The notes under the pieces were generated by a model that was not told the origin of the DNA, searched no databases, and saw only the letters and a program-made list of their open reading frames with translations. Positions 1-64,000 of a DNA stretch of 64,000 bases are shown one piece after another. The stretch's first letter is position 1, and each line of letters opens with the position of its first letter. The stretch is from contig NZ_RAPN01000001.1 of NCBI RefSeq assembly GCF_003610535.1, forward strand, positions 2,715,320-2,779,319, in the 5' to 3' direction. A program made the translations under genes and the position numbers. The stretch comes from Mangrovibacterium diazotrophicum (GTDB lineage Bacteria > Bacteroidota > Bacteroidia > Bacteroidales > Prolixibacteraceae).

Positions 1-326
1 ATAACACCCATCTTTTCTTCACCTGAGATCACATACTGCAAATCGATAAATTTGCGGTGAGCTTCCCATTTCGCGTTTTCCGGCTCCTTAGTATTGTATT
101 CCGAAACAATTGCAGTTACCTCGCCCTCAACCAAAGGGTATTTACCAATTTCCAAAGCGCCGAGGTCCTGTTTCATAAATTCGAAAACAGCTTTCCACAA
201 CTCCGGCTTGGCCTGGTATTGCTTGTAAAATTCGTTGACGTCTACCGAGTCATGAAGTTCAAGGCTAACTCCCTGAGCCCACTCTTTCCCGGCAAACCAT
301 TCTTTTGTCGTACTCATTTTTGGCAT
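1..326 (-). CDS. YhcH/YjgK/YiaL family protein, 3' end outside the window
   Basis: The minus-strand frame reads from an ATG at 326 (with a second in-frame ATG at 317, giving MSTTKEWFAGKEW) and is still open at base 1, so only about the first 108 residues are visible. The stretch EGEVTAIVSEYNT followed by WEAHRKFIDLQYVISGEE is the typical core of the YhcH/YjgK/YiaL (DUF386) family. These are cupin-like proteins often linked to sugar or sialic-acid catabolism or to biofilm control. The family is recognised from this motif; the substrate is not known. Either ATG could be the true start, because there is no clear ribosome binding site. The 179 bases between this gene and the next hold nothing recognisable. 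Confidence 0.75.
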   Translation of the reverse strand, partial: MPKMSTTKEWFAGKEWAQGVSLELHDSVDVNEFYKQYQAKPELWKAVFEFMKQDLGALEIGKYPLVEGEVTAIVSEYNTKEPENAKWEAHRKFIDLQYVISGEEKMGV

Positions 327-505
327 ATTTAATTTTCCCCAAAATTAGGGATGTTCTTCCAATCCAATTGCAAGTATCCAATCTAATTTCAACTGAGTCG
401 TAAAAATTGGTTAACAAATTCTAAAATCGAGCTCGGGCTCAATTACTTGTCGAAACTTTTTCTGACATTTGATGTTGTTGCAAAAGGATAGGAGAACAGA
501 AGGGT

Positions 506-1015
506 ATGAACGTAGCAGCCATCTTGAAAATACTTCATGTTTACTTATTGGCCACCGTCAAATATTTTTTGACTTTCCCGTATGCCATGCTGATTGGCCT
601 GGATTTTTTGGAAACATTAATCGCCGTTACGATCGGCGGGCTGACCGGATTTTACTTTTTCTATTACACCAGCGGATACCTGATTCGCTTCTATCATCAA
701 CACCACGAAACTGTGCTGCACGCCTTGAAAAACTACGTGAAGATTGATTTGTTACACCTTATCGAGAAGAAAGTGGAGAAACCAACTATCAAAATCAATC
801 GCCGGATGCGGACGATTGTCAAGTTGAGAAGTAAATACGGTTTCTGGGGCATCATCATCATGACACCGGCACTGCTAAGTTTGCCAATCGGTGCTTTTTT
901 ACTGAAAAAATATTACTCGCGCCAAAAGTACGCGGTAACCTACATGATGCTTTCCATTTTAGGTTGGGCGCTGATTTTCTCTTCCATTGTCATCATTTTC
1001 CCCAAAGCAATTTAA
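506..1015 (+). CDS. small multi-pass membrane protein, function unknown
   Basis: A 169-residue protein with hydrophobic stretches at about residues 10-32, 34-58, 110-132 and 143-165, so it is probably a four-helix inner-membrane protein. The central part is basic and His-rich (YHQHHETVLHALKNY). The segment KYGFWGIIIMTPALLSLPIG before the third helix recalls the GxxP-type re-entrant loops of small multidrug export or DedA-like proteins, but the match is too weak to name a family. Its last 57 bases overlap, tail to tail, the 3' end of the NUDIX gene on the other strand, and both reading frames look genuine. It starts 180 bases from the divergent YhcH gene. Confidence 0.6.
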   Translation: MNVAAILKILHVYLLATVKYFLTFPYAMLIGLDFLETLIAVTIGGLTGFYFFYYTSGYLIRFYHQHHETVLHALKNYVKIDLLHLIEKKVEKPTIKINRRMRTIVKLRSKYGFWGIIIMTPALLSLPIGAFLLKKYYSRQKYAVTYMMLSILGWALIFSSIVIIFPKAI

Positions 1016-1396
1016 AATTGATTTTTCGTTCAATCGCAGGAGTTCCAAATCGGCTTCCTGCCAATGGGGTTTAAACAGCTCTTCCGCTTTTAACCAGCGG
1101 GCATTCTGGTGTTCCTGCAAATTCAATTCATCCGAATCAATTTCTGCAACAAACGGAAACAACTGAATTTGTTTGATGCCGTAATCGTGCTGAACAGGAA
1201 ACAAGAATCCGTGCGGTACGATTTCCAAGTCCAGCTCTTCTTCAATTTCACGCCGGATGCAGGCGAGGGCCGTTTCACCCGGCTCAATCTTACCACCAGG
1301 CAATTCCCACTGATCCGGATGATCCGAATGCTTCCCACGCTGAACTGCGAGCAAACAACCGTCCCGAAAAATTAAAGCACAACAAACGTCAATCAT
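959..1396 (-). CDS. NUDIX hydrolase, MutT/8-oxo-dGTP diphosphatase type
   Basis: A 145-residue protein with a full NUDIX box at residues 35-57: GGKIEPGETALACIRREIEEEL, read here as G-x5-E-x7-REUxEE-x-L. The flanking sequence (VCCALIFRDGCLLAVQRGKHSDHPDQWELPGG) is typical of MutT-like enzymes that hydrolyse oxidised dGTP, coordinating Mg2+ through the Glu residues of the box. The C-terminal tail after about residue 125 (NCFGENDDNGRENQRPT) is not conserved and is encoded within the overlap with the convergent membrane-protein gene. The exact nucleotide substrate cannot be told from sequence. The gene is divergent from the helical-repeat gene at 1453. Confidence 0.85.
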   Translation of the reverse strand: MIDVCCALIFRDGCLLAVQRGKHSDHPDQWELPGGKIEPGETALACIRREIEEELDLEIVPHGFLFPVQHDYGIKQIQLFPFVAEIDSDELNLQEHQNARWLKAEELFKPHWQEADLELLRLNEKSILNCFGENDDNGRENQRPT

Positions 1397-1452
1397 AATC
1401 GGCTACTTTACGTCAAAAGCTTAAATTTAGACTTTCATCGATAAACTGAAAC

Positions 1453-1980
1453 ATGACGACCGAAGAAATCAAACAATTGATTACCGATTGGCCAAACCGC
1501 GAACTGATTTTTGAGCATTTCCTGAGAAATGAAGATGATTTTCCGTCGCTGCTGGAAGTTGCCTTCGACGACAGTAAAGCAATCAACTGGCGCGCAGCCT
1601 GGATTGTTGACCACCTGAACGAACAAAACAAGCCATTTGTAGCCACTTTCCTGCCCCAAATTATTGCAACAGCTTTGAAAAGCGAAAACAGCTCAAAACT
1701 GCGCCATTTCCTGAAAATTATCAGCCTGCATCCGATCCCTCCGGTTTCCGTTGGCTTACTCTTCGATCGTGCGTTCACCATTTTTACAGCGCCCCGCTAC
1801 CCGGTTGCTGTTCGGGTGCACGCCCTGCAAATTCTCTACAAAATTGCCCGAACCGAAAAAGAGCTGATTCCCGAATTGGTGCAAACCATCGAAAACGAAT
1901 TGGATCTCCACCCGTCTGCCGGATTGAAATCAAGAGGAAAACGAATTCTCAAAGCCTTGCGCTCCCAAACAGGCTGCTGA
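1453..1980 (+). CDS. HEAT/ARM-like helical repeat protein, function unknown
   Basis: A 175-residue protein with no signal peptide, rich in amphipathic helices, with the rhythm of HEAT-type repeats (for example WRAAWIVDHLNEQN, then FLPQIIATALKSENSSKLRHFLKIIS, then VRVHALQILYKIARTEKELIPEL). I know similar short proteins from many Bacteroidota but no function. It is probably a cytosolic protein-binding scaffold. It stands alone, 123 bases before the tRNA-Gln promoter, with no paired gene on its strand. Confidence 0.65.
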   Translation: MTTEEIKQLITDWPNRELIFEHFLRNEDDFPSLLEVAFDDSKAINWRAAWIVDHLNEQNKPFVATFLPQIIATALKSENSSKLRHFLKIISLHPIPPVSVGLLFDRAFTIFTAPRYPVAVRVHALQILYKIARTEKELIPELVQTIENELDLHPSAGLKSRGKRILKALRSQTGC

Positions 1981-2080
1981 CCGTCTTACTCGACGATTTT
2001 TTTTTCATTTTGTATTCGGCTCATTTTCAATATTCGGCTTAAAAAAACATGTTCTCCAACCTAAAATTTTTCAAAAACCA

Positions 2081-2111
2081 TTTTGAAGATTAAATATTTT
2101 CTCTACTTTTG
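2081..2111 (+). promoter_or_regulatory. Bacteroidota-type promoter for tRNA-Gln(TTG)
   Basis: TTTTG at 2081-2085, an 18-base spacer, then TACTTTTG at 2104-2111. This fits the Bacteroidota sigma-ABfr consensus (TTTG, 17-23 bases, TAnnTTTG). The tRNA begins 33 bases after the -7 box, so a short 5' leader is expected. Confidence 0.75.
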
Positions 2112-2143
2112 CATCCGTCTTTAAAGAAAAGACACACAATGAT

Positions 2144-2216
2144 TGACCCGTGGTGTAATTGGCAACACGTCTGATTTTGGTTCAGAAGAGTCCAGGTTCG
2201 AGCCCTGGCGGGTCAA
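2144..2216 (+). tRNA. tRNA-Gln (anticodon TTG)
   Basis: A 73-base cloverleaf. The acceptor stem TGACCCG (2144-2150) pairs with CGGGTCA (2209-2215), followed by discriminator A and then CA in the flanking DNA. The anticodon stem TCTGA/TCAGA encloses the loop TTTTGGT with TTG at 2177-2179. The T arm is CCAGG-TTCGAGC-CCTGG (2192-2208). The anticodon reads CAA glutamine codons. A second, closely related tRNA-Gln with anticodon CTG lies at 16886. Confidence 0.95.
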
Positions 2217-2220
2217 CAGA

Positions 2221-2256
2221 AAAAGCTTGCAGTGTTCTGCAAGCTTTTGTTTTTTA
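2221..2256 (+). terminator. intrinsic terminator after tRNA-Gln(TTG)
   Basis: Perfect 12-bp stem AAAAGCTTGCAG / CTGCAAGCTTTT (2221-2232 and 2237-2248) with loop TGTT, followed by GTTTTTTT. It begins five bases after the tRNA 3' end. Confidence 0.85.
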
Positions 2257-2285
2257 AGGCAATTCCATTTTGCCATTCTGCAAAC

Positions 2286-2335
2286 AAAAAAGGATCAATC
2301 GGAAAATCTCCCAGATTTTCCGATTGATCCTTTTT
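2286..2335. terminator. bidirectional terminator between tRNA-Gln and alpha-galactosidase
   Basis: A perfect 19-bp inverted repeat (2291-2309 and 2313-2331) with a 3-base CCC loop, flanked by an A tract on the left and a T tract on the right. It can therefore terminate on both strands: the minus-strand alpha-galactosidase transcript, which ends at 2379, and any read-through from the tRNA. Confidence 0.85.
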
Positions 2336-2378
2336 CTTACTGATATTATTGAATTCGTCTTAATGAACGTCGTTAATT

Positions 2379-4283
2379 TTACAAAGCAGAGATGCGATAC
2401 AATCCGGCACCGTGATAGTTGATCGTAGGTGCAAACGCGGAGCCGGAGAAGGTTCCCAAATCGTTGTGTTTCCACAGGTCACGAATAACACATTCTCCCG
2501 GAAAACCTAAGGCTTTTAAATCAACAGGTATTGAAACTGCACTGTCATCGTAAGAGGTTGGATCAGTCACCGACACCATAAACTCAACGGTAGCTCCTCC
2601 AACTTGGCTGGTTCCTCCAATATCGAGTCCGGCAAATGCTTTAAACCGAATACTATTCGCTGGGATATCATATTGAATAATCGACTGAGAGTGAGTTCCA
2701 ATTCCATTCTCGTAAACTGTACCTTTTACATTTAAGCTTCCTCCGGAAACACTTTTATTGACAGCAACATTTCCCCAACCGGCAAACGCGCTCTTCCAAG
2801 TCAAATCCGTTAGTTTAATCGAATCACCGTTATCCAGATAGATTGTTGGATTGATCCAGTCGGCATGGTCACAGGAATAGTCATCACCACCATCATTCAC
2901 AATCAGGTATAGCTGAGTACTTCCTTCGGGTAAATCAATATCGATCTGTTCTCCATATCCATCGGTCAGGCGCGATACAGTACCGCTGCGGTAAAGCAGG
3001 TTCCTGGTATTTACAAAACCATCGCCTCCGCCGTTAAACAACGCCACAAACTTATCGCCGGTATCCGGATCGTCTGCTGTCCAGCTAATCAAGCCATTCT
3101 CGTTAAGCCATTGTTTATTATTTACTGAATGGGCGTGTACATTCAGCACTTCACTGTTGGTTAACAGTGAATTTGTAAAACTATCGTTATCCGGCAGGTT
3201 ACCGCCAAACATCAACGGCGACTTAAACATCGTCCAAAGTGTCATCAACGTATATTGTTCGTCTGCAGTGAACTTGGTATACCGGTTAGTAGCTCGTTCG
3301 CCACGAATAAATTTTCCCATGGGAAGCATATCCGCATCAGGCCAGGCACCGGGTTGAATGTAGGGCGCCCATTCGGCACATTTTTCAAATGAATAGTTCA
3401 GCTGCGCCCAGTTATCCCAAAAATCATCGATGGTGCGCCACATATTGGCATTCGCTGCAGCATGTTCATGCTCTTCAACGGGAGTTGCCCCCGGCGACAT
3501 ACTGAATACAATCGGACGTCCAGTTTGATCAATGGCTTTGCGAATCATCTCAATTTCATCCGCATGATAAGGGCGCGACAAATCATCTACTTTGACAAAA
3601 TCGAGGCCCCACGAAGCATACAAGTCGAAAATCGAGTTGTAATATTCCTGGGCACCTTCCTTGCCGGCAACAACAGTATAGTTATCCTGCAGCCAGGTAC
3701 ACTCCGAAACTGTAGAGTAAATATCGGCTGCTGTTTTCTCAGTTCCTTTTATTGGCATTTTATTGAAGACCGCTTCTTTCGGTACGCCTCGCATGATGTG
3801 AATCCCAAACTTTAAGCCTAAACTGTGAATATAGTCAGCCAGCGGCTTGAATCCGGCACCATTGGCAGCTGAAGGGAAACGCGTTGGCGACGGCATATAC
3901 CGTCCGTATTCATCCAGAATAAAGGTTGAATTGTCGTAGGCGTTGTAATGCCCTGTCGTCTGGTTATCAACATACCAGCGGATATCCACAACAACATATT
4001 CCCAACCATAGTCTTTCAGGTTGGCAGCCATGTAATCCGCATTCGCTTTTACCTCATCTTCAACTACCGAAGGACCAAAGCAATCCCAGCTGTTCCAACC
4101 CATTGGCGGCGTTATTGCCCAATCATGGAATGAAGTTGGACTTACGTTCTCTTCCTCGGGGAGTATCTCTTCTTCTTGATTGTTTGATGGGGAATAATCA
4201 AATCCATCCTGACTTTTACATGCTTCAAAACTGAAGAAAACCAAGACTATAGCAATAATATTTTTAAATAAATACCTATTCAT
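2379..4283 (-). CDS. GH27 alpha-galactosidase lipoprotein with C-terminal NPCBM domain
   Basis: A 634-residue secreted enzyme that removes terminal alpha-linked galactose. A lipoprotein signal ends at Cys22 (FFSFEAC), so it is probably anchored in the outer membrane or periplasm. The GH27 fold starts with TPPMGWNSWDCFGP (residues 58-71). The motif DFVKVDD places the nucleophile at Asp233, and MWRTIDDFW suggests the acid/base at Asp286. From about residue 485 a galactose-binding-like NPCBM domain follows, with the signature VYENGIGTHSQS. Catalytic assignments are by family analogy. It is the last gene of the utilisation locus, 94 bases after the larger glycosidase gene, so they are probably cotranscribed. 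Confidence 0.92.
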   Translation of the reverse strand: MNRYLFKNIIAIVLVFFSFEACKSQDGFDYSPSNNQEEEILPEEENVSPTSFHDWAITPPMGWNSWDCFGPSVVEDEVKANADYMAANLKDYGWEYVVVDIRWYVDNQTTGHYNAYDNSTFILDEYGRYMPSPTRFPSAANGAGFKPLADYIHSLGLKFGIHIMRGVPKEAVFNKMPIKGTEKTAADIYSTVSECTWLQDNYTVVAGKEGAQEYYNSIFDLYASWGLDFVKVDDLSRPYHADEIEMIRKAIDQTGRPIVFSMSPGATPVEEHEHAAANANMWRTIDDFWDNWAQLNYSFEKCAEWAPYIQPGAWPDADMLPMGKFIRGERATNRYTKFTADEQYTLMTLWTMFKSPLMFGGNLPDNDSFTNSLLTNSEVLNVHAHSVNNKQWLNENGLISWTADDPDTGDKFVALFNGGGDGFVNTRNLLYRSGTVSRLTDGYGEQIDIDLPEGSTQLYLIVNDGGDDYSCDHADWINPTIYLDNGDSIKLTDLTWKSAFAGWGNVAVNKSVSGGSLNVKGTVYENGIGTHSQSIIQYDIPANSIRFKAFAGLDIGGTSQVGGATVEFMVSVTDPTSYDDSAVSIPVDLKALGFPGECVIRDLWKHNDLGTFSGSAFAPTINYHGAGLYRISAL

Positions 4284-4377
4284 TTTAATTTCGTTTTTTT
4301 CAGTTTAAGTAGTTGTTCTGCATTTGATCCGCTAAACTTGCGTTCAACTGACCATTAAAACACCGCTACTACCTAAC

Positions 4378-7215
4378 CTAATGCTTAATAATAATTTTTT
4401 TCGTTATTGTTCCTTCAATTGCTGTCAGTCGGAGCAAATAAATTCCGTTGACTAAACTCGATACATCCAGATCGGTATTAGCGCTCGACTGAATGTCGAT
4501 ATTCATAACCACGGCACCACTCATACTCAGCAATTGCAGATTAGAATAATCACGCTTGCTAAATTCCATAAAATTAATGTGCAGAATATCATTCGCAGGA
4601 TTGGGCCATACCGAAAGATCGGAGTCTTCGAGCACCATATCATACACATCGGTTGTCAGGTCATTGTACAATTCTGTAACCTGCGTACCAGACAACTGGT
4701 AATTGTAGATTCTGAAATCATCAATTGCACCACCGAAAAACTTTTTGTTGGACGGATTAACCCCAATATAATTCATCATCGGACCGATATCTGATGGCCT
4801 AATAGTTATATCAGCTGATTGCGCCGTCAATTGGCCGTCAACATAAATTGAAGCGCCGGCATCGCCCAAGGCAACAACCACATATGCCCATTCAAGACCT
4901 AATTGTGGAGCAGTTAAAGTTTGCTCTATTCCATTATGCTTGATGGCAAATTTCATTTGACCGCTGACCGAAGGTGACAAATACATATACTCATCCTCGC
5001 CCAGATTGAAATTGAAGATGTGACGACTAACCGTGTAACTGGCCCTTTGTATCCAGGCGGCAACCGATATTTCTGAATAATTCGCTACATCTTCGGGAAG
5101 TTGAATATAATCAGCTGAACCATCAAGAGATATTGCTTGGGTACCTTGCTTGCCGGTCACAAAAGAACCTCCATTTGCAGCAGCATGGTTCAGATTAATC
5201 GAGTTATCTTTTGCATCACCGTCGAATTTGAGGTATTCAACCAAATCATTTTCACCGGTTGCAGTCGCAGAAACCTCGTCAGAATAATCCGATCGGTTTA
5301 GCGATTGGTCAACTGCACGTATTTTATAAAAGTACGGAACACCAGCCACTGTCGTATTATCAACACAGGATGTCGCATCAACATTCCGGGCGATAGTATT
5401 GTATTCCCCTCCTGATGAATTGGCGCGTAAAACATCATAACCGGTCACATCTCCATCCGAACTGGCAGTCCATTCCAATTTAACAGAGGTTGCATTTGCA
5501 GTAGCGTTCAAATTCGTCGGAGCTGCAGGTGCCGTAAAATCAACTGTAGCATCAACCTGCAAGAATCGCCATTGCTGGTTAGCACCGCCGTTTTTTTCGT
5601 TTTGCTGAATATTCGCACCGGCTGCAGTGCCGTTATCAGCAACTTCTAAACATTTTGCGCTAAACTGGTTACGAATATAAAACCAGCCATCTTCTGCATA
5701 TTCGAGGTACCATACCTGGTTCAATGATTGTCTTCCATCCCACCAGGCACCCTTTTCCCACAAATGTGCGTTGGCTTCATTATCCAGCGAAGTATTGGAA
5801 ATATCCAATTGTTTTCCACTTTGAACCCCTTTAATGTTGAAGTAACTGAAATCGCCGCCATTGCGCTTATTGATTGGATTTACGTACCATTGTTGGTAAG
5901 TAGCACCATTGCTCTCGTTTTGTTGAACATTTGTGCCATTAGTAGAAGCGCCATCGGCAGCTTCCATCACTTTCCCGCTATTACGGTTTACTAAAATGTA
6001 TTTGCCATCTATTGCGGGTTGAATATCTTCACCCCAGGTAATATTGATAACACATTCGGCATTGGTATGCAGGTCTGTTTGGTACGTGCCAGGCAATCCA
6101 GCGGGCAGTTCAATTGCATAAGCACGCTGAGGTCCGTAACCATCGTAAAATACAGCCTTATCTTTTGAAACAAAACTGAATGTTGTTGTGACCCCCTGAC
6201 GCTCAGAGACCCCACCGAAAGCTTGTATTTTCCCGTCGGGAGCACGATAAACAGATGCCGCAGTCCAGTTCGGACGATGTTCAGCATAACCGAGTCTGGT
6301 ACCACCAGGTCTGCTGGCTTTGCAAAATTCTCCGCGGGTATACTCCGCTGTACCCCACCAAATACCAGTTTGCATACCATATTCAACGCCAACCATCGCT
6401 TCCATTACATTATGCAACTCGTCATTTGTAGCGTGGTCACCGTTGGCTCTTACGGCGGTATAGAAATCTGCATAATGATCAAAATCTCCTGCCAGCTGAT
6501 GTGTATTTCCTTCTTCTAAACCAGCAGGGTCTATATAGTTATACCATTCCAATGCATTATCGTCATTCAACGTATTACCTCCGGAAATACGAATATTGTC
6601 AAAATTGGAATTATTACTCAGCGAATCAACTATCTCTTTAAAATCATCAATAGTCCCTTGAAGAGTTTCCTTCCAGGCCCCGTTATCATCTGGTTCATTA
6701 AAGGGAGAAACGGTAATTACAGTCCGCCCGGCTGCTACGTGCATCGCCCTGGTCACATCAAGGAGCTCTGTCCAATTTTTTGCTTGGTCCGGATTAGAAG
6801 GATCAAACATTGGATCCAATTTAGGCCAATCAGAATTCAACACAACTTGAGTCTCCGGATTAAGATATGTGTTAATAATATTTATTCGCAAGTTGGTATT
6901 GGTGAGCGCATCTCCTGTCAGTTCACCATTGACAATAGGGTCTGTTGGCATAAATGACGAGCGTATAACATCAACAACATCTTTTCCCATAAACCGGGTT
7001 CCCCGAATAATATTAACCGAATCGAGCCAAGCCAGATCCAGCCCCCAGATAATTGGTTTCTCAACTCCTACTTCCGCCAAATTATAATTAACCATACGGT
7101 CAGGGATGGGTTGCGTAACCAGAATGTCGCTTGTGCTTGCCGTCTGTGCCTCGACTGAAAAAATTCCCAATCCAAGCAAAAACAGAATTAATGATAGAAG
7201 TATAGTTTTCCTCAT
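4378..7215 (-). CDS. secreted multidomain glycosidase: clan GH-A-like catalytic domain, ricin-type lectin, FN3, LamG, T9SS type A tail
   Basis: A 945-residue protein. It has a signal peptide (1-23) and a catalytic region of about residues 30-400. In that region SPFNEPDDNG carries a clan GH-A-like acid/base Glu174, and NVMEAM offers a candidate nucleophile Glu272. It then has two ricin/CBM13-like repeats (about 400-555) with the QQNE-x-NGA-QQW motif twice, a fibronectin III domain (about 560-650), a LamG/concanavalin-like domain (about 655-850) and a type A T9SS sorting domain (about 860-945) ending in TITKKIIIKH. The domain order points to a surface or released enzyme on a galactose-containing polymer. 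I cannot place the catalytic part in one GH family: GH30, GH39 or GH5-like are possible. The gene sits between the GH27 gene and the SusCD block. Confidence 0.75.
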   Translation of the reverse strand: MRKTILLSLILFLLGLGIFSVEAQTASTSDILVTQPIPDRMVNYNLAEVGVEKPIIWGLDLAWLDSVNIIRGTRFMGKDVVDVIRSSFMPTDPIVNGELTGDALTNTNLRINIINTYLNPETQVVLNSDWPKLDPMFDPSNPDQAKNWTELLDVTRAMHVAAGRTVITVSPFNEPDDNGAWKETLQGTIDDFKEIVDSLSNNSNFDNIRISGGNTLNDDNALEWYNYIDPAGLEEGNTHQLAGDFDHYADFYTAVRANGDHATNDELHNVMEAMVGVEYGMQTGIWWGTAEYTRGEFCKASRPGGTRLGYAEHRPNWTAASVYRAPDGKIQAFGGVSERQGVTTTFSFVSKDKAVFYDGYGPQRAYAIELPAGLPGTYQTDLHTNAECVINITWGEDIQPAIDGKYILVNRNSGKVMEAADGASTNGTNVQQNESNGATYQQWYVNPINKRNGGDFSYFNIKGVQSGKQLDISNTSLDNEANAHLWEKGAWWDGRQSLNQVWYLEYAEDGWFYIRNQFSAKCLEVADNGTAAGANIQQNEKNGGANQQWRFLQVDATVDFTAPAAPTNLNATANATSVKLEWTASSDGDVTGYDVLRANSSGGEYNTIARNVDATSCVDNTTVAGVPYFYKIRAVDQSLNRSDYSDEVSATATGENDLVEYLKFDGDAKDNSINLNHAAANGGSFVTGKQGTQAISLDGSADYIQLPEDVANYSEISVAAWIQRASYTVSRHIFNFNLGEDEYMYLSPSVSGQMKFAIKHNGIEQTLTAPQLGLEWAYVVVALGDAGASIYVDGQLTAQSADITIRPSDIGPMMNYIGVNPSNKKFFGGAIDDFRIYNYQLSGTQVTELYNDLTTDVYDMVLEDSDLSVWPNPANDILHINFMEFSKRDYSNLQLLSMSGAVVMNIDIQSSANTDLDVSSLVNGIYLLRLTAIEGTITKKIIIKH

Positions 7216-7590
7216 AAGTTTACGGTTTGTCTTTTGTTTCTATTTCTGAATTACGATGCGTAAAGTATCTTGTTTCCAAACTTGGCTTATTTGGTACGAA
7301 ACCGTTTGGCACCTTGTTCTGACAAAAAAGGACCATTCAATTTCAGCAAAACAGAGTGCTGTTAAATTTTATTCGATTCGTTATCTGTTTCTACACTCCG
7401 AAGTATCCATTCAAGAGCCAAGTCTCTTCTTTGCAATCTAAAAACTTTCAGATGCTTTAACAGGTGGCTCAGTATTTCTCTAACTTTCTGTAAATATCGG
7501 CTCATCATTTTCGTGACAATTGAAATAAAAGTACTCGAGGGTAATTTGCATGTTCATCCCTCCAATTGATACCTTTTCTATCTTTAATTT
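7216..7590. other. intergenic region upstream of the glycosidase gene
   Basis: About 375 bases without a convincing gene. A 61-codon frame on the plus strand (7256-7441) has no family resemblance. The region must hold the promoter of the two glycosidase genes on the minus strand, but I see no clean TAnnTTTG box, which would be consistent with control by the locus's own ECF sigma factor. Confidence 0.4.
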
Positions 7591-7622
7591 AAATGCACGG
7601 GCTACAAAGAGCCCATGCATTT
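7591..7622 (-). terminator. hairpin terminator after the PKD/discoidin-like lipoprotein gene
   Basis: Arms at 7591-7603 and 7610-7622 form a 13-bp stem with one mismatch and a 6-base loop. On the minus strand it is followed by TTTAAATT. It lies 53 bases past the stop of the gene at 7675, splitting the SusCD unit from the two glycosidase genes. Confidence 0.6.
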
Positions 7623-7674
7623 TTCAATTTATAAAAAGCTATTTGCGTATAGTTTTATGCTTTTATTCAAGAAT

Positions 7675-9141
7675 CTATGGATTCATAAGACCGTAGAACT
7701 CTAGTTCTGCGACATTACAGTAGCCATCAGGAGCTGTGTAATAGTATATAAACCTATAAGCACTTGTTGTTGAAACCTCTGCAGATGTTAATACTCCCAC
7801 TACCGGAGTTTCGGTAATGGTATACAACGTCTCGTAAGTTGCACTGGCCGGATCTGTTAAGATAGTTTCGTCATTCGATCCACGTATCTCAGCACCAACA
7901 ACACGACCTTTCCATTGCTCGTCACGAGGGGCATATTTGAAGGACGTAAGCTGTACCTGGTTACCTGATCCAAAATCGTAACCAACAAACCCGGTAGATT
8001 TGTAGGCATCCGGTGCATCAACAAAGGTTGACAGGTTACCATCGAATGCGTCTGCAATTAATCCATTTACATTATCCCACGACCCTGGGTGACCGATGAT
8101 ATCACCTTCCACCAGCACTCCTGTTGAAGGTGTGGTTTCTCCGGTAATCATTTCTCCCCAGAATTCCAGTTCTGCGACATTACAGTATCCGTTTGCTGTG
8201 TAAAGGTAAATGTACCGATAGTTAGTAGCCGGTGCTACCTCAGCTTCTGTAAATTCGAGTTTTGACGGTCTTTCAGGAATGGTATAAATTACATCGTAGG
8301 TATTCAGGTAGTCCGGATCGTTTGACCCTCTGATTTCGGCTCCTACCAGGCGATCAACTCCCCAGCTTTCCTCGGTATCTCTACGCGCGAATTTCACCAG
8401 TCCGAGTTTCGCTTTATTTCCATCACCAAAATCGTAGCCTACCCATCCTTCAGGACCTGGTGCATCGACAAAAGTGTTAAAGTCACCATCAAATGCAGCA
8501 TCAATCAAACCATTCACATTATCCCACGATCCGGAATGACCAATGATCGTTCCTTCAAGCAAAACAAGTTGAACAGGATCCGCCAGATTAACAGTCTTTG
8601 TTGCCACTGCTTCAGTTGTTCCTTCTTCTCCGGTAGCCGTTAATGTAACCGTATAAGTACCGGTTGCAGCGTATGTGTGCGTTGGATTTTCGTCTGTTGA
8701 CGTTTCACCATCTCCAAAATCCCAAACAACTGCTGTCGTATAAGTTGTTGTACCGGCAAATGTTACAGTCTGTCCATCGACCACAAATGTGATTTTCGCA
8801 GTAGGATTAGGTGACTGTACATGAACTGATTTTTGAATGACTGCTGCTTGTGATCCACTTTCACCAGTGATTGTCAGCGTAACTAAATAATCTCCACCTG
8901 CGGCGAAAATGTGTTTTGGAGTAACCAAAGTCGATGTTTCTCCATCCCCAAAATCCCAGGCTGCAGATACCCCATTGGTTCCTGCTGGCATGAAGGACAA
9001 CTCCAGTGGATTGGATGAACTTGCTTCGTAAGAAAAGTCTCCGGTTGGGTCAAGCAGATCATCTTGACAAGCGACATGAAACAATGCGAGGAACATTGCA
9101 ATCGCCACTAATTTTATATTGTTATTTATAAAGTATTTCAT
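7675..9141 (-). CDS. surface lipoprotein with two PKD and two discoidin-like domains (candidate surface glycan-binding protein)
   Basis: A 488-residue lipoprotein (lipobox FHVAC, Cys25). Two PKD domains follow at about 35-108 and 113-190, each with WDFGDGETST. Two tandem copies of a discoidin or F5/8 type C-like module follow at about 195-332 and 340-488. Both copies share IIGHxGSWDNVNGLI, FVGYDFG or WVGYDFG, VGAEIRGSND and GYCNVAELEF. The gene is immediately downstream of susD (21-base gap), the place where utilisation loci usually encode a SusE/F-like or other surface glycan-binding protein. Binding specificity is not predictable. No catalytic residues are seen. Confidence 0.82.
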   Translation of the reverse strand: MKYFINNNIKLVAIAMFLALFHVACQDDLLDPTGDFSYEASSSNPLELSFMPAGTNGVSAAWDFGDGETSTLVTPKHIFAAGGDYLVTLTITGESGSQAAVIQKSVHVQSPNPTAKITFVVDGQTVTFAGTTTYTTAVVWDFGDGETSTDENPTHTYAATGTYTVTLTATGEEGTTEAVATKTVNLADPVQLVLLEGTIIGHSGSWDNVNGLIDAAFDGDFNTFVDAPGPEGWVGYDFGDGNKAKLGLVKFARRDTEESWGVDRLVGAEIRGSNDPDYLNTYDVIYTIPERPSKLEFTEAEVAPATNYRYIYLYTANGYCNVAELEFWGEMITGETTPSTGVLVEGDIIGHPGSWDNVNGLIADAFDGNLSTFVDAPDAYKSTGFVGYDFGSGNQVQLTSFKYAPRDEQWKGRVVGAEIRGSNDETILTDPASATYETLYTITETPVVGVLTSAEVSTTSAYRFIYYYTAPDGYCNVAELEFYGLMNP

Positions 9142-9162
9142 TGCAAATGAGTTTTTGAATCG

Positions 9163-10899
9163 TTAGTAACCAGGATTTTGTTCCAGATTTGCGTTTTTGT
9201 CGATTTCCCATTTCGGTATTGGCATCCAATACATTGCGGGCGCATTAAATAAGCGTTGTTCAACAAGAACACCGGGTTCGTATGTCTTCGTTCCGTTAGG
9301 ATGCAAAACAATTTCAACCCCAGTTGCATTTCTATTCAGTACATCTTCGGCAATTAACCAACGACGGACATCATAGTAGCGGTGTTCTTCAAAACACAGT
9401 TCTACACGGCGTTCATTAACAATGGCATCCCACAGATCATCCCCAGTAGCTGTAACATCAGGCATCTTTGCACGCGCGCGAATTACATTTAAAGCAGTCC
9501 GGGCTTCATCTTCCAATCCCTGGTTATAAAGAGCCTCAGCATAATTCAAGTATTGTTCTCCCAAACGGAACCAAATCCAGTTCTTGGGATTCGTAAAGTT
9601 CCAACTGTTGGGCACATAGGTTTCATCCATGTACTTACGCACGTTGTAGGATGATTTACTTGTATTCCAGCTATCCTGGCCGTACTTGGTATCCTTTCCA
9701 CCTCCGGTTATATCACCTGCAGCATTGGCAATCAGGTAAGTCTGAACGTTTCTCTCTCTCCAGGGGTCTCCGTCAGCCAGAACTGTGGCATACAAACGAG
9801 CATCGCGATTGGCATACGGATTAGCCTTGTGAACCGGATTATCCCAATCGAACTTAGTTCCGTCAGCCATCTCAAAATCGTCCACAAATTCGGAGATTGG
9901 TGTATTTCCACCCCACAGTCCGTAACCATTCGGTCCATTGGTTTGATCCAATCCAGTCAGGTTGTCACCATCGGCACTCAAACCACCTTCACGATCGAAA
10001 AGTACTTCGCTGTTACCACCATCAAGGAACAACTGTGTGTAATTTTCTTTCACATCGTCGTATTTTTGATACAGCGCGTAACCGTTGTCCAAAGCAGCGT
10101 CAATACACGCTTTGGCAGCATCTGCTGCATTTTTCCAACGATCTGCATCCGGAGCTGAGTAGCCCACCAAAGGATTGACACCTGATTTGTTCATTAGCGG
10201 ACTCGCGGCATAAAGCAACATTCTGCTTTTTAGGGCCAAGGCTGCTACGCTGGTAGCACGACCTTTGTCGGAACCATCATAACTAGCAGGCAATAGATCA
10301 GCAGCTTTATCGCATTCCGAAACAATAAAATCAACGTTGTCTTTATACGAATCACGCGCTACACTTAAATATTCTTCGCGATCGTTTAACGTATATGATT
10401 TGGTAATAAGTGGCATTCCACCCCAACGGGCAACCAGGTCAAAATACATTAGTGCACGGATAAATGTCACCTCTCCAACCAAGCGGTCCTTATAGGTTTC
10501 ATCAGCAAATTCTACTTCATCAATACGTTCGAAGAAAAGATTACAGTTGGCGATATTTCCCCAAACAGTTGCCCATGATCGGTTATCCCATCCCCACCAT
10601 CCGCCGTTCATACGACCTAAATCAGATGGGTTTACATAACCCTGTGTATATGGTTCACAACCACGAGACCAAGTCAAATAGGTTTCATCAACGACAGAAC
10701 TTTGCCACGACTCAGTCCATCCATGCCCAACTTGATTGTAACGGGCATTTACAAATGCTTCAACCAATCCGGGATCGCTCCAAACATCCGTTTCTGAGAT
10801 CTCGGTAAGCGGACTCTTATCTAATATATCTTCCTCTTGACACCCAAAGAAAAAGAGCATTAGTCCTAATAAGAAAGTGTATTTATATATCGTTTTCAT
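9163..10899 (-). CDS. SusD/RagB family nutrient-binding outer-membrane lipoprotein
   Basis: A 578-residue lipoprotein (MLFFFGC, Cys20). It opens with the SusD pattern DKSPLTEISETDVWSDPGLVEAFVNARYNQ and closes with the typical WFRLGEQYLNYAEALYNQG and VNERRVELCFEEHRYYDVRRW segments of the SusD superfamily helical core. SusD proteins sit as a lid on the SusC barrel and bind the glycan before import. The gene lies 12 bases downstream of susC, as expected for a coupled pair. Confidence 0.95.
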   Translation of the reverse strand: MKTIYKYTFLLGLMLFFFGCQEEDILDKSPLTEISETDVWSDPGLVEAFVNARYNQVGHGWTESWQSSVVDETYLTWSRGCEPYTQGYVNPSDLGRMNGGWWGWDNRSWATVWGNIANCNLFFERIDEVEFADETYKDRLVGEVTFIRALMYFDLVARWGGMPLITKSYTLNDREEYLSVARDSYKDNVDFIVSECDKAADLLPASYDGSDKGRATSVAALALKSRMLLYAASPLMNKSGVNPLVGYSAPDADRWKNAADAAKACIDAALDNGYALYQKYDDVKENYTQLFLDGGNSEVLFDREGGLSADGDNLTGLDQTNGPNGYGLWGGNTPISEFVDDFEMADGTKFDWDNPVHKANPYANRDARLYATVLADGDPWRERNVQTYLIANAAGDITGGGKDTKYGQDSWNTSKSSYNVRKYMDETYVPNSWNFTNPKNWIWFRLGEQYLNYAEALYNQGLEDEARTALNVIRARAKMPDVTATGDDLWDAIVNERRVELCFEEHRYYDVRRWLIAEDVLNRNATGVEIVLHPNGTKTYEPGVLVEQRLFNAPAMYWMPIPKWEIDKNANLEQNPGY

Positions 10900-10911
10900 T
10901 TCAATGACGGA

Positions 10912-13900
10912 TTAAAAGGTTAAGTTCAAACCAAAGTTAAATACTCTCGACTGTGGCGTACTCCAGGCTGCAAATCCCTGACCTCCTTCAGTCGTTTCAG
11001 GATCGACGTCCTTTAGACCTGTAAAAGTCAACAAGTTCGAAGCACTCGTGTAAACACGCAAGTCTTTAAAGGGTAAGCGTTGCAACAACCGATCAGGCAA
11101 CGTATACGAAAGTTCAATATTCTTTAAGCGCAGGTAAGTCGCATCTTTCAGGAAGAAGGTGTTTTTCTGTGCGGTAGAAGTCACCTCCCGATCATAAATA
11201 CGTGGGTATTTTGCATTGATATTGAGGTGAGTCCAACGATTGTCGAAATAATCTTGTGTAAAGTTTCCGATACTTCCCGATTCGAAGAACAGGTATTGCC
11301 AAACATTTGTCGCACCTTGCCACAACATACTTAGCCCAAAATTTTTATAGTTGAAGCCCAGATTTAAACCGTAAACGATTTCCGGAGTTGTTGTTTTGTC
11401 TGGTCTGATTTTATCGTTACCGTCAATTACACCATCCTCGTTCACATCGCGGAAAATAAGATCTCCCAGTTTAGCATTACTCAGGTGCGGATTGTTATCC
11501 AAGTCGTCCTGAGTTCTGAAAATACCGATTGCATCGTAAAGCACCCAACCTGCACCAATCGATTTTCCAGTTTGCTTTTGCCACTCCAAAGTAGTCGCCG
11601 GTTCGTCAAAATACAGGATTTCACTTTTTGCATACGAAAAGTTTGCACTAGCATTGAAGCCTAATTTTCCAAATCGCTTATTGTATCCAAGTACAGTTTC
11701 TAAACCTTTAGTTTCACATTCACCGATATTTTCCGCAGGCAATGAAAGTCCGGTATACTGAGGGACATACGACGCTCCACTTGCCAGGATGTCTGTTCTT
11801 TTTGTCTTAAACAAATCCAAATCCAAGCTAAAATGTCTCAAAAATTTACTTTCAAAACCGATGTTGCTTGTGGTTGAAACCTCCCACCTCACGTTCGGGT
11901 TTGCCGTTCTCACTTGTCTGATACCCGCTTGTGAAACGGGGGTATCTCCGCCCAACAAAGCATTCCAATCGTAAGTATAAGTGGTCAAAAACTGGTATTT
12001 ACCAATTCTATCATTACCCATCTGCCCCCAAGAAGCTTTCAACTTGAAGTAGTCGATGAAGCTCAAATTTTCCTTCCAGAAATCTTCTTCCGAAGCTCTC
12101 CATCCGATAGAAGCACCTGGGAAAAAACCAAAGCGGTGTCCCTTCGGGAAGTTTTCAGATCCATCGTAGCGGAAGTTGAACTGAGCGAGATATTTCTCTT
12201 TGTAGCTGTAGTCAACGCGACCAAAATAGTTCATACGCCCTGTTTCACTCGCACTACCGTCATTCTGTGCAGTTTCTTTGTCCCCTGCAAATAATTGTTC
12301 GATTGTAGTCGACACAAAATCCTGGCGTCTTCCATATAAATAGTCATACTTACTTTCATACTGTTCATAAGCAACAAAGGCAGACAGGTTGTGAGCATCA
12401 TTAAATGTTCGGCTGTAGGATAACTTCGCGTTAAGAGTGATACCCAAATTTTGGCTCATACTTTCGTTCAATGCCGCATTGCTGGGACCATATTGTCTGG
12501 CAAAGTATTCATCTGAATTCACGTCGTAACCGTACAAGAAAAATGCTTTTTGAAAGTGTTTGTAAAAGTTGTCAGAGCGGTCAATATACATTCCACCATC
12601 AAACGCAAGACCTTCTGTTATAGAAGATAAATCCAAGCTGAAGCCCATATCCGCATTCACATATGAAGCGTTATTTTTTTGGTATCCCATTGTTCCATCA
12701 GCACAGGTCACCGGGTTAAAATCGTCCTGTGGAGCCAATACCGGCAGTCCGTTCTCCGGCCAACGAATGTTTACACGAGGGTCACCTTTTACCAGGTAGC
12801 GCCAGATTGCTTCGGATCCGTAGTGCGGAGAATTACGATCTTCCTGACGAAGAGAGATATTAACAAAAAGCTTGAGGTAATCGGTAGCCTGAACATCGAT
12901 GTTTGATCTCAAGTTATATTGTTTGTAGTTACTGGCACTGTTGTGATAATAGTTATCCTGAAACTGATAACCGGCCGAGATAAAATATTTCACTTTCTCT
13001 GCACCACCGCTAATTGATAGATTGTGTTGTGTTTGAGGCGCAACATTACGAAGTGTTTCATCCATCCAGTTTATATTCGGATAGTTTGTTGGATCGGAAC
13101 CATCACGAAACTTTTGAATTTGCTCGTCGTTGTAAAGCGGATTACGGCCGTAAATATCGGTTTCAATTTCATTCAAAGCGACCGCATAATCTGCTGAGTT
13201 CAACATATCAGGAAGAACGGTCGGTTGTCTCAAACCATAATTCGAACTTAATCGCACAATCGGTTTTCCGGCTTTACCGCGTTTTGTGGTAACCAGAATG
13301 ACACCGTTTGCTGCCCGCGATCCGTAAATGGCTGCAGACGCATCCTTCAATACAGTGATGCTCTCGATATCGTTCGCATCAATGTTGTTAAAACCACCTG
13401 CGCGATCAGCCACCCCGTCAACAACAATCAAAGGACTGTTATCGCCTAAGGTACTTCTACCACGGATCAAAATCTCGGTGCTTTCGTATCCTGGTTCACC
13501 AGTGCGGTTATTGGTAATCAACCCCGGAAGTCGGCCAATTAGGGAGTTTGCCACGTTTGGCTCAGGTGTTTTCAATAATTCGTCACCAGCTGTAGAAACA
13601 ACAGAACCGGTAACAGTAGCTCTTTTTTGGGTACCGTAACCAATCGCAACAACCTCATCAATACCTACCAATCCTTCCTGCATGGTCACGTTGATTATCG
13701 ATTGGTTGCCGACCAAAACCTCTTGTGACTCCAAGCCGATGAAAGAGAATTGTAATGCTGCACTTCCCGGAACATCTGTAATGTTATAATTACCATTCAT
13801 ATCTGTAATTGCTCCCTGTGCTGTGCCTTTCACCACTACAGTCACCCCGGGTAAAGGTTCTCCCGACGAATCGGTTACTTTACCTGTCACTTTTCTTTTC

Positions 13901-14286
13901 TCTTCCTGCTGTGAATTATTCGATCCTTCTGTTGTGAGTACTATTTGCCTATCCGAAATAACGAAACTTACATTTGTTCCTTCAAACAAATCTTTCAATA
14001 CAGACTCAAGTTCTTCCTGATTTGCGGAAACGGACACAATCCGGTTGACGTCTATCAGGTCTTTATTAAATAGAAAATAGTATTTCGTTGAATTTTCAAT
14101 CTCATTAAGAACATTAAGTACCTTAACATTATTGAGTTGGAGAGTCAGCTGAGTTCGCTGCGAATAGGACTTACCTGCAAAGCCTTGCAGGGCAAAAACC
14201 AGTACAAGAAACACACTGAGTTTCATAATCTTCAATACTTTTAACAAGCCTCGGGTATTACCCCTAGCCATTCGATTTTTTTTCAT
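10912..14286 (-). CDS. SusC/RagA family TonB-linked outer-membrane transporter with N-terminal STN domain
   Basis: A 1124-residue TonB-dependent transporter that imports oligosaccharides across the outer membrane. After a signal peptide (about 1-43) come an STN/secretin-like signalling domain (about 45-125), a carboxypeptidase-regulatory-like domain (about 133-210; KVTGKVTDSSGEPLPGVTV), the SusC signature DEVVAIGYGTQKRATVTGSV, a plug containing VLKDASAAIYGSRAANGVIL, and a beta-barrel ending NFGLNLTF. The STN domain matters: in this family it talks to a FecR-type anti-sigma factor, and fecR and the ECF sigma gene lie directly upstream. Its length is normal for STN-SusC proteins. Internal ATGs near residue 21 could be alternative starts. 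Confidence 0.96.
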   Translation of the reverse strand: MKKNRMARGNTRGLLKVLKIMKLSVFLVLVFALQGFAGKSYSQRTQLTLQLNNVKVLNVLNEIENSTKYYFLFNKDLIDVNRIVSVSANQEELESVLKDLFEGTNVSFVISDRQIVLTTEGSNNSQQEEKRKVTGKVTDSSGEPLPGVTVVVKGTAQGAITDMNGNYNITDVPGSAALQFSFIGLESQEVLVGNQSIINVTMQEGLVGIDEVVAIGYGTQKRATVTGSVVSTAGDELLKTPEPNVANSLIGRLPGLITNNRTGEPGYESTEILIRGRSTLGDNSPLIVVDGVADRAGGFNNIDANDIESITVLKDASAAIYGSRAANGVILVTTKRGKAGKPIVRLSSNYGLRQPTVLPDMLNSADYAVALNEIETDIYGRNPLYNDEQIQKFRDGSDPTNYPNINWMDETLRNVAPQTQHNLSISGGAEKVKYFISAGYQFQDNYYHNSASNYKQYNLRSNIDVQATDYLKLFVNISLRQEDRNSPHYGSEAIWRYLVKGDPRVNIRWPENGLPVLAPQDDFNPVTCADGTMGYQKNNASYVNADMGFSLDLSSITEGLAFDGGMYIDRSDNFYKHFQKAFFLYGYDVNSDEYFARQYGPSNAALNESMSQNLGITLNAKLSYSRTFNDAHNLSAFVAYEQYESKYDYLYGRRQDFVSTTIEQLFAGDKETAQNDGSASETGRMNYFGRVDYSYKEKYLAQFNFRYDGSENFPKGHRFGFFPGASIGWRASEEDFWKENLSFIDYFKLKASWGQMGNDRIGKYQFLTTYTYDWNALLGGDTPVSQAGIRQVRTANPNVRWEVSTTSNIGFESKFLRHFSLDLDLFKTKRTDILASGASYVPQYTGLSLPAENIGECETKGLETVLGYNKRFGKLGFNASANFSYAKSEILYFDEPATTLEWQKQTGKSIGAGWVLYDAIGIFRTQDDLDNNPHLSNAKLGDLIFRDVNEDGVIDGNDKIRPDKTTTPEIVYGLNLGFNYKNFGLSMLWQGATNVWQYLFFESGSIGNFTQDYFDNRWTHLNINAKYPRIYDREVTSTAQKNTFFLKDATYLRLKNIELSYTLPDRLLQRLPFKDLRVYTSASNLLTFTGLKDVDPETTEGGQGFAAWSTPQSRVFNFGLNLTF

Positions 14287-14338
14287 AAATTTGAACGATT
14301 AAGTAGTTAAATTTTTTGCTGTTTTGACTGCTTTACAA

Positions 14339-14366
14339 ATGGGAAGGTGTTGGTAGCACCTCCCAT
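14339..14366 (-). terminator. hairpin between fecR and susC
   Basis: Arms ATGGGAAGGTG and CACCTCCCAT pair over 10 bp with one bulged A and a 7-base loop. The T run is on the plus-strand side, so it is a poor terminator for fecR (minus strand). It may be an attenuator or 3' end separating sigma/anti-sigma mRNA from the highly expressed susC message. Confidence 0.4.
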
Positions 14367-14373
14367 TTTTTAG

Positions 14374-15414
14374 TTAAAAATCACCTATCCTTCTTTCATC
14401 TGTCATTAGAATAATTTTACGGTTTGAAAATGTGCCATCGGGTTGTTTCACTCGTTCAACCTCCTGGTATTTTATTGGTGCTGTTAGTTTTATCAGACGC
14501 AGAACTTCGTCCAACGATTCGTTTTCGAAAGTGCCGTAATACCTGTAGTCTTTCAATTTTTGCCCAACGACTTCGATCTCTACATGATACCAACGACTAA
14601 TTTGACTTGCGATATCTTCGAAACGCTCGTTACGGAACACCAGTTTCCCATTAATCCACGACACCAGGGCGCTGGCATCAACCTCCTTCTTAACATACCG
14701 GCTGTTCGCTATATCGAAAACTAGTTGCTGGTCGGGAGATAAAAGTGTCAAAGGCTTGAGGTTTGTATCCAACACTTTCACCTGTCCGGTTTTCAATACC
14801 ACTTCCTCACTCTGCTCATCAGGATACGCAAGTACACTAAAAGTGGTTCCTAACACCTCTACATTCAGCTGACTTGTAGTAACATTAAAGGGATGCTTTT
14901 TGTCTTTTACAACCTCGAAATAGGCCTGTCCTACTAATTCCACTTTCCGGTTCGAGCTAAAATTGACAGCATATTTCAGTTTTGAATCACTGTTTAGAAC
15001 ACCAGATGATCCATCCGGCAAATGAAACTGGGCACGCACCCCGGGAGGGCAGATTATCTCAGCCCAGCTTTCCTCTGCCGACTGGCCAATATTCGAAGAA
15101 ATATAATATAACAGGAAGCTTATTGCCAAGGGGATGAAAAGAATTGCGGCAGCGCGCTGTAACCAGACCAAATAATTCAGCTGGCGCCGTTTGCTTGCAG
15201 GGCTAAGTTCAAGACGGTAGACAAGACTGTTCCAGCTTTTCAGAAGGGGGAAGTCTTTGTCATCATCATCAATTGTTTGCCATTGCTGTTCCAACGCAGA
15301 CAAGAAATTTTCGTCAGCCTTTTCTTTCTCAAATTCACGTTGAATTGAAAAATATTCTTTTCGAGTGTATTTCCCGTTAAAAAAGTTGTCCAGTATTTTC
15401 TTCAGGTCTTCCAT
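14374..15414 (-). CDS. FecR-family anti-sigma factor
   Basis: A 346-residue protein with a cytoplasmic N-terminal anti-sigma part (1-80), one membrane helix (about 82-106), a FecR periplasmic domain (about 118-215; PPGVRAQFHLPDGSSGVLNSDSKL) and a C-terminal DUF4974-like domain (about 250-325, with FENESLDEVLRLI). It would hold the neighbouring ECF sigma factor inactive until the STN domain of SusC reports ligand. It lies 81 bases downstream of the sigma gene and 87 bases upstream of susC. Assignment is firm from architecture and context. Confidence 0.93.
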   Translation of the reverse strand: MEDLKKILDNFFNGKYTRKEYFSIQREFEKEKADENFLSALEQQWQTIDDDDKDFPLLKSWNSLVYRLELSPASKRRQLNYLVWLQRAAAILFIPLAISFLLYYISSNIGQSAEESWAEIICPPGVRAQFHLPDGSSGVLNSDSKLKYAVNFSSNRKVELVGQAYFEVVKDKKHPFNVTTSQLNVEVLGTTFSVLAYPDEQSEEVVLKTGQVKVLDTNLKPLTLLSPDQQLVFDIANSRYVKKEVDASALVSWINGKLVFRNERFEDIASQISRWYHVEIEVVGQKLKDYRYYGTFENESLDEVLRLIKLTAPIKYQEVERVKQPDGTFSNRKIILMTDERRIGDF

Positions 15415-15495
15415 ATTGCTCAGGCTAAAAGTTAAAGGCCTACAATAAGTAATATGGACGGGAAAGAAAAACTACGTAGTCAGAAGTAATTTTTT

Positions 15496-16092
15496 TTACT
15501 TTTTTTTCGGATCAAGAAATAAATGATAGAATAACAGGCCAGCAACGTGGTCTTCACTTAAATCTTTCTTCAATTGTTTTAGCGCTTCGGACAGGTGTTT
15601 TTCTACAGTTCTGGGAGATATTTCCAATAGTTCAGCAATCTCTTTGGTTGGTATTCCTTGTTTTTTACTTAACAAGATTACCTCGCGTTGCCGTGGTGGT
15701 AACAGTGCAATCTTTTCTTCTACTAAATCCAACAGTGACTTGTAGTCAATGCGTTCTTCTGTTCGATTGTCGAATTCGATGGCATAATCAAGAATCTCGT
15801 GTTTATAACGATTTTCACGACTTTGTTTATTAAAATATTCACGAATACAGTTGTAGGTAATTTTGAATAGATAAGACTTAAAAGACAGCTCTGTATTAAT
15901 TGATTCCCTTGCATTCCAAACCTTAACGAACACATCCTGCACAATTTCTTCGGCCTCGCTTTTGGACTTTAAATACCCTCTAGCAAATGCAAAAATTCGC
16001 TTCGAATACAGTTCAAACAAAAGCTGAAATGCCTTCTTGTCGCCCTGCTTTAATCCATCAACTAGTTCTTTTTCTTTTATTTCTCCCCGCAT
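15496..16092 (-). CDS. ECF RNA polymerase sigma factor
   Basis: A 198-residue sigma-70 family protein when started at the ATG at 16092 (MRGEIKEKELVDGL). The frame runs back to an ATG at 16134, but that N-terminal extension (MYCLLSAVLFNRIK) is unlike the family. Region 2 is FQLLFELYSKRIFAFARGYL to EAEEIVQDVFVKVW; region 4 is LPPRQREVILLSKKQGIPTKEIAELLEISPRTVEKHLSEA. It is of the Bacteroidota SusC/FecR-linked ECF group, and is expected to transcribe the utilisation locus after release from FecR. Confidence 0.94.
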   Translation of the reverse strand: MRGEIKEKELVDGLKQGDKKAFQLLFELYSKRIFAFARGYLKSKSEAEEIVQDVFVKVWNARESINTELSFKSYLFKITYNCIREYFNKQSRENRYKHEILDYAIEFDNRTEERIDYKSLLDLVEEKIALLPPRQREVILLSKKQGIPTKEIAELLEISPRTVEKHLSEALKQLKKDLSEDHVAGLLFYHLFLDPKKK

Positions 16093-16134
16093 CTTAATCC
16101 GATTAAACAATACTGCGGATAACAGACAGTACAC

Positions 16135-16885
16135 CGGTAAATACCGATTAGTTTGTTAAGTAAACATCAAAGTAAATAAAAAAGAATAAGCCTCCAAGCA
16201 CCAAGGTCAAGCTTTCTATTTCGTTAAGTAATGAAACCCAATCATTACGACAACTATTCAAGAGTATCTAAAAAGGTCTATACTTAACCTGACAACTGAA
16301 TTTTGCCTTCACCGCGAATACCAAATTTCCATTTAAGCTAAATCTGCCAAGTCAGTCCTTACCGAAAAATCTTCCAACTATCGATCAACAAATGCATTCG
16401 TCCCTTCAGCCTATTCAGCCCATTTATCGGCACTGCCAGCATCCGGGCACAAAAATATTTTTTCTCAAGCCAAGATCGTTAATGTGGTCTTTATTTAGGT
16501 TACCCAAGACACCTGTTGTCAACCGGATATAATCCGGTTCTTTAATAGCCGTTATTAGAGTCGTCCTTTGGCTTTGAACAATACATAATTCTTTTTCTAA
16601 CTTACTGCAAGACGCTCACCCAAAAGATTTCTTATTGGCTAAAAATCTGGGATTTCCTCATGCCCCAAGCAATGTGGCTGTATGTTTCCTTTATTCGTTT
16701 TCCGGGCTGCAGATCATAAGCCATAATCTTTCCGTTTCTATATAGCGACCGTACCTATCTATTTGATAGAATACAATGGAATTGGGGCACTATTCGAAGA
16801 AAATAAATTTATCAGAAAGCGAAGGGTCAAGCTTGAAAACTCTAAATTTGGCGACAGTTTTAATACAAACTAAGACTTATAAAAT
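16135..16885. other. 750-base intergenic region upstream of the ECF sigma gene
   Basis: No convincing gene. It contains an 8-bp-arm palindrome at 16521-16539 and a short minus-strand open stretch at 16632-16724 whose peptide (MAYDLQPGKRIKETYSHI, continuing to a stop) has protein-like composition and may be a decayed gene remnant. A -7 box TAAATTTG at 16843-16850 probably drives the tRNA at 16886. Confidence 0.4.
16521..16539. promoter_or_regulatory. perfect palindrome, possible operator
   Basis: AACCGGAT-ATA-ATCCGGTT: 8-base arms around a 3-base centre, in otherwise featureless DNA about 430 bases upstream of the sigma gene start. There is no T run, so it is not an obvious terminator. The binding protein is unknown. 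Confidence 0.3.
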
Positions 16886-16958
16886 TGACCTGTGGTGTAA
16901 CTGGCAACACGTCAGATTCTGGTCCTGAAGAGTCCTGGTTCGAGCCCAGGCAGGTCAA
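16886..16958 (+). tRNA. tRNA-Gln (anticodon CTG)
   Basis: A 73-base cloverleaf. The acceptor stem TGACCTG (16886-16892) pairs with CAGGTCA (16951-16957); the discriminator is A. The anticodon loop is TTCTGGT with CTG at 16919-16921, reading CAG codons. The T arm is CCTGG-TTCGAGC-CCAGG. The anticodon stem TCAGA/CCTGA has an A-C mismatch next to the loop (positions 31 and 39), unlike the fully paired TTG isoacceptor at 2144. Most of the D arm is identical between the two. Confidence 0.92.
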
Positions 16959-16960
16959 CA

Positions 16961-16990
16961 AAAAAAGCAGCTCAAACGGGCTGCTTTTTC
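16961..16990. terminator. terminator after tRNA-Gln(CTG)
   Basis: Stem GCAGCTC/GGGCTGC (16967-16973 and 16978-16984, one G-T pair) with loop AAAC, preceded by six A and followed by TTTTTC. It can act on both strands, also ending the minus-strand Fur-family transcript that stops at 17033. Confidence 0.75.
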
Positions 16991-17032
16991 GCTTCTCATG
17001 GTTTCGTGATTTCTGCTATTTTCAGACTGCTC

Positions 17033-17455
17033 TCAGGCCGACTCCAACTCCTTGCAGTTTTTGCAGGTTCCCTGAATCAGGACCTCAATTTCATCAGCTT
17101 CGTAACCTTCGGGAACCAACTGACTGGCTGCCAGAACAGCATCCAAACAGGTAACTCCATTACATTTCTTGCAATAAAAATGAAGGTGATTCTGGTGATG
17201 GCAATGGTGTTCATCACAATGATTCAACGCATATCTCACCTGCGTATTGTCAATAATTATCCGGTGTAGAATACCAGCTTCCAACATGGTCTGAACATTC
17301 CGGTAAAAGGTGATCCGATCGTACAATTTTCCCATTCCCTGCTTAATATCCGCCTCCGACAGCGGCGCCGTACTTTCCTGTAAAACCTCAATAATGGCCA
17401 TTCGTGGCAATGTCTTCCGAATATGATGTAGTTCCAGGATATCTGAAGGTGTCAT
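17033..17455 (-). CDS. Fur-family metal-dependent repressor, probably Zur-like
   Basis: A 140-residue Fur-superfamily protein. The winged-helix part (1-75) includes RITFYRNVQTMLEAGILHRI. The metal part has a dense His/Cys stretch (NHCDEHHCHHQNHLHFYCKKC, residues 79-98) and CxxC pairs at Cys95/Cys98 and Cys131/Cys134 for structural zinc. Fur, Zur and PerR cannot be told apart with certainty. The divergent neighbours, two COG0523 GTPases, and the His-rich and TonB genes beyond them make zinc the best guess. It is separated from the first GTPase gene by 113 bases holding a three-box operator, so it is probably autoregulated. Confidence 0.85.
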   Translation of the reverse strand: MTPSDILELHHIRKTLPRMAIIEVLQESTAPLSEADIKQGMGKLYDRITFYRNVQTMLEAGILHRIIIDNTQVRYALNHCDEHHCHHQNHLHFYCKKCNGVTCLDAVLAASQLVPEGYEADEIEVLIQGTCKNCKELESA

Positions 17456-17492
17456 TTGGTATCATTTTCAATTTCAGAATAAAAATACGTTA

Positions 17493-17559
17493 AATAAATG
17501 AAACAATGTTGCATTTTATGAAATGATTTCATTTTATTTGCAACATTGTTTCATTTATT
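17493..17559. promoter_or_regulatory. triple Fur/Zur-type operator in the divergent promoter region
   Basis: Two outer boxes, TGAAACAATGTTGCA (17499-17513) and TGCAACATTGTTTCA (17539-17553), are each a 7-1-7 imperfect palindrome and are exact reverse complements of each other. The perfect mirror repeat extends to 21 bases (17493-17513 and 17539-17559). Between them lies TGAAATGATTTCA (17519-17531), a perfect 6-1-6 palindrome. The 7-1-7 form is characteristic of Fur-family sites. It can control both fur/zur and the GTPase operon. Confidence 0.8.
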
Positions 17560-17568
17560 ATTTCTGAA

Positions 17569-18603
17569 ATGCCGCGAAAACGAATACCGGTAACCATCAT
17601 AACAGGATTTCTTGGAGCAGGGAAAACAAGCCTGTTGAATGCACTAATCAAGCAGCATTCCGATCTTCGTTTTGCGATTATCGAAAACGAATTTGGCGAA
17701 ATTGGGATAGATGGTGCCCTCATTGTCAATGCCAGCGAGAATCTCTTCGAGCTGTCAAACGGCTGCATTTGCTGCTCGCTGCAAGACGGATTCTATGCAA
17801 CAATTTCAACCCTTTTATCTGCCCAAAGCCAATTTGACCATCTGCTGATTGAGACTACCGGCATTGCCGACCCCGACTCGGTCATTCAGCCCTTTCTGAA
17901 CTCGACCGCCATTCAGCAAAGTTTTGAGCTGAACAGTGTCGTATGCGTAGCGGACGCACAAAACCTCGAAGACCTGATTGATGAGTATCCCGAAATCCGG
18001 AAACAACTGGCCACTGCCGATGTGGTACTCCTGAACAAATCCGACGAAGTAAATCCCGACTATGCAAATGCTGTATTTCGAAGTATCGCACTGATTAACC
18101 CGACCGCGACAACCAGGACCGTACAACATGCAAACATTCAGAATCTGGAGCTTCTGAACTCATTTTCCTATCGGTCAAAAAACGTGGAAGACAGCGTAAT
18201 GAATTTCAGGGAAGTGTCGTTTTTGCGCAATACCCAACTACAAAAAACATCGGTTCTGCAAAAAAACGGCGACACAAAATCCAGACACAACATCCACTCA
18301 GAGGGCTTTATTATTCCCGGCAGTTTCAAGCAGGAAACCTTCCTTTTCTGGATAAAGAATTTCCTGTTTTTCAACCGCAACACCATCTTCCGAATCAAAG
18401 GACTCATCAGTTTCGATGGGACTAACGAGATGATGGTTTTCCAGGCGGTGCGCGACAATTTCGTGCTCGAGCCAATGACCAACCGGGAAGACGAAACACA
18501 TTTTTGCAAGCTGGTATTTATCGGTAAAAACATCGATCGGGATAAACTGGAAGACAATTTATACAAACTAGTAGTAACAGAAAACACACAAACAACATGT
18601 TAA
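17569..18603 (+). CDS. COG0523 (CobW/ZNG1-type) GTPase metallochaperone, first copy
   Basis: A 344-residue G3E-family GTPase. It has Walker A GFLGAGKT at 13-20, the metal-binding CxCC motif at Cys66-Cys68-Cys69 (NGCICC), a switch-like [11 protein letters not shown], an NKSDE base-recognition motif, and a C-terminal CobW_C-type domain (about 235-335). Such proteins use GTP to hand zinc or another metal to client enzymes. The gene starts right after the three-box operator and overlaps the next GTPase gene by seven bases, so the two are translationally coupled. The client protein is not known. Zur control is inferred from the boxes. Confidence 0.88.
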
Positions 18604-19802
18604 ACGAATCGAAAATACCGGTGACCGTACTCAGCGGTTTTCTGGGAGCCGGAAAAACCACTGTCCTTAACCATGTTCTTAACAACCGCGAAAATTTGAA
18701 AGTAGCCGTGATTGTAAACGATATGAGTGAAGTTAATATCGACAGTCAGTTGGTTGAGAAAGAAACTGTTCTTTCGCGCACCGAGGAAAAGCTCGTTGAA
18801 TTGAGCAATGGCTGCATTTGCTGCACGCTCCGCGACGACCTGGTGCAGGAAGTACACAAACTCGCACAAAACGGGAGGTTCGACTACCTGCTCATTGAGA
18901 GTACCGGAATATCGGAACCACTCCCAGTAGCACAAACCTTCAGCTATGCATTTGATGAACTGGGAATGGACCTGACGAAACTGACTCGCCTGGACACCAT
19001 GGTTACCGTAGTTGATTCCGTGAATTTTGCGAAGGATTTCCTGTCACTCGATTCGATCGCCGATCGTGAAATGGAAGCCGACGGAACCAATGATGAACGA
19101 ACGATTGTTGACCTATTGGTAGATCAGATTGAATTCGCGAATGTCATTTTGCTGAACAAGTCTGACCTTGTTGCTGACAAGCAAATGAACGAATTGAAAG
19201 AGATTATCCAAAAATTCAACCCTGAAGCCAAAATCATTCCAACCTACCACGGGCAAATTCCAACCAGTGAAATCCTCAACACCGGTATGTTTGACTTTGA
19301 ACGAGCATCGCAAGGGGCAGGCTGGATTAAAGAATTGCAAGGAGAACACACCCCCGAGACGGAAGAATATGGTGTAAGTTCCTTTGTTTTCCGACGTCCG
19401 GAACCTTTCCATCCGGAACGTTTCTGGAAATACATCAACAATCGCTGGTCGAACACCATCCTACGCAGCAAAGGCTTCTTTTGGATCGCTTCACGCCCTG
19501 ACCATGCTTTTTCATGGAGCCAGGCCGGTCTGTTGTCGACTTCCCAAAATGCGGGCGTTTGGTGGGCCTCACTACCCCTTAAAGACCGGAATATGAACCC
19601 GGCGTTTCAAGCCAACGAAGAATTCATCATGAGCCGGTGGAGCAAACGCTTCGGCGACCGGCAAAACGAGCTGGTATTGATTGGCCAGGATATGGACAAA
19701 AGCGAAATCATTGCCGAACTGGAAGAATGTTTGTGTACCGAAGCGGAAATCGCACAAATGGAGCAAAATCCGAAGCTTTTTAAAGATGAGTGGCCCCAAT
19801 AA
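18597..19802 (+). CDS. COG0523 (YciC/ZagA-like) GTPase metallochaperone, second copy
   Basis: A 401-residue G3E GTPase with Walker A GFLGAGKT (14-21), CxCC at Cys73-Cys75-Cys76, NKSD, and a long C-terminal CobW_C domain containing [13 protein letters not shown] and [17 protein letters not shown]. Those segments are typical of the YciC/ZagA branch induced by zinc starvation in other bacteria. Its start codon lies inside the stop of the first GTPase gene (ATG at 18597, upstream stop at 18601-18603). The two proteins are clearly paralogous in the first half but differ in the C-terminal half, so they may serve different clients. Confidence 0.9.
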
Positions 19803-19892
19803 CGAAACTAAAATTGAAGGTCGACGCATAGGCGAACGAATTTAAATACTAAATATCCCAACTTTTAGGGATTGTTGCGGGCCAATATTTAC

Positions 19893-19907
19893 AATAACAT
19901 TGTTAAC
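19893..19907. promoter_or_regulatory. fourth Fur/Zur-type box before the His-rich gene
   Basis: AATAACATTGTTAAC shares the core AACATTGTT with the operator boxes at 17499-17553 and contains the perfect palindrome TAACA-T-TGTTA. It ends seven bases before the ATG at 19915, well placed to block transcription or translation of a second unit in the same locus. Confidence 0.55.
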
Positions 19908-19914
19908 GATAAAC

Positions 19915-20280
19915 ATGGCAATTCACAGACATAGCACCCCATTTGTAAAATATTCTGTATTACTGTTATTTCTATGGTATTACAGTGGGATAACTATGTT
20001 CTATCATGCCCACCGGATCGACGGAACAATCATCAGCCACTCGCATCCCTACTGGCCCGAGTCGTCCGCCAACGACGAACCATTCAAAAAACATAGCCAC
20101 TCCAAGGGAGAACTAACCTTTGTAAAATACCTGAATCACCTGATATGGGAAAGCGGAACGTACGAGTTGTTTGTATCCGCACCTTCGGTTCAAAGTATTG
20201 AGTGCACGTCCTCAACATTCGTCGTGCATTGGGGAACCACGCCGCTGTCGCTCCCGCCGCTGCGCGCTCCTCCCGTTTAA
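19915..20280 (+). CDS. small His-rich membrane or exported protein of the zinc locus
   Basis: A 121-residue protein read from the ATG at 19915; an upstream TTG at 19900 is rejected because it lies inside the Fur-type box. One hydrophobic helix (about 12-29) is surrounded by HxH motifs: HRH (4-6), HAH (31-33), HSH (42-44) and HSH (60-62). The C-terminal half is uncharged and ends in SLPPLRAPPV. It belongs to no family I can name, though similar short HxH proteins occur beside metal transport genes in Bacteroidota. A periplasmic zinc-binding or zinc-relay role is inferred from composition and the preceding box. About 220 bases follow without a credible gene. Confidence 0.6.
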   Translation: MAIHRHSTPFVKYSVLLLFLWYYSGITMFYHAHRIDGTIISHSHPYWPESSANDEPFKKHSHSKGELTFVKYLNHLIWESGTYELFVSAPSVQSIECTSSTFVVHWGTTPLSLPPLRAPPV

Positions 20281-20502
20281 AATCGATCTGTAAATCAGGC
20301 ATTCTGCTTGCCACTTTGGCAACCAAAGCAACGATCACGTTTATTCAAACTGATCGAAAAAACGTCAATGTGATGAGATATTCCAAACGGAAATCTGCGT
20401 ACTTTTTGTTGGGCATCGTGTATTCTTTGTGCACCAGTACCAGAGTTCTGTAAACTCAGAAACCATTGCAACTAGTTGAAAAAACCAAAATCACTACACC
20501 TC

Positions 20503-21096
20503 ATGAAAAAGAAAATTCTAACCATATTTATCTTGCTGGCATTATTCTGCACCAGCAAGGCCCAAACAGGCATCAACGGCCTGTATCTCAACATCGCTGA
20601 TTTCAAGGCCGGAAAAATAACCGAGCCGGTCGATTGCGCATCCGGGAAAAGCGCGATCCGGGTCAGCAACTTCTTTCTAAGTCCTTATGTTTTCATTCGG
20701 CAACAAAACGAAAAGATCAGGATTCCGATCAACCAGGTTTATGCCTTTGAAAACTGCGATGATCAAATCTATCGCATTTGGAACGAAAAAGCTTACCTGC
20801 TCCGCGACAGTTCCTACTTTAACATCTATGAATACACGAGCTGGCAAACGGTTAAAGTCTGGACATCGAGAATGACTCGCGTTCGGCAAAAACAGATGAC
20901 GAATTACTTCATCAGTATCAACGACAGCTCGCCAATCATTCCGTTGTCTTTAACCAATCTGCTAAACACCGTGGGTGAAAATTCCAATGCCGGTCGACTG
21001 ATTGCCGATCAATTCGCCGATGACAAATCGCTGCTTCAACGAGAGGGTGACACTTTTCACTTAAACCAAATATTGATCGAAAAATCGACGGACTAG
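20503..21096 (+). CDS. exported protein of unknown function in the zinc locus
   Basis: A 197-residue protein started at MKKKILTIFILLALFCTSKAQ, which is a clear signal peptide; an in-frame ATG 27 bases earlier would disrupt it. The mature part is beta-rich with no family I recognise (GLYLNIADFKAGKITEPVDC, then RIPINQVYAFENCDDQIYRIWNEKAYLLRDS). Two Cys residues near positions 44 and 86 might pair. It lies between the His-rich gene and the TonB receptor on the same strand, so it is probably part of the same metal-uptake unit. Confidence 0.6.
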   Translation: MKKKILTIFILLALFCTSKAQTGINGLYLNIADFKAGKITEPVDCASGKSAIRVSNFFLSPYVFIRQQNEKIRIPINQVYAFENCDDQIYRIWNEKAYLLRDSSYFNIYEYTSWQTVKVWTSRMTRVRQKQMTNYFISINDSSPIIPLSLTNLLNTVGENSNAGRLIADQFADDKSLLQREGDTFHLNQILIEKSTD

Positions 21097-21264
21097 AAAG
21101 TAAAAATCAGATTTAAAGATAAAAGATTCAGAACGCCTCAAAAACGATTTCCAGGCGCTTGGATTCTCTTTCGTTCGAACCTTTTTGGTTCCGAAACAGG
21201 GGATCTTTTGCCGAAAAAAGAAATGGCATCACACAAAAAAATCAACACAAAAACACGCTTAAAA

Positions 21265-23640
21265 ATGAAAAAACTAATATTCTTATTTTGCATCTTCATT
21301 ACAACCACCACAAGCCTTTGGGCTCAGAAAGCTAAATCGGACTCCAACATCGTCGGGCACGTCGTTTCCGACGGAGAACACTTGCCTTTTGTAACCGTTT
21401 CAATTAGCGGAACAACCATTGGTACCTCCACCGATGAAACCGGACACTACCGACTGATCAACCTGCCTGAAGGGAAGCTTATTTTGAAAGTACGCTCTGT
21501 TGGGTACCAACCGCAGGAAAAAGAAATCACGGTCACCGCAGGGCAAACCCAGGAAGTTAACTTCGATTTGCAAAAAGATATTCTGGGTATCGACGAGGTT
21601 GTTGTTACAGGAGACCGCAATGAAAAGAATCGACGCGAATCGTCAGTTATTGTGAACACGATAACGCCGAAATTATTTACCACAACAAACGCGGTCACGC
21701 TTAGCGAGGGCTTAAATTTCAGTCCCGGTCTGCGTATGGAAAACGACTGTCAAAACTGCGGTTTCAACCAGGTTCGGATGAACGGAATGGAAGGGCCGTA
21801 TTCGCAAATCCTGATTAATGGCCGCGCAATTTTCAGCGGGTTGGCCGGTGTTTACGGACTGGAACTCATCCCTTCAAATATGCTGGAACGGATTGAAGTT
21901 GTCCGCGGTGGAGGTTCTGCACTATACGGCAGTAACGCCATTGCCGGCACGATCAACCTGATTCTGAAAGACCCGATTCGCAATACCTACGAGTTTGGGA
22001 TCAACGGAGGAGCTTCCGGAGTTGGACTGAAAGGATCGGGCGACCCCGTGCAGGACTACACGGTGAATGCCAATGCGTCGGTCGTTTCCGACGACAACAA
22101 GTCGGGTATGGCCATTTATGGTTTTTACAGGGATCGGCAACCCTTCGACGCGAATGGCGACGGCTACTCCGAGCTGGCGAAAATGAAAAATACGACTTTC
22201 GGAACCCGCCTCTACCACCGATTTGGGATCTATAGTAAACTCTCGGCCGACTTCTTCAACATTAAAGAAAACCGCAGGGGTGGCGACCGTTTTGATTATC
22301 CCAAGCACGAAGCTAATATCGCAGAAGCCGTTGACCACGATATCACTACCGGAGCGCTCACCTGGGAACAATTTGTTCGCGGGACCGATCTGTGGTCGGT
22401 GTACTTTTCGGGTCAGCGCGTGCTGAGAGACTCGTACTACGGGGCAAACCAATCGCTGGCAGATTACGGAAACACCAAAGGTTTTACTTACAACCTCGGA
22501 ACTCAATACAACGCAAGTTTTGGACGGTCGACGCTGATCGGAGGTATTGAAAACCGCGAAGAATGGCTGAAAGACAAAAAACTGGGCTACCTGGACATCG
22601 ACAATGCAGAGATCGTGGACGGCGAAATTGTGTCTATTCCGCATACTGAAAACACCATTGTTGCCGATCAGAGGAGTAACATTCTCGGCATCTTTGCCCA
22701 ATACGGAATTACCTGGGCCAAATTGAATGTTTCGCTGGGTGCCCGTTTCGATCATTATAAAATTGAAGATCTCGCAACTGACGGGAGTGCGAAATCGGGC
22801 AACGTGCTTAGTCCCCGTTTGACCGCGAAATATGATTTCAAACCGTTTCTTCAGGGACGTTTAAGCTACTCGCAAGGGTACCGTGCTCCCCAGGTCTTCG
22901 ACGAGGATTTGCATATCGAGACATCCGGTTCACGCCAGGTGATCCACGAAAATGATCCTGATCTAAAGCAGGAAACCAGTTACAGCTACATGGCCTCACT
23001 GGATTTCAACAAGCGCTTGGGAAAAGTAGAATTTGGACTGTTGGCCGAATCATTTTATACCAAACTAAATGATGCCTTTGTCAACGAGTACGGGACACCG
23101 GACGAAGACGGAGTTGTTGTTTACACCCGTACCAACGCTGAAGGCGGCGCAACAGTTAAAGGCATCAACTTCGAACTAAACCTCGTACCGTCAGAAGTAA
23201 TCACCTTTAAGTCGGGTTTTACCATTCAAAAAAGTGAATACGAGGAAGCTCAGGAGTTCGACCAGACCAAGTTCTTCCGGACACCAAACAATTATGGCTA
23301 TTTCTCGCTCGATGTAAAATTACTGCATGACCTCGGACTTTCTTCATCTGCAAACTATACCGGAAAGATGCTCGTCCCTTACTTCGGAAACCAAATTGCC
23401 GATCCGGAAGCGGGCGAGCTACGCGAATCGGATGCGTTTTTTGATTTTGGGATGAAAGTTCGCTACCACATCCACTTAAACGGAAGCAAACTACAAGTAT
23501 TCGGAGGAATGAAAAACATTTTCAACTCCTACCAAAAAGACTTTGACACCGGGGTTGACCGCGATCCCGGCTACATCTATGGACCCTCATTGCCACGAAC
23601 AATTTACTTCGGAATAAAAATCGGAAATATACTCGATTAG
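21265..23640 (+). CDS. TonB-dependent outer-membrane receptor, probably for zinc or a metal complex
   Basis: A 791-residue receptor read from MKKLIFLFC at 21265; the frame extends upstream to 21208, but the signal peptide fits here. After cleavage near SLWAQ come a carboxypeptidase-regulatory-like domain (GHVVSDGEHLPFVTVSISG), the plug (about 115-235; LERIEVVRGGGSALYGSNAIAGTINL) and a 22-stranded barrel ending TIYFGIKIGNILD. The plug carries an unusual Cys162-x-x-Cys165 (ENDCQNCGFNQVRMNG), a plausible metal-binding site near the pore entrance. It lies last in the Fur/Zur-linked locus. The substrate is inferred from context only; a haem or cobalamin role cannot be excluded. Confidence 0.85.
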   Translation: MKKLIFLFCIFITTTTSLWAQKAKSDSNIVGHVVSDGEHLPFVTVSISGTTIGTSTDETGHYRLINLPEGKLILKVRSVGYQPQEKEITVTAGQTQEVNFDLQKDILGIDEVVVTGDRNEKNRRESSVIVNTITPKLFTTTNAVTLSEGLNFSPGLRMENDCQNCGFNQVRMNGMEGPYSQILINGRAIFSGLAGVYGLELIPSNMLERIEVVRGGGSALYGSNAIAGTINLILKDPIRNTYEFGINGGASGVGLKGSGDPVQDYTVNANASVVSDDNKSGMAIYGFYRDRQPFDANGDGYSELAKMKNTTFGTRLYHRFGIYSKLSADFFNIKENRRGGDRFDYPKHEANIAEAVDHDITTGALTWEQFVRGTDLWSVYFSGQRVLRDSYYGANQSLADYGNTKGFTYNLGTQYNASFGRSTLIGGIENREEWLKDKKLGYLDIDNAEIVDGEIVSIPHTENTIVADQRSNILGIFAQYGITWAKLNVSLGARFDHYKIEDLATDGSAKSGNVLSPRLTAKYDFKPFLQGRLSYSQGYRAPQVFDEDLHIETSGSRQVIHENDPDLKQETSYSYMASLDFNKRLGKVEFGLLAESFYTKLNDAFVNEYGTPDEDGVVVYTRTNAEGGATVKGINFELNLVPSEVITFKSGFTIQKSEYEEAQEFDQTKFFRTPNNYGYFSLDVKLLHDLGLSSSANYTGKMLVPYFGNQIADPEAGELRESDAFFDFGMKVRYHIHLNGSKLQVFGGMKNIFNSYQKDFDTGVDRDPGYIYGPSLPRTIYFGIKIGNILD

Positions 23641-23661
23641 TCTTCCCTCCATGATTCCCGT

Positions 23662-23706
23662 GCTGCCGGTTGCTCAAACTCTTGATGCGACCGGCAGCTT
23701 TTTTTT
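23662..23706 (+). terminator. intrinsic terminator after the TonB receptor gene
   Basis: A 12-bp GC-rich stem (23662-23673 with 23687-23698, one G-T pair), a 13-base loop, then eight T. It closes the zinc locus. Confidence 0.9.
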
Positions 23707-23789
23707 AAAAGCTCACCAACTTCACTCAAAATGATCTCTTCCGAAAATTGATTATCTTACACGAACCTTAACCATCTTAATCCACCTCT

Positions 23790-25385
23790 ATGACTAAAAA
23801 TATCACTTCTCTACTTTCGCTGATGTTAGCTGTAATATTGGTTTCTTCCTGTTCTGCTCCAAAGAAGGCAGAAAACAAGCAGCCGAATATCATCTACATC
23901 ATGAGCGACGACCATGCCTACCAGGCTATAAGTTCATACGGTTACGGATTGAACGAAACACCAAACATTGACCGTCTGGCGGATGAGGGAGCTTTATTTA
24001 CCCGGGCCTGTGTAACGAACTCACTTTGCGCACCGAGCAGGGCTGTCCTTTTAACCGGCAAACACAGCTTCATTAACGGCAAAGTCGACAACGTGCATGC
24101 CTTCAACTGGGATCAGGACAACTTCCCGAAATTACTTCAAGCCAATGGCTACCAAACGGCCATGATTGGTAAAATACACATGGACGGCATTCCGCAGGGA
24201 TTCGATTTCTCAATGGTTCTTCCGGGACAAGGCAGCTACTACAACCCCGTTTTTCTGGTTGAAGGTGAGCGGGTGCGAAAAGAAGGATATGTGACCGACA
24301 TTATCACCGAAACAGCCCTCGACTGGCTGGAAACGAAACGCGATCCGGAGAAGCCCTTTTGCTTGCTCGTCCACCAGAAAGCACCGCACCGCAATTGGTT
24401 GCCGGCACCGGAATATGTGAATTTGTACGATGACAAAACTTTCGACCTCCCCGAAACCTTTTTTGATGATTACTCGGACCGGGGATCTGCGGCCAAAGAG
24501 CAGGAGATGGAAATTAACCGCGACATGATGTGGGGACACGACTTCAAATTCATTGTCGATCCCAATGGCGACAGTACGAATTTTGTCCCTTTCCTGAAAC
24601 GCATGAACCCCGAACAGCGAGCCAACTGGATGGCTGCCTACGAAAGCGAGAACCAGGAATTTCTGAACAACATGCCCGAAGGTGTGGAGCTGGCCAAATG
24701 GAAATTCAACCGTTACATCAAAGACTACCTGCGCTGCATCAAATCGGTGGACGACGGCGTTGGCGAAATTCTGGATTACGTCAAAAAATCAGGACTCGAG
24801 GACAATACCATCATCGTCTACACTTCCGACCAGGGATTTTACCTTGGTGAACACGGTTGGTTCGACAAACGATTTATGTACGAAGAATCGCTGCGAACAC
24901 CTTTAATCATTCGCTATCCAAAGGAAATTAAAGCCGGTACGACAATCAAACATCTGGTTCAAAACCTCGACTTTGCACCAACCTTCCTCGATTATGCGGG
25001 CGTTGAAGTTCCGGCAGACATGCAAGGTGAGTCGTTCCGAAAATTAGTCAGTGGCGAAACAACCGAATTCAGAGATGCGATTTACTACACCTACTATGAA
25101 TACCCGGCCGAACACATGGTGAAGCGACATTACGGTGTGGCAACCGACCGCTACAAACTCATGCATTTCTACTACGATGTGGACGAGTGGGAACTGTACG
25201 ATTTGGAAAACGATCCGCAGGAAATGCACAACGTGTATGGCAAGCCCGAATATGCCGACATTCAGCAAATGATGCACAATCGACTAGCCGAATTACGCAC
25301 CAAATACGGCGACTCGGACGAACTGGATCAGCAATATCTTAACGATTACCTGGAAACGCGTGCAAAAAGGAAGAAACAAAAGTAA
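23790..25385 (+). CDS. family S1 sulfatase, lipoprotein
   Basis: A 531-residue sulfatase with a lipoprotein signal (LVSSC, Cys21). The formylglycine motif is CAPSRAVLLTG with Cys80 as the residue to be converted. Metal ligands are expected at Asp40/Asp41 (IMSDDHAY) and in the second site within YTSDQGFYLGEHGWFDKRF. The C-terminal part (YKLMHFYYDVDEWELYDL) is the usual DUF4976-like subdomain. It would remove sulfate from a sulfated glycan outside or in the periplasm. The maturase that makes formylglycine is not in this window. The substrate subfamily cannot be set from sequence alone. The sialidase-like gene follows after 236 bases that hold no gene. Confidence 0.9.
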   Translation: MTKNITSLLSLMLAVILVSSCSAPKKAENKQPNIIYIMSDDHAYQAISSYGYGLNETPNIDRLADEGALFTRACVTNSLCAPSRAVLLTGKHSFINGKVDNVHAFNWDQDNFPKLLQANGYQTAMIGKIHMDGIPQGFDFSMVLPGQGSYYNPVFLVEGERVRKEGYVTDIITETALDWLETKRDPEKPFCLLVHQKAPHRNWLPAPEYVNLYDDKTFDLPETFFDDYSDRGSAAKEQEMEINRDMMWGHDFKFIVDPNGDSTNFVPFLKRMNPEQRANWMAAYESENQEFLNNMPEGVELAKWKFNRYIKDYLRCIKSVDDGVGEILDYVKKSGLEDNTIIVYTSDQGFYLGEHGWFDKRFMYEESLRTPLIIRYPKEIKAGTTIKHLVQNLDFAPTFLDYAGVEVPADMQGESFRKLVSGETTEFRDAIYYTYYEYPAEHMVKRHYGVATDRYKLMHFYYDVDEWELYDLENDPQEMHNVYGKPEYADIQQMMHNRLAELRTKYGDSDELDQQYLNDYLETRAKRKKQK

Positions 25386-25621
25386 AATTCAAAAAATAGA
25401 GAACAGCTCAAAACGGGATGCTTCATTTGCATTTAGCACCTGGCAAGGCACTTCAAGAAATCGTAAAATATGAGGATTCATCGGTGAATCAGGCTAAGCG
25501 TTTTTGAAAGAAATAGTATTCTTACGATCTCTCAAACTGACGCGGGAGCCTACAGCTTTTACTTCTGAAGAATTCGCAACCTATTCCACAAAAAAGAATC
25601 TGAGAAACACAATTTGATTTC

Positions 25622-26683
25622 ATGAAGAAAAATTTTCCAATCTACCTCTTCGGATGCCTCATCATCATGGCATTGAGTTCTTGTAGTCCGAAACCATCGG
25701 CAAAAGGTGTAAAACCGGAAGTCGTCACTACCGAATTCCTGTACGATACAGCGGCATTTCCGCAATGTCACGCCTCAACTATTATTGAAACAAAAGATGG
25801 CCTGCTGGCTTCATTCTTCGGTGGCACCCACGAGCGGGCCACCGATGTTTGCATTTACACCACCCGAAAAGTTGACGGCGGACAATGGTCGGCACCCGAA
25901 AAAGTGGCTGACGGCTTTGTGAACGACACCCTGACCTACCCAACCTGGAACCCGGTTTTGTTCGAAGTTGGCGACCGTTTGTACCTGTACTACAAAATTG
26001 GCCCCAGCCCAACCGAATGGTGGGGAATGTCGACTTATTCGACTGACGAAGGAAAAACCTGGTCGCAACCGGAAAAACTTCCGGAGAACATTCTCGGACC
26101 AATTCGCAACAAACCAATCACCTTGAAGTCGGGCGTTATCCTGAGTCCTTCAAGTATTGAATACACACCGGAACTTTGGAAAGCCCACATCGAGCGTTCA
26201 ACCGACAATGGACAGACCTGGACAAAAATTGATATTCCCGCGAATGATAGTATAAAAGTCATTCAACCAACACTACTGGTTCACCCCGACGGAAAAATTC
26301 AGGCTTTACTACGGAGCAACCAAAATGTGATTATGCAAAGCTGGTCGGACGATGATGGCCTCAGCTGGTCGGAAGTTAGCCCAACCAAAATCGTTCACCC
26401 GAACTCGGGCATCGATGCCGTTTCAACTACTTCGGGATGGTACTTCCTGGTGAATAACCCGATGAAAAGTGGCGAGTCGTGGGAAATGGGCCGGAACAAG
26501 CTCTACCTGTACGCCTCGAAAGACGGCATAAATTGGGAGAAAATCTACGATCTGGAAGACCAGCTCAAAGGAGAGTTCAGCTACCCGGCAATCATCCAGG
26601 CGAAGGATGGCAGCCTGCACATCACTTACACCTACAACCGGTCAAAAATCAAACACGTCCAATTACGTTTTAACGAAGAATAA
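25622..26683 (+). CDS. BNR/Asp-box six-bladed propeller lipoprotein, sialidase-like glycosidase
   Basis: A 353-residue lipoprotein (MALSSCSP, Cys21). At least three Asp boxes are visible: STDEGKTW, STDNGQTW and SDDDGLSW, plus a degenerate SKDGINW, which gives a BNR_2/sialidase-type propeller. The segment ASFFGGTHERATDVCIY is common in Bacteroidota proteins annotated as exo-alpha-sialidase. I could not confirm the full Arg triad and Tyr/Glu pair of true GH33 enzymes, so another glycosidase or lyase activity is equally possible. It pairs with the upstream sulfatase, suggesting stepwise attack on a sulfated glycan. Confidence 0.75.
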   Translation: MKKNFPIYLFGCLIIMALSSCSPKPSAKGVKPEVVTTEFLYDTAAFPQCHASTIIETKDGLLASFFGGTHERATDVCIYTTRKVDGGQWSAPEKVADGFVNDTLTYPTWNPVLFEVGDRLYLYYKIGPSPTEWWGMSTYSTDEGKTWSQPEKLPENILGPIRNKPITLKSGVILSPSSIEYTPELWKAHIERSTDNGQTWTKIDIPANDSIKVIQPTLLVHPDGKIQALLRSNQNVIMQSWSDDDGLSWSEVSPTKIVHPNSGIDAVSTTSGWYFLVNNPMKSGESWEMGRNKLYLYASKDGINWEKIYDLEDQLKGEFSYPAIIQAKDGSLHITYTYNRSKIKHVQLRFNEE

Positions 26684-26705
26684 TTTATTGCCCGATACAT
26701 AAAAG

Positions 26706-26900
26706 AAGAGGCTGTCCCAAAAGTCGACAAGGAGAAATTTAGACTTACAATTTGTAAGCTCTTGCTAATTCTACCCCTCCAAACCTCCCCTAAAGGGGCG
26801 GCTTTAAGTCCCCTTCAGGGGATTTAGAGGTCAGTAACTTAAATGGACTTACAATTTGATAGTTTAGGAAGAACTCTTCCGACTTTTTAGACAGCCTCTT
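26706..26900. mobile_element. MITE-like 195-bp inverted-repeat element
   Basis: The ends are inverted repeats of 21 bases matching at 19 (left 26706-26726, right 26880-26900), core GAGGCTGTC and AAAAGTCG. A second nested pair (left ACTTACAATTTG near 26742, right copy near 26847) lies inside in direct orientation, and the centre holds two small hairpins built on CCCCTAAAGGGG and CCCCTTCAGGGG. There is no coding capacity. The outer ends resemble terminal repeats of IS1182/IS5-like elements. It ends two bases before the stop codon of the LysR gene and 22 bases after the sialidase-like gene, so it also works as the shared transcript end. Confidence 0.65.
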
Positions 26901-26902
26901 TT

Positions 26903-27790
26903 TTATTCTTTAGTCAACGATTTTAAAGCATTCTTCAGTGCCGGATTCCGGTTATTTTCCTTCCAAACAGCATACAAACCGGTTCGCTGACGAAGTTTAT
27001 CCAGCGGAATTTGTTTAATTTTCAAATTATAGCCTTCCTGCAACGAACTTGGCACAATCGCAACGCCAATCCCCTCTTCCACCAACTTGAAAATCGTCAA
27101 AGCATTCACCGACTTGTGCGGCACCTTGGGTTGAAAGCCGTGATCCTCAAAAATGCTCATGATCAAATCGTAGTAGTATGAACTGTATTCACTCGAAAAC
27201 AGGATAAACTGCTCATCCTTCAATTGGGTCAGGCTTTCAAAATTATCGCTATTCAGCGGATGATTCTCCGGCAAAACCACGGCAAAAGATTCTTCAGAAA
27301 CCTGCCGTTTTTTGATTCCTGCCGGCACATTCGGCATACGTACAAAACCCAGATCGAGCTTGTGCTTCAGCAACATTTCCAATTGCAGACTATTCGACAT
27401 TTCTTCCAATACCGCCTGAATATCCGGAAACTGCTGCTTCAAATTGAGCAATAAATCCGGAATCACCTTTTGCGCCGCCGATCCGATGAAGCCAATCCGA
27501 AGCTCAGCTTCCTTCCCCATCCCGATACTCTCCAAATGGTGCTGCACCATATTCAGGTGGTTAAAAATGAAATCAACCTCCTCCTTCAAAAACCGCCCTG
27601 CAGGTGTCAGTTCTACGTTACGTTTCGTGCGCTCAAACAATTGAACACCGTACAACTCCTCCATTTGCTTTATTTGCCGTGTTAGCCCGGGCTGCGAAAT
27701 ATACAGGCGCTCGGCAGCTTTCCGAAAGCGCAGCTCTTCAGCCAAAACCTGGAAATAACGCAAATGCCTTAATTCAATTTGATAACTCAC
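26903..27790 (-). CDS. LysR-family regulator divergent from the hut operon
   Basis: A 295-residue LysR-type regulator. The N-terminal helix-turn-helix is LRHLRYFQVLAEELRFRKAAERLYISQPGLTRQIKQME, followed by a substrate-binding domain (about 90-290). It begins with GTG at 27790. The gene is divergent from hutH across 144 bases, the usual layout for a LysR protein controlling its neighbour. The inducer would plausibly be urocanate or histidine, but that is inference. Many hut operons use a GntR-family HutC instead; none is seen here. Confidence 0.9.
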   Translation of the reverse strand: MSYQIELRHLRYFQVLAEELRFRKAAERLYISQPGLTRQIKQMEELYGVQLFERTKRNVELTPAGRFLKEEVDFIFNHLNMVQHHLESIGMGKEAELRIGFIGSAAQKVIPDLLLNLKQQFPDIQAVLEEMSNSLQLEMLLKHKLDLGFVRMPNVPAGIKKRQVSEESFAVVLPENHPLNSDNFESLTQLKDEQFILFSSEYSSYYYDLIMSIFEDHGFQPKVPHKSVNALTIFKLVEEGIGVAIVPSSLQEGYNLKIKQIPLDKLRQRTGLYAVWKENNRNPALKNALKSLTKE

Positions 27791-27810
27791 AGTTATTATT
27801 TATTGACAAA

Positions 27811-27832
27811 TTTGGTATTTATAATTATCAAA
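27811..27832. promoter_or_regulatory. candidate LysR operator between the regulator and hutH
   Basis: A 22-base imperfect palindrome opening TTTGGTA and closing TTATCAAA around TATA, with 16 of 22 positions symmetric. It lies 21 bases from the LysR start and just upstream of a TAATTTTG -7-like box at 27842-27849, the normal place for an activator site. Confidence 0.5.
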
Positions 27833-27841
27833 TATAAGCCG

Positions 27842-27849
27842 TAATTTTG
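27842..27849 (+). promoter_or_regulatory. -7 box for the hut operon
   Basis: TAATTTTG matches TAnnTTTG exactly. The nearest TTTG is 27 bases upstream, too far for a strong -33 element, which fits an activator-dependent promoter. The hutH ATG is 86 bases downstream. Confidence 0.45.
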
Positions 27850-27934
27850 AATTACCAACACGCTACCAACCTGTGCAAAACTAATCCCCTAACGTATAAA
27901 CAATTGAAGTTGAACTAAAAGAAAAACATTACAT

Positions 27935-29509
27935 ATGTCGACAGAGGTATTTCATTACGGCGAAGATTTCATGACCGCTTCCAAAGCGCTGGCACTCAGC
28001 AGCGGCGAGCTGAAGGGAATTTTAAGTCCGGAAACAAGAGAGCGAGTCCGGAAATCACAACAGATTGTTGAAGACATCATCCAGTCGGATCAGGCAGTTT
28101 ACGGCATCAATACCGGATTTGGTCCGCTTTGTACAACGCGGGTTTCTGCGGCCGACACCAAGAAGTTACAGGAAAATATTTTGAAAAGCCATGCTGTTGG
28201 AACCGGTGATCCCATTCCGACTTCCATCGCAGCCATTATGCTGGTTTTGAAAGTCCATGCGCTGGCCAAAGGATTTTCAGGCATCCAGGAGGCGACACTC
28301 GACCGCATCATCTGGCACATCGACCGCGGTGTCACTCCGGTCGTTCCCAAACAGGGATCCGTTGGCGCATCCGGCGATTTGGCTCCACTGTCTCATCTAT
28401 TCCTTCCACTGATTGGACTGGGAAAAGTTGACTACAAAGGCCAACGGCGAGAAACTTCCGAGGTTTTAAAAGAACTCGGTCGGGAACCACACAAATTGAA
28501 TGGCAAAGAAGGTCTGGCACTGATCAACGGTACGCAGTTCATGGCCGCACACGCGGTTGTTGCCGTCATCAAAATGCAAAACCTGATCGCCTCAGCCGAC
28601 CTGATCGGCGCCATGATGATTGAAGGCTTGACCGGATCGGCTCGACCATTCCTGCCACAACTGCACGAAATTCGTCCGTTCAAAGGAAACCGACACACAG
28701 CAGAAACGGTCACCAACCTGTTGACAAATTCCGATATCGTCCATTCGCATGCCGGTTGTACCCGTGTTCAGGATCCTTATTCTTTGCGCTGTATTCCACA
28801 AGTTCACGGGGCATCGTGGAACGCCTGGCTACATTTGAAAGAAACCATCGAAGTTGAAATCAACTCGGTCACCGACAACCCGATTGTTTTTGAAGATGGC
28901 TCTACCATCAGTGGCGGGAACTTCCACGGGCAGCCCATTGCCATGCCCATGGACTACGCCTGCCTGGCCGCTTCTGAAATCGGAAACATTTCCGACCGAC
29001 GCATCTATTTGTCGCTCATGGGCAACTACCCCGGAGTCCCCAAACTTCTGCTGAAAGAAACCGGGCTCAACTCAGGCTTCATGATCGTTCAATACACATC
29101 GGCTGCACTGGCCAGCGAGAACAAAAGTTTGTGCTACCCGGCCAGCGCCGACAGCATCCCGACCTCTATGGGCCAGGAAGATCATGTGAGCATGGGCTCC
29201 ATCAGCGGGCGCAAACTGCTGCAGGTGATCGACAACGTGGAACGCATCCTTGGGCTGGAGCTTTTCTGCGCCGCCCAAGCGCTCGACTTCCACGCACCAC
29301 TCCGCCCGACACCGATTTTGGACGGATTGCAAAAAGAGGTTCGGAAGCAGGTTCCCCACATCACCGAAGATGAATTGATCAACGATTACATGCATCACAC
29401 CATCGGCATGGTTAAAAATGCCAGCCTGGTTGCCACGGCTAAGGAAATTTCCGAAGAAACGTCGGCTCCTTATCAAACATCGCTGAGCAACTTATTTGAT
29501 GAATTTTAA
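27935..29509 (+). CDS. hutH: histidine ammonia-lyase
   Basis: A 524-residue enzyme that deaminates histidine to urocanate, the first step of histidine degradation, in the cytosol. The MIO cofactor triplet is Ala145-Ser146-Gly147 in GSVGASGDLAPLSH, and YGINTGFGPL (56-65) supplies the catalytic Tyr. Length is normal for the family. It opens a five-gene operon (hutH-I-U-G-F), each gene within about 75 bases of the next or overlapping, transcribed away from the LysR gene. Confidence 0.97.
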   Translation: MSTEVFHYGEDFMTASKALALSSGELKGILSPETRERVRKSQQIVEDIIQSDQAVYGINTGFGPLCTTRVSAADTKKLQENILKSHAVGTGDPIPTSIAAIMLVLKVHALAKGFSGIQEATLDRIIWHIDRGVTPVVPKQGSVGASGDLAPLSHLFLPLIGLGKVDYKGQRRETSEVLKELGREPHKLNGKEGLALINGTQFMAAHAVVAVIKMQNLIASADLIGAMMIEGLTGSARPFLPQLHEIRPFKGNRHTAETVTNLLTNSDIVHSHAGCTRVQDPYSLRCIPQVHGASWNAWLHLKETIEVEINSVTDNPIVFEDGSTISGGNFHGQPIAMPMDYACLAASEIGNISDRRIYLSLMGNYPGVPKLLLKETGLNSGFMIVQYTSAALASENKSLCYPASADSIPTSMGQEDHVSMGSISGRKLLQVIDNVERILGLELFCAAQALDFHAPLRPTPILDGLQKEVRKQVPHITEDELINDYMHHTIGMVKNASLVATAKEISEETSAPYQTSLSNLFDEF

Positions 29510-29522
29510 GCCGAAAGTTGAG

Positions 29523-30758
29523 ATGAACTATCTAATCGGACCAATACGAGAATTGCTGACCATGGATGGTCTGCCCGAACAAGGCCCCATCGCCGATGAA
29601 TTACTTCAACCTGTTCCAAACGCAGGAATTCTGTTTGATGAGAACGGAATTGTGGAAACAGGAGACTTTGAATCACTCAAAGCAAAATCGACCGAGCAAC
29701 CGATCAAGATCATCGAGCTGAAAGACGACTTTGTTTGTCTGCCGGGATTTGTCGACAGTCACACCCACATCTGCTTTGGGGGTTCGCGTGCCCGCGATTA
29801 TGCGATGCGCACAGCCGGAAAAAGCTATCTGGAAATAGCAGCCGAAGGTGGCGGCATCTTGGATACAGTTCGCCAAACGCGCAAGGCCACACAGGAAGAA
29901 CTGACTGCCGGTATTTTAAAACGAATTGTCCGTCATTTGAGCGAAGGTGTCACCACCTGCGAGGTTAAAAGCGGATACGGGCTTTCGGTAAACGAAGAAC
30001 TAAAGATGTTGCGTGCCATTCAACAAGCAAACTCGAAAACTCCGGCTGACCTGATCGCTACCTGTCTCGCGGCACACAAACATCCTTTCGATTTTGAAGG
30101 AGCGAAACAGGAATATTTAGCAGAAGTAATTGAAAAACTATTCCCCGTTTTAAAAGATGAAAATCTTTGCTCGCGAATCGATGCCTTTGTGGAACAGGAA
30201 GCTTTTCAGGCTGAAGATGTGTACAACTACTTTAAAGCTGCGAAAGAACTGGACTTCGACATCACCGTTCACGCTGACCAGTTTACAGCAACCGGGAGCG
30301 CGGTCGCAGCCGAACATGGCGCGGTGAGCGCTGACCACCTGGAAACCAGCACCAACAAAGAAATTCAGTTGCTCGCAGAATCCGGCGTTGTACCAGTCGT
30401 ATTACCAGGCGCATCACTCGGACTGGGCTGCAACTATGCACCCGCCCGCAAACTTCTCGATGCCGGATTGCCATTGGTCATTGCCAGCGACTGGAACCCA
30501 GGATCTGCTCCGATGGGCGATTTGCTCTGCCAGGCTGCTATTTTGGGCGCCGCCGAAAAACTGAGCGCCGCCGAAATTTTCGCAGCGATCACCTATCGCG
30601 CTGCCGCTGCCCTCAAATTAACCGATCGTGGCAAACTCGTAAAAGGACAAAAAGCGGATTTCATTCTCTTCCCGACTTCCGATTACCGGGAGATTTTATA
30701 CAACCAGGGCAAATTGAAGCCTGAACAAGTTTATAAAAACGGACAAAAAATCAACTAG
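29523..30758 (+). CDS. hutI: imidazolonepropionase
   Basis: A 411-residue amidohydrolase that opens the ring of imidazolone-5-propionate to give N-formimino-glutamate (third step). The metal motif is PGFVDSHTHICFGGSRARDYAMR, with HADQF and ASDWNPGSAP further on. The chosen start is the ATG at 29523 (MNYLIGPIRELLTM), 13 bases after the hutH stop; an in-frame ATG at 29496 would overlap hutH by 14 bases and adds a non-conserved stretch. Confidence 0.95.
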   Translation: MNYLIGPIRELLTMDGLPEQGPIADELLQPVPNAGILFDENGIVETGDFESLKAKSTEQPIKIIELKDDFVCLPGFVDSHTHICFGGSRARDYAMRTAGKSYLEIAAEGGGILDTVRQTRKATQEELTAGILKRIVRHLSEGVTTCEVKSGYGLSVNEELKMLRAIQQANSKTPADLIATCLAAHKHPFDFEGAKQEYLAEVIEKLFPVLKDENLCSRIDAFVEQEAFQAEDVYNYFKAAKELDFDITVHADQFTATGSAVAAEHGAVSADHLETSTNKEIQLLAESGVVPVVLPGASLGLGCNYAPARKLLDAGLPLVIASDWNPGSAPMGDLLCQAAILGAAEKLSAAEIFAAITYRAAAALKLTDRGKLVKGQKADFILFPTSDYREILYNQGKLKPEQVYKNGQKIN

Positions 30759-30762
30759 CACC

Positions 30763-32760
30763 ATGACTTTCAAAGAACAAATATTACAGGGAATCCCCTG
30801 CCAATTGCCGGCTCCCAAGGCCTATGACCCAACAATCAGCCACGCGCCAAAACGGAAAGACATTCTTTCGGCAGAAGAAAAGAAGCTCGCCATCACCAAT
30901 GCGCTACGCTACTTCCCGGCGGCATGGCATGCCGAGTTGGCACCCGAATTCATGCAGGAACTGCAAGATTACGGGCGCATTTACATGTACCGTTTTCGTC
31001 CGGATTACGAGATGTACGCCCGACCGATTGGTGAATACCCGGCACAATCGCATCACGCTGCAGCAATGATGCTGATGATTCAGAACAACCTGGATCCGGC
31101 AGTTGCACAGCACCCGCACGAGCTGATCACTTATGGCGGCAATGGTGCCGTATTTCAAAACTGGGCACAGTACCTGCTCACCATGAAATACCTGGCCGAA
31201 ATGACTGACGAGCAAACACTACACATGTACAGCGGCCATCCCATGGGGCTGTTTCCGTCCTTCAAATCGTCGCCTCGTGTCATCATCAGCAACGGCATGA
31301 TGATTCCGAATTACTCGAAACCCGACGACTGGGAGAAATACAATGCGCTGGGCGTTACGCAATACGGACAAATGACAGCCGGTTCGTGGATGTACATCGG
31401 CCCACAGGGAATCATTCACGGGACAACCATCACTGTAATGAATGCTTTCCGCAAAAAATTAGCGATGAATGAAAGTCCGAAAGGTAAAATCTTCCTGACC
31501 GCGGGACTGGGTGGCATGAGTGGCGCCCAACCGAAAGCCGGGAATATTGTCGGTTGTATTTCGGTGTGTGCCGAAGTGAATATACAAGCGATCAAGAAGC
31601 GCCATTCTCAAGGTTGGGTTGATGAAATTATCGATAATCTCGACGAATTGGTAACGCGCGTTTCCCTGGCCAAAGAGAAAAAAGAAACCGTATCGATTGC
31701 CTATTGGGGCAACATTGTTGATGTATGGGAATATTTCGACAAAGTGGGTTTGCATGTTGAAATTGGTTCCGACCAGACTTCGCTGCACAACCCTTATTCC
31801 GGCGGATATTATCCGGTCAGTTTGAGTTTTGAAGAAGCACAAAAAATGATTTCTGAAAACCCCGAACAGTTTAAAGTAGAAGTACAGGCCTCGTTGCGCC
31901 GACATGCGGCAGCCGTGAATCGCCATGCTGCAAAAGGAACTTACTTCTTCGATTACGGCAACGCGTTCCTGCTTGAGTGCAGCAAAGCGAATGCCGATGT
32001 GATGACTGAAGATGGCAGCAAATTCCGTTATCCATCGTACGTCCAGGATATTTTAGGCCCCATGTATTTCGACTATGGCTTTGGTCCCTTCCGCTGGGTT
32101 TGCAGTTCCGGAGATCCAAAAGACCTGGAATATTCCGACCAAATTGCACTTGACGTGTTACGCGAAATGCATAAAAAAGCACCAGCAGAAACGAAAATGC
32201 AACTTGCCGACAACATTCACTGGATGGAAGAGGCCGGTAACAATAACATGGTGGTTGGCTCGCAAGCCCGAATTCTTTACGCGAACTCGAACGCCCGCAT
32301 TGAAATCGCTTTTCGCTTCAACGAAGCCATTCGGAGTAAGGAAATTTCGGCGCCAATTGTACTTGGCCGGGACCATCACGACGTGAGTGGAACGGATTCA
32401 CCTTTTCGCGAAACCAGCAATATCTACGATGGCAGTAGCTTTACGGCCGATATGGCCGTGCAAAACGTCATTGGTGACGCCAGTCGCGGTGCGACCTGGG
32501 TATCGCTGCACAATGGAGGTGGTGTTGGCTGGGGCGAAGTGACCAACGGTGGATTTGGCATGGTACTCGACGGCTCTCAGGAAGCCGATGAAAAGCTGAA
32601 AATGATGCTTCTCTACGACGTGAACAACGGCATTGCCCGCCGCTCGTGGGCACGGAACAAAGAGGCCATGTTTGCCATTGCCGAAGAAATGAAGCACACA
32701 CCGGGACTGAAAGTGACCTTACCCAACCTGGTGGATAGAGAGATCTTAAATAATCTATAG
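30763..32760 (+). CDS. hutU: urocanate hydratase, long form
   Basis: A 665-residue enzyme converting urocanate to imidazolone-5-propionate with tightly bound NAD. Family landmarks are YGQMTAGSWMYIGPQGIIHGT, the NAD site LTAGLGGMSGAQPKA, and ISAPIVLGRDHHDVSGTDSPFRET. It is about 110 residues longer than the approximately 555-residue proteobacterial enzymes and close in length to the long eukaryotic/Bacteroidota form. It starts four bases after the hutI stop. Confidence 0.95.
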   Translation: MTFKEQILQGIPCQLPAPKAYDPTISHAPKRKDILSAEEKKLAITNALRYFPAAWHAELAPEFMQELQDYGRIYMYRFRPDYEMYARPIGEYPAQSHHAAAMMLMIQNNLDPAVAQHPHELITYGGNGAVFQNWAQYLLTMKYLAEMTDEQTLHMYSGHPMGLFPSFKSSPRVIISNGMMIPNYSKPDDWEKYNALGVTQYGQMTAGSWMYIGPQGIIHGTTITVMNAFRKKLAMNESPKGKIFLTAGLGGMSGAQPKAGNIVGCISVCAEVNIQAIKKRHSQGWVDEIIDNLDELVTRVSLAKEKKETVSIAYWGNIVDVWEYFDKVGLHVEIGSDQTSLHNPYSGGYYPVSLSFEEAQKMISENPEQFKVEVQASLRRHAAAVNRHAAKGTYFFDYGNAFLLECSKANADVMTEDGSKFRYPSYVQDILGPMYFDYGFGPFRWVCSSGDPKDLEYSDQIALDVLREMHKKAPAETKMQLADNIHWMEEAGNNNMVVGSQARILYANSNARIEIAFRFNEAIRSKEISAPIVLGRDHHDVSGTDSPFRETSNIYDGSSFTADMAVQNVIGDASRGATWVSLHNGGGVGWGEVTNGGFGMVLDGSQEADEKLKMMLLYDVNNGIARRSWARNKEAMFAIAEEMKHTPGLKVTLPNLVDREILNNL

Positions 32761-32773
32761 TCACAAGTAAAAA

Positions 32774-32823
32774 GCTACAAGCTTCAAGCAAAATCCCGTC
32801 TTGAGGCCTGTAGCTTGAAGCTT
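32774..32823 (+). promoter_or_regulatory. alternative RNA hairpins directly before hutG
   Basis: The strand at 32774-32789 (GCTACAAGCTTCAAGC) can pair with 32800-32814 (13 of 15 plus one wobble) or, over 11 perfect bases, with GCTTGAAGCTT at 32813-32823. The two pairings exclude each other. The right arm ends a base before an in-frame ATG at 32825. It could tune hutG translation or mark an RNA end inside the operon. Confidence 0.4.
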
Positions 32824-32836
32824 AATGCACGATTTA

Positions 32837-33649
32837 ATGAACAACAACGATAACCTTTTTACCATCACACGACCAGCGGAAATCCTCTCGCCGATCGTGT
32901 TGAGCATACCTCATAGCGGAACCGATATCCCAACCGAACTGCTATCGGAGTTCAAATCCGATATGTTACCAGCCGACGATACCGATTGGTTTGTGGAAGA
33001 TATTTATGCATTTGCCCGGGAACTAGGCATGCTAACCATTAAAGCCAATTACAGCCGACTGCTGATTGACTTAAACCGGAATCCAGACGGCGTGCCCCTT
33101 TACAGCGATGGACGGGTAATTACTTCCGTTTGTCCGTCAACAGATTTTAATGGCAACCGAATTTACACAGACGAGCGCAAAGTCGTTTCCAAAGAAGAAA
33201 TTACACGAAGGAAAGAGATGTACTTTGAGCCGTATTACGCCGCTGTTCAATCGTTATTGGACGAAGTTCAGCAAAAGTTTGGCGTTGCCCTGCTGTGGGA
33301 TTGCCATTCCATTCGGCGTTTTGTTCCCGGAGTTCGCACTGAGAAGTTTCCGGATTTGATCTTAGGCACAGCCGACAGCGCTTCGGTTCCTGTTCATCTC
33401 GAACTATTGGTCAGCAGAAAACTGGCTTCAGGCAACTATCAACTGAGCTTAAATACGCCTTTCAAAGGCGGGAACATCACCCGAAACTTTGGGAAACCGG
33501 CACAGAGACAGTACGCCATTCAGCTTGAAATGTCGAAAGATATTTACATGAACGACAGCGAAACCGAATATCATCCGGCGCGAGCTTCGAAATTGCAACA
33601 ACTGCTTCGCGAAACACTTCTTGAGCTGAACAAAGAGCTGCTTCGCTAA
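32837..33649 (+). CDS. hutG: N-formylglutamate amidohydrolase (deformylase)
   Basis: A 270-residue metal hydrolase of the N-formylglutamate deformylase family, giving glutamate plus formate. Motifs are LSIPHSGTDIPTELL, DDTDWFVEDIYAFA and LLWDCHSIRRFVPG. The ATG at 32837 (MNNNDNLFTITRP) is preferred; an in-frame ATG lies 12 bases upstream, next to the RNA hairpin. Together with hutF it shows that this operon uses the formylglutamate route and not the glutamate formimidoyltransferase route. Confidence 0.92.
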   Translation: MNNNDNLFTITRPAEILSPIVLSIPHSGTDIPTELLSEFKSDMLPADDTDWFVEDIYAFARELGMLTIKANYSRLLIDLNRNPDGVPLYSDGRVITSVCPSTDFNGNRIYTDERKVVSKEEITRRKEMYFEPYYAAVQSLLDEVQQKFGVALLWDCHSIRRFVPGVRTEKFPDLILGTADSASVPVHLELLVSRKLASGNYQLSLNTPFKGGNITRNFGKPAQRQYAIQLEMSKDIYMNDSETEYHPARASKLQQLLRETLLELNKELLR

Positions 33650-33683
33650 TAATCAATCATCGAATTTCAATCCCAAACGAAAT

Positions 33684-35024
33684 ATGAAACTCTTTCAATT
33701 TACTGCACTCTTCACCGAAGAGGGATGGATCAGTCCGGCTTACGTTGGTGTGAATTCAACCGGACAGATCACCTACATCAACAAGACTAAACCTGATGAA
33801 CCATTCGCCGACTTTGAAAAGATTGACGGCTATGTGCTCCCCGGGTTCCAGAATGCGCACTCGCACGCTTTCCAATATGGGATGGCCGGAATGGCCGAAA
33901 CACACCAAGCCGGAACCGATGACGACTTCTGGAGCTGGCGCGAGGCGATGTATCGTTGCGCCTTGTCCTTTTCGCCGGATGATCTGAAAAAAGTCGCGCT
34001 GAATTTATACCGACGGATGCTGAAAAACGGCTACACGCAGGTTGCCGAATTTCATTACCTGCATCACGACAAGGACGGAAAACCTTACGCCAACCCGGCC
34101 GAAACAGGAACAGCCTTGATCGAGGCAGCCTCCGAAGCCGGAATTAAAATGACACTCGTGCCGGTTTTTTACCAGAAAGGAAATTTCGGAACCCAATTCT
34201 ATCCGCAACAGCGTCGTTTCATTTCGAAGACCTTCGATGACTATTTCAAACTTCTGGAGAGCAGCCGAAAAGCAGTTGACTATTACGAAAATGCGCAGCT
34301 GGGTTTTGGCGTGCATTCCATGCGGGCTGTCGATGCCTGCGATATTATCGCCACGGTTGCGCAAGGCCCCAAAAATTTACCTTTTCACATTCACGCGGCT
34401 GAACAACTGAAAGAATTGGAAGACTGTAAAAATCATTTGGGCACGACGCCGGTCGACTGGCTACTGGATAAAATTGGCTTGAATGAACGTTTTCATTTGG
34501 TTCACTGCACGCACTTGACCGATGAAGAGCTGGATGGGCTGGCCAAATCGAAAGCCAACGTGGTGCTTTGCCCCGGAACCGAGGGAAACCTGGGCGACGG
34601 AATTTTCCGGTTGTGTGATTTTCATGCTGCAGGTGGCAATTGGTCAATCGGTACTGACAGTCACATCTGCCTCAACCCGCTCGAAGATTTCCGCTGGATG
34701 GATTATGCGCAACGACTGGTGAGCCACAAACGCAACACCTTCTCCGACGGCGGAAAAACCTTGCTGCACCAAGCCCTCATGAACGGGCGAAAAGCAATGG
34801 GAACAAACAACGAAAAGTATTTCAGCATTGGTGCCGCCTTCGATGCTGTTATTTACCGGGCCGACAACCCGGTTTTGCAACAAGTGAGTTTGGAGCATTT
34901 GCTGCCAGCCATCATCTACAACTCGGATTCGTCGGATGTTCGGGGAACAATTGTAGATGGCCAATGGGTTGTTGAGAATGCCGAATATTGCCCAAGCTGC
35001 AAGCAAACATCTGCAAATTACTGA
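33684..35024 (+). CDS. hutF: formimidoylglutamate deiminase
   Basis: A 446-residue amidohydrolase that converts N-formimino-glutamate to N-formyl-glutamate plus ammonia. The metal motif is GFQNAHSHAFQYGMAGMAETH near residue 54, with FHIHAAEQ and GTDSHICLNPLEDFRWMDY as further ligand segments. It is the last gene of the hut operon, 35 bases after hutG, and ends at a strong hairpin terminator. Confidence 0.94.
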   Translation: MKLFQFTALFTEEGWISPAYVGVNSTGQITYINKTKPDEPFADFEKIDGYVLPGFQNAHSHAFQYGMAGMAETHQAGTDDDFWSWREAMYRCALSFSPDDLKKVALNLYRRMLKNGYTQVAEFHYLHHDKDGKPYANPAETGTALIEAASEAGIKMTLVPVFYQKGNFGTQFYPQQRRFISKTFDDYFKLLESSRKAVDYYENAQLGFGVHSMRAVDACDIIATVAQGPKNLPFHIHAAEQLKELEDCKNHLGTTPVDWLLDKIGLNERFHLVHCTHLTDEELDGLAKSKANVVLCPGTEGNLGDGIFRLCDFHAAGGNWSIGTDSHICLNPLEDFRWMDYAQRLVSHKRNTFSDGGKTLLHQALMNGRKAMGTNNEKYFSIGAAFDAVIYRADNPVLQQVSLEHLLPAIIYNSDSSDVRGTIVDGQWVVENAEYCPSCKQTSANY

Positions 35025-35042
35025 TTTGAAAATACAAAAAGT

Positions 35043-35081
35043 AGAGAGGGAATTCCAACACGAGTTCCCTCTCTATTTTTT
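35043..35081. terminator. terminator shared by hutF and nth
   Basis: A 10-bp stem AGAGAGGGAA / TTCCCTCTCT (35043-35052 and 35065-35074), then ATTTTTTG on the plus strand and an A-rich left flank. It ends the hut transcript. Its right arm overlaps the stop codon of the convergent nth gene at 35073. Confidence 0.75.
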
Positions 35082-35711
35082 GTGCTCCTTGAAATACAAA
35101 CAAACGGAATTCACCGGGCATTCGGGGCATAATGGGTTTGTTGGCCGGCATATCTCCCTCCCCAAAAATGAAATAGCCATTCCAGCCTCGTTCCATTTTT
35201 CGGGCGGCAATTCGGTCATCATTTGCTTCTCAACTTTTTCCGGTTTTGGTTTGGGATCTTCCTCGGCGATCCCCAAACGCGGAGCAACACGCAAAACGTG
35301 CAAATCCACAATAATGCCTTCTGCCGGATCTCCCGATTCGCGGATAATAACATTTGCCGATTTCCTCCCCAAGCCGGGAAGCTTGGTCAGCTCGGCCATC
35401 GTCCGGGGAATATTTTCATCCGAACCAACTTCCCTTGCGATCTGCACCAACCAATTCGATTTGTTTCTGAAACTTCGAACCTTCGCGATGTATTCGTACA
35501 GATCCTCAGGTTCTGCCGTTGCCAACGTCTGCATATCCGGGTAAACGGCAAAAAAATTCGGAGCCAACTCGTTAATCATCTGGTCTGTTGTCTGCGCCGA
35601 CAACACCACCATCACCACCAACTGGTACCGGCTTTTATAGTCCAGCGGATGCTGCCGTTTTCCGTATTGTTCAAATATCGGCTGAAGCTGTTCTGTCCAA
35701 TTTATTTCCAT
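35073..35711 (-). CDS. nth: endonuclease III (DNA glycosylase/AP lyase)
   Basis: A 212-residue base-excision repair enzyme that removes oxidised pyrimidines. The helix-hairpin-helix is LPGLGRKSANVII with catalytic Lys117, and the catalytic Asp is Asp136 in IIVDLHVLRV. The C-terminal 4Fe-4S cluster ligands are Cys188, Cys195, Cys198 and Cys204 (C-x6-C-x2-C-x5-C). All key residues are present and the length is normal. It is convergent with hutF. Confidence 0.95.
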   Translation of the reverse strand: MEINWTEQLQPIFEQYGKRQHPLDYKSRYQLVVMVVLSAQTTDQMINELAPNFFAVYPDMQTLATAEPEDLYEYIAKVRSFRNKSNWLVQIAREVGSDENIPRTMAELTKLPGLGRKSANVIIRESGDPAEGIIVDLHVLRVAPRLGIAEEDPKPKPEKVEKQMMTELPPEKWNEAGMAISFLGREICRPTNPLCPECPVNSVCLYFKEHKK

Positions 35712-35835
35712 TGTTTCGGTTTTTTTAATCTCGTTTTTTCAATAAAATCAAGATACTGAAAATACCAACATTTAGCGATTGCATAGTTTTGAAAACATTT
35801 GTTATTTTGAATCGTTTTAAATAGAAAAACAAAAC

Positions 35836-36201
35836 ATGATCGAAGGAAGAGGCGAATTGATTATCAATCAGACCATAAACGGTCGTATCTACAAGTGTTC
35901 CGAATGCAATAAAATTCATGTGGACTATAAAAACCTGAATTTCAGCTTCAACCAAAAGGAATACAACAATTTCCAGACCTACATCCAAAACCTGGACGGT
36001 AAATACTGGGTCAAAAAAAATGAAGACCATTCCGGCGAACGTAAAATTCTCATCCCGATCAATCATCCGAACCTGATTATGAGTTTCAGTTTGGAAGAGC
36101 TTTATGAGCTGAAAGAACTGTTGGTTGCCAATTTATTTCCACCTCAAAAACTAAGATTGATCAAACCAAGAACAGTAGAACTCCACATTTCAAAAAACTA
36201 G
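35836..36201 (+). CDS. small conserved Bacteroidota protein, function unknown
   Basis: A 121-residue protein without signal peptide. The N-terminal half (INGRIYKCSECNKIHVDYKNLNFSFN) has a single CxxC and looks like a small beta domain; the C-terminal half (LSFSLEELYELKELLVANL) is helical. It resembles the DUF6686 group of Bacteroidota by its opening segment, but I hold that loosely. It stands 124 bases from nth on the opposite strand and 64 bases before pflB. Confidence 0.6.
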   Translation: MIEGRGELIINQTINGRIYKCSECNKIHVDYKNLNFSFNQKEYNNFQTYIQNLDGKYWVKKNEDHSGERKILIPINHPNLIMSFSLEELYELKELLVANLFPPQKLRLIKPRTVELHISKN

Positions 36202-36265
36202 AAGGCAAAACAGGTGATTCGCTGTGATTTCACGCAATCATCTTCTAACATAAAAACTAAGAATT

Positions 36266-38494
36266 ATGAAATCGACATACCCATTTAAAGTAGGCCGATG
36301 GAACGAAGCTATCGATGTACGCGACTTCGTTTCGAAGAACATCACCACTTACACAGGCGATTATAAATTCCTGTGCGGCCCAACCGAGAACACAAAAGCC
36401 CTTTGGGACATCTGTAAACAAGCACTGAAAGAAGAGCGCGCCAAGAATGGTTTACGCAATGTGGACACGAAAATTGTATCCACCATCAAATCATTTCCGG
36501 CAGGATACATTGACAAGGACAAGGAAGTGATTGTTGGTTTGCAGACCGACGAGTTACTGAAACGTGCTATGAAGCCTTACGGCGGTTTCAAAGTTGTGAG
36601 CCGCGCGCTGGCAGAACACGGTTACCAACCCGATGCTAACGTTGCAGAAACTTTCGAAAAATACGCCAAAACCCACAACGATGGCGTGTTTGACACCTAC
36701 ACCAACGAAATCCGCACGTTCCGTTCGCTCGGGTTCCTTACCGGCTTGCCCGACAACTACGCCCGTGGCCGTATCATTGGCGACTACCGCCGTGTCGCAC
36801 TGTACGGAATCAACCGATTGATTGAAGGTAAAAAAGAAGACCTCGACAATATTACCGGCCCGATGAGCGACGCCACCATTCGTTTGCGTGAAGAAGTGGC
36901 CGAGCAGATCAAAGCGTTGTACGACATGATTGAGATGGGCAAAGCCTATGAACTCGATCTTTCCCGTCCGGCAGAAACTGCCCGCGAAGCCGTACAATGG
37001 ACCTACATGGCTTACCTGGCTGCGGTAAAAGAGCAAGACGGAGCTGCCATGTCACTGGGAAGTGTGTCGTCGTTCCTTGATATTTTCATCGATCGTGACC
37101 TGGAAGCCGGGTTGATTACAGAAGAACAGGCGCAGGAATACATCGACCAGTTTGTAATGAAGCTGCGCATGGTTCGTCACCTGCGTATGGAAGCTTACGA
37201 ACAAATTTTTGCGGGCGACCCGACCTGGGTAACCGAATCAATCGGCGGTATGCTGATGGACGGACGCAGCAAAGTAACCAAAACAGCGTTCCGCTTCCTC
37301 AACACCCTTTACAATCTGGGACCGTCACCGGAGCCGAACATCACGATTTTGTGGTCGCAACAATTGCCACTGCACTTTAAAGAGTTCTGTGCCAAGGTTT
37401 CGATCGACACCTCGTCTATTCAATATGAAAACGACGACTTGATGCGGACTACCAGCTGCTCGGACGACTACGGTATTGCCTGTTGTGTGTCATTCCAGGA
37501 ATTGGGAAAACACATCCAGTTCTTCGGAGCACGTACCAATTTGGCGAAAACCTTACTGTTGGCCCTCAATCAGGGACGCTGCGAAAACACCGGAACGCAA
37601 GTGGTAAATGGTATTCCTGCAGTTAAAAGCGATTACCTGAACTACGATGAAGTGATTGCCAACTTCAAAATTGCCATGAAAGAAGTAGCACGCGTGTACA
37701 ACGAATCGATGAACATCATTCACTACATGCACGACAAATATTACTACGAAAAGGCCCAGATGTCGTTAATCGATACAAATCCACGTATCAACCTCGCGTA
37801 CGGTATTGCCGGTTTGTCGATTGTTGCCGACTCACTTTCGGCTATCAAGCATGCCAAGGTGAAGCCTGTTCGGAACGAAGATGGCTTAACAATTGATTTT
37901 GCGATTGAAGGCGATTTCCCGAAATACGGAAACGACGACGACCGTGTTGACCTGATCGCCCGCGATGTGGTGGCGCATTTCAGCAACGAGCTGAAACAAC
38001 TACCGGTTTACAAGAATGCTAATCCAACCATGTCGGTACTGACGATTACCTCGAACGTAGTTTACGGTAAAAAGACCGGTGCAACACCTGACGGTCGTGG
38101 CAAAGGTGTGCCATTTGCTCCGGGGGCAAACCCGATGCACGGACGCGACACTCATGGTGCCATTGCCTCGTTGAATTCGGTGGCCAAGATCGACTATAAA
38201 GATTCGCAGGACGGTATTTCAAACACCTTCTCGATTGTTCCGAAGTCACTGGGACGTAACGAGGAAGAACGTGTTGCCAACTTAGTTGCCACTTTGGACG
38301 GCTACTTCGGGAAAAATGCACAGCACCTAAACGTCAACGTGCTTGACCGAGAGCTGCTGGAAGATGCCATGGCTCACCCGGAAGAATATCCACAGCTGAC
38401 CATCCGGGTGTCAGGTTATGCAGTGAATTTTGTTCGCCTTTCGCGCGAACAGCAAATGGAAGTGCTCACCCGCTCCTTCCACGAAACCATGTAA
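36266..38494 (+). CDS. pflB: pyruvate formate-lyase (formate C-acetyltransferase)
   Basis: A 742-residue glycyl-radical enzyme that splits pyruvate and CoA into formate and acetyl-CoA under anaerobic conditions, in the cytosol. The catalytic pair is Cys406-Cys407 (GIACCVSF) and the radical Gly717 is in [13 protein letters not shown]. The length is that of true PFL, and the double Cys separates it from other glycyl-radical dehydratases. It leads the pflB-pflA-focA cluster. Confidence 0.97.
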
Positions 38495-38516
38495 TTTTAA
38501 CGAAAACAAATAAATC

Positions 38517-38549
38517 ACCCGTACTTGGCAATCGAGTACGGGTATTTTT
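38517..38549 (+). terminator. hairpin between pflB and pflA
   Basis: Perfect 9-bp stem ACCCGTACT / AGTACGGGT (38517-38525, 38535-38543), 9-base loop, then ATTTTT. As an intrinsic terminator or attenuator it would make the abundant PFL message shorter and more plentiful than that of its activase, which starts 23 bases later. Confidence 0.75.
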
Positions 38550-38571
38550 CACTAATACCCAGGGTATCTCC

Positions 38572-39321
38572 ATGACTGAAACCTCGCCACAGTTGAAAGT
38601 TCATTCCATTGAATCGTTCGGAACGCACGACGGACCGGGAATTCGGCTGGTTGTGTTTTTGCAGGGCTGTAATTTGAAATGTCTTTACTGCCAAAATGCC
38701 GACACCATCAAGCACGAAGGCGGTCAGCTGATTGAACTAGATGAAATTGTGCGGCGCGCAGTCAACATGAAAACCTACTTTGGACAAAAAGGAGGCGTGA
38801 CCGTTTCGGGGGGAGAACCTTTGCTGCAGAGCAAAACACTAGTTCCACTGTTTCAGAAACTAAAAGCTGAAGGCATTCACACCAACATCGACACCAATGC
38901 TACCGTGGCGAATGTGTACGCAAAGGAATTGATTAGCGAGCTTTCCGACCTCGTGATGTTCGACATCAAACACACCACCGAAGCCGGTTTTGAAAACCTG
39001 ACCGGACGCAATGGATTGCAAACGGCCATTGAACTGATCTCCTTGCGCGAGAAAAGTCGAAAGCCCTACTGGCTGCGATATGTACTCATTCCGGGCTACA
39101 CCAACAAGCCGGAGTACCTGCAGTGGCTGATCGATCAGTTTTCGGGAAACGAATACCTGGAACGAGTGGAAATTCTTCCCTACCACAAATTAGGACAATA
39201 CAAATGGGAAGCCTTGGGCGAGAAGTACCAGTTGGAAGATGTGCGGGAAAATACTCCGGAGGAAGTTGAACAAGCCCGGACAATGCTTGACGGGCATTTT
39301 AAAGAAGTCATCAGTAAATAA
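38572..39321 (+). CDS. pflA: pyruvate formate-lyase activating enzyme (radical SAM)
   Basis: A 249-residue radical SAM enzyme that installs the glycyl radical on PFL. The 4Fe-4S/SAM cluster ligands are Cys33, Cys37 and Cys40 (GCNLKCLYCQN). TVSGGEPLLQS and MFDIKHT are the other family landmarks. It has no extra ferredoxin domain and so is the standard PFL type. Confidence 0.96.
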   Translation: MTETSPQLKVHSIESFGTHDGPGIRLVVFLQGCNLKCLYCQNADTIKHEGGQLIELDEIVRRAVNMKTYFGQKGGVTVSGGEPLLQSKTLVPLFQKLKAEGIHTNIDTNATVANVYAKELISELSDLVMFDIKHTTEAGFENLTGRNGLQTAIELISLREKSRKPYWLRYVLIPGYTNKPEYLQWLIDQFSGNEYLERVEILPYHKLGQYKWEALGEKYQLEDVRENTPEEVEQARTMLDGHFKEVISK

Positions 39322-39428
39322 CGACGGGAACAAACAGACTTCACTACAAAACCAGGCGAATGACTATTGATAAATTACCATTTACGATTGTCTAACCATC
39401 ATTTTTCTAAAATCTAATTTCTAAACGC

Positions 39429-40223
39429 ATGAGCTTAAATACACCACCACGCATACTCGAAATCGCCGGCGAAACGGCAATCGTGAAAGACAATTACAAG
39501 GTCAAAAAAATATTGGTACTGAGTTTCCTGGCCGGCGCGTACATCTCGTTCGGCGGATTGCTTTCGATCATTGTCGGCGGTGGTATTCCCGAATTGGCAG
39601 CAAGCAATCCCGGTATTGCCAAGTTTATTTTCGGAGCCACTTTCCCTGTTGGCCTGATGATGGTTGTGATGGCCGGTGCTGAATTGTTTACCGGCAATAA
39701 TGCCTATTTCATGCCCAACGTATTAAGTGGGCAACAAAGCTGGACCGCCCCTCTTCGTAATTGGGCATTGGTGTATTTTGGTAACTTTATCGGTTCGCTG
39801 GTCGTGGCTTATTTCCTGGTTCACCTCACCGATTTGGTCAGCCATGATCCCTGGCACCAAACTGTACTGAATATTGCGGAAAGCAAAACGTCGAATCCCT
39901 TCTACAAAACTTTTTTGAAAGGCATTGGTGCCAACTGGCTGGTGTGTTTAGCCATGTGGATGGGCATGTCGGCGCAGCATACAACCGGCAAAATCCTCGG
40001 CATTTGGTGGCCGGTGATGACTTTCGTTGCCTTGGGTTACGAACACTCCATTGCCAACATGTTCTTCATTCCGCTGGCTATTTTTGAAGGTTCAAGCGTA
40101 ACGTGGTCCGACTTTGTGTTCCATAACCTGATTGCGGCAACACTGGGCAACATTGTAGGCGGGGCCTTCTTTGTTGGTACACTCTATTGGTATGCTTACG
40201 GAAAAAGGAAGACTGATCAGTGA
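39429..40223 (+). CDS. focA: formate/nitrite transporter family channel, probable formate channel
   Basis: A 264-residue inner-membrane protein with six hydrophobic segments. The FNT family pattern is visible in AGAYISFGGLLSIIVGGG, AGAELFTGNNAYF and GANWLVCLAMWMGMSAQ, with the transporter-lining His region near GYEHSIANMFFIPLA. Lying downstream of pflB-pflA, it most likely exports formate made by PFL. The 107-base gap before it holds no terminator that I can see. Confidence 0.93.
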   Translation: MSLNTPPRILEIAGETAIVKDNYKVKKILVLSFLAGAYISFGGLLSIIVGGGIPELAASNPGIAKFIFGATFPVGLMMVVMAGAELFTGNNAYFMPNVLSGQQSWTAPLRNWALVYFGNFIGSLVVAYFLVHLTDLVSHDPWHQTVLNIAESKTSNPFYKTFLKGIGANWLVCLAMWMGMSAQHTTGKILGIWWPVMTFVALGYEHSIANMFFIPLAIFEGSSVTWSDFVFHNLIAATLGNIVGGAFFVGTLYWYAYGKRKTDQ

Positions 40224-40285
40224 TCAGTCACAGTTTTCAGTAACCAAATTCAACATCTGAGGTACTTGGGGCTTGTGGCCTGAGA

Positions 40286-40471
40286 CTAATTACCCATTTC
40301 AGCAATTAACTTCAGGATACATTTCCGGCACAGGCAACGGTCAAAAGTCGCACCGATATAATCCTGCACGTGTTCCGGAATTTTCAGGTCGGCGCACTCA
40401 CAGTTCAAATCGCCGTAACAATGCAGATCGGCACCGCAGTTATCGCAGGTTTGTGCTTCGTAATTATTCAT
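40286..40471 (-). CDS. cysteine-rich CWC-family small protein
   Basis: A 61-residue protein with eight Cys in CDNCGADLHCYGDLNCEC and RCLCRKC, the pattern of the Cysteine-rich CWC family; it presumably binds zinc. The same strip read on the plus strand shows no sensible protein. It is convergent with focA (62-base gap). Function is unknown. Confidence 0.7.
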   Translation of the reverse strand: MNNYEAQTCDNCGADLHCYGDLNCECADLKIPEHVQDYIGATFDRCLCRKCILKLIAEMGN

Positions 40472-40531
40472 TCTTTGTCACTATTTCGCTATCCAAAACA
40501 CCCGTCCGGAGATAGAGTTCAACAAAAGACA

Positions 40532-40560
40532 TAAAAAAACCCACTGCGGTCAACAGTGGG
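40532..40560 (-). terminator. intrinsic terminator after the double NTF2-like gene
   Basis: Perfect 7-bp stem CCCACTG/CAGTGGG (40540-40546, 40554-40560) with a 7-base loop; on the minus strand it runs into seven T. It lies 22 bases past the stop of the gene at 40583. Confidence 0.85.
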
Positions 40561-40582
40561 CTCTCATTAGTTTACGAAGTTT

Positions 40583-41500
40583 TTATTCCTCGAAATGATT
40601 GCTGCTGTAGTAAGCCATATCCCGGGTAATTTTGCCCTCCTTATCGAAAGAGATCGACAGCATGATGGGTGCGGCAATTTTTTTCCCGCTTTCCTTCATC
40701 GTGGTACGCAAAATCCACCAGCTGTAAACATTGTACTCGTCATTTTTGGCGTAGTAAATGCAGTCGGGGTAGCCGACCTGTTCTAAATAAATATCTTCAG
40801 TTTTATCCCAGAAACCTTGCCAGCCTGCCAGAACTTCATCCAAACCAATACTTTCACGCCATTTCATGGTTGAATTACTGAAACGCGCACCTTCGGCATA
40901 AAACGTTTTTAAAGTCGCCGCATCTTTGGCCGCATAGGCATTCACGGCTTTGCGAACCGTAATAATGTAAGGATGCTGAATGTAGACTTCCCCATTTTCA
41001 ATCGTTCCACCACTTGTGTTAATGGCTTCGAAGATGTCATTGTTAAAATATTGATGAAGAGAAGCGATCTTCCCGTCTTCGTTGAAACTATATAAATTAT
41101 GAAGGCGCAGATCCATGTTGATGCCTGATTTCGTGTGGGTAGCTTTTATCCGCAGCCAATCCTGCACCCACAAACCTCCTTCATCATAAAGAATCGCGTC
41201 GGCATAAGCAGGTGTATCCGTAACTACCTTTAGATTTTCAAACTCTTTCGCCCACCAGTCGAGACCTTTAGCCATGTTTTCCTTGGGCGATCGCCAAAAG
41301 TTGCCATTTCGCACAATGGCTACAGTGTCAGCCAAAAACGAAGTGTAGGCATCTTTATCACCGGCAACAAAGGCTTGCCAAAATTGATTTACTTTCTGCA
41401 GAGCAGGATGTTCGATGTAAACTTTTCCGTTTTCTTTCTCCTGTGCGAAACCTGTTACAGCCAGGAAAAGCACAACGAGCAAAAGTGATAGCTTTTTCAT
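40583..41500 (-). CDS. exported protein with two tandem SnoaL/NTF2-like domains
   Basis: A 305-residue protein with a signal peptide (1-20, ending TGFAQ). Two related domains follow, about 25-165 and 170-300. Each opens with KVYIEHP or EVYIQHP, continues with VNQFWQAFVAGDKDAYTSFLAD or VRKAVNAYAAKDAATLKTFYAE, and has a WxxSxxxxxxGLDWW or WRESIGLDEVLAGW helix. This is the DUF4440/SnoaL-like fold, used for ligand binding or small-molecule catalysis; no catalytic residues can be named. Its own terminator and 500 bases of flanking DNA make it monocistronic. Confidence 0.75.
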   Translation of the reverse strand: MKKLSLLLVVLFLAVTGFAQEKENGKVYIEHPALQKVNQFWQAFVAGDKDAYTSFLADTVAIVRNGNFWRSPKENMAKGLDWWAKEFENLKVVTDTPAYADAILYDEGGLWVQDWLRIKATHTKSGINMDLRLHNLYSFNEDGKIASLHQYFNNDIFEAINTSGGTIENGEVYIQHPYIITVRKAVNAYAAKDAATLKTFYAEGARFSNSTMKWRESIGLDEVLAGWQGFWDKTEDIYLEQVGYPDCIYYAKNDEYNVYSWWILRTTMKESGKKIAAPIMLSISFDKEGKITRDMAYYSSNHFEE

Positions 41501-42000
41501 ACATGTAGAAATTTAGGTAAGTACTTAGAGAGATTATTTATACTGTATCTAAATAAATTTACGAAAAAAGAAATACAAAGACAACACAGATCCCTGACTG
41601 TCAGCATAATAAATAAAACATGCAGAAAAATTATCAACAACAGATCAGATTCGCAAAAACAAGAGAATCTAGAAATATCTTAACAAAAGGCTTGTCACTA
41701 GCAGGATTTTGAGACACGACTCAATTGCATATAAATAATTATAAAATGATAGTTATGATGATAATAAAGGATAAATTTATCTTATTTATTTTTTGAACTC
41801 ATCATATTGATGTTCATCGATTTGAAATGTCGCTGATTTAAAACCCACCTTTGAAAAGAATTAAAAATATTGATAATCTAAATTAAGCAGTACAGTTGAG
41901 CTACTTTAAAACACGAGGTGCTTGCAGGAAATCCTGCAAGCACCTCGGTTGCCCAACAAATAAAATTGAGCTTTATATAGTCGGTAGAGCCTTTTTAGAG
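41501..42000. other. AT-rich intergenic region
   Basis: 500 bases without an open frame of note between two minus-strand genes. It should hold the promoter of the NTF2-like gene at its left end and ends with the hairpin at 41914-41947. No repeats or RNA genes were recognised. Confidence 0.5.
41914..41947 (-). terminator. strong hairpin downstream of the TPR gene
   Basis: A perfect 15-bp stem (41914-41928 and 41933-41947) with loop AAAT. On the minus strand it is followed by TGTTTTAAAG, a weak T tract. It lies 54 bases past the stop of the TPR gene. Confidence 0.65.
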
Positions 42001-42891
42001 CTATTTAATCCGCTTTTTCATTTGCTCTGCTTTGTCTTCTTTAAACTGCTTTTTGTAGAGCTTGTATAGCGAAGTAATCACCAATTGGTCGTTTGGATAT
42101 TCGGTTAACGACTCTTCGAGAATCACCCGTGCATCTTCGTAACCGGCATTAATATCGTCGAGGCGCTTTTTGGTACCGATGTAGTCTTCCAACTTCGCTT
42201 GGTTGGCTTTTTTGGCAGCTTCATAGCGTGCCACCTCGGCTTCGTTCTGAGCGTCGGTTTTCTCAAACATGGTTACACCCAGCATCTTTTTCGAGCGTTT
42301 GTCGCCGGGAAACTGTTCCTGCATACTTTGAAAAACACCAATGGCTTCGTCGTATTTCTGAATACGCTCCAGGCTGAACCCATACAAATACATGTAGTTT
42401 TTCTTGCCGGGATCACCTTCGTTCACTGCTTTGAAAGTTTCTGCCGATTGTTCGTATTTACCGGTGTTGAAATAAAGGTAAGCCAGTTTCTTATCGAAAT
42501 CGAGCGACTCTTCCGGACTGGCCTCTTTTCCTTTCACCAGGATTTCTTCTGCTTTGTCATTTTGCTTCAAGCCCACATAGGCATCAGCCAGCAAACGGGA
42601 AGTACGTCCGGGATTGTAATTCAGCGCCATAGTTTCTTCCAGCAAAGGGATTGCCTTATCAAACTGGTCGATTTTCACATAATTCATACCGGCGCGGTAT
42701 ACGCAAGCGGTATCAACCACGTTGGCAGCTTTGTAAGCGGCATGCGCCTCTTCGAACAATCTCGCTGCATCGGCGTATTGCTCCTGCGATTCGGCACTAA
42801 TCGCGTCACTCTTTAAAACATCGGCATTTTGCGCAGCCCCGAAAAAGACAAAAGCGCATACAATGAGGAGGGTAAAAAATATTCTTTTCAT
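42001..42891 (-). CDS. exported TPR-repeat protein
   Basis: A 296-residue protein with a signal peptide (1-21, FFGAAQ) and about six tetratricopeptide-like helical pairs (for example AARLFEEAHAAYKAANVVDTAC, DKAIPLLEETMALNYNPGRTSRLLADAYVGLKQNDKA and DEAIGVFQSMQEQFPGDKR). It is probably a periplasmic scaffold. No partner gene is adjacent; the divergent phosphoesterase gene starts 207 bases away. Function is unknown. Confidence 0.8.
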   Translation of the reverse strand: MKRIFFTLLIVCAFVFFGAAQNADVLKSDAISAESQEQYADAARLFEEAHAAYKAANVVDTACVYRAGMNYVKIDQFDKAIPLLEETMALNYNPGRTSRLLADAYVGLKQNDKAEEILVKGKEASPEESLDFDKKLAYLYFNTGKYEQSAETFKAVNEGDPGKKNYMYLYGFSLERIQKYDEAIGVFQSMQEQFPGDKRSKKMLGVTMFEKTDAQNEAEVARYEAAKKANQAKLEDYIGTKKRLDDINAGYEDARVILEESLTEYPNDQLVITSLYKLYKKQFKEDKAEQMKKRIK

Positions 42892-43098
42892 GTTTAAATT
42901 TTAAAATAGTAGCGTTAGTAATAATAGTGGGCGAAAGATACTCGAATTTTAGCAGTTATTGAAATACGCATAGATGAAATCATTCCGAAACATCGGCAAA
43001 AGCCTTCTTCAAAAAAAGATGTAACCATAACGTAACAGCTTTCAAATTGAAGCGCTAACTTCCATTTGTATTTTCGAACTTTACAAAAACAGAAAACG

Positions 43099-45336
43099 AT
43101 GTTGAGATATTTATTCCTGACTGCCCTGTTTCTGGCTGTACAAAGCAGCCTTTGGGCACGCGAAATTCACGGACTTGTCAAATCGGGCAATCAAATCCTG
43201 CCCGGCATCATAGTAACCGACGGAACCAACTTCACACAAACCGGCTCCGATGGTACTTTTCAGCTGAACGCCGCCGATGCAGCCGACTTCATTTATATTT
43301 TCACACCCTCAGGATACTCGGCACCATTTGCAAGCGGCACTCCCCTGTTTTATCAAAACCTGAAAGCCGAAGCAACCGATTTTACATTTGAGCTCGAAAA
43401 ACTTCCTTTCGACGACGACAAATATGCCTTGCTGGCAACTGCCGATCCCCAAACGCAAACACTTGAACAGTTTGAACGTTTCGAGCGAGAATCGGTGACT
43501 GACTTAAAGGCAAGTGTTGGTGCGTACGAAGCGAAAAAGACAAATACAATCGGCATTGCTTTGGGCGATATTGCCTGGGATGAGCTGGACCTTTTCAGCA
43601 ATTACAAGCAAGCCATGGCAGGACTGGGAATACCATTCTACCCCGTAATCGGCAACCACGACCACGACTTGAATTTCAGCGACGATTACGCCAGTGCCGA
43701 AATTTACCGCCAGCAATTTGGGCCAACCTATTACGGTTTCAACCTGGGTTTACAGCATTACATTGTGCTGGATGACATTATTTACAAAGGCGACAAAAAA
43801 TACGACGAAGCACTGACGACCGACCAACTGGATTGGGTCAGAAACTACCTCCAATTTATCCCGAAAGGCTCAGAATTGGTTTTCGCCATGCACGCCCCTT
43901 TCAGGAACGTTCAGAATGGACATGTCATTTCGAACGGGCAACAGCTGCTGGATATTTGCAAAGATTACCGGGTGAGTTTTATCTCGGGTCACACGCACCT
44001 CAACTCGAATATGGAAGTTGCTCCCGGTATCATTGAACACAACATCGGCGCAATTTGCGGAACCTGGTGGACCGCCGAGACCTGTCGCGACGGAACACCC
44101 AACGGCTACCAGGTATTTGAAGGAACACCAGAAAAACTGAGCTGGTACTATAAATCGGTAGGGCACGACCGGGATTACCAGTTAGTGGTTTTCGACAAAG
44201 GTGTTGTTGCCAATCAGGCGAATGCGGTGGTCGCAAAAGTCTGGAACTGGGATCAGGAATGGAAAATCGAATGGTTTGAAGACGGGAAAGCAATGGGCGC
44301 CATGAAACAGGTTTCGAACTACGATCCCCAGTACCTGCACTACCTGGCTGAACAAGTGAAAGACGGAGAAAAACGAGTGCCCGGCTACAAACAAAGCCAA
44401 AAGAGCTTTTTCTATTTTGCAGCCACTCCTTCGCTGAGTGCAAAGAAAATAAACGTCGTAGCGACTGATCGATTTGGGCAGCAATATGAAAAGGACATTG
44501 AATTGAACTCGACAGATGTGGAAGCGCACCGAGGTGGTGCCGGTCTGATGCCCGAAAATACGATTCAGTCGATGCTGAACGGTGTGAAATTAGGAGCCAA
44601 TACACTGGAACTGGATTTACACATCACCAAAGACGGAAAAGTGATTGTTGTACACGATGCCTATTTAAACCCCGACCATACCACCAAACCAGATGGCAGC
44701 GAACTGACAGAAAAAGAGGCCCAAAACTTTTCATTTTACCAATTAACGTACGAGGAAATCAAAAAATACGACACCGGAAGCAAGCCGTACAAAAAATTTC
44801 CGGAGCAAGAGAAAGTGGCAACCTATATTCCTTTGGTCTCCGCACTAATCGACTCGGTCGAGCAATTTACCAGCCAAAACAACTTCAGCCCGATACACTA
44901 CAACATTGAAATTAAATCGGACGAAGATTTAGAAAAAAAGGGTTTAATTCCGGACTACAAAGACTTTACCGACAAAGCCATGGCTGTGCTATTAAGTAAA
45001 AAACTGGCAGACCGCCTATTGGTGCAAAGTTTTGACACACGCACCCTCAACTACCTGCACGACAAATACCCGGAAACCCGATTGGCTTTCCTTGTCGCCA
45101 ATGTTTTGGGATTTAACGCGAATATGAAAAAGCTGAATTTTACACCGGAAGTCTACAGCCCCTATTATCCACTCGTAAACCGCAGCTTGATGGAAAATTG
45201 CCGGGAGGCTGGTGTTAAAGTCATTCCATGGACAGTTGATGATGAAGAAAACATCAAAAAGATACTCGGCATGCAGGTCGACGGAATTATCAGCAATTAT
45301 CCAGACCGCGTGCTGCGCGTAACAAGAGGCTACTGA
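43099..45336 (+). CDS. secreted calcineurin-like phosphoesterase fused to glycerophosphodiester phosphodiesterase
   Basis: A 745-residue protein started at MLRYLFLTALFLAVQSSLWA (signal peptide); an in-frame ATG 33 bases upstream spoils it. Order: a MetallophosN-like beta domain (about 20-105), a calcineurin-type metallophosphatase (about 110-330, with GNHDHD at 185-190 and SGHTHL at 296-301), a MetallophosC-like domain (about 335-465), then a full GDPD domain (about 475-745) with AHRGGAGLMPENT, ELDLHITKDGKVIVVHD and GIISNYPD. Both active-site sets look intact. A two-step release of phosphate from phospholipid head groups or teichoic-like polymers is a reasonable inference. Confidence 0.88.
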   Translation: MLRYLFLTALFLAVQSSLWAREIHGLVKSGNQILPGIIVTDGTNFTQTGSDGTFQLNAADAADFIYIFTPSGYSAPFASGTPLFYQNLKAEATDFTFELEKLPFDDDKYALLATADPQTQTLEQFERFERESVTDLKASVGAYEAKKTNTIGIALGDIAWDELDLFSNYKQAMAGLGIPFYPVIGNHDHDLNFSDDYASAEIYRQQFGPTYYGFNLGLQHYIVLDDIIYKGDKKYDEALTTDQLDWVRNYLQFIPKGSELVFAMHAPFRNVQNGHVISNGQQLLDICKDYRVSFISGHTHLNSNMEVAPGIIEHNIGAICGTWWTAETCRDGTPNGYQVFEGTPEKLSWYYKSVGHDRDYQLVVFDKGVVANQANAVVAKVWNWDQEWKIEWFEDGKAMGAMKQVSNYDPQYLHYLAEQVKDGEKRVPGYKQSQKSFFYFAATPSLSAKKINVVATDRFGQQYEKDIELNSTDVEAHRGGAGLMPENTIQSMLNGVKLGANTLELDLHITKDGKVIVVHDAYLNPDHTTKPDGSELTEKEAQNFSFYQLTYEEIKKYDTGSKPYKKFPEQEKVATYIPLVSALIDSVEQFTSQNNFSPIHYNIEIKSDEDLEKKGLIPDYKDFTDKAMAVLLSKKLADRLLVQSFDTRTLNYLHDKYPETRLAFLVANVLGFNANMKKLNFTPEVYSPYYPLVNRSLMENCREAGVKVIPWTVDDEENIKKILGMQVDGIISNYPDRVLRVTRGY

Positions 45337-45355
45337 TCTTTTTCCATAAATTTTT

Positions 45356-45390
45356 GAAAAGGCTGCACTCTCAGAGGCAGCCTTTTCTTT
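45356..45390. terminator. bidirectional terminator
   Basis: An 11-bp stem (45356-45366 and 45377-45387, GAAAAGGCTGC and its complement) with a 10-base loop, T-rich on the right and A-rich on the left. It lies between the convergent phosphoesterase and TonB receptor genes. Confidence 0.85.
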
Positions 45391-45418
45391 CATATTATAT
45401 CGACTGAAAAGTTTGGAG

Positions 45419-47863
45419 TTAAAACCGGTAAGCAAAGCTGGCCGACAAGGTTCGCGGACGCTGTGGATTAATGGTACTCCAACCACTGTAATATTCCACA
45501 TCGCTCAAGTTATCAAGCTTCAGTGCTAAACGGAATTTATCCATTTCATAGAAAACGGATGCGTTGAGAATTGTGTAAGCGGGAAGTGTAAACGTCCCAG
45601 TTGCGGCATAATTAATGATATTGTTTTCGCCGATATAGTTCAGGCCGAATCCAGCACCCAAACCGTCCAAACTCCCACTCTGCAATCGGTAGCTGGCCCA
45701 AAAGTTAAAGGTGTTTTCCGGTCCGGCCTCCAACGGACGGGTACCCACGACACCATCAGCACCCGACACAACTTCGCTATCGTTGAAACTGTATCCCAAA
45801 ACAGCATTGAAACCTGAGAAAGGGTTTGCAATGACACTCAACTCAACCCCTTTACTTTCTACTTCTCCATCCTGCAGGTAATCACGAGGATTATCCGGGT
45901 CTGTCATCACCTTGTTACGCACTTTAATGTCGTAGTAGCTGAGGCTCGCACTCAGTCGATCTTCCCAAAGGCTGGTTTTCACGCCGATTTCCGCCTGGTT
46001 CGCATGTTCCGGATCGAAGGACTTTGTTCGCTGGTTACTGCCATCAGCATCCGATACGGTTTGTGATGCCACATTGCTAAAACCATCCATGTAGTTGGCA
46101 AAAACGGTCAGCTTATCCAGAATCGGTTGATAGGTTATTCCGAACTTTGGAGAGAACGCTGTTTGATCATCCTCATCGCTTTCCGGATCACCCTCAAACC
46201 GATCGACACGCAAACTGGCCATGACCGACAAAGCCTTGGATACATTTACGACATCGGATACATAAGCACCGAACACCTTTTCTTTGGTAATTGAGTTACT
46301 AACTGAAACGCCTTCCAACAAAGCATCCATCGCTTGTTTGGATAGTACTCCACTGTCGAAATTGGAGACCGTTTCACCGCCATAAACAACATCATATACG
46401 GTCTGTGCATCATCACTCCCAATGTACACCAATCCGTTCGTTGTGTAACCAGTGCTATTGTTAATGTAGTTGCGTTGCATAAAATCGAATCCGACCACCA
46501 TTCGATTACGAAGACCGCCGACTTTGAAATCGCCGATAAAGTTCTGCTGAATATCCGTAACGTCTGTGGTAGCATTCTGATCACTCACGTAACGGGCAAA
46601 CACCGCACCGTTGGGCAAATAAGTTACCGTGTTTGTATTGATTGATTCGTACAGATAGGAGTAGTATCCTAACGCTTTGGTCAGACTTCTGCTTACGGCC
46701 GTTTGCGAGGTCCAAGCTGAAGACAATTTGTAATTCATTTGTGCCTGCAAACTATAGGCGGGATTTTTCACCGGCAAATTGTTTGATGTATAAGAACGTT
46801 TGGGATCGTAAGGCATCTCGTCAATATTAGCGAATGTCAATGCATTACTGCGGTTCAGGAACAACATCGTTTGGTTGGTTTGCTCGTTTTGCATCAGCTC
46901 GGCGACAACCAGAAACGACAAACGTTCTGAGGCCTGATAAGAGAGCGTCGGTGCAACAAAAAACGACTTCCGGTATCCGGCGTCCTGCCAACTGTTTTGA
47001 TAATGATAAGCCGTATTAAGCCGGAAAAGAACTTTTCCTTCCTCGTCCAATGGTAAATTCACATCAGCGGTCAAACGGTTCAAACCGTAACTACCTGTCA
47101 GGTATGTGAATTCGCCGCCAAAGCTTTCGTAAGGTTTTTTAGTCACAATATTGATCAGTCCACCATACGAAATCAGACTCGATCCGTAGAGTGTTCCGGA
47201 AGGTCCCTTCATGACCTCGATTGCCTCGATATTGGCCGGATCGGGGCTTCCGTGTGTTAACGCAGGCAAACCGTTCATCAGGGTAGGCTGAATGCTGAAA
47301 CCCCTCATTGAATAGTATCCCGCACCGTCGTTTCCTCGCCCGGTAGATTCCCACAATTTCTGCATTCCGGGCACATTCTTCAAAGCATCGTCGAAATTTA
47401 CAACCAGCTGTTCCTCCAGGAGCTCCGCATTCACCACATTATACACTTGCGGGTTTTCCAGATTCTTTAGAGGCATTTTTGCTACGTATTCACTCTGCTT
47501 TTCAGTAAAGCGATTGGTTCGCTCCTTGGCAACAACCACTTCATCCAAATTCTCGTTCGATTCCTGCAACACCACGACTCCCAAATCAACGTTTTGCTGC
47601 AACAGATCGACCTTTTGTACCAGTGTCCGAAATCCAACAAATGAGAAACGAAGATTCAACTTCGAAGAAGAGAGGTTTTCAAGTACGAATGCACCCGACT
47701 CGTTGGTTTGAGTACCTTTTGTACTGCTTGAGACAGTTATGTTGACACCAACCAGGGGGTGTTGGTTGGCGTCAACCACCCGACCGGTTACCCGATAAGT
47801 TTGCGCTATTGAAAATTCAAAAAGCAAACAAACTAAACAAAATAATAAACCTAGTTTTTTCAT
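45419..47863 (-). CDS. TonB-dependent siderophore-type receptor
   Basis: An 814-residue receptor from the ATG at 47863 (MKKLGLLFCLVCLLFEFSIAQ, signal peptide); the frame extends upstream to 47944 without a signal. It has a carboxypeptidase-regulatory-like domain (about 22-105), a plug with VMKGPSGTLYGSSLISYGGLINIVTKKP, and a barrel ending RPRTLSASFAYRF. The plug and the motif DALKNVPGMQKLWESTGRGNDGAGYYSMRGF are those of ferrichrome/ferric-siderophore receptors. It lies downstream of the PepSY gene (126 bases), a pairing typical of siderophore uptake and reduction. No Fur box was recognised. Confidence 0.9.
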   Translation of the reverse strand: MKKLGLLFCLVCLLFEFSIAQTYRVTGRVVDANQHPLVGVNITVSSSTKGTQTNESGAFVLENLSSSKLNLRFSFVGFRTLVQKVDLLQQNVDLGVVVLQESNENLDEVVVAKERTNRFTEKQSEYVAKMPLKNLENPQVYNVVNAELLEEQLVVNFDDALKNVPGMQKLWESTGRGNDGAGYYSMRGFSIQPTLMNGLPALTHGSPDPANIEAIEVMKGPSGTLYGSSLISYGGLINIVTKKPYESFGGEFTYLTGSYGLNRLTADVNLPLDEEGKVLFRLNTAYHYQNSWQDAGYRKSFFVAPTLSYQASERLSFLVVAELMQNEQTNQTMLFLNRSNALTFANIDEMPYDPKRSYTSNNLPVKNPAYSLQAQMNYKLSSAWTSQTAVSRSLTKALGYYSYLYESINTNTVTYLPNGAVFARYVSDQNATTDVTDIQQNFIGDFKVGGLRNRMVVGFDFMQRNYINNSTGYTTNGLVYIGSDDAQTVYDVVYGGETVSNFDSGVLSKQAMDALLEGVSVSNSITKEKVFGAYVSDVVNVSKALSVMASLRVDRFEGDPESDEDDQTAFSPKFGITYQPILDKLTVFANYMDGFSNVASQTVSDADGSNQRTKSFDPEHANQAEIGVKTSLWEDRLSASLSYYDIKVRNKVMTDPDNPRDYLQDGEVESKGVELSVIANPFSGFNAVLGYSFNDSEVVSGADGVVGTRPLEAGPENTFNFWASYRLQSGSLDGLGAGFGLNYIGENNIINYAATGTFTLPAYTILNASVFYEMDKFRLALKLDNLSDVEYYSGWSTINPQRPRTLSASFAYRF

Positions 47864-47989
47864 GAATTTTAATTGAATTAATGGAGTTAAATGAAAAAAC
47901 ACGACCGAAAAAAAAGACATAGCGAGTGCCTTCCAGCGGCCCAAAAGCCACCAGTCATGTTTATCGAATATCTATAGATTCCTACTGAA

Positions 47990-49132
47990 TCACTGAGATT
48001 CAATCAATTGATTCCGCAATGATCTCTTACTTTTCTTTTTGCGTCGTTTCAGCCAAAACCAAAAGCCGGTTACCGGTAAACTGGCTGAAAGCAAACTCAT
48101 AATTGCGGCGAGAAGCTTTCCTGCGAAACCGCCGATGGCACCGGTATGCACTTCATAGTTTACCCGACGAATCAATTCCGGTGGACCGGCATCTGCGAAG
48201 CGACCGTAAATGTGCGGAGACGGAATTTCGTTTAAACTATACTGATCGTAGAATAAATAGTTCATACGCCAATAACCCGGTTTTTCCTGCACTTCGACTA
48301 ATATTGACTTTTCAGGAGAATCGACGCCGTGCAACTCAACTTGTGCCGTTTCACCAAACTCAGCCCGAACTAGACGATATACGCTGTCGAGGGGATTCGT
48401 CGTTAAGACAGTACCAATCAAGGTTGTATCTGAAGGAGGGATACTGAATTTAGCCTCTTTTTGCCCGCCTGTTGCCCGGTACATCCACTGACCGAAATCC
48501 TGAAATAACCAGACAGAACCGGTAAGCAAAAACAAAACAATAAAAACGGTTGCATAAAGGCCCAGTACCTGGTGCCACTCTCTCAGTTGTGCAGTTTTAT
48601 TTTGGGTTTTCGAGAACCAAAAAGCGCCTTTTGTCCTTCGTGACTTGGGCCACCAAATCACAAAACCGGTAATCAACAACACAAAATAGCTGATCACCAT
48701 AAATTTCATCAGTATACCACCAATCGCAGGTGGTAACCATAAATAGCGATGCCCGATCAATACCAATCCCCAAAAACTTTTCAGGAAATTGGTTTCGTGC
48801 AACAGTTCTCCGGTATAAGGATTGAGATATGCAGCCCCGTAATAGAGCGGTGATCCCTGGTAATAAATCACCTCGATTGCCTTCTCCCTGCCATTGAAAA
48901 CAACACTGTGAATCTTTGTATTTGGGCGCACAGTCTGAGCTTTTTCAAAGGCAAAGGACGGCGAAATCAAAGGGGTGTCCTGCGCTTGAACAAATCGATA
49001 CTCATCGAATTGTTCGAACTCATCCTTAAAGGCATAGAGCACTCCGGTGATTGAAACAATAAAGACAACCAAACCGGAAATCAAACCTCCGTAGAGGTGT
49101 ACTTTAGAAAATAAATTTTTTATTCGCATCAA
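47990..49132 (-). CDS. PepSY-associated transmembrane protein, probable siderophore-iron reductase partner
   Basis: A 380-residue inner-membrane protein with four main hydrophobic segments (about 14-34, 138-160, 190-212 and 335-357) and PepSY-like parts between them (FEKAQTVRPNTKIHSVVFNG). His residues in the helices (for example HLYGGLISG, IGHRYLWLPP, REWHQVLG, YEVHTGAIGGF) fit haem ligation, as in PepSY_TM proteins thought to reduce ferric siderophores. It is upstream of, and probably cotranscribed with, the TonB receptor. Confidence 0.88.
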   Translation of the reverse strand: MMRIKNLFSKVHLYGGLISGLVVFIVSITGVLYAFKDEFEQFDEYRFVQAQDTPLISPSFAFEKAQTVRPNTKIHSVVFNGREKAIEVIYYQGSPLYYGAAYLNPYTGELLHETNFLKSFWGLVLIGHRYLWLPPAIGGILMKFMVISYFVLLITGFVIWWPKSRRTKGAFWFSKTQNKTAQLREWHQVLGLYATVFIVLFLLTGSVWLFQDFGQWMYRATGGQKEAKFSIPPSDTTLIGTVLTTNPLDSVYRLVRAEFGETAQVELHGVDSPEKSILVEVQEKPGYWRMNYLFYDQYSLNEIPSPHIYGRFADAGPPELIRRVNYEVHTGAIGGFAGKLLAAIMSLLSASLPVTGFWFWLKRRKKKSKRSLRNQLIESQ

Positions 49133-49155
49133 TGGGGGTGTTTGCGCGGAGCTCC

Positions 49156-49200
49156 TGATTTGAAGCCGAAGTTTATTGTGGTCACCTAAACTTCAAATCA
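49156..49200 (-). other. hairpin in the leader of the PepSY/TonB transcript
   Basis: The right arm TAAACTTCAAATCA (49187-49200) pairs with TGATTTGAAG (49156-49165) and TTTA (49172-49175), leaving a 6-base bulge. It lies between a minus-strand -7 box at 49231-49238 and the start at 49132. It may be a leader regulatory structure or the 3' end of the surface-cluster transcript that stops at 49332. Confidence 0.4.
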
Positions 49201-49230
49201 AAAAGCGATTACAAGTCCTGTTTACAATTA

Positions 49231-49238
49231 CAAAAGTA
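49231..49238 (-). promoter_or_regulatory. -7 box for the PepSY/TonB unit
   Basis: On the minus strand this reads TACTTTTG, an exact TAnnTTTG match, with a TTG about 20 bases upstream. It predicts a leader of roughly 95 bases before the PepSY start. Confidence 0.5.
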
Positions 49239-49331
49239 TTTGCCAGTACTACGCGCTACAATCCCAATATCTTGGTATATTCCTTTCGTGATTGTCTTTT
49301 AGGCAGAACTCCTATTTAACATTGGATGGTA

Positions 49332-51320
49332 TTAGAAATAGAAGGCTGCGCGTTTCAGGCGCATCTCGTGGTAGGGTCCTTTACGAATGACTTTAATAAT
49401 TGATCGCCGGTTGACGGCATGTTCTTCTTCCGAACATTTCACCCCGTCGTAACAAATATTCAGCAAGCGACTTTCACCAAACCCTTTGTAGCGAATTCGT
49501 TCGGGGCGGATATAACGGGATATAAAGTAGTTGTCGATAACTTTAGCACGCTTGTCTGACAAAATATTATTCGACTCGCGACGTCCGCGGCTGTCGGCAT
49601 GCGATTCAATCCGCACTTCCAAATCGGGGTTTTCAGCCAGTACGTCAATAATTGGGTTTAAAATATCGTAGGCGTCGTCGCGAATGGTCCACTTAGCCAA
49701 ATCATAATGCACGGCATAAACCTCCAGAACCTGGATCGGTTCGCCGTCTTCCATATCCATGTAGAGCGGACGAACTCCGTCGCCTTCGGCCTGCAAATCA
49801 GCTTGCATATCGATTTCAACCTGATCCGCTTTTTCACAGACCAAATCCATACGAGATTCAAAATAGCTTCTGCGTGAAACACGCAGGGAATACGCTTCTC
49901 CCCGATTCAATGTCAACGTAGCAGATCCGTCAACACCCGTGAGGCTGGTTGCAATCGTATCTCCGTTTACATCGACCGCGATAACCTGCGCCAATTTAAC
50001 CTTCTCCTTGCTGTCGCTATCCTGAACGATAACGCGAACCGGTAAGGGGACAATATTTCGTTCGAAATAATAAAGATCGTCATTGCGCTTTCCGCCCCGA
50101 TTGGAGGCAAAATAGCCTTCTTCATCATACACCGTGAATGCCATGCTGAAATCGTCATAGGAACTGTTGATCGGAGCTCCAAGATTCTTGACCCGCACCA
50201 CTTTCCCATCCTTCAAATCAGCCCGGAACAAATCCAAACCGCCCAGCCCTTCCAAGCCACTGGATGAAAAATAGAGTGTACTGTCATTGGCTAAGTACGG
50301 AAACAACTCGCTTTCCGAGGTATTTACCAAGGGGCCCAGGTTTCTCGGAGTTGTCCAGTTACCGCGATCAAAATAACTGATATAAAGGTCTGTCAAACCA
50401 TAACCACCATCCTGATTTGAGGCAAAAACCAAAATCCGACCATCTGCATTCACTGCCGGATGAGCCACTGAATATTTTTTGCTGTTGAACGGAAACTCCG
50501 CTGATGGCTTCCAATCTCCATCCTGAAGCGAGGCCTGTTGAATTTTTAGCTGAACAATTTTATTCGGATCTAAGTGAACGCCTCGAAACTTCTGGTTTTG
50601 GGTAACAAACATTTTACCGGCCTCGCTGGCGATCGCAAGCGGACCATCATGCGCCTTTGTTCTCAAATTAGGTGCATAAACTTCGGGAGTGCCCAACTGA
50701 CCATCGGGAAGAATCTGGGATGCAAATATTTTGAGGTAAGGTTCTTCTTCTCCGTATGATTTTCGTTTGGTGCCCGAGCGCCGGCCGGCAGAACAGAAAA
50801 TGAGTTTGTCTCCGTACACCACCGGACCAAGCTCAGATAAATGGGTGTTGACATTTGACGGCCGAATGGTATAATTAACCGAATCTTGCAGCAACTGCTC
50901 AATATGAGCCAACTGGTCTTCGAAGTTTTGCCCCAATGAGTCGTTTTGCAAATCCCGATACTCCATCAACCAATAAGCTGCTTCTTCGTAATTAGCATCT
51001 TTTCGCAGGGCTTTGGCATAGCCAAGTAAATCGGCGGGTTCGGCTTTATCTCGTTGTATTAAGCGTTTATAATAGCGGAGAGCAAGATCATTCTCGCCCG
51101 CTTTGTAGGCCGCATCGGCCATACGTCGTAAAGCTTCGTTGTTATTTCTATCTTTTTTGAAGACGTCTTCGTAAAGCCGCAAAGCTTTGTAATAGGACTC
51201 ATCCTGATAGTACAAATCAGCCCTTTTCATCTTTCCGGTTTGTGCAAAAGAAGCAACAGACAAGCAAATCAAGATGCAAGTCAATATTCCCAATTTCCCC
51301 AAAACGAATCTTATCCCCAT
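49332..51320 (-). CDS. OmpA-family protein with TPR and WD40-like (PD40) regions, PorE-like T9SS accessory
   Basis: A 662-residue protein from the ATG at 51320 (MGIRFVLGKLGILTC, signal peptide ending SFAQ); a further ATG lies 24 bases upstream. Order: TPR (about 22-125), PD40 beta-propeller repeats (about 155-420, with LFPYLANDSTLYFSSSGLEGLGGLDLF), a Cna/carboxypeptidase-regulatory-like domain (about 425-505), and an OmpA peptidoglycan-binding domain (about 545-650, IESHADSRGRRESNNILSDKRA). This order is that of PorE and of OmpA proteins beside SprF-type genes. It probably anchors the surface system to peptidoglycan. It is the last gene of the cluster. Confidence 0.88.
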   Translation of the reverse strand: MGIRFVLGKLGILTCILICLSVASFAQTGKMKRADLYYQDESYYKALRLYEDVFKKDRNNNEALRRMADAAYKAGENDLALRYYKRLIQRDKAEPADLLGYAKALRKDANYEEAAYWLMEYRDLQNDSLGQNFEDQLAHIEQLLQDSVNYTIRPSNVNTHLSELGPVVYGDKLIFCSAGRRSGTKRKSYGEEEPYLKIFASQILPDGQLGTPEVYAPNLRTKAHDGPLAIASEAGKMFVTQNQKFRGVHLDPNKIVQLKIQQASLQDGDWKPSAEFPFNSKKYSVAHPAVNADGRILVFASNQDGGYGLTDLYISYFDRGNWTTPRNLGPLVNTSESELFPYLANDSTLYFSSSGLEGLGGLDLFRADLKDGKVVRVKNLGAPINSSYDDFSMAFTVYDEEGYFASNRGGKRNDDLYYFERNIVPLPVRVIVQDSDSKEKVKLAQVIAVDVNGDTIATSLTGVDGSATLTLNRGEAYSLRVSRRSYFESRMDLVCEKADQVEIDMQADLQAEGDGVRPLYMDMEDGEPIQVLEVYAVHYDLAKWTIRDDAYDILNPIIDVLAENPDLEVRIESHADSRGRRESNNILSDKRAKVIDNYFISRYIRPERIRYKGFGESRLLNICYDGVKCSEEEHAVNRRSIIKVIRKGPYHEMRLKRAAFYF

Positions 51321-51454
51321 AAATTTACATTGCAAAAACTGCAATTTTCAAAGCCGTTTTTTTTCTTCTAAGTTTTTCGGGTTGAATGATTCAAAAGTGA
51401 CCAAACAGCAACATCCTGTTCGCATCAACTTTTAATCGACAACCTCTTGCAATT

Positions 51455-52432
51455 CTAGAAATAGCGAGGGGACATATACCTACGGCGACCGGTGTTAACC
51501 ACAAAATTGAGTAGAATTTCGTGGGTTCCTTTATTGAACGAATTGAGATCCGTTGCCGTCACATCATAAGCATAGCCAACCTTCAACTGTTTGGTTACAA
51601 ACATCTGTGCCATCGCGCCAACTGCATCTCCAATTCGCCAGTTAGCGCCAACCCAGAGTCGTTCGTAAAATAGAAGATGTGCCGACAAATCAACTGATAT
51701 CGGTGAGTTCGGTACGCATTTAACCATCGTGTAGGGTTTGAACTTTACATCCCGGTTAATGTCGAAAACATATCCTCCAATTGCAAAGAAATGCATTTCT
51801 TCTTTACTTGCCAACTGTGAGGAATACCCCGTCTCGTGAATTTGATTTTCCATTAACTTCGGAACTGAAATACCTGCAAAAAGGCGTTCGTTGTAAAAGA
51901 ACACTCCAATACCAAAATTCGGAAGAATCTTCCTGGTCACGTCGTCAGCCAAGAGAGGATCTCCCTGATCGTTGACTTCTAAAATCGAATAATCTGTGTT
52001 GTAATAATTGACACCAGCTTTCAACCCAAACGACAGGTAAGTTCGATAATCCATACGAACCTTAAAAGAATAATCGACGTACGCCCCAGTTTGTCTGACA
52101 GGTCCAATTTTATCCGTGATAAATGACAATCCAACGCCTGTATGAAGATTATTAAGGGGCATCATTCCGGATAGCGATTGAGTCACCGGAGCACCCTCTA
52201 TGCCTACCCACTGATTCCGACTCAGTAAATTCAATTCAATTGTTGATCCAACGCTTGCATAAGCCGGGTTGATCGAGAGGATGTTGTTCATGTACTGCGT
52301 AAACATCGGGTCCTGCTGTGCCCAAACGGGGCCTCGGCCAAGCAGAATTATCAGCAGAAGCAGCAAGCACCTCAACACTGCACTCCGTCTAAGCAGCCAT
52401 TCTGGTTTGATATGTAATACATTTCTTTCCAT
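51455..52432 (-). CDS. PorP/SprF-family T9SS outer-membrane protein
   Basis: A 325-residue protein with a signal peptide ending near VWAQQDP and the family opening QDPMFTQYMNNILSINPAYA, then a beta-barrel pattern ending EILLNFVVNTGRRRYMSPRYF. PorP/SprF proteins serve type-B-CTD substrates, often encoded next to them, by docking them at the cell surface. Here the ATG immediately follows the stop codon of the type-B-CTD gene with no gap, strong evidence that the two act together. Confidence 0.93.
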   Translation of the reverse strand: MERNVLHIKPEWLLRRSAVLRCLLLLLIILLGRGPVWAQQDPMFTQYMNNILSINPAYASVGSTIELNLLSRNQWVGIEGAPVTQSLSGMMPLNNLHTGVGLSFITDKIGPVRQTGAYVDYSFKVRMDYRTYLSFGLKAGVNYYNTDYSILEVNDQGDPLLADDVTRKILPNFGIGVFFYNERLFAGISVPKLMENQIHETGYSSQLASKEEMHFFAIGGYVFDINRDVKFKPYTMVKCVPNSPISVDLSAHLLFYERLWVGANWRIGDAVGAMAQMFVTKQLKVGYAYDVTATDLNSFNKGTHEILLNFVVNTGRRRYMSPRYF

Positions 52433-55315
52433 TTATCGCTCGATGTATACGAACCCACTTAATTTTTCCTGTCCTTCACCCAAACTCAAACTGTAGAAGT
52501 AGGTTCCTGACGCAACCGGTCCATTTCCAATCCGAACGCCCACGTTGGCAACACCATCCCAATAGCCGTTTTCGCCATAGTGAGTCGATTGATAAACCAG
52601 GTTCCCCCAGCGGTTAAAGATCTTGAGGTTCACATTATCATATTTGCGTAATCCTTTTATCTCGAAATAGTCGTTGTAACCATCGCCATTCGGGGTGAAC
52701 GCATTTGGAATAAACAAGGCTTCTTCGTTGACCACCACCAGCACAGTTGCCTCGTCGCACTTATTCAGATAAGTACACACCTGGTAAACGAAATTATCCT
52801 GTCCTACAAACTCCTGATCAGGCGTATAGACAATCGTTGAGTCCGTGCGCACTTCAACCATACCGTTGGACGGCGGGCTGATAATTGACACTGAAGCCGG
52901 ATTCAGGTCGCCCTGAGGCACATCGTTTCGCAACACGTTAATGCTGACATAGTTGTTCACCAAGGCCTGAGCCTCATCGTCAACAGCCTGTATCCAGATA
53001 CCGACAATCACTGAATCCTGATCCATACATCCATATTCGTCAGTAATGTTCACGTAGTATTTACCAACCCCCTTCACTTCCGGGGTCGCACTATCCTGTC
53101 CCGACACAATTACACCGCTGCTCGCCGATGTCCAGCTATAGGTGAGGTTACTACCAATACTAGCACTCGCATCAAGCAGTATCGATTCTGTCGAATTTTC
53201 AACAAAAACATAGGCTTCCGCAACAACATCCGGCGCAGGCGCAACAACAACATTCACCGTTCTTGTATTTGTATTCCCCAAAGCGTCCGTTACAGTAAGG
53301 GTGTATGTTGAACTCTCGCCCGGGTAGAAGATCGGCGCAGAGCTTGAAGCATCAGATAAATAGTCTCCGGGAGACCAGCTGTAGGTGAGCGGTGCTAACC
53401 CGGTACTTTTCGAAGCATCCAGTACTGCCGAGACGCAAGCACCAGTCTCAAACTCACTTTTGACAATAGCCACCGGCTCTTCAATGTATGAACTAATATA
53501 TGCAGTTGCATACGACTCTCCTGCCAGAGTGCTGATTTCATAAACGAACTGATCTGTAAAGTAACCAATCTGACCAGCCGAAGGCGTGTAGGTAAATGTG
53601 CCATCATCGTTAAGCAACACAGTGCCATGTTGCGGACTTCCATTTGTCGCGATAGCATAAGTATAGTCGGCAGCACCGTCTGTCCGTTTGTTTGCCGGGA
53701 GGCTAGTCGTCAGAATTCCTGAATTATAAAAAGCAGCATCTCCCGCCAATAAATCTTCCAGTGCAAATTCATCGCCCAAAACATAAATCGTGACGGTTGC
53801 CCAATCGCAGCTGCTGCTACAAGCCTTGTAACTAAACGTTTCAGCTCCGGTGAAACCATCAGCTGGCGCATAGGTGAAAGAACCATTTCCCTGATAGCTG
53901 AAATTGCCACCCAAATCAGAGAAGTTCAAATCAGAAACCTGGATCACGCCACCATTCAGATCAAAATCTCCGGTAAGGAAATTACCTGAAAGTGTGCTGC
54001 CAGCTGCAACAGCAAAATATTTATCGACAGCTGAAGGTATTGCACTTGTAAAGTCAGTTTCTAAGATCTGAATATCAACAAAGGCGTTGGAACAGCTTTG
54101 AGTCCCATCTGTAGCCGTTTCGCACAACTGGTATTCAAATTGCAGATCGCCGGTGTAATCCGCCGCCGGCTCAAAGGTGTAAGCACCTGTTTTCGTATTG
54201 AAAGCTGTCAGTTTCCCGGCATCTGAATCGGGAATGGAAATCACTTTCACCTGCAGCGTACCGGTATCATGAAAATCGTTTGTCAACACATTGCCATAAA
54301 GCAGTTCGTTTTTCCAGCCCTGGTTAATATCGTCGATAGCTAAAATTGGTGTGGCTTCGGCATCCGGATCAGGTTCGTCCTCGTCGGCCACAACGCTAAT
54401 CGAAAGCTGTTGCCATTCGCTGTAACACGAATTCGCAGCTTTGGCCCGAACCTGCACCAGGTAAACGCCTACTTGATCGAAAAGCGCTTCATCTGAAGTT
54501 TCTGACTTCGAAGAAAGCACCAGCTCACTGCCATCGGGCAGAACGAGCTTCCACTCGTAAGTAAAACTACCGCTGCTGTTTACGCTAAAGGCTTGTTGGT
54601 CGCCTTGTACCAGCTCAAAGGTGGATTTTGCAAACGAAAACTGTGGTTGAGCCAATAGAGTCAGCTCAAAAGTATCTTGTCCCTCCTGGGGTTGAATGGT
54701 CTGATTTTGGGCATCGGCTGCTCCTGTTAGTGTAATTTCGTAAGTCCGATCAACGGAGCCGCTTCCGCTAATGTTGGAATCGTCGATGATTAAGGATTGA
54801 TCGGCAAAATTGATTTGTTGCGATGTTTGAGCCACACCGTCAACTGTAAAGGCTAAAGTTATCGGGAAAGCACTCTCGTCAAGCGCATCACCTCCCGAAC
54901 CGGTCAACGAAACCGGAATTGAAATCCCATCCTCCAGCTCGCTAAAACAAAGCGTATTCGAAAGGGAAGGGTAAGAAACATAGAAACTGGAGGCGTTGAC
55001 CTCCAAAGCTAAAGCTTTTTTATTGGTACAACCGGAAAAATCGGTTTCTGTTACGACCAGTAAATAGCTACCGGCCGACAACCACTGTATCGTTAACTGG
55101 CTTCCGGCAGCACCTGCTGTAATCTGATAATCTGAGCTATTGGCAGAAGTATAAGGACTTGTTGCCGTGAGTACTTCCCAAACAAAAGTGCTTCCCACGT
55201 GATCCTCTACCAAGTAAGTGTAATCCTTGCCTAAAATAGGAGAAATAGCATCCTGAGCGGCCACATTCGTGGCCGCCAGAACTATCAATAATAATATCAG
55301 GATGCTATTTTTCAA
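52433..55315 (-). CDS. large Ig/PKD/cadherin-like surface protein with T9SS type B (CHU_C) sorting domain
   Basis: A 960-residue exported protein (signal 1-20, TNVAAQ). It starts with an Ig-like module shared with the next two upstream genes (about 25-110, ending in ETDFSGCTNKKALALEVN), then further beta-sandwich domains, several cadherin/VCBS-like repeats with the TYTP or TYAP-x2-FTG-x-ETFSYKAC pattern (about 320-620), PKD-like domains (about 625-790) and a final cadherin-like domain. The last 95 residues, opening FIPNAFTPNGDGYNDYFEI and including NRWGNLVYQS, are a clear gliding-motility-type type B CTD. It is the likely main substrate of the adjacent PorP/SprF. Confidence 0.9.
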   Translation of the reverse strand: MKNSILILLLIVLAATNVAAQDAISPILGKDYTYLVEDHVGSTFVWEVLTATSPYTSANSSDYQITAGAAGSQLTIQWLSAGSYLLVVTETDFSGCTNKKALALEVNASSFYVSYPSLSNTLCFSELEDGISIPVSLTGSGGDALDESAFPITLAFTVDGVAQTSQQINFADQSLIIDDSNISGSGSVDRTYEITLTGAADAQNQTIQPQEGQDTFELTLLAQPQFSFAKSTFELVQGDQQAFSVNSSGSFTYEWKLVLPDGSELVLSSKSETSDEALFDQVGVYLVQVRAKAANSCYSEWQQLSISVVADEDEPDPDAEATPILAIDDINQGWKNELLYGNVLTNDFHDTGTLQVKVISIPDSDAGKLTAFNTKTGAYTFEPAADYTGDLQFEYQLCETATDGTQSCSNAFVDIQILETDFTSAIPSAVDKYFAVAAGSTLSGNFLTGDFDLNGGVIQVSDLNFSDLGGNFSYQGNGSFTYAPADGFTGAETFSYKACSSSCDWATVTIYVLGDEFALEDLLAGDAAFYNSGILTTSLPANKRTDGAADYTYAIATNGSPQHGTVLLNDDGTFTYTPSAGQIGYFTDQFVYEISTLAGESYATAYISSYIEEPVAIVKSEFETGACVSAVLDASKSTGLAPLTYSWSPGDYLSDASSSAPIFYPGESSTYTLTVTDALGNTNTRTVNVVVAPAPDVVAEAYVFVENSTESILLDASASIGSNLTYSWTSASSGVIVSGQDSATPEVKGVGKYYVNITDEYGCMDQDSVIVGIWIQAVDDEAQALVNNYVSINVLRNDVPQGDLNPASVSIISPPSNGMVEVRTDSTIVYTPDQEFVGQDNFVYQVCTYLNKCDEATVLVVVNEEALFIPNAFTPNGDGYNDYFEIKGLRKYDNVNLKIFNRWGNLVYQSTHYGENGYWDGVANVGVRIGNGPVASGTYFYSLSLGEGQEKLSGFVYIER

Positions 55316-55338
55316 GAGACTCGCGCTTATCCAATGAA

Positions 55339-56247
55339 TTACGGTTCAGTTGTCACAATAACGCCAGAGTTAGGTCTTGCGCTAACAACTTGTTTGCGAT
55401 TACCGTTGTTGACATCCGTAACATCGTTACCATTTTCATCTTCACTGGTATTAGCTGCATCCAACAATGTAACAGTAATGTCTTGAGCTGTCAAGCCTTC
55501 CATCGCCGTTCCATTATCAATGGTAACTTTCACCCAAATAGACGCATTACCGGAAGCAACATCAATATCATTAGCTACACCGTCTGTAGTCAAAGCTCCC
55601 GAACCACCAGTACCAGCACTTGTTGTACCCCATGTTGCAGTTACTGTTGCTCCTGTTGTATTCGTTGTTGCAATTGTGAATTGAGGACTCCAACCAGTGT
55701 TAGTTGTATTGATACCTGAAGCTGTTATTTTATAATACAAATCAACTGTTCCATAATCATATACAAAGTTTTGTGCATCAGTCAAAGTGCCATCTCCCGA
55801 ACCTGCATAACTATCAACTACCACAGCAGGAGCACATTGTGCAGCATCTTGAGCTAAATCACCGTTAGATGAGTCAACGTTAACGATTTCAAGTTCAAAT
55901 CCATTGACAGGAGATACAGCAATAGCTTTGTGATTTGAACATCCTGATAAAGTCTCTGTTACATGAACGTAATATGTCGTTCCTGCAGCTGGGTTATGCC
56001 AAGTAATTGAAACTTCTTCTGTTCCCGCCCCAGCAGTAACTTCTGCAATTGTAGAAGCCACTGCACTACTTCCAGCCACATCAGTTGTGATTGTCCAAGC
56101 AAATGTTGCAGAAGCGTTCGCTGTTACAGAATAAGTGTGGGTTGAACCAACAAAAGGAGTGATACCGCTATCAGTACTTTGACCAAAAACATTAGAAGTA
56201 ATGGCTACGAAAGCCAACATACACAAAGACAAAAGTAATTTTTTCAT
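55339..56247 (-). CDS. small Ig-like exported protein of the surface cluster
   Basis: A 302-residue protein with signal peptide 1-22 (SNVFGQ). The Ig-like module at about 30-115 (GSTHTYSV, FAWTI, VSITWHNPAAGTTYYVHVTETLSGCSNHKA) matches the N-terminal module of the 960-residue protein downstream. A second beta-rich domain (about 118-275) follows, and the C-terminus ends RPNSGVIVTTEP, like the PNTSEIQTD tail of the 789-residue protein upstream. It has no T9SS sorting domain that I can recognise, so its route to the surface is unclear. Gaps are 50 bases (upstream) and 23 bases (downstream). Confidence 0.75.
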   Translation of the reverse strand: MKKLLLSLCMLAFVAITSNVFGQSTDSGITPFVGSTHTYSVTANASATFAWTITTDVAGSSAVASTIAEVTAGAGTEEVSITWHNPAAGTTYYVHVTETLSGCSNHKAIAVSPVNGFELEIVNVDSSNGDLAQDAAQCAPAVVVDSYAGSGDGTLTDAQNFVYDYGTVDLYYKITASGINTTNTGWSPQFTIATTNTTGATVTATWGTTSAGTGGSGALTTDGVANDIDVASGNASIWVKVTIDNGTAMEGLTAQDITVTLLDAANTSEDENGNDVTDVNNGNRKQVVSARPNSGVIVTTEP

Positions 56248-56297
56248 TTTTCTCGATTTTTGAAGTTTAACTTTTTGATTTATTAATTAATTTATTT

Positions 56298-58667
56298 TCA
56301 ATCTGTTTGTATTTCTGATGTATTCGGAACTCCACTGCTGGTAAGCTCCTCCGAGTTCTCGCCGACAGTTTGTTCGCTGATTTCGTGTACCGAGTAGGTA
56401 TCACTTGCTGCTATTGAAATATTGATTTTGAAATTGGTTGCGGTGACACTTTGAATCGTATATTTCAACTGCACTTTATAACTCGAATTATCCGTTTTTA
56501 AAACTTGCATGAAGGGCATGGTAGACGTGTCGGAACAACCTGACGTAAGTGTCAGATCCGCGGTCAGTGCAGTTTGCGTTATTCCGGAAACAGAACCGGA
56601 GCAAGCGGTTATTGATGTCCCCCCGTCGTCCATCAAATCAACCGTGTAGTCAAAATTGTAAGGTGCTGTACCGTTTCCGCTGAAAGTTACTTCCCAAGTC
56701 ATCGTCGTCGGCGTGTCTGTTTCACCAGCCTGGCAATGGTCGCCAAAATCAGCCAAAACTGCGTTGTACGAATTCTCGATGACCAGAATTGGCAATTCTG
56801 CTGTAGCAGAACAACCGGAGCTTTTTGTTACAACCAGCACGTATGAACCGCTAGCCAATGTGCTAAATTCAATCGCAGTTTGCGCATCATTATCCGGATC
56901 AAATGAAAGTCCGGAGTTTATTGGAGATGAATAATTATCGACAAGTCCATCTTCATTCGCATCTGCAAATAATTGCCAACTGTAACTATATCCTGCTTCA
57001 GCGCTTCCCCCATCAACCTCGTAAGTATGAGTTGAAGTTTGAACGGGTTGAATACCGGATCCTGCACCGGTTGCAGAAGAATTATCGTCGTAAGTAATTG
57101 GCGTAATAGAGATGGGACTGGAAACCATAACTTTTTGAGTAGCCTCTTCAGAAGTATTGCCACACATATCTTCGACAGTCCAATAGATTATAGTTTCACC
57201 AACCGGGAATTCATCTGATATGCTGGCACTGTTACCGGTTTTTTCAACTCCGTTAATTGTGTAGCGATATGCGGGATCTGCAAATACTAAATTTCCATCA
57301 TCAGTTACCGCGTCAAAATCAAAATTAATTGTCGCATTAGCCGTACAATTTATCGTGTTAACAGTCGCGTTTTCATCTACTAAATCTCCAATCACTGGTG
57401 CGACATTATCTTGACCAACTTCAATCGTATATACAGACCATAATCCATCAGTACAACCATCCTCGCTGGTTTGGCGAACAGCAACATACGCCCCATCAAA
57501 GTCAGTTTCGGTCCAATCTACGGTTATTGTATAGGTGCTTGTTCCACCCACCCCACTTACCCCTAAATAACTCGCAGTATGTCCTTCGTATGTAGTGCTG
57601 TTACTGGTAACTTCAGCTCCGTTGAACGACGCTATTGTCCCGCCGTAAACCGCCCACTCGAAAAGATTGTTCTCTAGGTTTCCAGCATTTGTGGTTACTG
57701 CTTCAACTTTAAATGTCGTTGATGAACAAACTTTTGTCATCCCTTCGGTATTTCCAGCATTGGATAAATGATCATCCCAAAAAGTCGATGTCGTATTTAT
57801 ATAAGCCTCTCCCGGGCTCCCCTGAGCTTCCCATGCAGCTTGGTCGCCAATATTACTACAATTGCCCGAGGTACAATTATCAGAACCAAAAACAAAAAAA
57901 TGATTGGTGCTAACATAGGTCGCTGCTCCACTAATTACCTGATAATCTCCCCCTACAACTAGAATTCCGTCGGCCCCTAATTGTCCCGAAACGGTTAGGT
58001 TTTCATCAATAACTACAATTCCGCTATTTACATAAATATAGTGCGTACTTACACTCCCATCAACATCGACCACTGCACTGACATCACCCGTTGAAAGCTG
58101 ATGGGAAATAGTCGCGTCACCTCCAACCCACAAAACACCATATATGTATGAATTATTAACCGTGTAGCTACCTGTTATACTTGCTGTCGTCCCTGAAGAC
58201 ATGCTATGATCCCCGGACACCGTCAAAGAGCCTCCGACTGTCAACTCGCCGCTACTCTGCCCTAAATCACCCGAAATACTTACATTCCCAGTTACGGTCA
58301 ATGTGCCATTGATACTTAAACTTCGATTAGTTATCAGGTTGCCATTCACAATTAGCGTACCTCCGTTCTTTATATAAAGACTTACATTTGATAAGTCCAA
58401 ATCTCCGTTGATGATCAAAGTCCCACCATCAACTTCAATTTGCCCACCTGTCCAGCTTAGTACTCCCTCATAAGTAACCGTTGTTCCCGATTCAACAACA
58501 ACTCCATCACCGCTATTAGGATAAGATGTTTTACTCCAAGTTGCTCCTGCAGTCCAAACCCCTGACTGTGAACTATGATACCAAGCAGCAAATGAAATGG
58601 ATGGGATGATCAGCAAGCCAAATACAACCAGCAGTAATTTGATATGTCTTTTCAAATACTGCATCAT
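56298..58667 (-). CDS. beta-solenoid plus Ig/HYR surface protein
   Basis: A 789-residue exported protein (signal about 1-27, ISFAAW). Residues about 30-250 are short beta-solenoid repeats of the type GGTLIINGDLDLSN, GTLTVTGNVSISG and GGSLTVSGDHSMSS. Two Ig-like stretches follow, then an HYR-like domain (about 425-520; DNVAPVIGDLVDENATV, then GETIIYWTVEDMCGN), a STHTYEV Ig module like those of the two downstream genes, and a last beta domain ending PNTSEIQTD. Its ATG overlaps the stop of the preceding gene by four bases (ATGA). It is probably a structural surface protein. No sorting domain is recognised. Confidence 0.75.
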   Translation of the reverse strand: MMQYLKRHIKLLLVVFGLLIIPSISFAAWYHSSQSGVWTAGATWSKTSYPNSGDGVVVESGTTVTYEGVLSWTGGQIEVDGGTLIINGDLDLSNVSLYIKNGGTLIVNGNLITNRSLSINGTLTVTGNVSISGDLGQSSGELTVGGSLTVSGDHSMSSGTTASITGSYTVNNSYIYGVLWVGGDATISHQLSTGDVSAVVDVDGSVSTHYIYVNSGIVVIDENLTVSGQLGADGILVVGGDYQVISGAATYVSTNHFFVFGSDNCTSGNCSNIGDQAAWEAQGSPGEAYINTTSTFWDDHLSNAGNTEGMTKVCSSTTFKVEAVTTNAGNLENNLFEWAVYGGTIASFNGAEVTSNSTTYEGHTASYLGVSGVGGTSTYTITVDWTETDFDGAYVAVRQTSEDGCTDGLWSVYTIEVGQDNVAPVIGDLVDENATVNTINCTANATINFDFDAVTDDGNLVFADPAYRYTINGVEKTGNSASISDEFPVGETIIYWTVEDMCGNTSEEATQKVMVSSPISITPITYDDNSSATGAGSGIQPVQTSTHTYEVDGGSAEAGYSYSWQLFADANEDGLVDNYSSPINSGLSFDPDNDAQTAIEFSTLASGSYVLVVTKSSGCSATAELPILVIENSYNAVLADFGDHCQAGETDTPTTMTWEVTFSGNGTAPYNFDYTVDLMDDGGTSITACSGSVSGITQTALTADLTLTSGCSDTSTMPFMQVLKTDNSSYKVQLKYTIQSVTATNFKINISIAASDTYSVHEISEQTVGENSEELTSSGVPNTSEIQTD

Positions 58668-59485
58668 TGGATACTAATTTTATTCGTTTGGAAAGTCATT
58701 ACCTCCGCAGTTGCCGAATACCAAATCTCGCCGACTTTGTATACTGCTTTATATTCGCCTGCTTGGTCGGTAACCCAAGTTGCTTGGTTAGTGTTTTTCA
58801 CCAATGCCGCGCCATCCAAATACCAAGAAACTTTCGTAATAGCGTCTGTATAGCTTTTCAATTCTAATGTCACACCTAAACAAAATGCGCCAGTATTTGC
58901 AAAATCATCTGTTTGTGTCGATGAAGACACAATCGACTCATATATTCCATCCGGTAATTCTTCCGGATCCACATTATCGAGAAAATCTGGAAATCCACCT
59001 GCTTCACATTGATCACTGTCTTCTGTACTGCCGGTATAACTACCCTCACATTTCTCAAACGTAGTTCCAAAACCATCCACATCACCAAAAACATATATCT
59101 TTGCATCATCCGTTTCCAGTGTTCCTTGGTTTGATGATCCTCCTTTATCCAAGCTTCCCAAAACGATAAAATAACTGGAAAGATCTAACCGAACCTGGTT
59201 TCCCAAATCAGCATCACCATATACAATCACAACACCACCGGTATTTAGATTTAAGACTCCATTATTACCCATAGTAAGGTCTCCGTTAATAATCAGAGTA
59301 CCGTTAATTGTGAGCGTTCCATTAATCGTAACATTGTCATATGTTTCTGTTCCCGTTACCGTATATGAACTATTATTGGCAACAGTCAAATCAGCTGCAT
59401 ACCCTCCTAAACTTGCTGTAATGAATAAAATCAAGATTAGCAGAATCCGGCTGGCAAAGTGATATTTAGGGGTGGTTTGGTTCAT
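58664..59485 (-). CDS. short beta-solenoid surface protein, first gene of the surface cluster
   Basis: A 273-residue protein with a signal peptide (about 1-30, GGYAAD). Beta-solenoid repeats occupy about 32-140 (VTINGTLTINGTLIINGD, then MGNNGVLNLNTGG) and closely resemble the start of the 789-residue protein encoded next. The C-terminal quarter is Ig-like (VSWYLDGAALVKNTNQATW, AGEYKAVYKV). It has four Cys and no sorting domain. It is translationally coupled to the next gene by a 4-base overlap. Confidence 0.72.
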   Translation of the reverse strand: MNQTTPKYHFASRILLILILFITASLGGYAADLTVANNSSYTVTGTETYDNVTINGTLTINGTLIINGDLTMGNNGVLNLNTGGVVIVYGDADLGNQVRLDLSSYFIVLGSLDKGGSSNQGTLETDDAKIYVFGDVDGFGTTFEKCEGSYTGSTEDSDQCEAGGFPDFLDNVDPEELPDGIYESIVSSSTQTDDFANTGAFCLGVTLELKSYTDAITKVSWYLDGAALVKNTNQATWVTDQAGEYKAVYKVGEIWYSATAEVMTFQTNKISIQ

Positions 59486-60108
59486 ATTTTTCAGGGGTGC
59501 GCAATAGCGAATGTGAATTGCAATAGCAACCCGGGTGAGACAATTATACTGTTGTGCTTATTTTGTCTTTTTGAACCAATGGTATTGGCACATGAATATT
59601 CCCGCATGTATAAGTTTACAAATGACATATTAAATATCTTTCTGCAGGAATTTGTAGACTGAACCGACTTGGATATCGCGCTAAACTGTGCTTGGAAGAA
59701 GACAATAAAAAACCACGCTGTCAGCTTTTCAACTGCAACTCTTAAATCAGAACTCCCGTTACCGGTAAGATTCCAAACGTCTCCTTGTAATCGCTTAAAA
59801 GCAGAAATGATGCGACAAGATGCATCCCTTACAACAAAACATATCCGTTTCAAGCCAACAGCTAGTCGACTCAGGACAACTAAAAAAATTTGTAGGATTT
59901 GAAATCCCCACTCTAAACGACACAAGAGACTAAAAAAACTTTTATGACAAAGTTTAGTCTCCATTCACTCCACAAAATCCCGTTTGTACTCTTAAAATTT
60001 ATCAACCGGGATCGAAAATATGTAATATGCCCAGCTTTAAAAACTACAAAAGATCAAGAAGGCACATCTATCGACAAAAAGGCTATTTCTGTCGATAGTT
60101 CAATATGT
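59486..60108. other. 620-base intergenic region upstream of the surface cluster
   Basis: No credible gene. Two overlapping open frames (minus 59491-59964, plus 59669-59902) have no domain, signal peptide or family-like composition. The promoter of the surface cluster must be here; TATAATTG on the minus strand at 59541-59548 is a one-mismatch -7 box. The long leader could carry regulatory binding sites for the LytTR protein. Confidence 0.4.
60068..60098 (-). terminator. hairpin after the LytTR regulator gene
   Basis: Perfect 9-bp stem CTATCGACA/TGTCGATAG (60068-60076, 60090-60098) with a 13-base loop, 10 bases past the stop of the regulator gene on the minus strand. There is no good T tract after it; it may instead be a protein-binding palindrome. 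Confidence 0.45.
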
Positions 60109-60864
60109 CTAGAGTTTATTGTGGAGAAGCAGGTCCAAAAGCTCGTCTTTAAACTTTGGTGAGACTTTTAATTGCGATTTGTCGGTCATTTCGACCATTC
60201 CCCCGTCAGTTTTGACGTAGCGATTAATGCAGGTAAGGTTAACCAGGTGCGAACGATGAATCCGGAAAAAACCATGCGGCACCAACAACTGGTCGAATTC
60301 CAACAGCGTTCGGCTTATCAGAACCGAGGTACCATCTTTATAGAAAACACGGGTATAATTACGTTCGCCTTCGCAGCGCAGAATATTTTTCACCTTAATA
60401 ATGGCGAAACCATTCATTTCAGGCAAAGCAATGGTCACATCGTTCGGATCTTCGGTACGCTCAATCTGGCTTCGCAGGTTGGTATATTCGATTTTCGGCT
60501 TGATACCCGATGACTTGAGAATCCGTGTAATCGTGGATTTAACGTTCTCCGGAAGAACCGGCTTCAGTATGTAATCGAATGCTGAATATTTGAATGCAGT
60601 AATGGCGTAATCGTTGTAAGAGGTCACAAACACAAGCCGAAAATCGACCTCTGTCAGTTGGTCAATCAAGTCAAAACCAGTTCCATCCGGCATCTCAATA
60701 TCCAGAAATACCAAGTCAGGATCTGCTTCATTGATCAACTTCAATCCCTCACTTACCGAGCCTGCTTCGCCTACTATTTCTAATTCTTCAAAATTTTGAT
60801 TAATAATCCGATATAGAATTTTGCGCGCAAGCTGATCATCGTCTATAATTACCGTTCTGACCAT
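60109..60864 (-). CDS. LytTR-type response regulator, orphan
   Basis: A 251-residue regulator. The receiver domain (1-120) has Asp8/Asp9/Asp10, phosphorylation Asp55 (VFLDIEMPDG), Thr near VTSYNDYA and Lys in YILKPV. The LytTR DNA-binding domain (about 150-245) has ILRCEGERNYTRVF and FFRIHRSHLVNL. No histidine kinase gene is adjacent. It lies upstream of the surface cluster in the same direction, separated by 623 bases, so it is a candidate but unproven controller of it. It is divergent from tsaB. Confidence 0.92.
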   Translation of the reverse strand: MVRTVIIDDDQLARKILYRIINQNFEELEIVGEAGSVSEGLKLINEADPDLVFLDIEMPDGTGFDLIDQLTEVDFRLVFVTSYNDYAITAFKYSAFDYILKPVLPENVKSTITRILKSSGIKPKIEYTNLRSQIERTEDPNDVTIALPEMNGFAIIKVKNILRCEGERNYTRVFYKDGTSVLISRTLLEFDQLLVPHGFFRIHRSHLVNLTCINRYVKTDGGMVEMTDKSQLKVSPKFKDELLDLLLHNKL

Positions 60865-60985
60865 ATACTTTTTATTCAGAATACTAAACTATGAAAAATT
60901 TCACTTCCGATAGTTACATTATGCTACATTATTTTGACAACATAATCTAGAAAAAACATTTTCGCTAAAATCATCTGAATATGCT

Positions 60986-60993
60986 TATTTTTG
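60986..60993 (+). promoter_or_regulatory. -7 box for tsaB
   Basis: TATTTTTG matches TAnnTTTG, and TTTTCG at 60959-60964 is a possible -33 element 21 bases upstream. The ATG of tsaB is 19 bases downstream, so the leader is very short. Confidence 0.6.
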
Positions 60994-61012
60994 CAGCGTA
61001 AAAACAAATAAC

Positions 61013-61726
61013 ATGGCATATTTTTTATTGATAGAATCGTCAACATCGGTGTGTAGCGTTGCGTTGGCGAAGGACGGAGAACTGGTAGATCTGCAGGAAA
61101 GCAGCGAGGGGCAAAATCACGCCAAGTTATTGGCCGAGTTTGTGAACGAAGTCTTGAAACGTCAAAATATAACGAGCGACCAACTAAGTGCCGTTGCAAT
61201 AAGCGAAGGTCCAGGATCTTACACAGGACTGCGAATTGGTGTTTCGTTGGCAAAAGGCATTTGTTACGCCAACCAAATCCCGTTAATCCCGGTTAGTCCG
61301 TTGCAATCGATGTGCGAACAGGTGATCGTTCGTCAAGCCGAACTCGGGATTGAAAGCCTGGAAAATACACTACTCATCCCAATGATGGACGCACGCCGCA
61401 TGGAAGTGTATACGGCAAGCTACGATTCAGGAAATCATCTCATCAAGCCTGTTTCCGCTGAAATCATCGACGAACAGTCGTTTTTAGCTGATTTAGAAAA
61501 GCAGAAGGTCCTATTTTTCGGTAATGGTGCCGACAAATGTAAAGATGTGATCAAACATGCGAACGCGGCCTTTGTATCGGACATTCATACTTCGGCACAA
61601 TTTATGTGTAAGCTGGCATGGAAAGCTTTTCAAAAAGAACAATTTGCAGACCTGGCATATTTTGAACCTTTCTACCTGAAAGACTTCATTGCCGGAAAGC
61701 CGAAAAAGAACATGTTAAACATTTAG
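61013..61726 (+). CDS. tsaB: tRNA threonylcarbamoyladenosine biosynthesis protein TsaB
   Basis: A 237-residue ASKHA-fold protein, partner of TsaD in making the t6A modification of tRNAs that read ANN codons. Family landmarks are LLIESSTSVCSVALAKDGE (N-terminal), NHAKLLAEFVNEVL, and the AISEGPGSYTGLRIGVSLAKGICYA loop. As in the family, the catalytic metal His pair of TsaD is absent. It is a normal length and starts a plus-strand group with the DUF3108 gene. Confidence 0.94.
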   Translation: MAYFLLIESSTSVCSVALAKDGELVDLQESSEGQNHAKLLAEFVNEVLKRQNITSDQLSAVAISEGPGSYTGLRIGVSLAKGICYANQIPLIPVSPLQSMCEQVIVRQAELGIESLENTLLIPMMDARRMEVYTASYDSGNHLIKPVSAEIIDEQSFLADLEKQKVLFFGNGADKCKDVIKHANAAFVSDIHTSAQFMCKLAWKAFQKEQFADLAYFEPFYLKDFIAGKPKKNMLNI

Positions 61727-61837
61727 CAGAAGACTGCAGTTCGCCGATTTTGTAGGCCGGGGTATTTCCTAAATCCATAAATTTATAGGAGAATTAAGCC
61801 ATGGACTGAACATCCTGCTGAAAACAGAAAAAGAACG

Positions 61838-62554
61838 ATGAGAATTAGCCTAGTCATATTTTTCAGCTTGCTCCTGCTGGGAGCGTCAGCTCAGCCGACC
61901 GAAAAACTGGAATACAACCTGAGATACAGTTTTATCAAAGGTGGCGAAGCGATCATCCTGATCAGCGACACTACCTACAACGGTAAAAAAGCGGAACACT
62001 ACTACCTTCGGGGGAAAACGGTAGGATTTGCCGAAGCTTTGTACAATGTCGATGATGTTTACGAAACGATTCTCGATCCAAAAACAGTTCAGCCCTACAA
62101 ACACATCCGGAACATTAAAGAACGCAAGTACCGTTACTACAACGAAACCCTCTTTTATCCTGAAAACGACTCCATTTTTACGACGAAGTCGGGAGGACGG
62201 AAAGTTCCGTCAGACATACTCGACATTTTAAGTGTGTTTGCATACCTGCGCCAGAATGAACTGCTGGAATCGCTGAAGGTCGACGATACGTTTACTTTCC
62301 CGGTATACCATGCCAATAAGTATTTCATGCTCGAATCCAAATTCCTGGGATTCGAAAAGGTAAAAACCAAGTTCGGCGAAAAGGAATGCTACGTAATCTC
62401 TCCCTGGATTGACGAAGGCAAACTACTGAAACGCTCAGATGGTCTGAAATTTTACATTTCAAAAGATGAAGATAAGCTGCCTTTAATTCTCGAATTCGAC
62501 CTCAACGTTGGATCGGTGCGGGCCGAGCTGGTATCCTACAAAAAGCTGAAATAA
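61838..62554 (+). CDS. DUF3108 exported protein
   Basis: A 238-residue protein with a signal peptide (1-19, LGASAQ) and the DUF3108 pattern: LEYNLRYSFIKGGEAIILI, FAEALYNVDDVYETILDPKTVQPYKHIRNIKERKYRYYNE, then DILSVFAYLR and PLILEFDLNVGSVRAEL. These are periplasmic or outer-membrane-associated beta-barrel-like proteins of unknown function, common in Bacteroidota. It lies 111 bases after tsaB. Confidence 0.85.
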   Translation: MRISLVIFFSLLLLGASAQPTEKLEYNLRYSFIKGGEAIILISDTTYNGKKAEHYYLRGKTVGFAEALYNVDDVYETILDPKTVQPYKHIRNIKERKYRYYNETLFYPENDSIFTTKSGGRKVPSDILDILSVFAYLRQNELLESLKVDDTFTFPVYHANKYFMLESKFLGFEKVKTKFGEKECYVISPWIDEGKLLKRSDGLKFYISKDEDKLPLILEFDLNVGSVRAELVSYKKLK

Positions 62555-62675
62555 CGCCACCCAATCTTACTTTTTGTTTCTGCAGGCGATCACAAAACAG
62601 GATAAGCCGGATAAGCAACTAGCTAAAAGACATTTAATTTTGAATTTCAAGAAGCGGTTTTTGTCATTATTTTTT

Positions 62676-62683
62676 TACTTTTG
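62676..62683 (+). promoter_or_regulatory. -7 box for efp
   Basis: TACTTTTG, an exact TAnnTTTG match, 36 bases before the efp ATG. The best T-rich upstream element (TTTTTG ending at 62663) is only 12 bases away, so the -33 element is uncertain. Confidence 0.6.
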
Positions 62684-62719
62684 CAGCAAAATTTGAAATT
62701 TATATAATTCATTCAAAAT

Positions 62720-63289
62720 ATGGCAACTACAGCTGATTTCAAGAACGGACTGACGATTGAGTACAACGGCCAGCTCTTTACAATCATTCAGTTCCAACAC
62801 GTAAAACCGGGAAAGGGTGCTGCTTTTGTTCGTACCAAGCTTAAAAATGTTAAGACCGGAAAAGTAATCGAAAATACCTTCAACTCGGGTGTTAAAGTAA
62901 ACACTGTTCGCGTTGAACGTCGTCCGTACCAATACCTGTACAAAGACGATATGGGTTACAACTTCATGCACACCGAGACTTTTGAACAAGTTTCGATTGA
63001 CCCGGAATTGATTGAAAATGCCGACTTGATGAAAGAAGGTCAAATCATTGAAATCAACTTCCAAGCGGAGAGTGAAACAGCGTTGACTGCAGAACTTCCT
63101 CAATACGTTGAATTGGAAGTAACTGAAACCATCGCAGGTGAAAAAGGCAACACAGCCAGCTCAACAGCACTGAAACCAGCTACAATGGAAACAGGTGCCG
63201 AAGTAATGGTTCCAATGTTCATCAATGCAGGCGAAGTTCTGAAAATCGATACTCGTGACCGTTCATACAGCGAACGTGTAAAAAGATAA
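62720..63289 (+). CDS. efp: elongation factor P
   Basis: A 189-residue translation factor that relieves ribosome stalling at polyproline. Three domains are present: KOW-like N-terminal (about 1-65) with the tip loop KPGKGAAF and Lys32 at the position modified in other EF-Ps, OB domain 2, and C-terminal OB domain ending [17 protein letters not shown]. No modifying enzyme gene (epmA, ymfI or earP) is in the window. It is monocistronic, with its own promoter and terminator. Confidence 0.97.
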
Positions 63290-63311
63290 TTATTCAACCG
63301 AATAATCAATC

Positions 63312-63340
63312 AAGGCTTTCCATCGCGGAGAGCCTTTTTT
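63312..63340. terminator. terminator after efp
   Basis: A 10-bp stem AAGGCTTTCC/GGAGAGCCTT (one G-T pair) with loop ATCGC (63322-63326), then a T run to 63340. Confidence 0.9.
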
Positions 63341-63491
63341 GTTTGAAAGCACCCACACGCAGAGACGCAAAATTCCGAAGCAAAAAGTGGTTCGAAAAAA
63401 GCTTGGTGATAACCAAACAACAAAGACAACCAGGACAACTATCGGCTTTCCCTCCAACTGCTGATTCCCCCAATTGCAGCCTATTTCATTT

Positions 63492-64000
63492 TTAGTCAAG
63501 TTCGATTTTCTCCGGAAAGGAAGGATCTTTCAACTTTAGATCGAGAACAACCAGCACGGCTACAAAAAACCAAACTGGAATCGCTGCTTTATCGGTATCC
63601 AAAAAGTTATTCAGAAAACCATGTGTAAAGTAACTCACCAAGGCCATCAAAACCGATAAGGTTAGCACTTTATCCTCTTTGCTTTTCGCACGGCCATAAA
63701 CGCGGAAGCCTGTTCGGAATATTGCCAAAACAACCAGCAAGAAGCTGATAGTTCCCAGGATTCCAGACTCGGCCAGTGGCCCCAAATATTCGGAATGCGC
63801 ATTCCCGCCGTCAGCCGAGTTGGTGCTGATAATCGTACGCAAATCCGTCTTCTGAAAAGGTGCGTACTGAAACATGTATGTCCCCGGCCCCCATCCGAAC
63901 AATGGTTTCTCCAAGAACATAGCCCAGGCACTGTTCCATCGGTTTAAGCGTTCCACATTAGACGCATCAGTCGACACATTTGAAATGGAATTGAGGTGTC
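63492..64000 (-). CDS. O-antigen ligase/Wzy-type membrane protein, 5' end outside the window
   Basis: The minus-strand frame is open to the window edge. About 169 C-terminal residues are visible, beginning within SISNVSTDASNVERLNRW. The conserved pattern RLNRWNSAWAMFLEKPLFGWGPGTYMF followed by NAHSEYLGPLAESGILG is the periplasmic loop of the O-antigen ligase (Wzy_C/WaaL) family. Three or four membrane helices follow. An internal GTG at 63977 is not the start. The enzyme would polymerise or ligate surface polysaccharide in the periplasmic face of the inner membrane. It is convergent with efp. Confidence 0.85.
   Translation of the reverse strand, partial: HLNSISNVSTDASNVERLNRWNSAWAMFLEKPLFGWGPGTYMFQYAPFQKTDLRTIISTNSADGGNAHSEYLGPLAESGILGTISFLLVVLAIFRTGFRVYGRAKSKEDKVLTLSVLMALVSYFTHGFLNNFLDTDKAAIPVWFFVAVLVVLDLKLKDPSFPEKIELD

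Follow-up and report, generated by a model that had tools for sequence, protein, structure and literature searches.

A gene row preceding a type-B CTD gene in Mangrovibacterium diazotrophicum: a candidate surface adhesin split into proteins and joined by C-terminal donor strands

The gene row and its type-B trio

The window, a stretch of 64,000 nucleotides of M. diazotrophicum (contig NZ_RAPN01000001.1, positions 2,715,320 to 2,779,319), contains a row of six genes, all located on the minus strand. ORF calling bore out the sizes and positions given in an earlier note on this DNA. The spacing was also exact for the 4-base overlap and the following gaps of 50, 23 and 0 bases, whereas the final gap of 134 bases holds for the ATG start of O6 and shrinks to 110 bases with a TTG start. 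The genes, their candidate interaction elements and one neighbouring gene are as follows.

60109..60864, minus strand: LytTR response regulator (Pfam), found beside the locus in several relatives too
58664..59485, minus strand: S1, 273 aa, secreted protein without a CTD, N-terminal part solenoid-like; candidate tip
58667..58696, minus strand: C-terminal tail of S1, TFQTNKISIQ (sequence), without the family proline and the weakest of the three tails
56298..58667, minus strand: S2, 789 aa, secreted protein without a CTD; candidate tip (Pfam, blastp)
56301..56330, minus strand: C-terminal tail of S2, VPNTSEIQTD, following the family pattern; candidate donor strand
55339..56247, minus strand: I3, 302 aa, founder of the SMALL family (alignments, model, spread)
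55915..56181, minus strand: domain 1 of I3, PKD-like, seemingly without its first strand; candidate acceptor (model)
55342..55377, minus strand: C-terminal tail of I3, RPNSGVIVTTEP, with the invariant P292; candidate donor strand
52433..55315, minus strand: C4, 960 aa, type-B CTD protein; proposed base of the chain
54995..55255, minus strand: domain 1 of C4, PKD-like, seemingly without its first strand; candidate acceptor for I3 (model, alignment)
54620..54649, minus strand: residues 223-232 of C4, QPQFSFAKST, with the invariant P224; cis equivalent of the free tails
51455..52432, minus strand: P5, 325 aa, PorP/SprF carrier
49332..51320 (ATG, 662 aa) or to 51344 (TTG, 670 aa), minus strand: O6, PorE-like protein, putative peptidoglycan anchor

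A tie between the LytTR regulator and the gene row is unproven. The ORF at 59491-59964 gave no Pfam match and was dropped as a gene. A promoter scan, which does not cover Bacteroidota promoters, stayed at background (23 found versus 21.4 expected), and the terminator count was 18 versus 10.4 expected.

C4, P5 and, probably, the PorE-like O6 are the known type-B T9SS trio. C4 is composed of an N-terminal SMALL-like module, a PKD domain, Big_9/cadherin-like repeats and a type-B CTD; its C-terminus matched CHU_C in Pfam (3.3e-25, 88.5 bits versus a cut-off of 27) and the type-B sorting domain TIGR04131 in NCBIfam (9.5e-16, 57.7 bits versus a cut-off of 35). The protein had previously been described as giant, but 960 aa is unremarkable for its kind, the counterpart at locus L083 having at least 4,457 aa. 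P5, encoded directly downstream of C4, is a PorP_SprF protein (1e-81, 274.9 bits). O6 matched TPR, PD40, CarboxypepD_reg and OmpA, with OmpA and PD40 above the Pfam cut-off and the other two below it, and its best NCBIfam matches, CHU_0125_OmpA and PorE, were both below the curated cut-offs (293.5 bits versus 600 for PorE). For the T9SS translocon, SprA_N was matched in two open reading frames of the genome, with 2,516 and 2,533 aa. Formation of a complex of PorE, PorP and a type-B CTD protein is described in an excerpt of PMC9143113; this PorE-PorP-PG1035 complex and the PorE/type-B/SprF operons of Flavobacterium johnsoniae (PMC12618676) likewise combine a type-B CTD protein on a PorP/SprF barrel with a PorE-like tie to the peptidoglycan. 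What is new here are the upstream genes: in contrast to both systems, secreted proteins without a CTD precede the CTD gene, and these seem to contribute additional pieces to the adhesin itself.

In the SprB system, twin cysteines in the C-terminal tail of SprF attach the carrier to GldK, as stated in the relevant excerpt of PMC12635249. In contrast, no cysteine was present in the last 25 residues of P5, nor in the same segment of any of the 29 PorP proteins longer than 250 aa from 60 loci of the bacterial family. Since P5 lacks the SprF-like C-terminal cysteines and a PorE-like gene is present, a static anchor is the more likely arrangement.

Of the two proteins regarded in the earlier note as beta-solenoids, only S2 was recognised as such by Pfam, through a G8 domain above cut-off (E 9.4e-7). 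It continues with an HYR-like domain (below cut-off), an internal copy of the I3 module from about residue 537 and the tail. The Pfam scan of S1 yielded no solenoid match; S1 resembles the solenoid region of S2 (blastp, 35% over 91 residues, E 4e-4), and the idea that the two proteins are unrelated was dropped on this account. In two congeners (L065, L066), S1-like and S2-like parts lie within one protein. S1 alone was matched in 6 of 41 relatives. The first genes of the loci carry variable domains, partly of a carbohydrate-binding type.

I3, its family and the break point in split relatives

I3 consists of a PKD-like domain 1, a second beta-sandwich domain and a tail, according to alignments and an AlphaFold model (89.5). 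In the model, domain 1 has no strand of at least 3 residues before residue 36, with a single bridge residue at 32 ahead of the domain-1 strands; the last strand ends at 288, and the tail (289-302) is a coil whose block mean pLDDT is 86, then 73. Members of the SMALL family share this layout, namely a PKD-like domain beginning past the place of the first strand, a second domain, an invariant proline and a short tail. The family had no match in Pfam or NCBIfam at E 0.1, and was found by profile search in 91 of 140 genomes of the bacterial family. The profile was rare elsewhere: at 1e-10 it occurred in at least 15 genomes of an order sample of 247 (the family genomes G000 and G013 among them), and at 1e-5 in at least 9 genomes of a class sample of 295 (again with G000). 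These counts are lower bounds, since no more than 9 or 7 candidates per genome were scored. When the A3 profile was compared with solved structures, one antibody chain was returned (E 0.028) and taken as chance. Foldseek placed CfaB pilin donor-strand fusions (3f84, 3f85) among the best matches of I3 (E about 1e-6), with low TM values of 0.31-0.34.

The modules said to be shared between the upstream proteins and the CTD protein were recovered in part. Domain 1 of I3 aligned with the N-terminus of C4 (35-37%, E about 1e-11), and I3 shares a module with residues 537-678 of S2 (blastp, E 1.8e-5), whereas S1 resembled S2 only. By sequence, no solved relatives were obtained for C4 or for P5. The AlphaFold model of C4 residues 1-318 (mean pLDDT 92.6) contains no strand of at least 3 residues in domain 1 before residue 31, places residues 223-232 at the start of the third domain, and has strands at 226-228 and 233-236, at or just after the tail equivalent. 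From residue 223 on, C4 aligned with the solved domains 4r5o (Z 9.2, rmsd 2.5, 79 aligned) and 1l0q (Z 9.1, rmsd 2.9, 83 aligned), one of which is an archaeal surface-layer protein domain whose title names PKD domains. The other high structural matches of C4 1-318 were mostly general Ig-type tandems. P292 of I3 and P224 of C4 occupy the same invariant alignment column, and the segment that follows is a strand in the fused C4 versus a coil in the free I3, as compared between single-chain AlphaFold models of two different proteins.

In relatives whose C4 region is divided over separate genes, the break lies within a PKD domain, between its strands one and two. At L073, the region is encoded by two genes, the first ending with TPVTPEIKMN where C4 has AQPQFSFAKST, and the second beginning, past its signal peptide, near ELVQGDQQAFSV of C4. 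The split has the same position in L078 and L070; the latter has one additional small gene between the parts, and the first protein of L078, as called, continues some 30 residues beyond the break point. Start codons and signal-peptide cuts of relatives were assigned with a simple ORF caller and a pattern instead of a trained predictor.

Loci and C-terminal tails in relatives

The scatter of homologues, raised in the earlier note as a check, was evaluated for the I3 family in 60 loci, one per genome, excluding genomes used for the profile. For each genome the best-listed match was taken, which makes the set non-random, and genomes listed past the sixtieth were left out; the CTD, PorP and PorE profiles were built from a set of loci in which four of the 60 genomes (G010, G015, G017, G020) were represented by other loci. 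A CTD gene lay nearly always downstream, but PorP and PorE were not constant. A type-B CTD gene followed on the same strand in 46 of the 49 loci where 3 kb or more of room was available and in 41 of the 42 where there was 12 kb or more, the three loci without a recognised CTD gene being L150, L176 and L183. Its distance was at most 400 bases in 25 of the 46 loci and more than 1 kb in 15, often with other genes between. PorP was found in 30 of the 49 loci with room and not in the other 19, and a PorE-like gene was found in 5. In loci without PorP, some CTD genes extend beyond the fetched stretch; others, from more than one genus, end within it with PorP on neither strand (e.g., L144, L149, L174, L175). 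With respect to the CTD gene, these co-occurrence data do not refute the earlier reading and support the view that the I3 family belongs with T9SS substrates. We dropped the notion that the layout is general in Bacteroidota. Outside the family, the CTD gene was the nearest upstream same-strand gene at 27 of 40 PorP loci from 13 genomes (L283 gave no PorP), and no SMALL-profile gene was found at these 27 pairs.

A proline at position -9 from the C-terminus was found in 53 of 100 SMALL proteins and in 26 of 41 first genes, the latter lying outside the SMALL profile match and absent from profile building, as compared with 16 of 217 other ORFs (Fisher 8e-19 and 1e-14, respectively, uncorrected for kinship). 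Among SMALL tails, 18 of 100 had no proline within -8 to -14, and the tails of one sub-class are long and rich in proline. Proline stood exactly at -9 in 75 of the 108 tail-bearing junctions (114 junctions in total), under a tail rule that itself favours proline near -9.5. Similar tails tended to go with similar acceptors even after the donor's own domain was accounted for (56 junctions; partial r 0.357 against a permutation maximum of 0.216), which may indicate pairing specificity and was a positive, not decisive, result; the test is weak because the tail correlated at least as highly with its own protein (partial r 0.426) and because the permutation ignores kinship. Out of the 114 junctions, the correlation covered 56 of the 58 that had a SMALL donor with proline at -8 to -11, and several acceptors in the junction and pairing sets were visibly cut too short.

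A split adhesin and its alternatives

On balance, the gene row probably encodes one ordered surface adhesin that is split into proteins joined by C-terminal donor strands. The tail of each CTD-less protein, usually a proline and about eight further residues, would supply the missing A strand to the next protein, whose mature N-terminus carries the incomplete PKD-like domain that would act as acceptor. S1 and/or S2, with a solenoid and without such an N-terminal domain, would form the tip (two candidates for a single acceptor), I3 the link and C4 the base. The type-B CTD of C4 would take the chain through the T9SS translocon and remain bound to P5, which the PorE-like O6 would tie to the peptidoglycan. 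A multi-subunit surface structure, as anticipated in the earlier note, is the best reading, but its orientation would be reversed: the CTD protein, formerly placed at the tip, would be the base and the first genes the tip, since the CTD end is expected on PorP, at the membrane. The earlier note named neither a way of joining the subunits nor the junction within a split domain. We infer strand donation in trans, this order of subunits and the passage of CTD-less subunits across the outer membrane while attached to the CTD protein.

The proposed chain would work like chaperone-usher and class-5 (CFA/I) pili, in which the terminal strand of a neighbour completes an incomplete Ig-type domain and the tip adhesin likewise has no acceptor; the CfaB matches of I3 are in line with this likeness. 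In contrast to those pili, the donor strand here would be C-terminal instead of N-terminal, the domains are PKD-like and export is predicted to occur via T9SS; no chaperone or usher families were detected by Pfam in the six genes and three neighbouring ORFs. Type V pilins of Bacteroidota (FimA, Mfa1) are protease-processed lipoproteins. By eye, S1, S2, I3 and C4 have no lipobox cysteine, and Pfam found no type V pilin family in the six proteins, a search that distant members could escape. For FimA, exchange of a C-terminal donor strand, as proposed here, is discussed in an excerpt of PMC5954841. The present row differs from type V pili in having different subunits in order. The GhpA grappling hook of Aureispira, a single giant protein, is likewise a tandem Ig-type surface protein, and GhpA fragments were among the closest folds of C4 1-318 (9flp, Z 9.9, rmsd 12.2, 240 aligned), a match that could be due to nothing more than how common Ig tandems are. 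A passage of PMC11205867, in which the name GhpA does not occur, describes grappling hooks as heptamers secreted by T9SS.

The best-surviving alternative, though an unlikely one, is an ordinary type-B CTD/PorP/PorE operon whose upstream accessory proteins act separately, aiding export or sitting on the machinery, and form no chain. This would resemble SprC and SprD before SprB: sprC and sprD reportedly lie in one operon with sprB and sprF in F. johnsoniae, so that there, too, genes precede those of a type-B adhesin and the carrier. According to the excerpt of PMC12635249, SprC moves on the gliding track. Outside the family, a gene with a signal-like start but no SMALL match likewise lies upstream at some of the 27 CTD-PorP pairs (e.g., L276, L280, L292, L301), and CTD-less neighbours as such are therefore possible there; the tails of these example genes have no proline at -9. 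An accessory role leaves unexplained, however, why the N-terminal module of C4 occurs both free and fused, with the break inside a domain, and why first genes outside the SMALL profile bear the common tail.

It is improbable that the tail serves in sorting or processing, as an LPxTG-like or other signal that hands CTD-less proteins to an enzyme or exporter. The tail is short, conserved and at the extreme C-terminus, and some first-gene tails are LPxTG-like (LPNTGDIIPD, LPATGEIIPD), but by eye neither a hydrophobic stretch nor a basic end follows it, the residue ahead of the proline and the T/G positions vary, the segment runs directly into the next domain in the confident model of the fused C4, and tails within one operon differ between junctions. 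A homopolymeric pilus, in which I3-type copies pass their tails to each other with S1 and S2 as minor tips, is hard to credit as well: I3 does combine a free tail with an acceptor-like domain and has CfaB donor-strand fusions among its Foldseek matches, but with so low a TM the resemblance to pilins is no more than suggestive, and relatives have ordered sets of one to several diverged subunits, whose tails differ by position, as well as partly fused versions.

If the row is a split adhesin, tip adhesins would be swappable by the exchange of one gene, and the system would be a multi-gene counterpart, with an exchangeable tip, to very long adhesins such as SprB. More tentatively, the chain may be assembled in the periplasm by donor strands and pulled whole through T9SS by the one CTD that its last member carries. 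It is through the CTD that T9SS substrates are recognised; under chain export, proteins devoid of any T9SS signal would leave as passengers, possibly a new principle of assembly and export. If CTD-less passengers are indeed exported in this way, secretome predictions that rely only on the CTD would miss a class of surface proteins.

Gene order and genomic setting

The six open reading frames that the earlier note had proposed, with their order and spacing, were all confirmed by ORF calls. They encode S1, S2 and I3 (273, 789 and 302 residues), followed by a trio that domain matches also supported, namely C4 (960 residues), a type-B CTD protein, P5, a PorP/SprF protein, and O6, a PorE-type TPR-PD40-CarboxypepD_reg-OmpA protein. 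The profile search returned nine PorP matches in the source genome. Two adjacent SprA frames represented the T9SS translocon there, and the genome possibly encodes two translocons. The nearest named relatives were Mangrovibacterium lignilyticum, then a Sunxiuqinia bin and, after it, M. marinum. Downstream of the cluster (window 45419-49132), a large ORF resembling a TonB-dependent receptor by eye and a PepSY-TM protein were seen. Details of the SprA frames and of a flanking regulator are as follows:

Source genome (G000), C1:2853433-2866103, outside the window: SprA-like open frames in tandem (2,533 and 2,516 aa), each matching SprA_N strongly
Window 60109-60864: LytTR response regulator; several relatives have it beside the locus too, at 55-91% identity

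Small proteins and the CTD gene

Gene maps were read for 28 PorP loci, 8 further ones from the source genome and 20 from relatives. Small secreted proteins preceded the CTD gene in 11 of them (L057, L058, L065, L066, L067, L070, L071, L073, L078, L080 and L081); many of the remaining loci stopped at a contig edge or held a single long CTD gene. L057 and L058 are two further such clusters of the source genome:

G000, C1:2663500-2682500 (L057) and 2690000-2709000 (L058): paralogous clusters, with CTD proteins of 343 and 347 aa

The profile of the SMALL family, of which I3 is the founder, was built from an alignment of 21 small proteins and matched 91 of 140 Prolixibacteraceae genomes (18 of 23 genera) and at least 13 of 247 genomes of the order sample outside the family. 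By these matches, the layout appears to be mainly that of Prolixibacteraceae and rarer in other members of the order.

The expectation that the upstream proteins always accompany the trio was examined for SMALL in 60 genomes, none used for the profile, taking the best-listed locus of each with up to 20 kb around it. A type-B CTD gene lay downstream on the same strand at 49 of the 60 loci, at 46 of the 49 that left 3 kb or more of room, and at 41 of the 42 that left 12 kb or more; the roomy loci without a recognised CTD gene were L150, L176 and L183. The distance from match to CTD gene in the 46 loci was at most 400 bases in 25, at most 1 kb in 6 more and above 1 kb in 15, often with other genes intervening in the last group. 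The association thus held for the CTD gene, but PorP (31/60 loci; 30/49 with at least 3 kb) and the PorE-like gene (5/60) were inconstant. PorP was absent from both strands of the fetched locus at 19 of the 49 roomy loci; some CTD genes of PorP-less loci left the fetched stretch, while those of L144, L149, L174, L175 and others ended well inside it. Five loci of a single genus (L174, L175, L179, L185 and L188) held compact clusters (about 397 + 359 + 300 aa CTD), and PorP was not found in these fetched loci. The opposite strand of L175, L179 and L188 also bore SMALL and CTD genes.

A domain apparently divided between consecutive proteins

The N-terminus of C4 is a SMALL-type module (profile E 1.2e-24) that runs on into a third, PKD-like domain, where the chain reads ..LLAQPQFSFAKSTFELVQGDQQAFSV.. 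The equivalent region at L073 comprises two genes; the first product ends ..FKTPVTPEIKMN, whereas the second carries a separate signal peptide, and its mature part reads ..QVPQGEQRTYSV. Set against the continuous C4, these ends indicate that the cut falls between the first and second strands of one domain. L078 was cut at the same place, its first protein as called extending some 30 residues further; L070 held an extra small gene between the two halves, and the split layout recurred in L140 and L153, from congeners of the L073 genome. The mature free small proteins and C4 start near the second strand, with a median of 26 residues (interquartile range 25-32.5) to the strand-C aromatic residue. 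In C4 this spacing is 25 (Q21 to W46) at the N-terminus versus 31 (P224 to W255) in the internal domain, which is complete. By eye, an internal module copy in S2 has extra residues ahead, at the first-strand position (SSPISITPITYDD).

Four positions were invariant among the 50 members of the SMALL alignment: a Q, directly after the signal peptide by our own reading of the cut site, two cysteines and a proline in the C-terminal region. Domain 1 is PKD-like, and domain 2 resembled NCX1 calcium-binding domains (3gin, Z 10.0, rmsd 2.7, 115 aligned), the PorA N-terminal domain (6kjk, Z 8.8, rmsd 3.6, 127 aligned) and pilin domains of Gram-positive bacteria (3rkp, Z 8.6, rmsd 3.8, 133 aligned). The tail past the proline has about eight residues, frequently NTSxIxT(D/N). 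Of the first genes (the large CTD-less genes opening each row), 26 of 41 had proline at -9, compared with 53 of 100 small proteins and 16 of 217 remaining ORFs at these loci; the large first genes, which lack a SMALL match, share this kind of ending. The proline is missing from the S1 tail. Tail sub-classes exist, such as the long proline-rich tails of L057/L058 (for example RPDVQEVAPTPF, a different class). At L280, a locus from outside the family, the gene directly before a 3,600-aa CTD gene encodes a 233-aa protein that has a signal-like start and ends ..YNLPQIIN; this may be a remote instance of such a tail.

The model of C4 1-318 (43-row alignment, mean pLDDT 92.6) placed strands 226-228 and 233-236 ahead of strand 239-247, and two solved domains matched it from residue 223 onward. 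In the I3 model (50 rows, mean pLDDT 89.5), the final strand 283-288 was followed by coil to the C-terminus with dropping confidence, and no strand of at least three residues preceded residue 36. The segment is therefore modelled as a strand in C4, whose chain continues into the next domain, and as loose in I3, whose chain does not, a contrast read from DSSP assignments and position within the fold. The simplest account would be that each tail serves the following protein as the first strand of its first domain; the tail-acceptor pairing statistic is confounded by kinship.

Proposed assembly and relation to known adhesins

The operon would thus be a type-B adhesin in pieces, its gene order running from tip to base. 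First genes would contribute a tail and no acceptor, middle genes both, and the CTD gene an acceptor together with the CTD. In some relatives PorP is preceded by one giant CTD gene (3,828 aa in L079, at least 4,457 aa in L083). Because the middle proteins have Sec-type signals and no CTD, we infer that they would assemble in the periplasm and then exit together with the CTD protein.

Pfam at 1e-3 matched 8 of 9 scanned first genes and none in one; the domains, some below the cut-off, include PA14, GEVED, C-type lectin, HYR, SprB repeat, MBG_2, Big_2 and Ig_3. S2, the large tip candidate of the window, has a G8 domain (Pfam). S1-like and S2-like parts are fused in one protein in two congeners, and S1 and S2 may therefore be alternative or duplicated tips.

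C-terminal cysteines couple SprF to the gliding track, as described in PMC12635249, whereas P5 lacks such cysteines; the PorE-like gene is linked to static complexes in PMC12618676. Both features argue that the window adhesin is probably fixed, not gliding. One PorP alone among the nine of the genome differs:

G000, C1:1665576-1666391 (L064): PorP whose last 25 residues include two cysteines

This PorP adjoins a 1,909-aa CTD-like protein, and the two are a candidate gliding adhesin pair. A sprC-sprD-sprB-sprF operon is reportedly known, judging by a paper title. The type-B CTD/PorP/PorE trio is itself already known from PMC9143113 and PMC12618676. A literature search, with preprints and most subscription papers outside its scope, did not find type IX secretion and donor strand in this sense together; among PMC10202324, PMC10994853 and PMC5954841, the passages on strand exchange concern type V pili. 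We file the cluster as a new form of type-B CTD/PorP adhesin.
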